Virus record (IMG/VR): IMGVR_UViG_3300000117_000145
Location: 771-30,333 of that record
Direction: 5' to 3' (one strand)
Length of the DNA stretch: 29,563 nt
Source of the DNA: a virus
In this document: positions 1 through 29,563 of the stretch, piece by piece
Numbering within the stretch: the stretch's first letter is position 1
How the letters are laid out: every line of letters begins with the position of its first letter
Translations under genes and position numbers: made by a program
The notes under the pieces: generated by a model
What the model was told of the DNA's origin: nothing
The model's database searches: none
The model's input: the letters and a program-made list of their open reading frames with translations, nothing else

Positions 1-945
1 ATCACCCTGAACCAATCCAGTAGTGCCATGAAACTGAATATTACCAATTGTTCCACCAGCACCAGTAATAATAGATTCCAAACGAACCCAATCTATTGTC
101 CCAGGATTTCCTGCTCCCTTCGCAAGAATTTGCCCGTCAGTTCCTGGATCACCATCACTATCATAGATAGTTGCTCCAACTTTAATGCTACCACTTACAT
201 CAATATCTCCTGTAACATCTAAAGTATGTGCAGGATCACTACTATTAATACCTAATCGTGTATTAGACTTATCCCAATAAACACTAGCACCATTAAATTC
301 CCCATTATCATTAAATATTAATTCTTTATTTTCAGAAAAGAATTGTGGAGAAACAGTTATGTCTGCTTTAACTCCAGTCTCAATAATCGAAGATAAAGAA
401 TCTACGGTTAATCCAGTGGTTACTCCATCCTCATAAATTTCATCACTTGCATTTTGAGCAAACGATCCCTCAACATTAGTGACAGTAACATATCCAACTG
501 TTGTTGTAGAATATTTTACAAAACCAGTAACATTATTGTTACCCTGTGTAATACCTAAACCAACAGAAAAACTATGATTGCCACTTAAAGTTAATGTTGT
601 TTCTTTAAATGAATCTGATGTTGCAGTTATAGCAGCACCAATAAAATTGAGTTGAGTTATACTACTAATATTACCAACAAGTTTAGTAGATTCATCATAG
701 ACAGTAATAGATCCTGGAATGATTCCACCCTCAACAGGAATCCAATATCTTTCTCCAGGATATCCTTCAACGGAAACTATTTGATATCTTGTACCAGCAG
801 GTGGAGTGTCTTGAAATGTCCCGGAAAGAGGATCACCTAAATTTGGTTCAGTTTCATTAAGTCCAAGATAACGGTAGCGATCCGTAGAAATTGCTACTTT
901 GGATTGTTCTTTTCTTTTTACTCTTCCGCTTAAATATTTTGCCAT
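1..945 (-). CDS. Virion structural / tail-fibre-like protein, N-terminal part (3' end outside window)
   Basis: An open frame begins with ATG at 943-945 and reads 315 codons without a stop to the left edge, so the C-terminus is missing. The start MAKYLSGRVKRKEQSKVAIS lies 2 nt after the stop of the upstream gene. The protein is rich in Thr, Ser, Gly and beta-branched residues. Late in the visible part it has the phage-fibre motif RLGINSSDP...TLDVTGDIDVSGSIKVG, which is also present in the 1020-aa protein (1621-4683) and in the collagen-like fibre (27666-29563). This suggests a trimeric beta-structured tail or fibre protein. It is the last visible member of the minus-strand late virion block. 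The exact role is unknown. Confidence 0.75.
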   Translation of the reverse strand, partial: MAKYLSGRVKRKEQSKVAISTDRYRYLGLNETEPNLGDPLSGTFQDTPPAGTRYQIVSVEGYPGERYWIPVEGGIIPGSITVYDESTKLVGNISSITQLNFIGAAITATSDSFKETTLTLSGNHSFSVGLGITQGNNNVTGFVKYSTTTVGYVTVTNVEGSFAQNASDEIYEDGVTTGLTVDSLSSIIETGVKADITVSPQFFSENKELIFNDNGEFNGASVYWDKSNTRLGINSSDPAHTLDVTGDIDVSGSIKVGATIYDSDGDPGTDGQILAKGAGNPGTIDWVRLESIITGAGGTIGNIQFHGTTGLVQGD

Positions 946-947
946 TG

Positions 948-1619
948 TTATGCAAGACTATTTTCAAGAATACTAAGGGTTAATTCCAATCTTAAGGGTG
1001 CTACTTTTCCTGTTCCACTAACATGATTGTGAGCAATGCCAACACTCTTACCAGAATTTACTTCAAAAGTTGTTGGAGTATCTGATACATCTACAGTAAA
1101 ACTTCTCTGTGGTGAGGGGAAAAACGTTGTGGTTATTCCGTATCCATCTCCCGTACAAGTGAATTGAATATCTGCCATAGTAATCTCATCACCAACTTGG
1201 AATCCATGAGGAGTTGTGGTAGTTACAGTAGTTACTCCATTAGGAGCATGATATTCAACACCCTGAATATCTCTGACACCATGCTGATCACTAATAATAG
1301 TCAATGAATCCGATACAGCAGCAGTTCTTTCTAAGACTAATCTTCCATCAATAAGAAACAATGTATCATTCGGTAGCACCTCAATATCTTTTACAATTCT
1401 CGTATCTCTGGTATTACCAAATGTTCTTGTTCCCGTGGATTTTCTTTGGTGCGTAAACGTTACTGTTGGATATGAAGTAGTCGTTCCTAAACCAACATTT
1501 GAAACTCCGGCATATAATACAATAGCACTTACACCAACAGGAGTTGTATATACAGTATTAATTCCAGGTGCAACCGGTACTGCTACAGTTATAAATTTAT
1601 TTAATGGTGCTACTGCCAT
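948..1619 (-). CDS. Virion structural protein of unknown role (223 aa)
   Basis: The ORF lies one base beyond the stop of the 1020-aa structural gene and 2 nt before the next gene, so it is clearly part of the same late operon. The N-terminal half (MAVAPLNKFITVAVPVAPG, then NTVYTTPVGVSAIVLYAGVS, then a VLPNDTLFLIDGRLVLE stretch around residues 80-97) looks like the small beta-sandwich virion proteins that recur in cyanophage tail clusters. The 119-aa protein at 27273-27632 has a similar plan. The C-terminal half has a GFQVGDEITM-type segment and a SGTGKVAPLRLE end. There is no signal peptide, membrane segment or catalytic motif. A baseplate or tail accessory role is inferred from position and composition only. 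Confidence 0.7.
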   Translation of the reverse strand: MAVAPLNKFITVAVPVAPGINTVYTTPVGVSAIVLYAGVSNVGLGTTTSYPTVTFTHQRKSTGTRTFGNTRDTRIVKDIEVLPNDTLFLIDGRLVLERTAAVSDSLTIISDQHGVRDIQGVEYHAPNGVTTVTTTTPHGFQVGDEITMADIQFTCTGDGYGITTTFFPSPQRSFTVDVSDTPTTFEVNSGKSVGIAHNHVSGTGKVAPLRLELTLSILENSLA

Positions 1620-1620
1620 A

Positions 1621-4600
1621 TTAATTTAATGCAAGTATTAATGGTGTAATTTCTGCCTGAACTGCTCTACTAAAATCTCTACCTCTAATTGTTGACGTTG
1701 TTTGGTCGATTTGTATCCCCTCTCCTATATCAAAATTTCCTTTTTGGTCGGTGCTAGTAAACGGAATTTGTGCTCCATCTCTGGCATCAACTTCATTAGC
1801 TTTGATTGGAACTGCACCCTCAAAGGGTAACGCACTATTTATAGTGGTCCCAGTACCAATGTATTCAAATGAATGTGAAGATGTAAGAATACGACTTATT
1901 CTTGCAAAATAAATTGGATCTCCTTCAAATAATTCATATGGTATAAATTCATTAAAGGTTATAGTCGTCATACCCACAGAATTGAAATCGCCCGCTTCAG
2001 AAACTGTATAGTAGATAGGTTTCATGATAGCAGTCGCAATTCCAGTATTTCCATTAATACTAACAACTATATTTTGAGTTGGAAGATAATTTCTACCATT
2101 ACTAATTAAATTAATTTGGGTAATGGATCCTCCTGCACTTACAGTTGCAGTTGCTTGAGCAGCAATAGATTGAGGACCTTTAGGTTCAACTAAAGTATCA
2201 TCAAAATCTTCTATAATCACATTAGGAGGAGAAGCAGCACTAAATCCAGAGTTACCAGTAGCATTAGGTATTAAATCAATTCTCTCAACTTCTCTCATAG
2301 GAGATGGAAGTATTGTGCTTCCACTTGGTGGAGTTGCATCTGGATAGTTTGCAAGATCAATCGCAAACCAAACTGCCTGCCCATCAAAAGGTCTTTGATA
2401 TACATTGGATCTGTCGGTAACAGCAGTGCCAACTATAATATCGGTGTTATTAAAATCATAAGCAACTCCAGCAGTATTAGAAGTAACAAAACCAGTGTAT
2501 TGAGTTGCTCCCAATCCAACTGCAACCAATCCATAATTTCCAAAGGAAGAATTAGAATTAGTCAAATCACACTGAGCACCAGTATCAGCATAAATTCCTA
2601 TATCATTATTAATTGTAAATATAGAAACTAATTGGGCATATGCTTCATTGGTAAGTGATACTCCAATACCTGCTTCATTGTATTGAGTAAATGAATCACA
2701 AACCATTGATTTCAAATTAGCACCATCACTTGATGCTGTGGCATGATTACCATCAATCTTCATGCCAATACTTTTGGTCATGAAGTTTGTGCAATTTCTA
2801 ATATATGGACTTCTCCATCTTCCCGTAGGACCTTCTGTTGCTGGTCCAACATCAGTAAATCCACTTACCGCTTGATATGCAGTCCCGGCATCAATGTCTG
2901 TTTGTGTTGGAGGAAATGCAACTGCTCCTCCTCCAGTATTTGCAACACTTACTCCATTGTCATTTGGATCTCCATCATTATTTTTACAGGCAAAATTCAA
3001 ATTCTCAATGAGACATCCTCTTCTTACATGAAAAATATCACGCATCAAATTTTGAGGTCTGATTGTAACCAATCTCAAATCTTGACCTGTAACAGATACG
3101 TCAGTTCTTAATCCAATTGGATTGTTTTCATCATATGTTCCGGGTCTTATAACAATTGTATCACTCGCTTCTGCTATTGCTGCTGCACCACCAACTGTTC
3201 TTTTTGCATCACCCTCAAGTAATCCACTATTGGCATCGTTACCACTCTCCGAAACCCAAATAGTTCTCTTTGTTTGAACACCAGAAGGTCTCCAAGAAAC
3301 ACCACTTCCAACTGCAGCAAGACGATAATCTTTATCGCCACCAGTAGAATCATTAACATCCTGTATAAAAGAATTTAGTATTAGAGTGCCATCAATATCA
3401 ACTTCATCCTCAAAATATGCAGTACTTCCAACACCAACTGTATTAGCAATACTTACATTATCTACGGTTAATCTTTTTGCAATTCCTACACCACCATCAA
3501 CAACTAATGCGCCTGTTGTTTTACTGGTTGAATCCTTCGTAGAATTTATGCTTATAATGCCCGTAGCATCATTCTTACCTATCTCAATAGAAGTTGCAGC
3601 ACCACCAAGATTTAATGTGGTTACAGTGGTGTTTAATAAGTTAAATGTGGATTGATTAGTTTTTATATCTCCACCAAAAACAGATAAATCATCTTTAACA
3701 AATAATTCACCACCTACAGTAGCAGCACCTCCTATAGTAGCAGCACCTCCTACAGAAAGACCATTATCAACAAATAAGTCTCCACCGGTTGTTGTAATAC
3801 CTCCATCAGATGCAAGAGTTGTTACACCACTAATAGAGACACCGCCATAAACATCCAAAGGAAATCTTGGATTTGTAGTTCCTATTCCAAGATTACCCTC
3901 CGATGTAATGGCAACCACACCAGAAGTATTTTTACCAATCTGTAGTGCAACTAATGGATTATTGGTAAAAATACCAACATTGGTCATTCTATAAATGTTA
4001 TTATCGGCAACTGCCTTGTCACCACCTATTGCATTTCCCCAATAATCATTGGAAAATATAGTGGCAAGTCCTAAAATTCCGGAAGATGTAATTCCCAGAG
4101 TCTCGGTCAAAATACCAAGACTGTTTCTCTCCACGAAATTAATATTTGTGAAAGAAACCCCTTGTCCTACTTCAACACCTTCTTCTTGTAAAAAGACACC
4201 TTCCTGAACTTCTGTACTTAATTCTTTCCAGAAAATTCCATTTGCATCAACAGAAAGAACGTTTGTATTATTACCTCTTTTATCAAATTGATCATAAATG
4301 TATTTTGTGATCTTTATACTTCCACCAACTTCAAGAACTCTATTGCCTGTTGGATCAATATAATCAGAATTAATACCTACCCTACCACCATTAATATCAA
4401 CCGTTCCTCCTATTCCAACATTACCAATCGCAACAATTGATCTATCAGGATTTAATGTGTTAATTCCAATTCTTTTAGTATTATCATTAACATTTAAAAG
4501 TTTTTCCTTAGTACCTACACTAAAATATTTTCTTACTCGTAAAACATCAAGATTAACATCACCAGTAAAAATTGTGTTATCTACAACAATTTCATTCGCA

Positions 4601-4683
4601 TAAAGTTTATCGTAAATATATACGGTTTCAAATATCGAATTACCTAATTGAGAAAAATCTGGATTTATTCTTGGTATTCCCAT
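1621..4683 (-). CDS. Large virion structural protein with beta-helix (pectate-lyase-like) domain
   Basis: This 1020-aa protein is the longest complete ORF of the window. The N-terminal half contains repeated fibre motifs (RIGINTLNPD, LGIGTTNPRFPLDVYGG) and short repeats such as VGGAATIGGAATVGGELFV. From about residue 475 comes WVSESGNDANSG followed by DTIVIRPGTYDENNPI and a series of strand-turn repeats, the usual look of a right-handed parallel beta-helix of the pectate-lyase type. The C-terminus (IQIDQTTSTIRGRDFSRAVQ) is beta-rich. Such proteins are typical large virion or tail proteins of T4-like cyanophages. The beta-helix may be a fibre or a polysaccharide-binding or depolymerising domain, but no catalytic residues can be assigned by eye. 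The start at 4683 lies 3 nt after the stop of the upstream gene. Confidence 0.85.
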   Translation of the reverse strand: MGIPRINPDFSQLGNSIFETVYIYDKLYANEIVVDNTIFTGDVNLDVLRVRKYFSVGTKEKLLNVNDNTKRIGINTLNPDRSIVAIGNVGIGGTVDINGGRVGINSDYIDPTGNRVLEVGGSIKITKYIYDQFDKRGNNTNVLSVDANGIFWKELSTEVQEGVFLQEEGVEVGQGVSFTNINFVERNSLGILTETLGITSSGILGLATIFSNDYWGNAIGGDKAVADNNIYRMTNVGIFTNNPLVALQIGKNTSGVVAITSEGNLGIGTTNPRFPLDVYGGVSISGVTTLASDGGITTTGGDLFVDNGLSVGGAATIGGAATVGGELFVKDDLSVFGGDIKTNQSTFNLLNTTVTTLNLGGAATSIEIGKNDATGIISINSTKDSTSKTTGALVVDGGVGIAKRLTVDNVSIANTVGVGSTAYFEDEVDIDGTLILNSFIQDVNDSTGGDKDYRLAAVGSGVSWRPSGVQTKRTIWVSESGNDANSGLLEGDAKRTVGGAAAIAEASDTIVIRPGTYDENNPIGLRTDVSVTGQDLRLVTIRPQNLMRDIFHVRRGCLIENLNFACKNNDGDPNDNGVSVANTGGGAVAFPPTQTDIDAGTAYQAVSGFTDVGPATEGPTGRWRSPYIRNCTNFMTKSIGMKIDGNHATASSDGANLKSMVCDSFTQYNEAGIGVSLTNEAYAQLVSIFTINNDIGIYADTGAQCDLTNSNSSFGNYGLVAVGLGATQYTGFVTSNTAGVAYDFNNTDIIVGTAVTDRSNVYQRPFDGQAVWFAIDLANYPDATPPSGSTILPSPMREVERIDLIPNATGNSGFSAASPPNVIIEDFDDTLVEPKGPQSIAAQATATVSAGGSITQINLISNGRNYLPTQNIVVSINGNTGIATAIMKPIYYTVSEAGDFNSVGMTTITFNEFIPYELFEGDPIYFARISRILTSSHSFEYIGTGTTINSALPFEGAVPIKANEVDARDGAQIPFTSTDQKGNFDIGEGIQIDQTTSTIRGRDFSRAVQAEITPLILALN

Positions 4684-4686
4684 TTT

Positions 4687-5217
4687 TTATGCTTTTAATT
4701 TTGGATTTCCAGAAGCTAATGACCCTTTAAAAGATGCAACTGTGCTTGAAGACATTAGTGCTTCTTTCAATTCAAATTTTTTTATTTTTCCATTCTCTAC
4801 AGGAATCAAATTTTGTGCATGAAGTTCAATTTTATTTGTTTGCCCTTCATTATTTCCAATTCTAATTGAAGGAGCATCTATTACAATTTCATCTGTTGCC
4901 TTTAAAGTAATTGTTTCTGCACCTACAACGAATGATCCACTATCAGCATTAAAATGAATATTGCCATTATGTGCAATTAAAGTAAAATCTGGTTGTCCAT
5001 CTCTATTTTTATCTCCACACTCTATTTCAAACCGTCCTTCTGTTCCTTGATGAAACATCCCATTTTCATACAATCCTTGTGAGCAACGAATACCAGACTC
5101 GTTTTCACTTTTAATAGAAAAGGCACATTTACCGGCAGTAGTTTGCTCTTCAGAATTCGACTCAATAACTAATTTTGGACTACAAACCTCTCGATATAAA
5201 CTATCAGAATTTGCCAT
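4687..5217 (-). CDS. Baseplate spike-like beta-helical protein (gp5 C-domain type)
   Basis: A 176-aa protein. Residues about 85-125 form regular alternating strands (NGNIHFNADSG, VVGAETITLKATDEIVI, DAPSIRIGNN), the short repeating units seen in the beta-helical needle of T4 gp5 and of VgrG spikes. Two Cys occur in the N-terminal half (KCAFSIKS, IRCSQG) and one at ECGDKNRDG. The start has a good GAGG ribosome site ending 5 nt before the ATG, located in the last codons of the 496-aa gene. The OB-fold part of gp5 is encoded separately at 6728-7240, so this gene plausibly supplies the needle. That assignment is inference; the family is usually annotated only as virion structural. Confidence 0.7.
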   Translation of the reverse strand: MANSDSLYREVCSPKLVIESNSEEQTTAGKCAFSIKSENESGIRCSQGLYENGMFHQGTEGRFEIECGDKNRDGQPDFTLIAHNGNIHFNADSGSFVVGAETITLKATDEIVIDAPSIRIGNNEGQTNKIELHAQNLIPVENGKIKKFELKEALMSSSTVASFKGSLASGNPKLKA

Positions 5218-5220
5218 ATG

Positions 5221-6711
5221 TTACCTCACACAATCTATAACTTGAATAACTTCTCTCTGTGGCGGAACAACTGCCATTATTGGTCTTAGCACAGCTCCAA
5301 ACCCAGTGTTACTGTTGATATTTAGGTCAGGCAATCCATTGTATCCTAAGTTTTCAATTTCAGTGTCAACAATTTGACCATCACGAATTGTTAATTTAAT
5401 CCCTTGAGCAGAATCACCTTCAGAGTATCCAGATCCGGGATTTTCAATTACAATATCTTCAATGTATAATGGATCTTCAATAAGACCTTCCGTTGGGTAA
5501 TTTTCTCCTTTACTAATAATACTTATAGAAGTAACTTGACCATAAGTTGGAGAACTAGGATTTGTATCTATGTTTGCTCTGCCATATGCACCATATCCCT
5601 TATCACATGCATCAGTAAAAGATACAATTGGTGGAGTTGTATATCCACTTCCGGGATCTTGAATTTCTACACCAACAATACTTGCAGTCCTTTGTGCAGA
5701 ATCAATTACACCTTCACTATCAACTTCATTAATAATATTGCCAAGTATTACTCTTCCAAATGCTCCTGCACCATCACCACCAAAAAATTCTACATTTGGT
5801 GTGCCACAACTGACAACATTTCCAGTATAACAACCCGAATTTGGATCAGCATTTTCTAGGGTCTCGCCAAATATAGACCATGATCCATATTGATTTTCAA
5901 AATCATTTGCAAGATTTGCAGCACCTCTTGACAGTGCTCCTTTTGCAAATATTCTATCAAAGGCGTCTTTCTGCTCTCCTTCTCCCCTATCTCTCAACAA
6001 TCCTTGATTGATTTTATATTTTGTAGATGGAGGACACTTTTTCTTCTCATTACAATTTAAAAGATTTTCAACCTTTCTCAATGTTTTCACTACACCAACA
6101 AGAAAATCTCTTACATCAAAAACAAATTCTAATGCATTCTTAATCGGTTCCAATATTGGTGAAACGGTGCTCTCAATGATATCTATCATCTTATTAGTAA
6201 ATGCACCCAATATTTGCTCAACTGCACAAATAGGGACATTCAATACATTTTTTACTGCTTGTGATAGCAAATCAGTGAATATTTTTTCTGCGGCATCCGT
6301 AACCTTATTTGCCAAACAAGCAAGTGCCTTAAACAGATTATCAACTGGATCAATTTGAGCGCCTTGTTTTTTTGCTAATTCATCAAGAGCTTTGAATAAT
6401 TCATTTCCTTTATATGAAGATCTAACTGCATTTTCCAGTCCTGCAAGTCCACCTTTTATTCTTTCAATCAATTCATCTTGAAATCTTCCCACAACAGAAT
6501 TTACAAAACCTTTCATACCAATAGAAAGAAGTTTCACGGTTTTTTTCAATTCTTGATCTAAACTTGAGGATGAATCAAGTGGTTTTGTTACCAAAGCAAA
6601 AAAGTTTTCCAGATATGCTTCTGCCTTCGCAAAGGTATTATCTTTACAAGGATCTGGAAGAATTACTACATGACCAGATGTATTACTGATAGGATCTGCA
6701 CAAACTGACAT
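5221..6711 (-). CDS. Virion structural protein, probably baseplate (496 aa)
   Basis: Two regions are visible. Residues about 20-215 are helical and amphipathic (VKLLSIGMKGFVNSVVGRFQ, then KNALEFVFDVRDFLVGVVKT), suggesting a helical bundle. From about residue 290 the sequence is beta-rich with repeated turn motifs: DPGSGYTTPPIVSF, NPGSGYSEGD, SKGENYPTEG. Such GSGY..PP repeats are common in cyanophage baseplate and tail proteins. The gene lies between the OB-fold gp5-like gene and the spike-like gene, which points to the central baseplate hub or spike. Several Cys are present (CADPIS, CNEKKKCPP). No enzymatic motif is recognised, in particular no lysozyme domain. Confidence 0.75.
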   Translation of the reverse strand: MSVCADPISNTSGHVVILPDPCKDNTFAKAEAYLENFFALVTKPLDSSSSLDQELKKTVKLLSIGMKGFVNSVVGRFQDELIERIKGGLAGLENAVRSSYKGNELFKALDELAKKQGAQIDPVDNLFKALACLANKVTDAAEKIFTDLLSQAVKNVLNVPICAVEQILGAFTNKMIDIIESTVSPILEPIKNALEFVFDVRDFLVGVVKTLRKVENLLNCNEKKKCPPSTKYKINQGLLRDRGEGEQKDAFDRIFAKGALSRGAANLANDFENQYGSWSIFGETLENADPNSGCYTGNVVSCGTPNVEFFGGDGAGAFGRVILGNIINEVDSEGVIDSAQRTASIVGVEIQDPGSGYTTPPIVSFTDACDKGYGAYGRANIDTNPSSPTYGQVTSISIISKGENYPTEGLIEDPLYIEDIVIENPGSGYSEGDSAQGIKLTIRDGQIVDTEIENLGYNGLPDLNINSNTGFGAVLRPIMAVVPPQREVIQVIDCVR

Positions 6712-6727
6712 ATATTTTTTGAATTAT

Positions 6728-7240
6728 TTATGGAGATGTTCTACCTTGTTTCCCATTCCCAGGTATTAGTCTTGGCGTGCATATTCCTTTTTGTTCACAT
6801 GTTTCTTGATTTTTTGTTAATGATGTCTTTTTTCTACTTCCAACAAATCCAGTTTTTGGATCAAATCTACCAGATCCATATCCATATTGTATATCAGACG
6901 TTCTACATAAAACATGCAATATAATTGGCAATTGTTTATTATCACCATCTAAAAATTTACCCAAAACAACATCTCCTTGAGTCAATTTAGATGTTTTATA
7001 ACACGATCCACCGCCGCCGCCATCAGCAGGTGAGAATCCAGTTATGGCATAAGTAATTTCTTCATCAGTTATACTATTATCAAGTGGATGATAACCCATA
7101 ATAGCCACTCGATAACGAAAACCAAATCCTTTCTTTCCCGTAGATTGATCTTTTTGGGATTCAAAGGGCAATATCATACCTATCCACTCATTTGTCCCCA
7201 AACCATAAAAATTAAATTGTGCCGAATTTAGTCCTTCCAT
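6728..7240 (-). CDS. Baseplate hub OB-fold protein, gp5 N-domain-like
   Basis: A 170-aa protein matching the OB-fold domain of T4 gp5 and related hub proteins: YRVAIMGYHPLDN (like RVRVVGLHP in T4), then SPADGGGGGS, then QGDVVLGKFLDGDNKQLPII, the conserved 'fill, device, quantity' segment of gp5. T4 gp5 continues into a lysozyme domain and a beta-helix. Here the protein ends soon after a Lys/Thr-rich tail, so both are absent. The start ATG overlaps the stop of the gp27-like gene (TAATG), indicating translational coupling with its likely partner, since gp5 and gp27 form the T4 hub complex. Family call is good; role is by analogy. Confidence 0.75.
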   Translation of the reverse strand: MEGLNSAQFNFYGLGTNEWIGMILPFESQKDQSTGKKGFGFRYRVAIMGYHPLDNSITDEEITYAITGFSPADGGGGGSCYKTSKLTQGDVVLGKFLDGDNKQLPIILHVLCRTSDIQYGYGSGRFDPKTGFVGSRKKTSLTKNQETCEQKGICTPRLIPGNGKQGRTSP

Positions 7241-8556
7241 TATTTGCTCTTACTAAAATGTAATCCATAAGAATCGCGAATAAGTTTTAATCCAGTAGTA
7301 GATACTTTAGGAGTAAAATGATGCCTTATTCCCCTAATTATATATTTACCACTTTTAACTTGATCAACACCTTGCACCTTATCATTAGATATACTTTCAA
7401 TATTTAAAATAATCGAATCTCCAGCTTCAAGTAAAATATTTGATGGAATTGTTACATTATGAATTTGAGAAAATAATGCATTATATCTAGTAGTTCCTGC
7501 TGCATAGTAAAGTTCTGGATTATTATTTTGAGTTTTTTCTTCTGTATTACTTCCTATATCTAGGATAGCAGACTGAACTCGATGATATTTTTTCCCCTCA
7601 TTGAAATCTTGATCTAAAATTCTTGGAAGTTTTTGTTTTTTACCCAATGAAGAAAACTTTGAATTTGTTATCACAGATATGTCAATTTCGGTAAATTTAA
7701 AAGTTAGTGGATTGAAAAATAAATTTTTTGTAGCATACATTCCAGATCTAATTTGCATCAACAAATCTTGATCTTTTTCTGTCGAAAATGTTGCTACCTT
7801 AAAATCAGCACTGTCATCTTTAGTTTCAAAAGATGATATATTTTTGCCATTATATTCATAAGGAATTTTAAATTCCTCTCGATTTATCAAAGTATCAATA
7901 GAAACATAATTAAATCCACTCTTTGTTTCATAACAAAAATAACCAGGATTTACTGTATTGGGGGGTATAGATTGTTTTAATAAAAGTCCTATTAATAAAT
8001 CAAATGGTCTCTTTCTCATTCCAGTAAATGTGAGACTATTGATTGCTTCTTCAATAAAAATTTTATTAGATTTTATACCCAATTCTTTTGTTAATATAGA
8101 TTCTACAGATTTGGTAATTTTTCCATTAAATGATCGTGTAATTCTGGTAGTTTCATTTAACCATCCAATTTTAGATGTAAACTTTATAGATATTGTTTCT
8201 GAATTAGAATCTTGGATTAGAGGAACAACCTTTGTCACATATAAAACTTTATAATCATCTCCAGAAAAATTCAATACTCCATTTTTTGTGCGTATTTTTG
8301 TCGATATTATTGATCCTGCACGAAGAGGTAAATGCGATAATATACTTCCTACTCTATTTTGGGGATCTTCCCTCGATACAGCAGCATCAGATCCACTAGA
8401 AATTATAATTGTGCCAGTAATGCACGGTGATAATATAGATTCAAAGTAATCAAAACTAATAATTCTTATCTGACCATCATAAAGATTTACAGAATTACTT
8501 CCGTCATCAGATGTAATTATAAATTCTTCAAATATACTTGCTTGTGCTGCATTCAT
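7240..8556 (-). CDS. Baseplate hub protein, gp27-like
   Basis: A 438-aa protein located directly before the gp5-type OB-fold gene, as expected for the tail hub ring. It shows a beta-rich N-terminal domain (FEEFIITSDDGSNSVNLYDG, FDYFESILSPCITGTIII) of the kind found in gp27/gpD hub proteins, which mimic the tail tube. A helical middle follows (SVESILTKELGI, RPFDLLIGLLLKQSI), and a C-terminal segment ends with KSGKYIIRGIRHHFTPK, which resembles the closing strands of hub proteins. Start and stop both overlap the neighbours by TAATG. The gp27 assignment rests on gene order and domain look rather than on a diagnostic motif. Confidence 0.65.
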   Translation of the reverse strand: MNAAQASIFEEFIITSDDGSNSVNLYDGQIRIISFDYFESILSPCITGTIIISSGSDAAVSREDPQNRVGSILSHLPLRAGSIISTKIRTKNGVLNFSGDDYKVLYVTKVVPLIQDSNSETISIKFTSKIGWLNETTRITRSFNGKITKSVESILTKELGIKSNKIFIEEAINSLTFTGMRKRPFDLLIGLLLKQSIPPNTVNPGYFCYETKSGFNYVSIDTLINREEFKIPYEYNGKNISSFETKDDSADFKVATFSTEKDQDLLMQIRSGMYATKNLFFNPLTFKFTEIDISVITNSKFSSLGKKQKLPRILDQDFNEGKKYHRVQSAILDIGSNTEEKTQNNNPELYYAAGTTRYNALFSQIHNVTIPSNILLEAGDSIILNIESISNDKVQGVDQVKSGKYIIRGIRHHFTPKVSTTGLKLIRDSYGLHFSKSK

Positions 8557-10067
8557 TATTGAGGTCCTCTCGTTTGCCAGGGATTTAAAGGTCGTCCACC
8601 ATAATCTTTTCCTCCACCAGGTCTATAGACCTTTGTAGAATTGCCAGTAACTGGAACTGGAGTTTCAATAGGCACTAACTTTTCTACAGGAACTATAATA
8701 ATTTGTTTCTTAATTTCGTCACTTAAAGGAATTATTTGTCTAGATGTTATACTATTATTTAACTGCCCACCTTCACCATCTTTAGATTTCTCTGGTCCAC
8801 TGGATAAGTGAGCAATTAAATAATAATTTCCATATTTATCCACAATAACTATATTATTTCCATATCCACTTGGATCTCTAACCGTATCATAATCAACAAG
8901 TTTCAATCCCCCTTTAAGAGTAATTGGTGTCCCCTTCGGAATACCATAATCCAATCCACGGTGCCCTCTACCATCACCAATTGTTGAAGTTTGAGGCCAA
9001 TCAGACAATGGTTTACCACCAACAATAATATTACTCAAAACTGATGAAGGAATCTCTCCTCCCGCTCCTCCTTCCCCCCTTCCAGTTTCAATGTGAATGT
9101 GAGAACCCTCTGGACCTTCTGGGATCGTATACCCACTATGCCCAACTCTTCCAACAATTTGTCCGGTAATTTTACCATCACTAATTACAACTTTATTATC
9201 AGTTGCCGGTTTATTATCATTAGTAGTAATAGATTTTTTCCTTTCTGATGATTTTAATAATTTTGCAATTTCTTCTAATTTATCATTATTTTTTTCAAAT
9301 AGATTTACATTTTCGCTGTTTTGCTCTGTTACCTTTCCAAATAACCTTAAAGGATTTGTTTTTGCATTTTCATAATTATTTCTTCTTGGTGGAAGATTCG
9401 CATTTTGTCTTTTGTTTACTAAACCACCAGTATTTCTTTTTTGTATTTCCGGTTTTACTTGAGTTTGTTGTTGAATGACAGGCGTAGAAGGATCCGTATA
9501 ATTATTTACTTCTTGAGTTTGAGTTGTCTCAGATTCAGTATTATCATTATCTTTTGACAATTCAAAACCTTCATCTAAATCCTTATCAATTAATTTGAGT
9601 GTATCTTCTGCAGTTTTAATATTATTTCGTGCTTCATTTTCATTAAAAAATAATGGCGCAACAGAATTATACAAAAATCCTATTCCATTTATCACAAATC
9701 CCAATCCTTTCATAAAACCTTCATATATTGGTTTCATAGTTTCAAAAATAGGAGTCAACTCTGCAATTATTTTTGGCAAATTATTAACTACAAATCCAAG
9801 TAATATAGCACTGAAAAATCCCATTATTCTATCAAATACTCCCATAACAGGACTTGCAATTTTTCTTACAATTCCTTTGGCAAGTTCGGATCCAGGAATT
9901 CTAGGGGTCTCTATTTTTTTCTCTCTTTCAAATCTTTTTTCGCCTTGTATTTGTTTCCTTAATATACTTGTCTTTTTAATTTGTAACTGTTTCAAATTTT
10001 TATTTGATGTAGTCAATACACTTTTTATATTACTAACATTAAGTTTTAAATTCTCGACGCTTTCCAT
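8556..10067 (-). CDS. Baseplate hub / tail lysin with M23-like peptidase domain
   Basis: A 503-aa protein. Residues 1-55 are a charged, coiled-coil-like start. Residues 72-140 are hydrophobic (IMGFFSAILLGFVVNN and IPFxxGLGF-type segments) and resemble the tape measure next door. Residues about 165-290 are a low-complexity Asn/Gln/Thr/Lys linker. Residues about 300-430 hold all motifs of a zinc metallopeptidase M23 (LytM-type) domain: EGSHIHIETG (His323, His325), GRGHRGLDYG (His369, Asp373) and YLIAHLSS (His420). The order is unusual, because HxH normally comes last. A peptidoglycan endopeptidase on the tail tip would replace the lysozyme domain missing from the gp5-like protein. The TAATG overlap with the gp27-like gene supports hub membership. 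Catalytic activity is inferred. Confidence 0.7.
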   Translation of the reverse strand: MESVENLKLNVSNIKSVLTTSNKNLKQLQIKKTSILRKQIQGEKRFEREKKIETPRIPGSELAKGIVRKIASPVMGVFDRIMGFFSAILLGFVVNNLPKIIAELTPIFETMKPIYEGFMKGLGFVINGIGFLYNSVAPLFFNENEARNNIKTAEDTLKLIDKDLDEGFELSKDNDNTESETTQTQEVNNYTDPSTPVIQQQTQVKPEIQKRNTGGLVNKRQNANLPPRRNNYENAKTNPLRLFGKVTEQNSENVNLFEKNNDKLEEIAKLLKSSERKKSITTNDNKPATDNKVVISDGKITGQIVGRVGHSGYTIPEGPEGSHIHIETGRGEGGAGGEIPSSVLSNIIVGGKPLSDWPQTSTIGDGRGHRGLDYGIPKGTPITLKGGLKLVDYDTVRDPSGYGNNIVIVDKYGNYYLIAHLSSGPEKSKDGEGGQLNNSITSRQIIPLSDEIKKQIIIVPVEKLVPIETPVPVTGNSTKVYRPGGGKDYGGRPLNPWQTRGPQ

Positions 10068-10070
10068 TTA

Positions 10071-11840
10071 TTACACTCCCAATCCAAGAGAAGATGCAGT
10101 GTAGTATGAAACATAAAAATTATCATTATCCTCTGCATCAAGTGCAATTATCGAATCTCCACCAGAGGGTGTTGAATTTACTTTAGAAGCAGATAAATTA
10201 GTGGCAGCACTTATCGGAGGCAACATTGTAATCGATGGAGACCTATTCATAGATCTCATTGACATGTTTGAAGTATTTTTCTTCACAGGATTCAAAGATT
10301 TATTTGCCATTGAATCTCGTGGTCCTCCAATGGCACCATATAATTTATTATATAAGTTGGGATCAAGCGCTTTTAATGTTTCTTTTTTAAAGTACTTGGA
10401 AAGCACTTCTATAGATTCTTCAAATTTTTCATTCGCTTCTTTAAATATATTATTATTATATTCTTGTTTTCTCAATGAGAGAAACATTTTCTCAAATAAT
10501 TCTCCACCATTACTAATAATATCAGATAAAAATCCCGAAAATCTTGCTGTTTCTTTTTTAGGGACAACAGCCTCTCCAGGAGTAGCAAGTATTGGCACAA
10601 TGTCCTTATTAATATTGGGTCCAGGAACAATACCACCTCTATTCATTTTTAAAGGATCTTCCTGTTTTTCTCCAACAATTGCATCGTAAATTTTACCACC
10701 AACAAAGTCACCAAGTAAACCCCCAGCAAATGTTCCAACACCAGGAATTGGAATTAATGTTCCTAAAGCACTACCAAGCAACATACCAACCGACTTTGCT
10801 GCTGCCCTACCTATTGGCTCTCCAAGAGCAAGAGACACGGCAAAATCAATTAGTGCTCCAAATACAGGTACTCTTTTAAATACTGGTCTCAAAAATTTCA
10901 TGAGACCTTTTGCACCAAGTGCTTTTACTACCTTTTTACCAGCTAACTTTGATAATACTTCTGCTTTTTGAACTGCCTTTGCTACTGGATTTTTAGTTCT
11001 CTTATATACATCTACTCTCTCATGAAGTAGTCCACCAGAACCAGGTTTTGCTCTGGTAATTCTTTCCATCTCAACATTAACACCTCTTCTACCACCGGCA
11101 GCATTTCTAATTAAACCACCTCTCCTTATAGCATCACCAGCACCAGCACCAGCACCACGTCTACCAATACCAATAAGTCTCAGTGCTCCACGGATAAGTT
11201 TATATAATCGATAAATTTTTAATACAACATTAGTTAAAAGAAAACCGCCAATAACAGCAAGAATTGGTTTCCAATGTTTCCCAATAAAAGTAAATATCCC
11301 CGCTATTTTTTCAGCATTACCTGGTTTTGTTAACCAATCAATCGCCTTATTAACTACAAATCCAGTAATAATGGCACCAAAAAAGTCAAGTATTTTTTGA
11401 AAAAATCCTTTTACAGGAGTAGTAACTTTATCAACTTGATTTTTAACAAAACCACCAATTTTTTTTACACTTTCTACACCTGCTTCTGCCCTACTCTTTT
11501 TTTCCTTATCAGATGTAATTTTTATTTTTTGTATATCTTCTTTCTCTTTTGCAATCCTATAAGCAAAATCAGTTGCTAACTGATTTTGTATTTCTATAAG
11601 AATATTGTTTGTTTCTACTAATGTTTGTTCAATTGGCGTGCTTTCTTCTTTTCTTAAATAACTTGGATCAACATAAGACTTACTTGCCCCTATTTGCATT
11701 CCTTTAGGAATTTTGATAGTAGTCGATTTTCCAATAGATTTAAAGGCACCACGAAAAACTGAAGAAGAAATCATTTTCTTCCCCAACTTTGGTTTTTTAT
11801 CTAAAGTAGGTGCCGTAAAACTTTGACTACTAAATACCAC
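10071..11840 (-). CDS. Tail tape measure protein (gp29-like)
   Basis: A 589-aa protein, about the length of T4 gp29. A charged helical N-terminal part is followed by hydrophobic segments at about 142-170 (TPVKGFF...FFGAIITGFVVN) and 190-210 (KPILAVIGGFLLTNVVL). Then come a Gly/Arg-rich stretch (residues 225-255), a glycine-zipper hydrophobic region at 345-385, and at 400-430 the segment NRGGIVPGPNINKDIVPILA followed by TPGEAVVPKK, a motif typical of tape measure C-terminal parts. The location directly after a tail-chaperone-like gene with a frameshift signal is the classical position of tape measure genes. The predicted start is GTG at 11838-11840, overlapping the frameshift ORF by 11 nt. A weaker alternative is the Met at residue 23. 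Confidence 0.75.
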   Translation of the reverse strand: MVFSSQSFTAPTLDKKPKLGKKMISSSVFRGAFKSIGKSTTIKIPKGMQIGASKSYVDPSYLRKEESTPIEQTLVETNNILIEIQNQLATDFAYRIAKEKEDIQKIKITSDKEKKSRAEAGVESVKKIGGFVKNQVDKVTTPVKGFFQKILDFFGAIITGFVVNKAIDWLTKPGNAEKIAGIFTFIGKHWKPILAVIGGFLLTNVVLKIYRLYKLIRGALRLIGIGRRGAGAGAGDAIRRGGLIRNAAGGRRGVNVEMERITRAKPGSGGLLHERVDVYKRTKNPVAKAVQKAEVLSKLAGKKVVKALGAKGLMKFLRPVFKRVPVFGALIDFAVSLALGEPIGRAAAKSVGMLLGSALGTLIPIPGVGTFAGGLLGDFVGGKIYDAIVGEKQEDPLKMNRGGIVPGPNINKDIVPILATPGEAVVPKKETARFSGFLSDIISNGGELFEKMFLSLRKQEYNNNIFKEANEKFEESIEVLSKYFKKETLKALDPNLYNKLYGAIGGPRDSMANKSLNPVKKNTSNMSMRSMNRSPSITMLPPISAATNLSASKVNSTPSGGDSIIALDAEDNDNFYVSYYTASSLGLGV

Positions 11841-12018
11841 TCTGTTTTTGCTGTTTTAAATTTTCTTCCTCAATATATTGTTGCAAAAGAGAAACATATA
11901 TTTCTCTTTCCCAAGGTATCATATTTTCTAGTTCCGTCAATGAATATTTATGGTGCTGAATCAAGGCAAAGTTTGTTTTGTAATAATTTTCCAAACTCTC
12001 ATGAGCCAGCGCTAACTG
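11830..12018 (-). CDS. -1 frame extension of the gp26-like gene (probable frameshift product domain)
   Basis: A 62-codon frame starts directly at the slippery heptamer and ends with TAG at 11830-11832, inside the start of the tape measure gene. It encodes QLALAHESLENYY, then KTNFALIQHHKYSLTELENM, then IPWEREIYVSLLQQYI and a polar end. It has no usable start: the first in-frame ATG is the Met of ENMIPWERE, which would leave only about 29 residues and cut the likely conserved part. Reading -1 from TTTTTTC at 12018-12024 gives a continuous product of about 301 aa whose junction is GLASFF then QLALAHE. The PWE..IY..LL pattern looks like a real, selected protein sequence. Confidence 0.7.
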   Translation of the reverse strand, partial: QLALAHESLENYYKTNFALIQHHKYSLTELENMIPWEREIYVSLLQQYIEEENLKQQKQSGI

Positions 12019-12734
12019 AAAAAACTTGCTAACCCTTCCAATACAACTTCTGACTCCACACCTGTCTTTGGATTCTTCACATTAATTGTATGTGATAATT
12101 TTGGCATCGTGTTAAAGAATTCTTCAATTTTCTTAAATTGTTTGGTATTCATTTGCTCGATGAAATCATTCAATTCTTTCTTACTACAATCAGAAGCATC
12201 CCAAGATTCTTCATCAGTAAATACTTGACCAATGCAAGATGCTATCACTTGAATAGACTTATCAACTTGTTCATTTTTATTATCAACTTCAAAATTACTT
12301 TCAACAAATTGATTTAAAGATGGATATTTCATTTTAACCGAAAGATTATCATCCAATTTAATAATATTACTATGATTAGGATTCTTTTGAACCTTAATTA
12401 AATCAATATCAATTTCAACTTGTAATTGTGTTTCTCCATCATCTGGACATGTTACACTTACTTCTACAGATTCTCCTACGGATTTTGCACGAACATTTAA
12501 AAACAAATATTCAATATCAAAAGTTGATAACTGATCTACTTTAATTCCTCTTGTAATAATACAATCTGATATAACAGTTTTAATTGCATTTGAAATTTGT
12601 TTAAGATCTTCACTCTCCAGTGCCATGATAAGAATTTTTTCTTCTTTTACAAGAAATGGACGATATTTAATTAATTTTCCATTTGAAGGCAATTCCAACT
12701 CATATGTCGGTGTCGAAATCTTGGGTAAAGGCAT
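12012..12734 (-). CDS. 26: gp26-like baseplate hub assembly / tail chaperone (zero-frame product)
   Basis: A 240-aa protein starting MPLPKISTPTYELELPSNGK, with FLVKEEKILIMALES and a CPDDGETQLQVEIDI segment. This is the recognisable form of the T4-like gp26 baseplate-hub chaperone family. The stop TAG at 12012-12014 is preceded by the heptamer T TTT TTC (12018-12024), so a fraction of ribosomes could shift to -1 and continue to 11830. The gene lies between the tail-tube-fold gene and the tape measure. Together with the slippery site this is the layout of tail assembly chaperones (lambda G/GT type). An AATAAATA late-promoter-like box lies 26 nt upstream of the start. Confidence 0.75.
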   Translation of the reverse strand: MPLPKISTPTYELELPSNGKLIKYRPFLVKEEKILIMALESEDLKQISNAIKTVISDCIITRGIKVDQLSTFDIEYLFLNVRAKSVGESVEVSVTCPDDGETQLQVEIDIDLIKVQKNPNHSNIIKLDDNLSVKMKYPSLNQFVESNFEVDNKNEQVDKSIQVIASCIGQVFTDEESWDASDCSKKELNDFIEQMNTKQFKKIEEFFNTMPKLSHTINVKNPKTGVESEVVLEGLASFFS

Positions 12735-12760
12735 ACTGTTTGATACAATTCAGGTATGAT

Positions 12761-12768
12761 TATTTATT
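12761..12768 (-). promoter_or_regulatory. Late promoter-like box (AATAAATA)
   Basis: AATAAATA on the minus strand, one mismatch from the T4 late box TATAAATA, lies 26 nt before the gp26-like start and overlaps the stop codon of the upstream tail-tube-fold gene. It would allow separate late expression of the gp26/tape/hub genes. Confidence 0.45.
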
Positions 12769-13522
12769 ACCCCACGCCAGGAGGAAGACCTACTTGATCA
12801 TCCCCATCAATGTTCAATCCTGTTTTATTAGTAGGATAATCATGAAAAGGACCTTTATTCCATCCTCTATATTGCTCAACAATATACCTATCATAAGCAA
12901 AAGAAACTGTAACTCTTAAAACTTCTGCACTTCCATAAGAAACTGGAATAGAAGTAATTGCTTTAGGAAAAGCATGAAAAAATCTATAGGATATAATTGG
13001 TCTCTCTCTTTCGTTTGAATCTTTTTCACCCTTTGTTATATACAGTCCATCCAATTTATACCCATCAATGGGATCTAAAGGATAATTGAATCTTTTATAA
13101 TATCCATCATGTGCTACCGAAACTTGACCACCTTGCTTATTCACTGGATAATTATTTTCACCGGCAACATAATCTATCCAACCCTCAAAAAATTTCAAAA
13201 CTCGATAATCCCCATCAAGATAAAAAGTAAAATCACTATCGGTATATAATCTCGTATGAGCATATTGCTCATTAATACCATGAAAATTATCTTTTACCTC
13301 TGCTGTGGCAAGAGAACTAGTGGGAAGTGTTGCCTCAGAACACATCAATCCAAGATTATTGCTCAACCAATCCACCTTTAATCCATATTTTTTAAGAAAT
13401 TTCATAAGACCACTTCCTTCCGAAAGTCCAGTCATATGAACTTGATAATAATTCGATAATGATACATTGGTAATTTGACTTCTTTCGATAGCACCTACTT
13501 TTAAGTCATTTATCCTTGGCAT
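12767..13522 (-). CDS. Tail-tube-fold protein, probable gp54-like tail tube initiator
   Basis: A 251-aa protein (MPRINDLKVGAIERSQITNV) with features of the T4 tail tube family (gp19, gp48, gp54): SEATLPTSSLATAEVKDNF, DFTFYLDGDYRVLKFFEGW, and PKAITSIPVSYGSAEVLRVT followed by FAYDRYIVEQ. It is the first gene of the minus-strand virion block and starts opposite gp4, with gp48 just beyond. In T4, genes 48 and 54 are adjacent, so gp54 is a reasonable call, although this protein is shorter than T4 gp54 (about 320 aa). A second copy of the tail tube protein is the alternative. The ribosome site AAGG lies upstream of the ATG. Confidence 0.6.
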   Translation of the reverse strand: MPRINDLKVGAIERSQITNVSLSNYYQVHMTGLSEGSGLMKFLKKYGLKVDWLSNNLGLMCSEATLPTSSLATAEVKDNFHGINEQYAHTRLYTDSDFTFYLDGDYRVLKFFEGWIDYVAGENNYPVNKQGGQVSVAHDGYYKRFNYPLDPIDGYKLDGLYITKGEKDSNERERPIISYRFFHAFPKAITSIPVSYGSAEVLRVTVSFAYDRYIVEQYRGWNKGPFHDYPTNKTGLNIDGDDQVGLPPGVG

Positions 13523-13523
13523 C

Positions 13524-13530
13524 CTAAATA
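13524..13530 (+). promoter_or_regulatory. Late promoter-like box (CTAAATA) for gp4 operon
   Basis: CTAAATA, a variant of the T4-type late box, lies 33 nt before the gp4 start, immediately beyond the start codon of the divergent gene. It is the only promoter-like element seen for the plus-strand gp4-gp53 operon. Confidence 0.45.
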
Positions 13531-13556
13531 CCTTATACGAATCCTACATTATTAAG

Positions 13557-13563
13557 TATTTAG
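13557..13563 (-). promoter_or_regulatory. Late promoter-like box (CTAAATA) for the minus-strand virion block
   Basis: The same heptamer in inverted orientation directly abuts the gp4 start codon and lies 34 nt before the start of the tail-tube-fold gene. The two boxes form a symmetric divergent pair. Confidence 0.45.
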
Positions 13564-14004
13564 ATGGCATATAAAGGAAAATACCAACCATCCTTTCCTA
13601 AAAAATATAAAGGTAATCCATCAAATATAGTATATCGTTCTCTATGGGAGCGAAAGTTTATGGTTTATTGTGATAAGAATGAAAATATTTTAGAATGGGC
13701 AAGTGAAGAAATTGCACTCCCTTATCGTTCACCATTGGATAATAGAATTCATCGTTACTATCCTGACTTCTACATCAAAGTAAAAGAATCTAATGGTGCA
13801 ATTAAAAAAATGCTAATTGAGGTAAAACCCAAAAAGCAGTGTGTTGAACCAATAAGACCAAAAAGAAAGACTAAAGGATATATTTACGAAGTCAAAGAGT
13901 ATGTAAGAAATCAGGCAAAGTGGAGAGCAGCAAAAGATTTCTGTGAAGATCGTCAATGGGAATTTAAAGTAATCACCGAAGACGAATTGGGAATTCATAA
14001 ATGA
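13564..14004 (+). CDS. 4: Head completion protein gp4
   Basis: A 146-aa protein, nearly the length of T4 gp4 (150 aa). It starts MAYKGKYQPSFPKKYKGNPS, followed by VYRSLWERKFMVYCDKN, the typical gp4 opening. The order ILEWASEEIALPY...RYYPDFYIKV...KMLIEVKPKKQ follows the pattern of a TnsA/restriction-like nuclease fold (E...PDF...EVK). gp4 acts in head completion, before the head and tail join. It is first in a plus-strand operon and its TGA overlaps the next ATG (ATGA, 14001-14004). Confidence 0.9.
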   Translation: MAYKGKYQPSFPKKYKGNPSNIVYRSLWERKFMVYCDKNENILEWASEEIALPYRSPLDNRIHRYYPDFYIKVKESNGAIKKMLIEVKPKKQCVEPIRPKRKTKGYIYEVKEYVRNQAKWRAAKDFCEDRQWEFKVITEDELGIHK

Positions 14005-14375
14005 GATATCCAACAGACATTAATAGCAATCGCATTCGTGGAGTGGTTGATAATCTAATTGGCACAGAAGATGCCGATGATATCATGATGGAATTAATGA
14101 ATGCTCTTAGTAGTGACTCTACGCTTGTTCCAGATGTTGGAAAGTATTATGTATTTGTTTATAGACCGAAAACTCCTCTAATACAATACGATCAAAATCC
14201 TTTGGTGGCAGTTACTGATATATTTCGTTGGGGATTTCGTGGAATCAATTATCACTGGAGACAATATCGTCAATATTCTTGGGAAGAAGTTGTTGGATCA
14301 TTATACCAAATATATCCAGATGAGCTTGCAGATGCAAGAGAGCTTCCAATTCAAAAATTCATTCTAAATAGTTAG
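14001..14375 (+). CDS. Conserved T4-like phage protein of unknown function (124 aa)
   Basis: The start overlaps the gp4 stop by ATGA. The sequence MRYPTDINSNRIRGVVDNLI has an acidic helix (EDADDIMMELMNAL) and a Tyr/Arg/Trp-rich core: YYVFVYRPKTPLIQYDQNPL, then FRWGFRGINYHWRQYRQYSW. The YD..PL...D....GF.G.N.H pattern recurs in proteins lying among tail and head completion genes of T4-like phages. I do not recognise a function. The position between gp4 and gp48 suggests a head-tail connection or baseplate role. Confidence 0.7.
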   Translation: MRYPTDINSNRIRGVVDNLIGTEDADDIMMELMNALSSDSTLVPDVGKYYVFVYRPKTPLIQYDQNPLVAVTDIFRWGFRGINYHWRQYRQYSWEEVVGSLYQIYPDELADARELPIQKFILNS

Positions 14376-14386
14376 AAAAAACGATA

Positions 14387-15574
14387 ATGACATACACAGG
14401 AGCAAGTAGAACAAGATATAGTGGAGGAAGACCCAGACCTACTCCTAATAATACTCCTAATAATACTCCTAATAATGCTGGCAACCCCCAATACTATGAA
14501 GTGCTTGGAAATGTTTATGGTCCTGATGGTCGTAGAGAGGGAATAACAGAAGACCATGCTGATTACAATAAAGATCCCAAAATAGAAAAATTGGGTGCTG
14601 GACGTAATATAAAAAAATTAGAATCAAATTTAAGATATCCCATAGCAAGTATTAATCTTGATCAAGATCATATAAAATTTGATATTATTAAGTATGAAAG
14701 AAAAAAATCAGAAGGTATTAGTTATACATCAGGAGAGCAAGTAAAGGTATTTGAAAAGAATAAAGATGGAACCGATTATATTGAAAAGGGAACTACAATA
14801 ATTAATGTAAGAAACCAGAATGCTTTTGATAACCCATTTGTTGGAGGTGCTCGTAATCCTACTGCAGAAAATCGGTTGGGATCAATAATATTACCAATTC
14901 CTGGACAAGTATCTGATACTAATGCAACAAATTTTGGCGAAAGTAATTTAAACAATTTTTATGCTGCTGCTATTGGCACTGCTCTAAAGGGAATATCTTC
15001 TGGTAGTCCAGAAGAATTAGCAACATCATTAGCATCAAGTACAATTGATGCTGCAAAAATAGCGCAAGATCGAAAAGTACAAGCTGCGTTGCGGTTATTT
15101 TTTGCTTCACAGGCAGTTTCTAGTCTAGGAGCAAACGTAAGCACAGATCAATTATTTGCAAGAGCAACTGGATCAATAATAAATCCAAATATGGAATTAT
15201 TATTTAGTGGTCCAACTTTAAGACAATTTAATTTCGAATTTAAATTCACTCCAAGATATCAAAAAGAAGCAGTGATGGTTAAAGATATCATGAGGGTTTT
15301 TAAACAAAACATGAGTCCAATATCATCTCCAGGAGATAAGTTTATGCAAACTCCGAATATTTTTAAATTATCATATATTGGTAAGGGAAGTAATTATTTA
15401 AATAGGTTTAAACTTTGTGCTCTCACAAATATGAGCATTAATTATACTGGTGAAGGAAATTATGCTACTTATGCTGATGGTGCTCCAGTTTCGAGTACGA
15501 TGCAATTAGCATTTCAAGAGTTATCACCAGTATATTATAGTGATCACGATGACGTAGGCGGAACAGGATACTAA
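14387..15574 (+). CDS. 48: Baseplate tail tube cap gp48
   Basis: A 395-aa protein; T4 gp48 is 364 aa. The N-terminus has a Pro/Asn repeat (TPNN repeated three times, residues about 19-30), then a structured region LRYPIASINLDQDHIKFDII. A diagnostic late segment follows: NMELLFSGPTLRQFNFEFKF, then FTPRYQKEAVMVKDIMRVFK. This FxFxPR....A..VK.I...F pattern marks the gp48/gp54 tail-tube-like family. The end AFQELSPVYYSDHD is also typical. gp48 caps the baseplate and starts tube polymerisation. It is followed after one base by gp53, both baseplate proteins. Confidence 0.85.
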   Translation: MTYTGASRTRYSGGRPRPTPNNTPNNTPNNAGNPQYYEVLGNVYGPDGRREGITEDHADYNKDPKIEKLGAGRNIKKLESNLRYPIASINLDQDHIKFDIIKYERKKSEGISYTSGEQVKVFEKNKDGTDYIEKGTTIINVRNQNAFDNPFVGGARNPTAENRLGSIILPIPGQVSDTNATNFGESNLNNFYAAAIGTALKGISSGSPEELATSLASSTIDAAKIAQDRKVQAALRLFFASQAVSSLGANVSTDQLFARATGSIINPNMELLFSGPTLRQFNFEFKFTPRYQKEAVMVKDIMRVFKQNMSPISSPGDKFMQTPNIFKLSYIGKGSNYLNRFKLCALTNMSINYTGEGNYATYADGAPVSSTMQLAFQELSPVYYSDHDDVGGTGY

Positions 15575-15575
15575 A

Positions 15576-16229
15576 ATGGGATATTTCAGAGAACTACCAA
15601 ATTTACTTTATCAATCACCACTGACAAATAGAAATACTTCTGATCAATACGTTGCGGTAAAAAATCTTTTTAGAAGAAACAAACTTCGTGATGACCTCCA
15701 AAATGTTTTTACTTTGTTTAATAAGTATGAAATTGTAGAAGGTGCAAGACCAGACACGATTGCCGAAGAATTATATGGAAGTGCAGAACTAGATTGGGTT
15801 GTTATAATGACTGCAGGTATTGTTAACATAAGAGATGAATGGCCTCTATCAAATTATCATCTATATGAATACGCTAATAATAAGTATGATGACATCAATG
15901 CAATTCACCACTATGAAACAACTGAAGTAAAAGATAATAATGGTCGATTAATTTTACCAAAAGGAAAAGAAGTTAATAGCGATTTTAAAATTCCTAATCC
16001 AGATGATTATACTGCACAAAAATTAAATCCAGTCAGAGGAATTACAAATTATGAATACGAAGTTAGAAAAAATCAAGAAAAATCTAATATATATCTTTTA
16101 AAACCAAGATACTTACAACAATTCTTGAATGACATGAGACAAATCATGACTTATCAAACTTCTTCTCAATACATTGATGAAAGATTAATTATAACAGAGA
16201 ATACTAGAAATACCATACCACCTGCATAA
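15576..16229 (+). CDS. 53: Baseplate wedge protein gp53
   Basis: A 217-aa protein (T4 gp53 is 196 aa). It begins MGYFRELPNLLYQSPLTNRN and contains NLFRRNKLRDDL followed by YEIVEGARPDTIAEELYGSA and LDWVVIMTAGIVNIRDEWPL. This matches the gp53 core, in which a short LysM-like segment is followed by a Y....LYWVLL-type stretch. It bridges wedges in the T4 baseplate. It is the last gene of the plus-strand operon, converging on gp32. Confidence 0.9.
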   Translation: MGYFRELPNLLYQSPLTNRNTSDQYVAVKNLFRRNKLRDDLQNVFTLFNKYEIVEGARPDTIAEELYGSAELDWVVIMTAGIVNIRDEWPLSNYHLYEYANNKYDDINAIHHYETTEVKDNNGRLILPKGKEVNSDFKIPNPDDYTAQKLNPVRGITNYEYEVRKNQEKSNIYLLKPRYLQQFLNDMRQIMTYQTSSQYIDERLIITENTRNTIPPA

Positions 16230-16230
16230 A

Positions 16231-16252
16231 AAAGGGGGAGGTTTCCCTCCCC
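16231..16252 (-). terminator. Rho-independent terminator of gp32
   Basis: On the minus strand, GGGGAGG and CCTCCCC form a 7-bp stem with a short loop, followed by six T. It begins 8 nt after the gp32 stop. On the plus strand the stem has no T tract, so it mainly serves gp32. The sequence resembles the terminator at 22200-22225. Confidence 0.8.
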
Positions 16253-16259
16253 AACTCTA

Positions 16260-17189
16260 TCAATCTTCGGCAAGACGGGCAAAGTAGGACATTGCATCAT
16301 CGTCCTCATCTTCAGTCATTTTAGAAGAACTCAGACTATCAAGTTCATCTTTGAGTGATTGGGGAACAGAAGGTGCTACATCTCCACGATTCTGCTGACG
16401 AAACTCTTCTTCTTCCTCGATTGTTTCTTGATCTTGGAAACGAGGAGTGCCCTTATTACCGAGCACATAATCCATACGCTTCTTCAAGTCATCATAAGAC
16501 TTGAATTGATCGGGAGCAACAAAGTCTTGAAGAGAATATTCTTTCTTCCAAATCGCTTCCATTGCATCGTCATCATCAAGCAGTGCTTCTTGGCGGGCAA
16601 ACTCTGAAGAGTCATAGTTACGATAACCAGCAACGTTCTTTGCCTTCAGTTTGAAGTTGGCACCTTGCCAGAAGTCAAAGGGATCGATTGCTTCTTCATC
16701 TTCAAACTCAGGTTGCATTGCGGCAGTGATCTTGTCAAAGATCTTCTTACCGAACTTATACAGGAAGACTTTACCTTCGTTCTCGGGGTTGGCAGGATCT
16801 TTCACCACATAGATATTGCTAATGTAGGTGAGTTTACGCTTCTGCTTACGTGCCTGATCTTTGCCAGCATCGGTGCCATTGTTCCACAGCATCGTGTTGT
16901 ATTCAGACACAGGATCTTTTTGATTCATGGTGGTGAGAGAGTTCTCAATATACCAACCACCAGGACCTTGGAATGCGTGTGAATAGAGTTTCACAAACGG
17001 CAGATCTTCGCCATTAGGAGCAGGAAGGAAACGGATTACGGCATAACCATTACCGCTCTTATCGCATTCGAGTTTCCACAGACGCTCATCACCTGAAGCG
17101 TTTGCATTACTCATTTTTTCGACTTCTTTGACCAGTTTGGCGGTCAAAGATCCCAGTTTGGATTGCTTTTTAAGATCAGCAAAAGACAT
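16260..17189 (-). CDS. 32: Single-stranded DNA-binding protein gp32
   Basis: A 309-aa protein clearly homologous to T4 gp32 (301 aa): LWKLECDKSGNGYAVIRFLP, KLTYISNIYVVKDPANPENE, GKVFLYKFGKKIFDKI and the acidic tail TEDEDDDAMSYFARLAED, which in T4 contacts replication partners. The N-terminal basic B-domain (residues 1-25) mediates cooperativity. In the zinc region His71 (T4 His64) is kept, but the three T4 cysteines (77, 87, 90) correspond to Ser84, Asp92 and Ser95, so the zinc module is lost. The start is preceded by GAGG. A sigma70 promoter and a 9-nt repeat leader precede it, which suggests autoregulated early expression. Confidence 0.95.
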   Translation of the reverse strand: MSFADLKKQSKLGSLTAKLVKEVEKMSNANASGDERLWKLECDKSGNGYAVIRFLPAPNGEDLPFVKLYSHAFQGPGGWYIENSLTTMNQKDPVSEYNTMLWNNGTDAGKDQARKQKRKLTYISNIYVVKDPANPENEGKVFLYKFGKKIFDKITAAMQPEFEDEEAIDPFDFWQGANFKLKAKNVAGYRNYDSSEFARQEALLDDDDAMEAIWKKEYSLQDFVAPDQFKSYDDLKKRMDYVLGNKGTPRFQDQETIEEEEEFRQQNRGDVAPSVPQSLKDELDSLSSSKMTEDEDDDAMSYFARLAED

Positions 17190-17211
17190 TTGGATTACCT
17201 CGGATTTTTTT

Positions 17212-17238
17212 GGATTTGTCGGGTTTGTCGGGTTTGTT
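17212..17238 (-). repeat. Three 9-nt tandem repeats in the gp32 mRNA leader
   Basis: On the minus strand the leader contains three copies of a 9-nt unit (consensus AACCCGACA in one phase, the third with one change), followed by an A-rich stretch and the ribosome site. The sequence is poor in G/T pairing options and should stay single stranded. It is a candidate site for cooperative gp32 binding. Confidence 0.7.
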
Positions 17239-17252
17239 GGATCGACTTGGAT

Positions 17253-17281
17253 AGTATAACAGCGTTGCCCTCAGGTGTCAA
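17253..17281 (-). promoter_or_regulatory. Consensus sigma70 promoter of gp32
   Basis: TTGACA (17276-17281) and TATACT (17253-17258) are separated by exactly 17 nt. The -35 box lies in the last codons of the DUF1825-type gene. Transcription would start near 17246, giving a leader of about 57 nt that consists mostly of the 9-nt repeats. It indicates early, host-polymerase-driven gp32 expression. Confidence 0.75.
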
Positions 17282-17603
17282 GACTTTCTCTGAGAGAATC
17301 AATAGTCGCACCAAAAGTATTAAACAGATAGTTCATGTCAGTGTCTGGGGAAAATCCCATAAGTGTCATGGATTTTTGAAGATTTTTCTTCATCTCCACT
17401 GCTTTTGGATCGTCTGATAATGACAGACGGGCATACATAACTTTTTGTTTTTCTAATAATGTAGATAGTTTATCAACATGTTCCACTTGTTCAGTTTTAC
17501 TCATATGAGGAAATTTCATAATATTGAGATAGATTTCCTCTTGAAGTTTATTAATCTCACGGAGTTCTTCCATGACGATTTCTGACTCGAAAAAATCACT
17601 CAT
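17271..17603 (-). CDS. DUF1825-family protein (cyanobacteria-type)
   Basis: A 110-aa all-helical protein, MSDFFESEIVMEELREINKL. The opening FFxSEIV.EE, the Lys/Glu-rich central helix (EHVDKLSTLLEKQKVMYARL) and a C-terminal MGFSPDTDMNYLFN segment closely follow the plan of the cyanobacterial DUF1825 family, whose function is unknown. That is one of the better hints that the host is a cyanobacterium. It lies between the basic 101-aa gene and gp32, and its stop codon falls in the gp32 promoter region. In T4, gp59 and gp32 are adjacent here. The family call is from memory of the pattern. Confidence 0.7.
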   Translation of the reverse strand: MSDFFESEIVMEELREINKLQEEIYLNIMKFPHMSKTEQVEHVDKLSTLLEKQKVMYARLSLSDDPKAVEMKKNLQKSMTLMGFSPDTDMNYLFNTFGATIDSLRESLDT

Positions 17604-17645
17604 CTACAATCTGCCTCAAAATCTTTTTATAACGGAACATATCAA

Positions 17646-17653
17646 TATTTATG
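17646..17653 (-). promoter_or_regulatory. Possible late box (CATAAATA) before the DUF1825 gene
   Basis: CATAAATA overlaps the stop codon of the 101-aa gene, 43 nt before the DUF1825-type start. It is one mismatch from the T4 late box. Weak evidence by itself; the position is suitable. Confidence 0.3.
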
Positions 17654-17954
17654 AATTGTTCTTTAACCTTTGTTTTCTTTCTCTTGCCCGTTTTTTACGG
17701 GTTTCCCTATCTTTTTTATTTTCCCAATACCGCTTCTTTTCTCTATCTCGTCTAGCTAAAATTTGTTCTTCGGTTAATCCTTTTGCCCATCTTTTCTTTT
17801 CATAATCTGGATTTTTTTCTCTCCATTTTTGACGAGATTGTTCTTTTTGAACTTCTCTAGATGGAAATTTTTCAGAATCTGTAATTGATATGTCTTCTAT
17901 AAAATTAGGTCCGTCAATATTAAGGGCACTGTTAATACCTGATACATTTAACAT
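17649..17954 (-). CDS. Small, very basic protein of unknown function (101 aa)
   Basis: After about 35 residues of ordinary composition (MLNVSGINSALNIDGPNFIE), the rest is dominated by Lys, Arg and Glu in helical register: KWREKNPDYEKKRWAKGLTE, then ARRDREKKRYWENKK and a KKRARERKQRLKNN end. This suggests a nucleic-acid-binding helix. Similar KNPDYEKKRW-type repeats occur next to HNH or other DNA-binding domains in phages, but no such domain is present. It has its own perfect TATAAATA late box 22 nt upstream and a structured RNA element before that. I do not recognise the family. Confidence 0.65.
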   Translation of the reverse strand: MLNVSGINSALNIDGPNFIEDISITDSEKFPSREVQKEQSRQKWREKNPDYEKKRWAKGLTEEQILARRDREKKRYWENKKDRETRKKRARERKQRLKNNS

Positions 17955-17963
17955 ATTCTTTTA

Positions 17964-18040
17964 GTAGGGGTAATATTATTTATATTGTAAAGGCGGGACT
18001 TACGCAAGTCAAATACCCCTACCCGACTTTGCTGCCCGCC
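17964..18040 (-). promoter_or_regulatory. GC-rich intergenic RNA element with pseudoknot topology
   Basis: On the minus strand, directly after the gp59 stop, GGCGGG (18035-18040) can pair with CCCGCC (17992-17997). The loop carries GTAGGGGTA (18014-18022), which is perfectly complementary to TACCCCTAC (17964-17972) further downstream, just before the 101-aa gene start. This gives an H-type pseudoknot arrangement in read-through mRNA. A local hairpin GACTT-GCGT-AAGTC (17997-18010) lies in the same loop. The late promoter 17977-17984 lies within the connecting segment, so mRNA begun there would lack the knot. Function (termination, or repression of the downstream ORF) is inferred. Confidence 0.55.
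17977..17984 (-). promoter_or_regulatory. T4-type late promoter (TATAAATA)
   Basis: A perfect match to the T4 late consensus, 22 nt upstream of the basic 101-aa protein start. The surrounding CAA-TATAAATA-ATATT is identical to an intragenic copy at 19230-19237. Confidence 0.65.
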
Positions 18041-18042
18041 AA

Positions 18043-18636
18043 TTATAAAATTATTTCTTTGAGTATTTTTTTATATTTAAAAATATCTACTTGAAGAAAC
18101 GGTGAATATTTTTTAATCTTTAAGGAAACACACTCCCACACAGGGTCCAGAAGTTTTTTATTAAACCTTTCTCTAAAACAAAATATCTTCTCACAGATTA
18201 ATAAGGTCTCAATGGATATTTCTCCACCAAGGAACTTTTTGAGTATTAGTGGATGTCCTTTGGAACAATTGAAGGCATCCTCTAATTTGTTTTCCGAGAA
18301 GAATTCTTGCATTTGTTCTTTGTACAAGTAACTCAAACTCTGCTGTCGTTTCATCCACTCGGCGTAGTTTCTTTCGCCAGAATTGATAATTTCTCCAATC
18401 CATAAGTTTTCTGGGTTAGTAGATGCAACAAAATTAGATACTAAAAAATCTACGATTTCTTTATCAGAATACTTACGAGAAGTCTTCTCAAACCAGTATT
18501 TGTCGCGTCGTTTGTTAAATGACGCCACACTTGCCCTAGTTTTTGCTCCGTATTTAAAGAAATCGTATTTTGGATTTGTAAAATGATTTTTGAGTGACAA
18601 ATAATGTTGATAAGTTTCAAATGGTGTCACGATCAT
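18043..18636 (-). CDS. 59: DNA helicase loader gp59
   Basis: A 197-aa protein (T4 gp59 is 217 aa). MIVTPFETYQHYLSLKNHFT then KYDFFKYGAKTRASVASFNK and RRDKYWFEKTSRKYSDKEIV line up with T4 gp59 (KYDVIKYNW..RVS...YQKRRDKYFFQKLSEKY). FLVSNFVASTNPENLWIGEI matches FISNLVANQDAWIGDI. gp59 loads the gp41 helicase onto gp32-covered forks, so the closeness to gp32 is functional. The start overlaps the gp33 stop by ATGA. Confidence 0.92.
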   Translation of the reverse strand: MIVTPFETYQHYLSLKNHFTNPKYDFFKYGAKTRASVASFNKRRDKYWFEKTSRKYSDKEIVDFLVSNFVASTNPENLWIGEIINSGERNYAEWMKRQQSLSYLYKEQMQEFFSENKLEDAFNCSKGHPLILKKFLGGEISIETLLICEKIFCFRERFNKKLLDPVWECVSLKIKKYSPFLQVDIFKYKKILKEIIL

Positions 18637-18893
18637 AGAGGAAGTTTTGCCCTTGAAGTTTTTTTCATAAAATTAAGTTGAGTCGCATCCCACTTCAATT
18701 TTTCTTTGAGTGGTTTTGATACTAACTTAGTAACCGATTCTACCTCAATCTGATTGATTTCGCAATAGTGACAAATAGCATCAATATAATTGAGTTTTTC
18801 TTCGGCAACGATTTTTTCAATCTCTAGGGCAAACCTAGACGGCGTTAGAAACTTCTTCTCTATCGCTTGTTCCAGTTCCTTGTTTGGTTCCAT
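18633..18893 (-). CDS. 33: Late transcription coactivator gp33
   Basis: An 86-aa protein with the chosen start MEPNKELEQAIEKKFLTPSR. FALEIEKIVAEEKLNYIDAI followed by CHYCEINQIEVESVTKLVSK matches T4 gp33 (FIIEKMVEEFGMSYLEATTAFLEENSIPE). gp33 bridges RNA polymerase and the gp45 clamp at late promoters. The open frame extends to a GTG at 18998, but that would overlap the nuclease gene by 164 bp and has no ribosome site. The ATG at 18893 gives a 59-bp overlap and a GGA shortly before. Its presence fits the late boxes seen in the window. Confidence 0.85.
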   Translation of the reverse strand: MEPNKELEQAIEKKFLTPSRFALEIEKIVAEEKLNYIDAICHYCEINQIEVESVTKLVSKPLKEKLKWDATQLNFMKKTSRAKLPL

Positions 18894-19560
18894 ATTGTTC
18901 CAGTTTATCTCCAACAAACTTTCTAATATATTTGTCGAGAAGTTTGATGTACTTTGCTTTGTCTCTTTGTTCATAAACGACGCATTCTCCATTTTCACAT
19001 GCCATGATGATCACAAGTTTTTTGACCATAATACCGGTCATTTCGTAAAGCATACAACCATATGCCATACATTGAACGAAATAGTGTTCGATCCAGTCTT
19101 CTGGTTTTGGTTTCGCAGATGTCTTAAAGTCGATTATCGCTAACTCACCGTTATATTCGGCAATACAATCAACAGTCCCAGCAATACCAAGTTCCTTACT
19201 ATATAGGGAACTTTCTAAAGCATGAATATTATTTATATTGTTAAGTGTTGATTTGGAGATTTTAAAAAGAAAATCTGAAATCGGTTGAACTTTTGGTAAA
19301 TCCTCATTTTTAAGATGATGCTCAACAAGAGTGTGCATATCAGTACCACGACTTGTAGCAGCCTTGGTAATCCGATTTGCCTCTTCTTCACCAACTTTTT
19401 TGCGCCACTTTACAAAGATTTCCTTATTAAAATGACTGGTCACCGAAGTAATGGAGACCAGTCGAATAAGATCTTCTTGATTTGGTACTTTATAATAACG
19501 AACTCCATCAATAGTTTCTCTGTCGAGAGATGGAAGATTCAAATCAATATGATTAAACAT
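18835..19560 (-). CDS. PD-(D/E)XK nuclease, RecB/Cas4-like
   Basis: A 241-aa protein. The catalytic core is visible as GIAGTVDCIAEY (Asp) then GELAIIDFKTSAK (D-x-K) then HYFVQCMAYGCML (Gln of the QxxxY motif), the arrangement of RecB-type exonucleases. A His in GTDMHTLVEHHL is the usual N-terminal motif. It probably degrades or processes DNA during recombination or host DNA breakdown. It sits between PhoH (TAATG overlap) and gp33. The C-terminus overlaps gp33 by 59 bp. Confidence 0.85.
   Translation of the reverse strand: MFNHIDLNLPSLDRETIDGVRYYKVPNQEDLIRLVSITSVTSHFNKEIFVKWRKKVGEEEANRITKAATSRGTDMHTLVEHHLKNEDLPKVQPISDFLFKISKSTLNNINNIHALESSLYSKELGIAGTVDCIAEYNGELAIIDFKTSAKPKPEDWIEHYFVQCMAYGCMLYEMTGIMVKKLVIIMACENGECVVYEQRDKAKYIKLLDKYIRKFVGDKLEQYGTKQGTGTSDREEVSNAV
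19230..19237 (-). promoter_or_regulatory. Intragenic TATAAATA, possible late promoter for gp33-gp59
   Basis: A perfect late box inside the nuclease gene, about 340 nt before the gp33 start, in the same 16-nt context as the box at 17977-17984. In AT-rich DNA chance occurrence is possible, but the shared flanks argue for function. Confidence 0.35.
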
Positions 19561-20318
19561 TAAAAACCTGCATCAATTTTTGCTGTAAGATATTCTTTGA
19601 CAAGACCGGAACGAACAATATCTTCGATTCCAAATTCAATTATATCAAATGATGTCATTTTACGCAAGATATTCATAAAGTCAATAATACCGTTTTTATC
19701 ATTGGTCTTTGTCAAATCAGACTGTCTTGCATCTCCACAAAAACAAATTTTAGTATTTTCGCCGACACGAGTAATAATAGAATCTAATTCATGAAAATTA
19801 AGATTCTGAAACTCATCAACAATTACAATAGCATTATCAAGTGTGGTGCCACGAAGGAATGATGTACTCCAGAATTTAATAGTTTCTTGAGATTTAAGAT
19901 TGCCATACAGCATCTCGAAGTCAGCATCGGATGGCATTTGAAACATATACTTTACCATATTCTTATAAGGAATTTGGTAAATATCTGCCTTATCTTCATG
20001 GTCGCCAGGGAGAAACCCAATTTCTCTGGTAGCAACAAGAGATCTTACAAGATAAATTTTTTCATATGGAGTATTCTCTGAAAGAACATCCATCAGTGCA
20101 TTGTAAAGTGTGATGAAAGTTTTACCTGTGCCCGCGCAACCATAAGCAACTAAATGTTTTCCTTTCTTGTAAGACTCAAATAAAACTTTTTGATTTTCTG
20201 TAAGTGGTCCAATATCAACTAGATATTCTTGGCTAAGAGGTTTCTTCCTCTTCATCTGCTTTGTGGTGAGTCCAACCCCAATTGGTTGCTCTGCAGACGC
20301 TCTTTTTCTTCTTGTCAT
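19560..20318 (-). CDS. phoH: PhoH-like P-loop ATPase
   Basis: A 252-aa protein with Walker A YGCAGTGKTF (residues 59-68), the PhoH signature LVRSLVATREIGFLPGD (90-106), Walker B AIVIVDEFQN (163-172) and sensor CFCGDARQSD (193-201). PhoH is widespread in marine myoviruses and has been linked to phosphate starvation in the host; the biochemical role in phages is uncertain (an ATPase/helicase-like nucleic acid function has been proposed). The stop overlaps the nuclease start (TAATG). Confidence 0.92.
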   Translation of the reverse strand: MTRRKRASAEQPIGVGLTTKQMKRKKPLSQEYLVDIGPLTENQKVLFESYKKGKHLVAYGCAGTGKTFITLYNALMDVLSENTPYEKIYLVRSLVATREIGFLPGDHEDKADIYQIPYKNMVKYMFQMPSDADFEMLYGNLKSQETIKFWSTSFLRGTTLDNAIVIVDEFQNLNFHELDSIITRVGENTKICFCGDARQSDLTKTNDKNGIIDFMNILRKMTSFDIIEFGIEDIVRSGLVKEYLTAKIDAGF

Positions 20319-20319
20319 G

Positions 20320-20571
20320 TTAACCTAATTTTTTTACATTTGCGCCTGGCATTTTAGATGCTTTATGAAGAACATCATTCCACCCAGGATACTTCGTTTT
20401 AAGTTTATTTCTCCAATCACCAACTTCAGTTGCCATTGGTGCAGTAGATGGATCAGACCAATCTCGTGTCCAATCCGGGTTATCTTCTTTCCATTGATCC
20501 CAAACAGTGTAACTCATAGTCACTTCTTTTTGTTCACCAGTTTTTTTATTTACTATAGGATATGTGGGCAT
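20320..20571 (-). CDS. Small FmdB-like conserved phage protein (83 aa)
   Basis: It starts MPTYPIVNKKTGEQKEVTMS and ends GWNDVLHKASKMPGANVKKL. The MPTY...KKTGE...MS opening and the (G)W.DVL...K...G end are the plan of the FmdB-like small proteins found in many T4-like phages, but the zinc-ribbon cysteines of bacterial FmdB are absent. It ends one base before PhoH and is preceded by a CTAAATA late-type box. Function unknown. Confidence 0.7.
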   Translation of the reverse strand: MPTYPIVNKKTGEQKEVTMSYTVWDQWKEDNPDWTRDWSDPSTAPMATEVGDWRNKLKTKYPGWNDVLHKASKMPGANVKKLG

Positions 20572-20593
20572 TGTTAAGAATTCAATACAAAAA

Positions 20594-20600
20594 TATTTAG
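20594..20600 (-). promoter_or_regulatory. Late promoter-like box (CTAAATA)
   Basis: CTAAATA lies 23 nt upstream of the 83-aa gene and overlaps the 3' end of the HNH gene. It would give the PhoH cluster a late transcript independent of the HNH gene. Confidence 0.4.
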
Positions 20601-21163
20601 ACCCACTCTAAAGATCTTTTAGAGAGTTTTTTTATGTGTTCAGAAAATTTATTTAGAGATAAATCCATTTTCATAGTATTACATATGTGGCAACAAGATA
20701 CCGAATTGTTAGAAGTATACCCAACACTGTTATCTTGTCTGTCTATCCCCCAATGTGAGAATGGAATACCAACATTACTTTCTCTTAAAATTGGAGGTTC
20801 TCCACAATAATAACAGGATTTTGTAATAATGTCAAAATGTTCTTTTTTTGTTAAAGACCACTCCTTTCCTCTGTGTTTAGCAGATCTTTTACAATCACCA
20901 TAAATTTTATTGTGGTAAGATTCTATTGTTTTTTGTTTTCTTCCAGTTTCCTTAGCTCTATCAGATCTAAGACAACCACAACTTTTACTTGTTCCTCTTG
21001 TTAGATAATCACCTCTAACTAATTTTTCTACTCCACATTCACATTTACATAGAAAACATCTAACAGGACGATTACTTGTTCCAAAATATTGAATTGTGGG
21101 GGAAGAACTTATAACTTCCCACCTATTAAATTTTTGTCCCTCATTAAGTGTTATTGCTTTCAT
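20597..21163 (-). CDS. Free-standing HNH endonuclease (homing type)
   Basis: A 188-aa protein with the start at MKAITLNEGQKFNRWEVISS. An N-terminal zinc module (CFLCKCECG ... TSKSCGCLRSD) is common in phage HNH proteins. The core comprises CYYCGEPP, HWGIDRQDNSVGYTSNNSVS and CCHICNTMKMDLS, the HNH fold with two CxxC pairs. An upstream ATG at 21178 would sit almost on the predicted transcription start of the TATAAATA promoter at 21185-21192, so the second ATG is preferred. It lies between thyX and the FmdB-like gene, as expected of a mobile homing gene. It probably cleaves intron-less or endonuclease-less relatives of the neighbouring locus. Confidence 0.85.
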   Translation of the reverse strand: MKAITLNEGQKFNRWEVISSSPTIQYFGTSNRPVRCFLCKCECGVEKLVRGDYLTRGTSKSCGCLRSDRAKETGRKQKTIESYHNKIYGDCKRSAKHRGKEWSLTKKEHFDIITKSCYYCGEPPILRESNVGIPFSHWGIDRQDNSVGYTSNNSVSCCHICNTMKMDLSLNKFSEHIKKLSKRSLEWV

Positions 21164-21184
21164 AGATATAACATACACTATATC

Positions 21185-21192
21185 TATTTATA
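21185..21192 (-). promoter_or_regulatory. T4-type late promoter (TATAAATA) of the HNH gene
   Basis: A perfect match to the T4 late consensus in the 40-nt gap between thyX and the HNH gene. The predicted mRNA start near 21179 leaves about 15 nt of leader to the ATG at 21163. T4 homing genes also often carry their own late promoters. Confidence 0.7.
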
Positions 21193-21203
21193 CATTCACT
21201 ACA

Positions 21204-21857
21204 TTACAATACCCAATCTACATCTAAACCTCCAAGTGCTTCGGCACAAGTTGGGAAATGCTCTACAAAAATTCTTTTACAATCTTTAGCAAGTTTCATG
21301 TGCTCTTTTTGTGTTCCATTTTTTTCACGAAGAGCAATATATGTAATCCATGAACGACATGATCCTGTCATGTAGATTTTGGTAGGCGTTGCCAGAGGAA
21401 GCACCATACGAGCACATTCCTTTGCCACGCCAAGATCAAGCATTTGACCATAGAGTGCCATGGCAGAATCAAATAATGTCTTTGTCTGACGCTCCAGTTT
21501 ATCCACAGTTACTGGATCGAGATCATCAATCGAATTTTGACGATTTTTTACATCTTGACGACGATATTCTGGAATAGGAATCTCTTCACCAAGAAGAGTT
21601 GAATCCGCATAGCGTTGTGAAAATTCTTGATATGTGAAGGATCTATGACGAAGCACTTGAGCCGCGATTGCACGGGAACACTTAAGTTCCAGTGTCATAT
21701 AACTCTGCTCAAATACAGACCAGTGATTGTGCTTGATACAATACTTCAACAATCCAGAAAAATTCTCATTATCTTGATTGTTTGGATTCGACACACGGGC
21801 AATATATGCCATGGTCTTTTCGGCATCGGGAGTGATACTTACCAGTTTTGCGTTCAT
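21204..21857 (-). CDS. thyX: Flavin-dependent thymidylate synthase ThyX
   Basis: A 217-aa protein with the ThyX signature RHRSFTYQEFSQRY (residues 70-83, RHRx7S) and upstream HNHWSVFEQSYMTLEL, plus the C-terminal CRSWITYIALREK typical of the family. It makes dTMP from dUMP with FAD, NADPH and methylene-tetrahydrofolate, supplying thymidine for an AT-rich genome. A clear AAGGAT ribosome site is present. The ATG overlaps the stop of the 54-aa ORF (ATGA). It is the last gene of the operon that starts at 22782-22810. Confidence 0.95.
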   Translation of the reverse strand: MNAKLVSITPDAEKTMAYIARVSNPNNQDNENFSGLLKYCIKHNHWSVFEQSYMTLELKCSRAIAAQVLRHRSFTYQEFSQRYADSTLLGEEIPIPEYRRQDVKNRQNSIDDLDPVTVDKLERQTKTLFDSAMALYGQMLDLGVAKECARMVLPLATPTKIYMTGSCRSWITYIALREKNGTQKEHMKLAKDCKRIFVEHFPTCAEALGGLDVDWVL

Positions 21858-22018
21858 TTCTTAAATCCTTTTGATGTTTCTAGTTTAATTCTATCAAGTT
21901 CTTCTTCTACCGAACGAATATTTCTTTTCATCTCTATAATTTGTTCTTCGGTATAAAGATGCTCCTGTTTCAACATTCTTTTCAGGAGTTTTAAAAGTTT
22001 AGTTGCTCTATCAGTCAT
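21854..22018 (-). CDS. Small helical protein upstream of thyX (54 aa)
   Basis: MTDRATKLLKLLKRMLKQEH is followed by TEEQIIEMKRNIRSVEEELD and a KGFKK end. The heptad-like spacing of Leu, Ile and Met suggests one long amphipathic helix or coiled coil. It overlaps the 52-aa ORF by 8 nt and thyX by 4 nt, so it is translationally coupled to both. Too short for the usual ORF cut-off. Function unknown. Confidence 0.65.
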   Translation of the reverse strand: MTDRATKLLKLLKRMLKQEHLYTEEQIIEMKRNIRSVEEELDRIKLETSKGFKK

Positions 22019-22169
22019 CGTCGTCCTCAAAAACTTCGTCGTAACTTACATAAGGATCGACTTGACTTTCATATTTATATGCGTCAACATCGGACAAAAT
22101 TTCTGCTTTTAGTGAGTCTACCAATAGTTCTAGGTTTCGAACAATCAATTTAAGTCTTTCTCTGTCCAT
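22011..22169 (-). CDS. Small acidic protein (52 aa)
   Basis: MDRERLKLIVRNLELLVDSL is followed by a polar region and the acidic end SYDEVFEDDDD. It has one amphipathic helix and a disordered acidic tail. The next ORF starts within its last codons (8-nt overlap). A TATAAATA occurs inside it at 22072-22079. Function unknown. Confidence 0.6.
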   Translation of the reverse strand: MDRERLKLIVRNLELLVDSLKAEILSDVDAYKYESQVDPYVSYDEVFEDDDD

Positions 22170-22199
22170 AAAAAGGTTCTTACTACTCACATTTTAGAC

Positions 22200-22225
22200 A
22201 AAAAAAAGGGGGAAGTCAACCCCCC
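22200..22225 (-). terminator. Rho-independent terminator
   Basis: On the minus strand, a stem of GGGGG with CCCCC and a 7-nt loop is followed by eight T. It lies directly after the 32-aa membrane ORF and splits the small-ORF operon: some transcripts would end here, and thyX expression would need read-through or another start. Confidence 0.8.
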
Positions 22226-22234
22226 ACTCTAAGA

Positions 22235-22333
22235 TCATTTTTGAATTTTACTAAGAAGTAAAACTTCTCCGTAAATTAGACTAATGAATGCTATCATACC
22301 CAAAGAACTAAGTCCCAAGAGTTGAAAGATCAT
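22235..22333 (-). CDS. Tiny single-pass membrane protein (32 aa)
   Basis: MIFQLLGLSSLGMIAFISLI is followed by YGEVLLLSKIQK. Nearly the whole sequence is one hydrophobic helix with a short positive end, so it should lie in the membrane. The ATG overlaps the previous stop (ATGA), which supports real translation, and the terminator follows its stop by 9 nt. Size and the C-terminal LLL.KIQ recall small thylakoid subunits such as PetM, but this is only a resemblance. Confidence 0.55.
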   Translation of the reverse strand: MIFQLLGLSSLGMIAFISLIYGEVLLLSKIQK

Positions 22334-22479
22334 TCTTCTCTTCCTACAATTACTACTTGTTTATCATGCTTAATACCACGATAAATTTCACTAAACCAAC
22401 GCTTTTGTTGGTTTGCGTGTTGCTTTTCACGACGCTCTACGGTGTCGTATGTTACACCACGATAAACTACCTTTGCCAT
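22330..22479 (-). CDS. Small conserved-type protein (49 aa), YRGVTYDT
   Basis: MAKVVYRGVTYDTVERREKQ then HANQQKRWFSEIYRGIKHDK. It has a strong AGGAG ribosome site 7 nt before the ATG and couples to the membrane ORF. The YRGV.YD opening resembles the cyanobacterial DUF4278 motif and other cyanophage small proteins. Function unknown. Confidence 0.7.
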   Translation of the reverse strand: MAKVVYRGVTYDTVERREKQHANQQKRWFSEIYRGIKHDKQVVIVGREE

Positions 22480-22546
22480 GATTTTACTCCTAAAGAAATG
22501 GAAAGTTAACCTTCTCTGCTTACGCAGGATCCGTATTCCCGTTCCT

Positions 22547-22717
22547 TCAGTCGTTTGCGTCCCAGTTACAAAAATCTCTTACTGTTACAGCGTCCTTAAT
22601 CGTTTCTACAAGCTCAACCTTTACGGCATCAGGTAGATCCGAATGATCTCTGATAGAGGAAATTAATTCTCTTGCCTCAGAGCAATTTAAGGTTGTATAA
22701 AGTAATAATTCAAACAT
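22547..22717 (-). CDS. Small conserved cyanophage-type protein (56 aa)
   Basis: MFELLLYTTLNCSEARELIS is followed by VKVELVETIKDAV and ends FCNWDAND. The MFE.LLYT.L.C..A.EL opening and NWDAND end are a pattern I associate with small conserved cyanophage ORFs. It is the first gene after the sigma70 promoter at 22782-22810. Its leader is structured and the ribosome site GGAG lies unusually far (13 nt) from the ATG. Function unknown. Confidence 0.7.
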   Translation of the reverse strand: MFELLLYTTLNCSEARELISSIRDHSDLPDAVKVELVETIKDAVTVRDFCNWDAND

Positions 22718-22775
22718 GGGATGAACGATGCTCCGTTCCGCGACTTACTTGCGTCGGGTTTCCCCGATGAACGAC
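22718..22775 (-). promoter_or_regulatory. Structured mRNA leader with GNRA hairpin and 9-nt repeats
   Basis: The minus-strand leader contains a hairpin TCGGG-GAAA-CCCGA with a GNRA tetraloop, then CGAC...GTCG, then GAACG-GAGCAT-CGTTC around the ribosome site. TCGTTCATC occurs twice (22766-22774 and 22720-22728), the second just before the ATG. The first copy could compete with the second for the GAACG strand, so two alternative structures are possible. Translational control is inferred. Confidence 0.5.
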
Positions 22776-22781
22776 AGGTCT

Positions 22782-22810
22782 ATTATAGACCCGATATTCT
22801 ATATAGTCAA
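22782..22810 (-). promoter_or_regulatory. Consensus sigma70 promoter (early)
   Basis: TTGACT (22805-22810) and TATAAT (22782-22787) with a 17-nt spacer. The -35 box directly abuts a 6-bp hairpin at 22811-22827. It should drive the small-ORF/thyX operon early in infection. Confidence 0.85.
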
Positions 22811-22925
22811 GTGGTTGTATTAACCACTACAAAAAGTTCGGTTTGATACAACTTTTTGTATTACAATTTTAAAAAACCTTAGAGAGAAAATTTTTACCGG
22901 GATTTTTTTCCGCCGATTTTGGGAA
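22811..22925 (-). terminator. Non-coding gap with inverted repeats, probable terminator
   Basis: Between the stop of the 114-aa gene and the early promoter lie two inverted repeats: ACAAAAAGTT / AACTTTTTGT (22829-22838 and 22850-22859, 10 bp, 11-nt loop) and GTGGTT / AACCAC (22811-22827). The T-rich arm suggests termination of the upstream genes. No ORF is seen here. Confidence 0.45.
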
Positions 22926-23270
22926 TCACTTTCGCTTTTTGGTTTCGGGTGCCTTATTGCCCCAGAGTTTTGGATTGACTGTACCGTATCCATACTCAAT
23001 GTTTTGCACTGATAATGCACCATAAGTATCATAGTACATATCAAACAAACTTACCTGACTCTTACAACGAGTCAAATCCATGTAAGTTTCTCCATCAACA
23101 ACATAAGTAATCAAATACGCATCATTTGGGAGAGTCTTATCGTTTGCTAACTGGCGTGTTGTTTTTTCTTGCAAAACCTCACATCCATACTTTGGACCTA
23201 ATGGTTTGATGCTAGGTTGTTCCATAGTTTTTTCTTTTTTCTTTGGCGGATCTGCCAGTTTATTTGCCAT
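22926..23270 (-). CDS. Conserved phage protein of unknown function (114 aa)
   Basis: Start MANKLADPPKKKEKTMEQPS with a Lys/Pro-rich, probably flexible N-terminus. A folded core follows with DAYLITYVVDGETYMDLTRC and VSLFDMYYDTYGALSVQNIE, ending in a basic tail. The ATG at 23270 overlaps the previous stop (TAATG), so it is preferred to the upstream ATG at 23288. I recognise no domain. Coupled expression with the 189-aa gene suggests a shared role. Confidence 0.7.
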   Translation of the reverse strand: MANKLADPPKKKEKTMEQPSIKPLGPKYGCEVLQEKTTRQLANDKTLPNDAYLITYVVDGETYMDLTRCKSQVSLFDMYYDTYGALSVQNIEYGYGTVNPKLWGNKAPETKKRK

Positions 23271-23839
23271 TACGAACGACCTCCCCATTTAATATCAGGA
23301 TATGCTTCAGCAACAATTTCTTTGGTGATCTTATACTTATCAGAGAGTTTTTTATCTTTTACCAAACAAAGAATCTCTGCTTCAAGTGGATGAAGTCCTT
23401 CGAGAATATTAATAAACATGGTTTCACGACGAATATTATTAAGACCATCGTTACCACCTTTAATAAATTGATAAAAGTGTTTAAATTCTCTACGGATAGT
23501 AGTATGTCCTTGTCTATCACTTGCACCCAGAGAAAAAGATCCTGTAGTGTGCATCTTACGGACTTCTTCTGTAATTTTAGTAGTCAAAGATCCTTTATTT
23601 TTTGATTGCTCTTCATATCCAGAATAAGGCACTTCACCCTCTGGTAGCAGTGTAATAATACTATCATCAAAATTCCAAATAAGCACTGCTTTCAATGAAG
23701 GATCATCATATTTTTTGAGAACTTCAACTTTTTTTGCTTTGGATCTTTGCTTCGATACTAAATCTAAAATTTCAAATACAAAAGGATTTTTTGGTAATTC
23801 AAGACTCGTCGTAGTCGTCTTCTTCTGTGCTGTTGTCAT
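23270..23839 (-). CDS. Conserved protein, probably DUF6433-like (189 aa)
   Basis: The chosen start MTTAQKKTTTTSLELPKNPF has a K/T-rich N-terminus. The core FEILDLVSKQRSKAKKVEVL, then KKYDDPSLKAVLIWNFDDSI and LLPEGEVPY, is a pattern I know from T4-like marine phages, and it ends with a helical part (ILEGLHPLEAEILCLVKDKK, then YKITKEIVAEAYPDIKWG). The start lies inside the preceding gene (41-nt overlap). An upstream ATG at 23863 is less likely because it doubles the overlap. Function unknown. Confidence 0.7.
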   Translation of the reverse strand: MTTAQKKTTTTSLELPKNPFVFEILDLVSKQRSKAKKVEVLKKYDDPSLKAVLIWNFDDSIITLLPEGEVPYSGYEEQSKNKGSLTTKITEEVRKMHTTGSFSLGASDRQGHTTIRREFKHFYQFIKGGNDGLNNIRRETMFINILEGLHPLEAEILCLVKDKKLSDKYKITKEIVAEAYPDIKWGGRS

Positions 23840-24032
23840 GATAGTTTTCAAAATTAAATGCAATTACTTCATCAGGTATTAAATTCCCTTGGTTGTCAAA
23901 CATTTCAGGATGAGGTCTTGGCACTTCCCGATAATTCATCATATATTCTCGTGCAGTCCATCCAATCACCACTCCCATTATGAGAAACAAAATAGTCAAA
24001 AACGAACCAAAAACTAAACTAACTGCTAACAT
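23799..24032 (-). CDS. Small membrane-anchored protein (77 aa)
   Basis: MLAVSLVFGSFLTILFLIMG then VVIGWTAREYMMNY is one N-terminal membrane helix (residues about 2-25), followed by a polar tail: REVPRPHPEMFDNQGN, then an acidic end with DDYDES. A strong GGAGA ribosome site lies 9 nt before the ATG. The acidic end is read in another phase as the K/T-rich start of the next gene. It is probably in the cytoplasmic membrane with the tail inside. Role unknown. Confidence 0.75.
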   Translation of the reverse strand: MLAVSLVFGSFLTILFLIMGVVIGWTAREYMMNYREVPRPHPEMFDNQGNLIPDEVIAFNFENYHDNSTEEDDYDES

Positions 24033-24220
24033 TTTTCTTTCTCCGGGAAACTAAATTTCTCTTCCTTGTGCTAAAGGAAAACTCAAAGTAGATGTTTACT
24101 TCCCGATTTAGAAAGCAAACCATCTTCTCAAAGATGATGTGGAATGGGTGTGTCTGCTTTCTTTTTCCTCCATTAAGAATGAATTCAACACCACGATTAC
24201 TGTGGTTATTTTTATTTATG
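24033..24220 (-). promoter_or_regulatory. 188-nt leader/gap between glutaredoxin and the 77-aa gene
   Basis: No convincing gene. It holds a CATAAATA late-like box (24213-24220) directly after the glutaredoxin stop and two small hairpins on the minus strand: ACCAC-GTGGT at about 24188-24206 and TTCCTT-AAGGAA further down. An 82-codon frame (24019-24267) crosses it but overlaps glutaredoxin and has an unconvincing composition. A 34-codon frame from the ATG preceded by GAGAAG is the only plausible small ORF. Confidence 0.35.
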
Positions 24221-24463
24221 TCAGGATCCGACGACTTGTTGTTCTCTGAGAAACTTGATTGTATCAACTGCGCCTCCTAGTTTTTTCTCATCACAAAGTA
24301 CCTGTGGAAAGGTAGATCCTTCACCAAATTCGGCATAAAACTGCTCTCTGGTAAAGTCCTCTCCAAGAGTATACACCACAAATTTACTGCCTGTCAACTC
24401 TAAAACAGTCTTGACTTTTTGGCAATATGGACAGTCTTCTTTTGAATAGATTGTAAAATTCAT
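24221..24463 (-). CDS. Glutaredoxin
   Basis: An 80-aa protein with start MNFTIYSKEDCPYCQKVKTV. The active site CPYC is at residues 11-14. STFPQVLCDEKKLGGAVDTI carries the cis-Pro and the GG motif that bind glutathione. Phage glutaredoxins reduce ribonucleotide reductase and thus support dNTP supply. An upstream ATG at 24481 lies only 8 nt after the CTAAATA box and would give a nearly leaderless mRNA, so the second Met (with AGAAGAT before it) is preferred. Confidence 0.9.
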   Translation of the reverse strand: MNFTIYSKEDCPYCQKVKTVLELTGSKFVVYTLGEDFTREQFYAEFGEGSTFPQVLCDEKKLGGAVDTIKFLREQQVVGS

Positions 24464-24488
24464 ATCTTCTGTAAGAACCATAGTGACT

Positions 24489-24495
24489 TATTTAG
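24489..24495 (-). promoter_or_regulatory. Late promoter-like box (CTAAATA) of glutaredoxin
   Basis: CTAAATA lies 26 nt before the preferred glutaredoxin start. This spacing equals that of the other boxes in the window and supports both the promoter and the start choice. Confidence 0.45.
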
Positions 24496-24514
24496 ATCAC
24501 TCTATATTATCCAA

Positions 24515-24533
24515 ATATTATATCATATAATAT
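24515..24533. repeat. 19-nt AT-only palindrome
   Basis: ATATTATAT and ATATAATAT flank a single central base (8-bp stem with a 3-nt loop as RNA) directly after the stop of the fibre-assembly gene. It could be a weak hairpin, a processing site or a binding site. Confidence 0.6.
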
Positions 24534-25009
24534 CATGAAGTTGAACTATCTCCACCAGAATTCAATTCTTCAAGTGTTGGCCAAACAACTTCTAATGGAT
24601 TTGTTGTGGAAGATGTAATATCCCTGAGTGCCTGAATGTATGTGTCTAAATCAGAAATACTATCAGTTGTAGTAGTAATACCCAGTCTAGTTTCACTCAA
24701 ATTTCTCATAACTCTCCATTCAACTTCATTAATCTTTAAATCCCTAGTTTCTCTAACTTCTGTCCAGAGTTCTGCCGTTCTAGAATTAATTTCTTCTGCG
24801 GTTAATGAAACAACTTCCCATGCAACACCATTCCAAACTACCTTTTGAGTATCACCATCAAAAGGTGGCGAATCTCCTGCAGCAACATACCCCGCATCAG
24901 TGAGTTCTTCTTCAGTAAATGTAGAAGAATCTGTTCTCGTGCTACCATCAGAAAGACGAATTCTTTCTGGTAATGGTCCTGGATATTGTTCTTTGTATGA
25001 ATAAAGCAT
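24533..25009 (-). CDS. Tail fibre assembly-type protein (158 aa)
   Basis: MLYSYKEQYPGPLPERIRLS then TFTEEELTDAGYVAAGD and VVWNGVAWEVVSLTAEEINS, and later RDLKINEVEWRVMRNLSE, followed by LDTYIQALRDITSSTTNPLE and VVWPTLEEL. The W....R..E.....Y..ALRD......P..V.WP pattern is that of phage tail fibre assembly/XkdW-type proteins. These are small chaperones or accessory subunits encoded next to the fibre, as here. It has a perfect AAGGAGAT ribosome site, and it is the last gene of the fibre module. Confidence 0.75.
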   Translation of the reverse strand: MLYSYKEQYPGPLPERIRLSDGSTRTDSSTFTEEELTDAGYVAAGDSPPFDGDTQKVVWNGVAWEVVSLTAEEINSRTAELWTEVRETRDLKINEVEWRVMRNLSETRLGITTTTDSISDLDTYIQALRDITSSTTNPLEVVWPTLEELNSGGDSSTS

Positions 25010-25020
25010 TTTAAATCTCC

Positions 25021-26190
25021 TTAATAAACAGCAACATATAAACTATCAGTTCCATTCATTGTTGAACTCATACTGGTAGGACCCGTAAGAGCATGAATAA
25101 CTCTTATATATTCTCCACCACTAAAAGTGTATGTAGGACTCCTCATAACAGTTCCAGAATATCGTGTAGACCCACTTGTCTCACGATATGCATAATAAGT
25201 GGAAGATGATTGTAAAATTGTTCCATTACCTACAGGTGCGAGAGTATTAGATCCACCATTTATAGAAAATTTATATGTACTACTAATACCATCTGCAGCA
25301 CCTGTGTAACTTGAACCAGTGGATGTTGCCCAACTAAATCTACTAATACTGGCACTAGTTGTTATACTCGTATAGGTATAACCAGATGCCGTTGCGGGTG
25401 TCACAGGAAAACCTTGAGTAGAAGTTCCACCAATTTGTGATGTATAGGTCTGCCATGCAGAACCACTACCTCCAGTACTAGTATTAAAGATCCAAGATGC
25501 TACAAGAGTAGTTCCAGATATAACCTGAACACCAGCGATTGGAATATCATTATAAAAAGTGGTTGATGCTGTTACTTTTACTCCAATATAAACTCTTCCC
25601 GTACCAGTAAAATCAGTTTGAACTTGACCAACATCATATGGACCATTATAGTCACTAGTAGTTCCCATATATGATTGCGAATCAATAAATCTATTGCTTA
25701 TTTCGTAGAAAGATGTTGTAATATCAGTTCCGACAGGAAGTGCGGCATCAGTTACAGTCAAATTAGCAGTTTCATTTAAAACTAGACCAGATGTTGAACC
25801 TAGTCTTATTTGCAATTTAACAACATTATTTTCAGCAAGTCCATCAGCAGTCGGTTTGATAGCAACACTAGTAGTATTATTAGTTATAGTAATACTTCCA
25901 CTTAATCCCAGATCAAAATCAGCTGCTGACAAAGAAGTACCAGATACATTAGCAATAGTCCAATAAACAATATCACCATTATTAAATCCTTCTGTAGTTA
26001 TACTAAAAGTTGAAGTAGAACCTTCAGGAAAAGTTGTACCATTACTATTAGATATAGTTGTAACTTTCTTAACTATTGGCCATTTACCATCTATTTCCCC
26101 ATTATAATTATCAAAAATCTCATGCACACCAGATGCACTAGTTAAAGATATTTGTTGTTTTTGACCAATTATTCCCGAATTTCTTCTCAT
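25021..26190 (-). CDS. Tail/virion structural protein with Calx-beta-like domain (389 aa)
   Basis: MRRNSGIIGQKQQISLTSAS is followed at about residues 45-150 by a beta-sandwich: FPEGSTSTFSITTEGFNNGD, IVYWTIANVSGTSLSAADFD, SVAIKPTADGLAENNVVKLQ. This order resembles Calx-beta/Ig-like repeats of adhesive proteins. The remainder is Ser/Thr/Gly-rich with aromatic strands and a C-terminus GPTSMSSTMNGTDSLYVAVY. A ribosome site (GAGG) precedes it. Position between the glycine-rich protein and the assembly protein suggests a fibre or baseplate-periphery component. Confidence 0.7.
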   Translation of the reverse strand: MRRNSGIIGQKQQISLTSASGVHEIFDNYNGEIDGKWPIVKKVTTISNSNGTTFPEGSTSTFSITTEGFNNGDIVYWTIANVSGTSLSAADFDLGLSGSITITNNTTSVAIKPTADGLAENNVVKLQIRLGSTSGLVLNETANLTVTDAALPVGTDITTSFYEISNRFIDSQSYMGTTSDYNGPYDVGQVQTDFTGTGRVYIGVKVTASTTFYNDIPIAGVQVISGTTLVASWIFNTSTGGSGSAWQTYTSQIGGTSTQGFPVTPATASGYTYTSITTSASISRFSWATSTGSSYTGAADGISSTYKFSINGGSNTLAPVGNGTILQSSSTYYAYRETSGSTRYSGTVMRSPTYTFSGGEYIRVIHALTGPTSMSSTMNGTDSLYVAVY

Positions 26191-26202
26191 TTTATATTAC
26201 CT

Positions 26203-27270
26203 CTATACTCTAGTAATTTTTGCATATCCATTTGTTGCATTCGCTCTAAGATGACCACCAGTTCCTCCATCAGCACCTGCAGTAGCAGAAACAAGTGTTC
26301 CAGTCCAATAAGATCCTCCTCCGCCAGCATTTCCCCAAGTACTACCTGACCAATCATTACCAGCAGGACCACCAGTATATCCGCCGCCGCCACCGCCGCC
26401 TTCACCATTTCCGTTAGATCCTCCACCACCCCCAAATCCCCCATATAGAGCAGTAGTGTCAGTAGAAGTACCACCTTGCCAATTGGGAGTTCCGGAACTA
26501 TGACCACCGTCTGCTTGACTAGCAAGGTCAGAACCATCACTCAACCAACCAGCACCGCCAGCAGAACCACCAAAACTTCCTGTTGTAGAAAGTCCACCAC
26601 CATACCCAATACCGTTAGTAGATCCAGTACCATTACCAGTTCTTCCATTAATAATAGTATTTACAGCAACTCGTCTACTATCACCATTAGAATTATTATT
26701 TCCACCCAATCCGTTACCACCATTGCTGGTGCTATTTCCATGTCCCCATCCTCCTCCACCACCAGCAACAGCAACTAAACCAGAACCTCCAATAGAACCA
26801 GTATAAATCCAAGTTCCTCCACCACCGGCAGATCCATTTTTAGATACCGCACCAGTTGGTGTTTGTCCAACAACAATATTATAAACTGTTCCTTTTGTCA
26901 AGTTAACTCTTGTTATGATAAGTGCTCCCTGTCCAGGATCACGTGGATTATAAGTACCTGTCGTATTACCTCCACCACTTCCACCTCTCAACTCTATTTC
27001 ATATGTGCCAGTTTCCGGAGCAGTCCATTGCTGTATTCCACCACTTACAGAAAAATAAGATGTCAAAAATACAGCACCAGAATATGCACTTTGACACTGA
27101 GCAAGAGTTGGTCCTTGATATCCACTTACTCCTGCACTAGTAAATGTGAAACTAGTAAATGAATATAGCGCATCACCGATAACTTGTGATGCAATTAAAT
27201 CATAAACTCCTCTTTTTTCACTTATATTACCAAATCCAATTAAACCACCATTTTTAGTATAATATCCCAT
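26203..27270 (-). CDS. Glycine-rich structural protein, candidate adhesin (355 aa)
   Basis: The N-terminus MGYYTKNGGLIGFGNISEKR leads to FTFTSAGVSGYQGPTLAQCQ and a beta domain QWTAPETGTYEIELRGGSGG. GQGALIITRVNLTKGTVYNI then VVGQTPTGAVSKNGSAGGGG is the usual pattern of the glycine-rich domain family (PF12810 type). Long Gly/Ser/Asn runs follow (GGFGGGGGSNGNGEGGGGGG) and the end is TNGYAKITRV. The distal glycine-rich loops resemble the polyglycine adhesins of T-even phages (gp38 of S16 type), so a receptor-binding role is an attractive inference. It lies 2 nt after the upstream gene. Confidence 0.75.
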   Translation of the reverse strand: MGYYTKNGGLIGFGNISEKRGVYDLIASQVIGDALYSFTSFTFTSAGVSGYQGPTLAQCQSAYSGAVFLTSYFSVSGGIQQWTAPETGTYEIELRGGSGGGNTTGTYNPRDPGQGALIITRVNLTKGTVYNIVVGQTPTGAVSKNGSAGGGGTWIYTGSIGGSGLVAVAGGGGGWGHGNSTSNGGNGLGGNNNSNGDSRRVAVNTIINGRTGNGTGSTNGIGYGGGLSTTGSFGGSAGGAGWLSDGSDLASQADGGHSSGTPNWQGGTSTDTTALYGGFGGGGGSNGNGEGGGGGGGYTGGPAGNDWSGSTWGNAGGGGSYWTGTLVSATAGADGGTGGHLRANATNGYAKITRV

Positions 27271-27272
27271 AA

Positions 27273-27632
27273 TTAACTAATTTCTTCATAAGAACAGAAT
27301 GCGTGCAGATCAAAAGTGTTGCTTGCATATAAGTATAATCCACTATTTTCTTCAAGATATATTGAAGTATCTTTTGAAATTAAAACAAGAGTTGCATCAG
27401 CAGGAACTGATACAGTCCATGCAAGCATATAGTTAGTACCAGCTTTGCTCACATATGCTGTAAGATCGGCAGCATTCGTTCCATCAACGTTAGCAACGGT
27501 TAAAGTATTAATTTTAATAATTTTTCCACTAGATGTTGGATTTGATACTATTGCGGAACCAACAGTTCCAAGTCCAAGACCAGCCGATTTTCCGTAGATA
27601 CTTGTTGCATTTATTATATTTGGATTAGCCAT
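27273..27632 (-). CDS. Small beta-rich virion protein (119 aa)
   Basis: MANPNIINATSIYGKSAGLG, TSSGKIIKINTLTVANVDGT, NAADLTAYVSKAGTNYMLAW, TLVLISKDTSIYLEENSGLY. A compact beta-sandwich with no Cys-rich or catalytic motif. The TLVLI.KDT..YL.EN segment resembles VLPNDTLFLIDGRLVLE of the 223-aa protein (948-1619), so the two may share a fold and both accompany fibres. A strong TAGGAGA ribosome site and an AATAAATA box lie upstream. Confidence 0.75.
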   Translation of the reverse strand: MANPNIINATSIYGKSAGLGLGTVGSAIVSNPTSSGKIIKINTLTVANVDGTNAADLTAYVSKAGTNYMLAWTVSVPADATLVLISKDTSIYLEENSGLYLYASNTFDLHAFCSYEEIS

Positions 27633-27659
27633 TCTCTAGAGTGTTTCTCCTATTAAAAA

Positions 27660-27667
27660 TATTTATT
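27660..27667 (-). promoter_or_regulatory. Late promoter-like box (AATAAATA)
   Basis: AATAAATA overlaps the stop of the collagen-like gene, 28 nt before the start of the 119-aa gene; the ribosome site TAGGAGA follows. It fits separate late expression of the adhesin module. Confidence 0.5.
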
Positions 27668-29563
27668 AAGAATTTAAAAAAGCAAGTGTAGTTAATGCAC
27701 TGCTACCTCCACCACCACCTCCTCCTCCAGCATCACCAGTTCTTGAGAATGTTAATGCCAACGGATGACTATTAGAAGGTACAGAACCTGATGGATTACT
27801 AACATTAACAAGATAATATTGATTAGATCCGGATCCTTGTAGAGATGATACCAAAGTAACATTAAATACTGTAGTATATTGAGTTCCAGAAGTTGATGCG
27901 GACTTAAGTGTCAAATAACCTTTAGTTGAACTTGTAGAATCATCCCAAGACGTAATCCATCCTGTTTGAGTAGTTGAATTAGCATCATCTTTGTGTACAT
28001 ATATCTGACTTACACCACTAATACCTCCCCAATTAAATCTAATTGTACCTGCAGGTATCGCACTAGTAGTGATATCAGTACTAAAGTTATATCGTACACC
28101 TGAAATATTTCCTTGAGTTCCTGTTGTACCTTGTACCGAAGTTCCTGTTGTACCTTGTACCGAAGTTCCTGTTGTACCTTGTACTGAAGTTCCAGTAGTA
28201 CCCTGAGTTCCTTTTGTACCTTGTACTGAAGTTCCGGTAGTACCTTGGGTTCCTGTTGTACCTTGAGTGCCCGAACCACCACTTATTGCAGCACCATTGA
28301 CAGTAAGAGTTCCATCAATATTGGTGTTACCACTTACATGTAATTTATATTGTGGATTAGTAGTGCCAATTCCAACTTTATCTCCAGTGGTACTATATGG
28401 TCCAACTAAAATAGTGCCACCAGCATCAACATCAATTGAAGGAATACCCGAAATATCATTGACTGAGAAGATACTTCCTGAAGAAAGGTTATTAGTAATA
28501 GAGAACAACTGACCAGCAGATGCTTCAAAACTTAAAGTTCCACTATTTAAAGTATCATAGTGAACAATATCAATTATAGTTCCTATTCCAATTGTTCCAA
28601 CACCAGAAGAAGGGCCACTATATGTAAATGAATCTGACCCTGCAGCAGTATTACTACTATTCTTATAAACAATTTGATTCGCAGATCCTGCTACTGGTCC
28701 AGAGGTTCCGGTAGTACCTTGTACCGAAGTTCCTGTTGTACCTTGTACCGAAGTTCCGGTAGTACCTTGTACCGAAGTTCCTGTTGTACCTTGTACCGAA
28801 GTTCCTGTTGTACCTTGAGTTCCTTTTGTACCTTGTACTGAAGTTCCGGTAGTACCTTGTACCGAAGTTCCGGTAGTACCTTGTACCGAAGTTCCTGTTG
28901 TACCTTGTACTGAAGTTCCGGTAGTACCTTGTACCGAAGTTCCTGTTGTACCTTGTACTGAAGTTCCTGTTGTACCTTGAGTTCCTTTTGTACCTTGTAC
29001 TGAAGTTCCGGTAGTACCTTGTACCGAAGTTCCTGTTGTACCTTGTACCGAAGTTCCTGTTGTACCTTGTACTGAAGTTCCAGTAGTACCTTGGGTTCCA
29101 TCGGTTCCCTGAGTACCATCTGTACCTTGGGTTCCATCAGTTCCCTGAGTACCATCTGTACCTTGGGTTCCATCAGTACCTTGGGTTCCATCGGTTCCTT
29201 GAGTACCTGTGGTTCCTTGAGTTCCATCAGTACCTTGGGTTCCATCAGTACCTTGGGTTCCATCGGTTCCTTGAGTTCCTGTTGTACCTTGGGTTCCATC
29301 AGTACCTTGGGTTCCATCAGTACCTTGGGTTCCATCGGTTCCCTGAGTTCCATCAGTACCCTGAGTACCTATGGTTCCTTGAGTACCTGTGGTTCCTTGA
29401 GTTCCATCGGTTCCTTGAGTACCTGTGGTTCCTTGAGTTCCATCAGTACCTTGGGTTCCATCAGTACCCTGAGTACCTGTGGTTCCTTGAGTTCCATCAG
29501 TACCTTGGGTTCCATCAGTACCTTGGGTTCCATCAGTACCTTGGGTTCCATCGGTTCCCTGAG
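27666..29563 (-). CDS. Collagen-like tail fibre protein, C-terminal part (5' end outside window)
   Basis: One minus-strand frame stays open from the right edge to TAA at 27666-27668, about 632 codons, without any start in the window. In N-to-C order: a long GTDGTQ collagen-type Gly-X-Y array (to about 29092), an octapeptide array GTTGTSVQ (to about 28702), a globular spacer with KVGIGTTNPQYKLHVSG and IDGTLTVNGA, a second short GTTGTSVQ array (28111-28272), and a C-terminal beta domain (YNFSTDITTSAIPAG, then SQIYVHKDDANS) ending GGGGSSALTTLAFLNS. The apparent TTG at 28508 is internal. Fibrous trimeric tail fibre or tip protein is the likely nature. Confidence 0.85.
   Translation of the reverse strand, partial: QGTDGTQGTDGTQGTDGTQGTDGTQGTTGTQGTDGTQGTDGTQGTTGTQGTDGTQGTTGTQGTIGTQGTDGTQGTDGTQGTDGTQGTDGTQGTTGTQGTDGTQGTDGTQGTDGTQGTTGTQGTDGTQGTDGTQGTDGTQGTDGTQGTDGTQGTDGTQGTTGTSVQGTTGTSVQGTTGTSVQGTTGTSVQGTKGTQGTTGTSVQGTTGTSVQGTTGTSVQGTTGTSVQGTTGTSVQGTTGTSVQGTKGTQGTTGTSVQGTTGTSVQGTTGTSVQGTTGTSVQGTTGTSGPVAGSANQIVYKNSSNTAAGSDSFTYSGPSSGVGTIGIGTIIDIVHYDTLNSGTLSFEASAGQLFSITNNLSSGSIFSVNDISGIPSIDVDAGGTILVGPYSTTGDKVGIGTTNPQYKLHVSGNTNIDGTLTVNGAAISGGSGTQGTTGTQGTTGTSVQGTKGTQGTTGTSVQGTTGTSVQGTTGTSVQGTTGTQGNISGVRYNFSTDITTSAIPAGTIRFNWGGISGVSQIYVHKDDANSTTQTGWITSWDDSTSSTKGYLTLKSASTSGTQYTTVFNVTLVSSLQGSGSNQYYLVNVSNPSGSVPSNSHPLALTFSRTGDAGGGGGGGGSSALTTLAFLNS
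28111..28272. repeat. Second, short 24-nt repeat array in the collagen-like gene
   Basis: A second group of GTTGTSVQ/GTKGTQ units lies after the globular spacer, with sequence nearly identical to units of the long array 400-900 nt away. The two arrays are direct repeats and could recombine. Confidence 0.85.
28702..29563. repeat. Minisatellite array (18- and 24-nt units) in the collagen-like gene
   Basis: Between 29092 and the right edge, 18-nt units encode GTDGTQ with rare GTTGTQ and one GTIGTQ. From about 29091 down to 28702, 24-nt units encode GTTGTSVQ with a few GTKGTQ insertions. Synonymous third-base differences show that units have diverged. The array is truncated by the window. Confidence 0.9.

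Follow-up and report, generated by a model that had tools for sequence, protein, structure and literature searches.

A periodic repeat array in the gp32 leader of a marine phage, a candidate autogenous operator

The window, the whole 29,563-nt stretch of viral DNA analysed here (positions 771 to 30,333 of the IMG/VR record IMGVR_UViG_3300000117_000145), encodes a single-stranded DNA-binding protein of the gp32 type. This annotation was supported by Pfam PF08804 (E 3.2e-49), PHROG phrog_224 (E 2.8e-125) and solved PDB gp32 chains (E 1e-48 to 1e-49). Upstream is a DUF1825 gene, and a promoter that begins within the 3' end of that gene is followed by a periodic array that continues to the gp32 start codon. 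The features of the locus are as follows:

16260..17189, minus strand: gp32, single-stranded DNA-binding protein of 309 aa, both the gene under control and the putative regulator
17190..17252, minus strand: array of seven units, ATCCAAGTCG ATCCAACAA ACCCGACAA ACCCGACAA ATCCAAAAAA ATCCGAGGTA ATCCAA, then ATG; recognised from the sequence, the spacing in relatives and autocorrelation
17197..17201, minus strand: Shine-Dalgarno sequence GAGGT, within the penultimate unit; the unit ATCCGAGGT(A) is common to most relatives
17216..17233, minus strand: two extra 9-nt units (ACCCGACAA twice) relative to the usual five-unit leader, from comparison with relatives
17227..17246, minus strand: weak 4-bp stem, GUCG (17246-17243) with CGAC (17230-17227); speculative, also folds in the related locus L393
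17246, minus strand: predicted transcription start, 7 nt past the -10 box, placed by promoter geometry
17253..17258, minus strand: -10 box TATACT, with a 17-nt spacer to the -35 box
17276..17281, minus strand: -35 box TTGACA, overlapping the 3' end of the DUF1825 gene
17271..17603, minus strand: DUF1825 gene (PF08855, phrog_468), whose 3' end holds the -35 box

Other features of the window were also recorded. A terminator-like hairpin with a T-tail (16252-16235, minus strand) separates gp32 from the baseplate gene that converges on it. A 101-aa Lys/Arg-rich ORF (17649-17954, minus strand), flanked by the helicase-loader gene and the DUF1825 gene, has no match in Pfam or PHROG, and among the replication genes a 193-aa ORF (20597-21178, minus strand) resembles, by eye, an HNH homing endonuclease. 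Long tandem repeats (18-162 bp) lie within open frames at 28114-29563 and apparently belong to a repetitive tail or collagen-like protein.

The sequence-only reading of this DNA had placed a consensus sigma70 promoter before gp32, and this is present: TTGACA-17-TATACT (17281-17253) agrees with the consensus at 11 of 12 positions, and TG precedes the -10 box. The 9-nt tandem repeats that it had reported in the leader are also real, and Tandem Repeats Finder (TRF) detects 2.6 perfect copies at 17215-17237. However, these copies are the middle of a longer array. What had been described as three repeats and an A-rich run is a series of seven units over 63 nt, the whole stretch from the -10 box to the gp32 start, with the unit ATCC(A/G)A recurring every 9-10 nt. 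The 9-nt repeat CCCGACAAA is a local variant and corresponds to two diverged units within the seven-unit array. The first unit lies between the -10 box and the predicted +1, and the array spans the Shine-Dalgarno sequence and ends with a unit directly before the start codon. A repeat score that permits steps of 8-11 nt was applied to 70-nt windows on both strands; the leader's 70 nt scored 25.0, a value that only 2 of 11,798 such windows reach, both of them overlapping the leader. A single match to ATCCN5-6ATCCN5-6ATCC was found in the window, against none in 100 shuffles.

Within the window's clade, the gp32 leaders examined share the array, conservation in relatives being a point on which the sequence-only reading had staked its claim. 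Of 80 loci, three lack the leader (L002, L028 and L066), leaving 77 usable leaders for autocorrelation. Promoter and spacing were parsed in 76; L077, in which the start is placed 3 nt off, was excluded from this step and kept for autocorrelation, folding and core counts. TTGAC with a TATAMT-like -10 box was found in 74 of the 76 leaders, with a 17-nt spacer in 71 of the 74, and one of the two leaders scored as promoterless (L001) is an artefact of the 90-nt cut. Units are spaced by 9 nt (126 cases) or 10 nt (117 cases) in 243 of 254 intervals; the motif search fixed ATC[CT], so the unit letters are partly given by construction and the spacing is not. The first unit is conserved, beginning at offset 0 in 43 of 74 leaders. 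Autocorrelation of 50 de-duplicated leaders from the 77 exceeded shuffles at lags 9, 10, 18 and 19 (z 15, 12, 7.6 and 11, values inflated by the relatedness of the leaders). In the GenBank records of S-SKS1 and P-SSM2 (L090 and L091, around 701-776), the annotated gp32 start looks wrong: the conserved start, which abuts the array, is 75 nt further upstream.

Copy number varies by whole units among the window's closest relatives, which have 5, 6 or 7, as the sequence-only reading had anticipated; beyond this group it is nearly constant. The distance from the -10 box to ATG is 38-46 nt in all 74 relatives versus 63 nt in the window, which equals the common 45 nt plus two 9-nt units. The double insert occurs in three further contigs: L324, which is the same contig as L001; L439, which matches the window at 100% identity across 4,675 bases; and a diverged strain, L342 (main segments at 92.9-99.4% identity), in which it is kept. 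L393 has one insert only (53 nt). The two ACCCGACAA copies in the window are identical and look recently duplicated, as might follow from replication slippage. Yet the proposal that the array as a whole is a functionless, neutral tandem duplication is very improbable, given that ATCC stays constant while the spacers vary and that the spacing is preserved across divergent leaders and lineages.

As to which gene the array serves, the 20-mer AATCCGAGGTAATCCAAATG, the exact array end, has at least 119 matching stretches in IMG/VR, and a gp32-type start (M..F..L) follows in 120 of 120 occurrences among the loci examined. When the 60 nt upstream of all ORFs of at least 90 aa were ranked by repeat score, the gp32 leader was first of 200 in S-SKS1, first of 158 in Melnitz and second of 195 in 44RR. 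The signal is weak in Syn9, where the rank is only 28 of 149. Unlike the window, a T4-like phage has a gp32 leader with no 9-10 nt period and a rank of only 76 of 184. The upstream region that is second behind gp32 in S-SKS1 (HQ633071.1, near 146522, minus strand) has a repeat score of 17.0. The pattern ATCYN5-6ATCYN5-6ATCY was tried as a specificity test and rejected as too loose, with scattered genome matches in 14 of 15 records and some matches in controls. A stricter pattern, applied to 14 records, matched solely outside the gp32 leader in G002 and G003; these matches are taken to be coding repeats.

Arrays with other units were identified in further gp32 lineages. We used 74 of 80 loci from a Syn9 query and 77 of 80 from a Melnitz query, the rest being too short or having a misplaced start. 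Syn9-query leaders carry AATAC(A/G)A-type (AATACRA) units, some mixed with AATCC (L133), and lag 9 is strongest (z 9; 63 of the 74 after de-duplication). Melnitz-query leaders carry the ACATACG-type units AACATACGAT and AACATAAGGAG, with z 18 at lag 10 and z 7 at lag 20 (61 of the 77 after de-duplication). The pattern ACATA-N-ACATA-N-ACATA had no match in 8 records, and Melnitz itself has only two close units. By eye, KVP40-like and 44RR-like leaders have arrays of about 10 nt, which for 44RR is also backed by its rank. In the Syn9 record (L105, 1245-2192) the single-stranded DNA-binding protein is labelled 'T4 gp53-like'.

Unit type tracks the gp32 tree, with 29 changes versus 77.5 in shuffles (FastTree, 138 of 240 proteins kept after reduction, with long-branch warnings). 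A partly shared core, AUMCRA, picked after looking at the leaders, occurs 3.14 times per leader in the window's clade versus 0.22 in shuffles, 1.38 versus 0.25 in Syn9-query leaders, 1.19 versus 0.56 in Melnitz-query leaders, and 3.0 versus 0.62 in two KVP40-like leaders. It is absent from 44RR-like leaders and from the T4-like leader. The link between unit type and gp32 lineage bears on the idea of an RNA operator read by a protein other than gp32, for instance the phage's RegA or an RNA-binding protein of the host. RegA would be a candidate, being reported to repress several mRNAs through their A/U-rich start regions (PMC3014915, in the part available). We nevertheless give this idea little credence: RegA targets many messages and the array is found at gp32, and the unit type follows the gp32 lineage, although linked inheritance could also yield that pattern.

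The array may act in DNA or in RNA. Promoters were checked in 11 Melnitz-type loci and in 8 sister loci selected by eye. In the 11 Melnitz-type loci, the stop codon of the upstream gene lies 10-17 nt before the gp32 ATG, the units fall within its last codons, and there is no promoter above chance (0.23-0.80 of shuffles score as well). The 8 sister loci have a TTGACA-17-TANNNT promoter 46-50 nt before the ATG, and 0-8% of shuffles score as well. A DNA operator, with a transcription factor bound past the -10 box to direct repeats at intervals of roughly one helical turn, would suit the step of nearly 10 bp, the location of the first unit ahead of the predicted start, and the adjacency of array and promoter in most of the 74 (of 76) promoter-bearing leaders of the window's clade. 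However, the persistence of units in the 11 loci where no promoter is detectable, the 5' stem of about 46 nt that separates promoter from array in L369 and L435, and the fact that in the window's clade the array stops at the start codon make such an operator quite improbable. For the first two of these reasons we favour a role at the RNA level, judging from sequence patterns. Counting against this reading, the first unit precedes the predicted start and would therefore lie outside the main transcript, though it is conserved. The sequence-only reading had suggested autoregulation; the enrichment at gp32, the inclusion of the ribosome-binding site and the promoterless presence in another lineage would fit such control if it operates on RNA.

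Folding showed little structure near the start codon. The last 50 nt of leaders have a mean MFE of -1.5 kcal/mol (mean z +0.5) in the window's group and -0.4 kcal/mol (mean z +0.3) in the Melnitz group; the Syn9 group is more structured (mean MFE -2.8 kcal/mol). The predicted 57-nt leader RNA of the window folds at -5.8 kcal/mol (z -1.5), so the earlier statement that it has almost no self-pairing did not hold; its only stem is the 4-bp GUCG/CGAC, as given by tools that do not model pseudoknots. No Rfam family matched in the window or in 13 related loci.

Several relatives have a 5' stem ahead of the array, including Syn9 (GCTAC/GTAGC), S-PM2, L369/L435 and L341/L352. Differing stems, of the types GTTGGG/CCCAAC, GGTTG/CAACC and CTGAT/ATCAG, lie between the promoter and a shorter array in L369, L435, L092, L302, L341, L352, L354 and L408. 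S-8S56 has the GTTGGG/CCCAAC pair, unformed in the MFE fold of a stretch that begins one base inside the stem. In Syn9-type leaders (L105, L107, L095, L096, L108-L124), a 5-6 bp hairpin with compensatory changes directly follows a TAAATA late-promoter-like sequence about 45-65 nt before gp32. In a covariation test on 19 such leaders, a set picked by eye for resemblance, 92.1% of cells are paired and 6 cells are changed on both sides, each reached in 0 of 500 shuffles; only 2 pairs have double changes, a number reached in 38 of 500 shuffles. The contrast with T4 drawn by the sequence-only reading, in which the window's leader dispenses with structure, is thus dependent on lineage.

Lack of structure would also be expected of a translation enhancer. 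In this explanation the A/C-rich leader would give ribosomes a standby site or bind S1, and its AUCCA units would base-pair with UGGAU, which adjoins the anti-Shine-Dalgarno in the 16S 3' tail. Leaders are less structured and G-poorer than most upstream regions in their own genomes, the last unit directly follows the Shine-Dalgarno sequence in most relatives, and GAGGTAATCCA in the leader resembles GAGGTGATCCA, the extended complement of the 16S tail. Large amounts of gp32 are expected to be produced. We consider this explanation unlikely, for four reasons. The Melnitz- and Syn9-type leaders keep the period with units (ACATACG, AATAC) that are not complementary to the 16S tail, so that complementarity does not extend to every array lineage. 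In the 153 non-Shine-Dalgarno units tallied, the sixth base is always A or C and G does not occur there, so pairing with 16S would end at five bases. Tether sites require no fixed 9-10 nt spacing. Lastly, among the matches listed, the exact array end is found only before gp32. An extended Shine-Dalgarno or standby leader is similar in being unstructured through the ribosome-binding site; the array differs in its fixed 9-10 nt period, its lineage-specific unit and its association with one gene.

The best-described comparison is the T4 gene 32 operator. In the available parts of PMC535899 and PMC3014915, gp32 of T4 and RB69 is reported to repress its own mRNA; in T4 a pseudoknot nucleates binding, and UUAAA/UAAA repeats take further monomers over the ribosome-binding site. 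The likeness to the window is that a gp32 mRNA leader, mostly unstructured, carries short repeats that overlap the ribosome-binding site, with its own product as the proposed regulator. The window's clade shares the less-structured stretch with short repeats, the window itself having the weak 4-bp stem. The T4 operator combines a 5' pseudoknot with UUAAA/UAAA; in the window the repeated element is AUCC(A/G)A at 9-10 nt steps, and folds from tools that do not model pseudoknots show only the 4-bp stem. TTAAA occurs 0.10 times per leader in the window's clade, below shuffles at 0.26. Because it departs from the UUAAA/UAAA feature, we class the window's leader, on its sequence features, as a gp32-operator-like variant rather than as an instance of the T4 operator.

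Diversity among gp32 operators is to be expected, since neither a conserved pseudoknot nor an A+U-rich stretch is reported for RB49 in the available part of PMC3014915. The RB69 operator, diverged in sequence and still repressed by gp32, is a precedent for drift between lineages (PMC535899, in part); it is close to that of T4 with a similar RNA structure, and the portion of text available describes no 9-10 nt array. The STAXI motif also places tandem elements near single-stranded DNA-binding protein genes (PMC2864571, in part). STAXI units are two or three tandem pseudoknots, whereas the units of the window's clade are unstructured as far as folded, with pseudoknots not directly modelled, and match no Rfam family.

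By analogy with T4, we think it reasonably probable that gp32 binds its own leader cooperatively and represses translation there, the leader being an autogenous operator built on the periodic unit. Transcription would begin about 7 nt past the -10 box. As read from the DNA, the mRNA leader would be an A/C-rich, G-poor strand with AUCCAA every 9-10 nt, and the Shine-Dalgarno sequence and start codon would lie in or touch the last two units. When gp32 is in excess of single-stranded DNA, monomers would line up side by side on the array, about one per unit, and the loaded protein would cover the ribosome-binding site, as in T4. Exposure of single-stranded DNA would draw gp32 away, and translation could resume. 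The unit may give this RNA an advantage over other mRNAs in gp32 binding, its spelling drifting with gp32 lineage, as the correlation with the tree suggests. The 5' stem of some lineages, backed in one of them by covariation, is perhaps an element for nucleation or stability akin to the T4 pseudoknot.

That the array is sized for gp32 monomers, as the sequence-only reading proposed, is approximately so: the available parts of two papers give the occluded site of T4 gp32 as 7 nt (PMC10484735) or 8 +/- 1 nt (PMC12893549), shorter than the array step, so one monomer per 9-10 nt would imply gaps or a larger site in these proteins. More broadly, gp32 is a largely sequence-independent binder of single-stranded DNA, and any sequence-specific reading of AUCC by gp32 would be hypothetical. 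More tentatively, and with less confidence than in the operator itself, we suggest that gp32-type proteins might recognise in RNA a unit that differs between lineages, recurs at constant 9-10 nt intervals and, in marine T4-like and KVP40-like phages, has a core (AUMCRA) partly in common. The leader would then be a ruler for the number of monomers needed to silence translation; unit and protein would co-evolve, and the threshold would be tuned by whole units.

A literature search, with most subscription journals outside its coverage, found no report of gp32 leader repeats in cyanophages. How gp32 selects its own mRNA has been called unclear even for T4 (PMC535899, in part), and a 2010 review called for a more thorough study of gp32 autocontrol across the diversity of T4-related phages (PMC3014915, in part). 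The arrays predict that cyanophages and related marine phages have an autoregulatory site at a core replication gene. Across many marine phages, these leaders differ naturally in how the unit is spelled and spaced, in copy number and in the 5' stem, which makes the question of gp32 mRNA selection directly testable.

Follow-up and report, generated by a model that had tools for sequence, protein, structure and literature searches.

The GC-rich knot that precedes a small basic ORF in the cyanophage window (the whole stretch of 29,563 nucleotides analysed here, to which all coordinates refer) is a member of a family of RNA switches not catalogued before, which are found before many different homing endonuclease genes and which probably keep these genes silent until an internal late promoter fires. 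We consider it probable that the window element itself, as leader of a mobile cassette of the homing-endonuclease type, acts as a temporal translation switch built from a pseudoknot. The observations that bear on this are the anatomy of the element, the mobility of the insert, the conservation and covariation of its helices P1 and P3 within the family, the position of the promoter and the association with endonuclease-type genes.

Structure of the window element

The first-pass annotation had described a 6-bp GC stem with a 9-nt arm in its loop, a complementary arm just ahead of the next gene and a late promoter between the two. Inspection of the sequence located all of these on the minus strand, as follows.

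18035..18040, minus strand: 5' strand of the outer stem P1, GGCGGG, seen in the sequence; its extension pairs are compensatory (UA/CG/GC/AU)
18033..18034, minus strand: conserved CA, 5' side of the P1-P2 internal loop; second position A or G in the window-type alignment
18025..18032, minus strand: 5' strand of the inner helix P2, GCAAAGTC, with one bulged A; window-type alignment
18014..18022, minus strand: P3 (pseudoknot helix), 5' arm GTAGGGGTA, situated in the loop of P2; relatives carry different yet complementary arms
18004..18010, minus strand: 3' strand of P2, GACTTGC; window-type alignment, S-SRM01 relative and wider family
17998..18003, minus strand: conserved GTAAGT, 3' side of the P1-P2 internal loop; almost unchanged across the 27 aligned sequences, last position T or A
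17992..17997, minus strand: 3' strand of P1, CCCGCC; sequence and alignment of relatives
17977..17984, minus strand: T4-type late promoter TATAAATA, which agrees exactly with both the late motif of T4 and the cyanophage motif NATAAATA
17964..17972, minus strand: 3' arm of P3, TACCCCTAC, at the predicted late start and 9 nt before the ATG

The 5' arm lies inside the P1 loop and its complement outside P1, so that the arms interleave, which is the pseudoknot topology that had been claimed. The reported contrast in base composition was also borne out, with G+C at 30 of 49 positions in the P1-to-P1 core (17992-18040) as against about 31% locally. Overlooked in the first reading were the inner helix P2, the mobile-insert setting of the whole stretch at gp59, and the predicted late +1 at 17971, separated from TATAAATA by five nt, which coincides with the first residues of the 3' arm. 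The motif NATAAATA is the reported cyanophage late promoter (PMC2984593). The ORF begins with an ATG at 17954-17952 on the minus strand, and P3, which in the window stops 9 nt upstream of the AUG, contains neither this codon nor the weak SD-like sequence AAAAGA.

Folding of the window element as a single sequence gave a z of -1.1, which is not significant, and P3 has a competitor in a nested fold whose computed stability is similar; the case therefore rests on comparison. An inner hairpin, GACTT/AAGTC, was considered and rejected as it is broken by a recurrent AAGAC variant, and P2 was preferred instead. No Rfam family matched the window or nine relatives (114,776 bases) at gathering score, the low-scoring matches obtained under permissive settings resembled chance, and a tRNA/tmRNA search returned none.

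The gp59 3' end as the site of a mobile insert

The element lies on the minus strand in the order gp33, gp59, element, 101-aa ORF, 110-aa gene and gp32.

18998-18633, minus strand: gp33
18043..18636, minus strand: gp59 helicase loader (PHROG 269), its last ~17 codons a divergent copy upstream of the insert junction (by comparison with the empty site in L029)
17649..17954, minus strand: 101-aa basic ORF downstream of the element, like the C-terminal half of a GIY-YIG-like endonuclease
17596..17651, minus strand: displaced original gp59 3' end, near-identical to the gp59 end of the empty-site relative L029
17603-17271, minus strand: 110-aa gene, PHROG 468
17189-16260, minus strand: gp32

In more than 60 related contigs the site is empty and gp59 overlaps the 110-aa gene by 8 nt, while in carriers of the 101-aa ORF a gap of about 430-440 bp separates the two genes, and more where the ORFs are larger. 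The stretch with the element lies within a mobile insert located where gp59 ends. Before the element, gp59 closes in a divergent copy of the same codons (window 18043-18095), and the TAA of the ORF comes from the old gp59 sequence (17596-17651), which leads into the next gene. This arrangement suggests that the cassette carries its own altered copy of the end of its target gene. As the 3' end of gp59 is split by the insert, an intron was considered, but it was rejected: an intact gp59 end stands upstream, the sampled elements elsewhere are intergenic, and there is no group I or II match in Rfam.

At the same site L023 encodes a GIY-YIG-like protein of 176 aa, and residues 13-101 of the ORF align with its C-terminal part at 74% identity. 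The ORF has no Pfam or PHROG match and no nuclease domain, and it looks like an endonuclease minus its nuclease half. When carriers of the 101-aa family are compared with one another, differences are found at 0-2 of 43 core sites and at 11-53 of 303 sites of the ORF, and the RNA is therefore under tighter constraint than its gene.

Copies at the gp59 site that lack the ORF were seen in L160, L164, L170, L175, L111, L121 and L174, with some elements intact and others having a lost or mutated 3' arm. The 3' arm is gone from the HEG-less remnants L111 and L121, and arm and stem are both mutated in L174, which speaks for the reading as a switch. The elements of L160, L164 and L175 are intact without an ORF, which counts against the reading as a switch; perhaps these represent recent loss of the ORF.

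Window-type relatives and the wider core family

An exact search of public viral contigs for a 19-nt piece of the core recovered 48 stretches, many of them at other loci and ahead of ORFs of various kinds (GIY-YIG-like, GIY-YIG-like with NUMOD3, NUMOD4-HNH, NUMOD3-containing and basic repeat proteins). Alignment of the window type yielded 27 distinct sequences in which the 43-nt core is mostly invariant, and the spacing from the promoter TATAAATA to ACCCCTAC is 5 nt in 27/27. The annotation had named a lack of co-conserved arms in relatives as what would refute the idea; in these 27 sequences the arms are near-invariant and P1 shows compensatory change. As the window-type arm does not vary, its support is one of family membership and not of its own covariation. 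A blastn search with the window element against cultured phages gave no match, and a cultured relative was reached only through the class B leaders described below and a genome-wide scan for arms. The sole match in a bacterial genome (L154, Chitinophaga) lacked the rest of the element and was dismissed as chance.

The distribution of the element also bears on the nearby gene 32. The T4 gene 32 leader contains a pseudoknot (PMC3014915) and here gene 32 is the second gene after the ORF, and the element might be imagined as a gp32-type autoregulatory pseudoknot serving that gene. We find this scarcely credible: the element is not in the gene 32 leader but precedes the 101-aa ORF, after which a further gene comes before gene 32 is reached; endonuclease-type genes take it along to loci that have nothing to do with gene 32, and most gp59-gp32 relatives are without it.

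A wider search pattern, in which the P1 and P2 strands were fixed, the loop was free and the arms were left unspecified, recovered at least 76 distinct sequences (class A). Two decayed copies and one incomplete at a contig end were set aside, leaving 73 assessable among the matches listed; these include window-type sequences and are thus not all independent of the discovery set, 49 being of other types. Among the matches listed, perfect arms of 9-14 nt and a late-promoter-like motif between them were present in 73/73, and the arms comprised at least 21 distinct strings in about five arm families. In shuffled downstream sequences an arm of at least 9 nt arose in ~0.1% of trials, as compared with 73/73 observed among the matches listed, and the arms are therefore more than chance. 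The first extension pair of P1 was UA in 45, CG in 14, GC in 7 and AU in 1 of the core family among the matches listed; P2 GCAA/TTG, the first P1 pairs and the conserved CA were set by the pattern and do not provide independent evidence. A start codon could be assigned to 69 members among the matches listed; in 41 of these P3 ends -1 to +2 nt from it, and in many non-window members P3 reaches the AUG. The downstream genes are for the most part of homing-endonuclease type, and in many relatives they were identified as such by Pfam (GIY-YIG, NUMOD3, NUMOD4, HNH_3) and by PHROG (homing endonuclease). One member lies before gp152 of the cultured Synechococcus phage S-SRM01, where P2 is GCAACTT/AAGTTGC and the arms are different but complementary. 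Co-conservation of the arms thus extends to distant core relatives, S-SRM01 included, in which arm sequences differ and complementarity is kept.

Two other explanations may be weighed here. It could be envisaged that the arms form an inverted-repeat operator at the DNA level, for example a site of endonuclease autorepression overlapping the late promoter, as in the case of I-TevI, which binds such an operator at the late promoter of its own gene (PMC2988022); in the window, too, the 3' arm abuts the promoter. A protein operator would follow its protein, however, and identical arms occur before unrelated endonucleases while one endonuclease family is found with many different arms. P1 also covaries and some arm pairs are G-U, and we regard an operator as very unlikely. 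The GC stem could otherwise be a transcription terminator or attenuator to which the arm complementarity is secondary, as P1 is GC-rich and in some members is followed by a short T stretch. Several members have no T-run (for instance ...CCCGCCTAAATA in L009), P1 is only 5-6 bp with a long loop, and the arms are kept in all assessable members among the matches listed, all of which makes termination highly improbable as the function of the stem.

Class B leaders

A second group of leaders, class B, has no sequence similarity to class A but shows the same topology and likewise lies before endonucleases. Its layout is a stem, CCTGA/TCAGG, with an arm in its loop, followed by a GC hairpin with a T-rich tail, TATAAATA, 4-6 nt, the complementary arm and the ATG. 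The search pattern named stem and promoter only, leaving the arms unspecified, and gave at least 93 distinct matches. Among the matches listed, perfect arms of 8-12 nt were found in 65/65 leaders before recognisable endonucleases of six families, the family labels being taken from N-terminal motifs that Pfam backed directly in several cases, with some representatives having no match; the remaining 28 mostly had arms of 0-7 nt.

Strong covariation of the arms, for which the annotation had suggested checking related phages, was found in 20 class B leaders, drawn from the group whose arm register begins four nt after the promoter and aligned after excision of the middle hairpin. In these, 8 of 11 arm pairs were changed on both sides, the covariation score of the arms was 0.460 compared with 0.164 in shuffles and at most 0.108 in slid registers, and 47 cells showed double changes, with 15.1 +/- 2.8 in shuffles.

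The class B layout offers one point in favour of an action in trans, in which early RNAs, ended or processed so as to carry the G-rich loop, would pair as antisense RNAs with the start of the late endonuclease mRNA: between the arms stands a GC hairpin that has a T-rich tail. The 5' arm is moreover held in a hairpin loop and is complementary to the very 5' terminus of the late mRNA, and in a cyanophage the antisense RNA CfrI is known to be associated with a homing endonuclease gene (PMC2984593). The window element, however, has no clear terminator and sits inside the gp59-gp32 cluster, where termination would be costly, and the cis arrangement is sufficient. We therefore hold regulation in trans to be unlikely, and retain a switch acting in cis as the preferred reading.

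Genome-wide analysis of S-SRM01

Of the 35 TATAAATA sites of S-SRM01, 28 are followed by the start of an ORF at a distance of no more than 75 nt. Among these, arms of 8 nt or longer flank 10/14 sites before endonuclease-type genes (HNH, GIY-YIG, homing or endonuclease VII genes) and 0/14 before other genes (Fisher two-sided p = 1.5e-4), the genes having been divided by hand from annotation, protein starts and profile matches. Three of the ten armed sites, those of two endonuclease VII genes and gp048, are simple hairpins and not pseudoknots.

The arm sequences of the leaders at 18021, 48503, 51314, 56026, 62477, 77630 and 192486 (L342, L343, L345) differ, two of them sharing 8 nt, as if to avoid cross-pairing within the one genome. 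The endonuclease VII genes (126148, 142277; L344:26548, L344:42677) have simple hairpin arms of 11-16 nt across TATAAATA, recalling T4 gene 49. The annotated endonuclease starts of gp075 and gp297 (L342-L346) lie upstream of the late promoter, and gp114, annotated as 'translation initiation factor 2', matches NUMOD3 and homing endonuclease profiles.

Comparison with known systems

The regulatory principle is already known. In T4 gene e, I-TevI and Aeh1 mobE it has been established experimentally that early RNA hides the start region and that an internal late promoter bypasses this block (PMC3014915, PMC2988022). The closest likeness is to T4 I-TevI (also I-TevII and I-TevIII), Aeh1 mobE and T4 segB, in each of which a homing endonuclease gene has a late promoter within the structure and late RNA is without the 5' half (PMC2988022, PMC3014915). 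The structures of I-TevI, mobE and segB are, however, described as hairpins that sequester the ribosome binding site, whereas the window element is a pseudoknot in which a 5' arm within a stem-loop pairs outside it, and unlike those hairpins its core RNA is a conserved, portable module common to many unrelated endonuclease types. The leaders of T4 gene e (lysozyme), soc and gene 49 likewise silence early read-through and are bypassed by an internal late promoter, but these are hairpins before phage genes, in contrast to the pseudoknot before mobile genes seen here; the simple hairpins across TATAAATA at the S-SRM01 endonuclease VII genes are nearer to this type. The T4 gene 32 mRNA also has a leader pseudoknot that acts in translation in a T4-type phage, described in 2010 as possibly the only viral pseudoknot in translational autoregulation (PMC3014915). 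That pseudoknot nucleates gp32 binding for autoregulation, while elements of the present family precede endonuclease-type genes and contain a late promoter.

No earlier report of the pseudoknot form was found in the part of the literature searched, and as Rfam also gave no match, the pseudoknot form, its mobility and its conserved core appear new. These findings suggest that several unrelated types of cyanophage homing endonuclease share portable RNA timing switches, and that selfish genes could thereby live inside early operons without premature expression. Two sequence-unrelated classes reach the same design, a pseudoknot with an internal late promoter. S-SRM01, being cultured and having several copies, makes the switch testable, and the element offers a route to unannotated or misannotated mobile genes.

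Proposed mechanism

In the proposed mechanism, read-through RNA from gp33-gp59 would carry both arms. P1 and P2 would fold first and present the G-rich arm in the apical loop, and the complementary arm, once transcribed, would pair with this loop as P3, forming a stable helix beside the start region that keeps the ORF untranslated. Later, the gp55/gp33 late polymerase would fire from TATAAATA within the element and start at the first residues of the 3' arm. The resulting late mRNA, ACCCCUACUAAAAGAAU-AUG, would have no 5' arm, could not form the knot and would be translated. As P3 of the window includes neither the AUG nor the SD-like sequence, occlusion would be steric, and P3 would have to inhibit initiation although it lies 9 nt from the AUG. 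We infer that timing would be set by which RNA is made when, together with a block of the ribosome by P3. By analogy with the T4 and Aeh1 systems, repression of read-through RNA and translation of late RNA only are most likely, and the late-specific expression put forward in the first-pass annotation is supported both structurally and by this analogy.

It is conceivable, though doubtful, that the core (P1, the CA/GUAAG internal loop and P2) is a true sensor, a riboswitch or protein operator, which picks between an apical hairpin and the pseudoknot. An apical hairpin around the G-rich loop is possible in many members and uses the same 5' strand as the pseudoknot. Were the core a sensor, mobile cassettes would be equipped with a bistable switch under regulation, and not just with a passive lock that is off early. 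A hint of a bistable RNA comes from class A loci such as L351, L355 and L373, where the 5' arm is also able to fold into an apical hairpin, its loop GGGG or UGGC-like, which is incompatible with P3.
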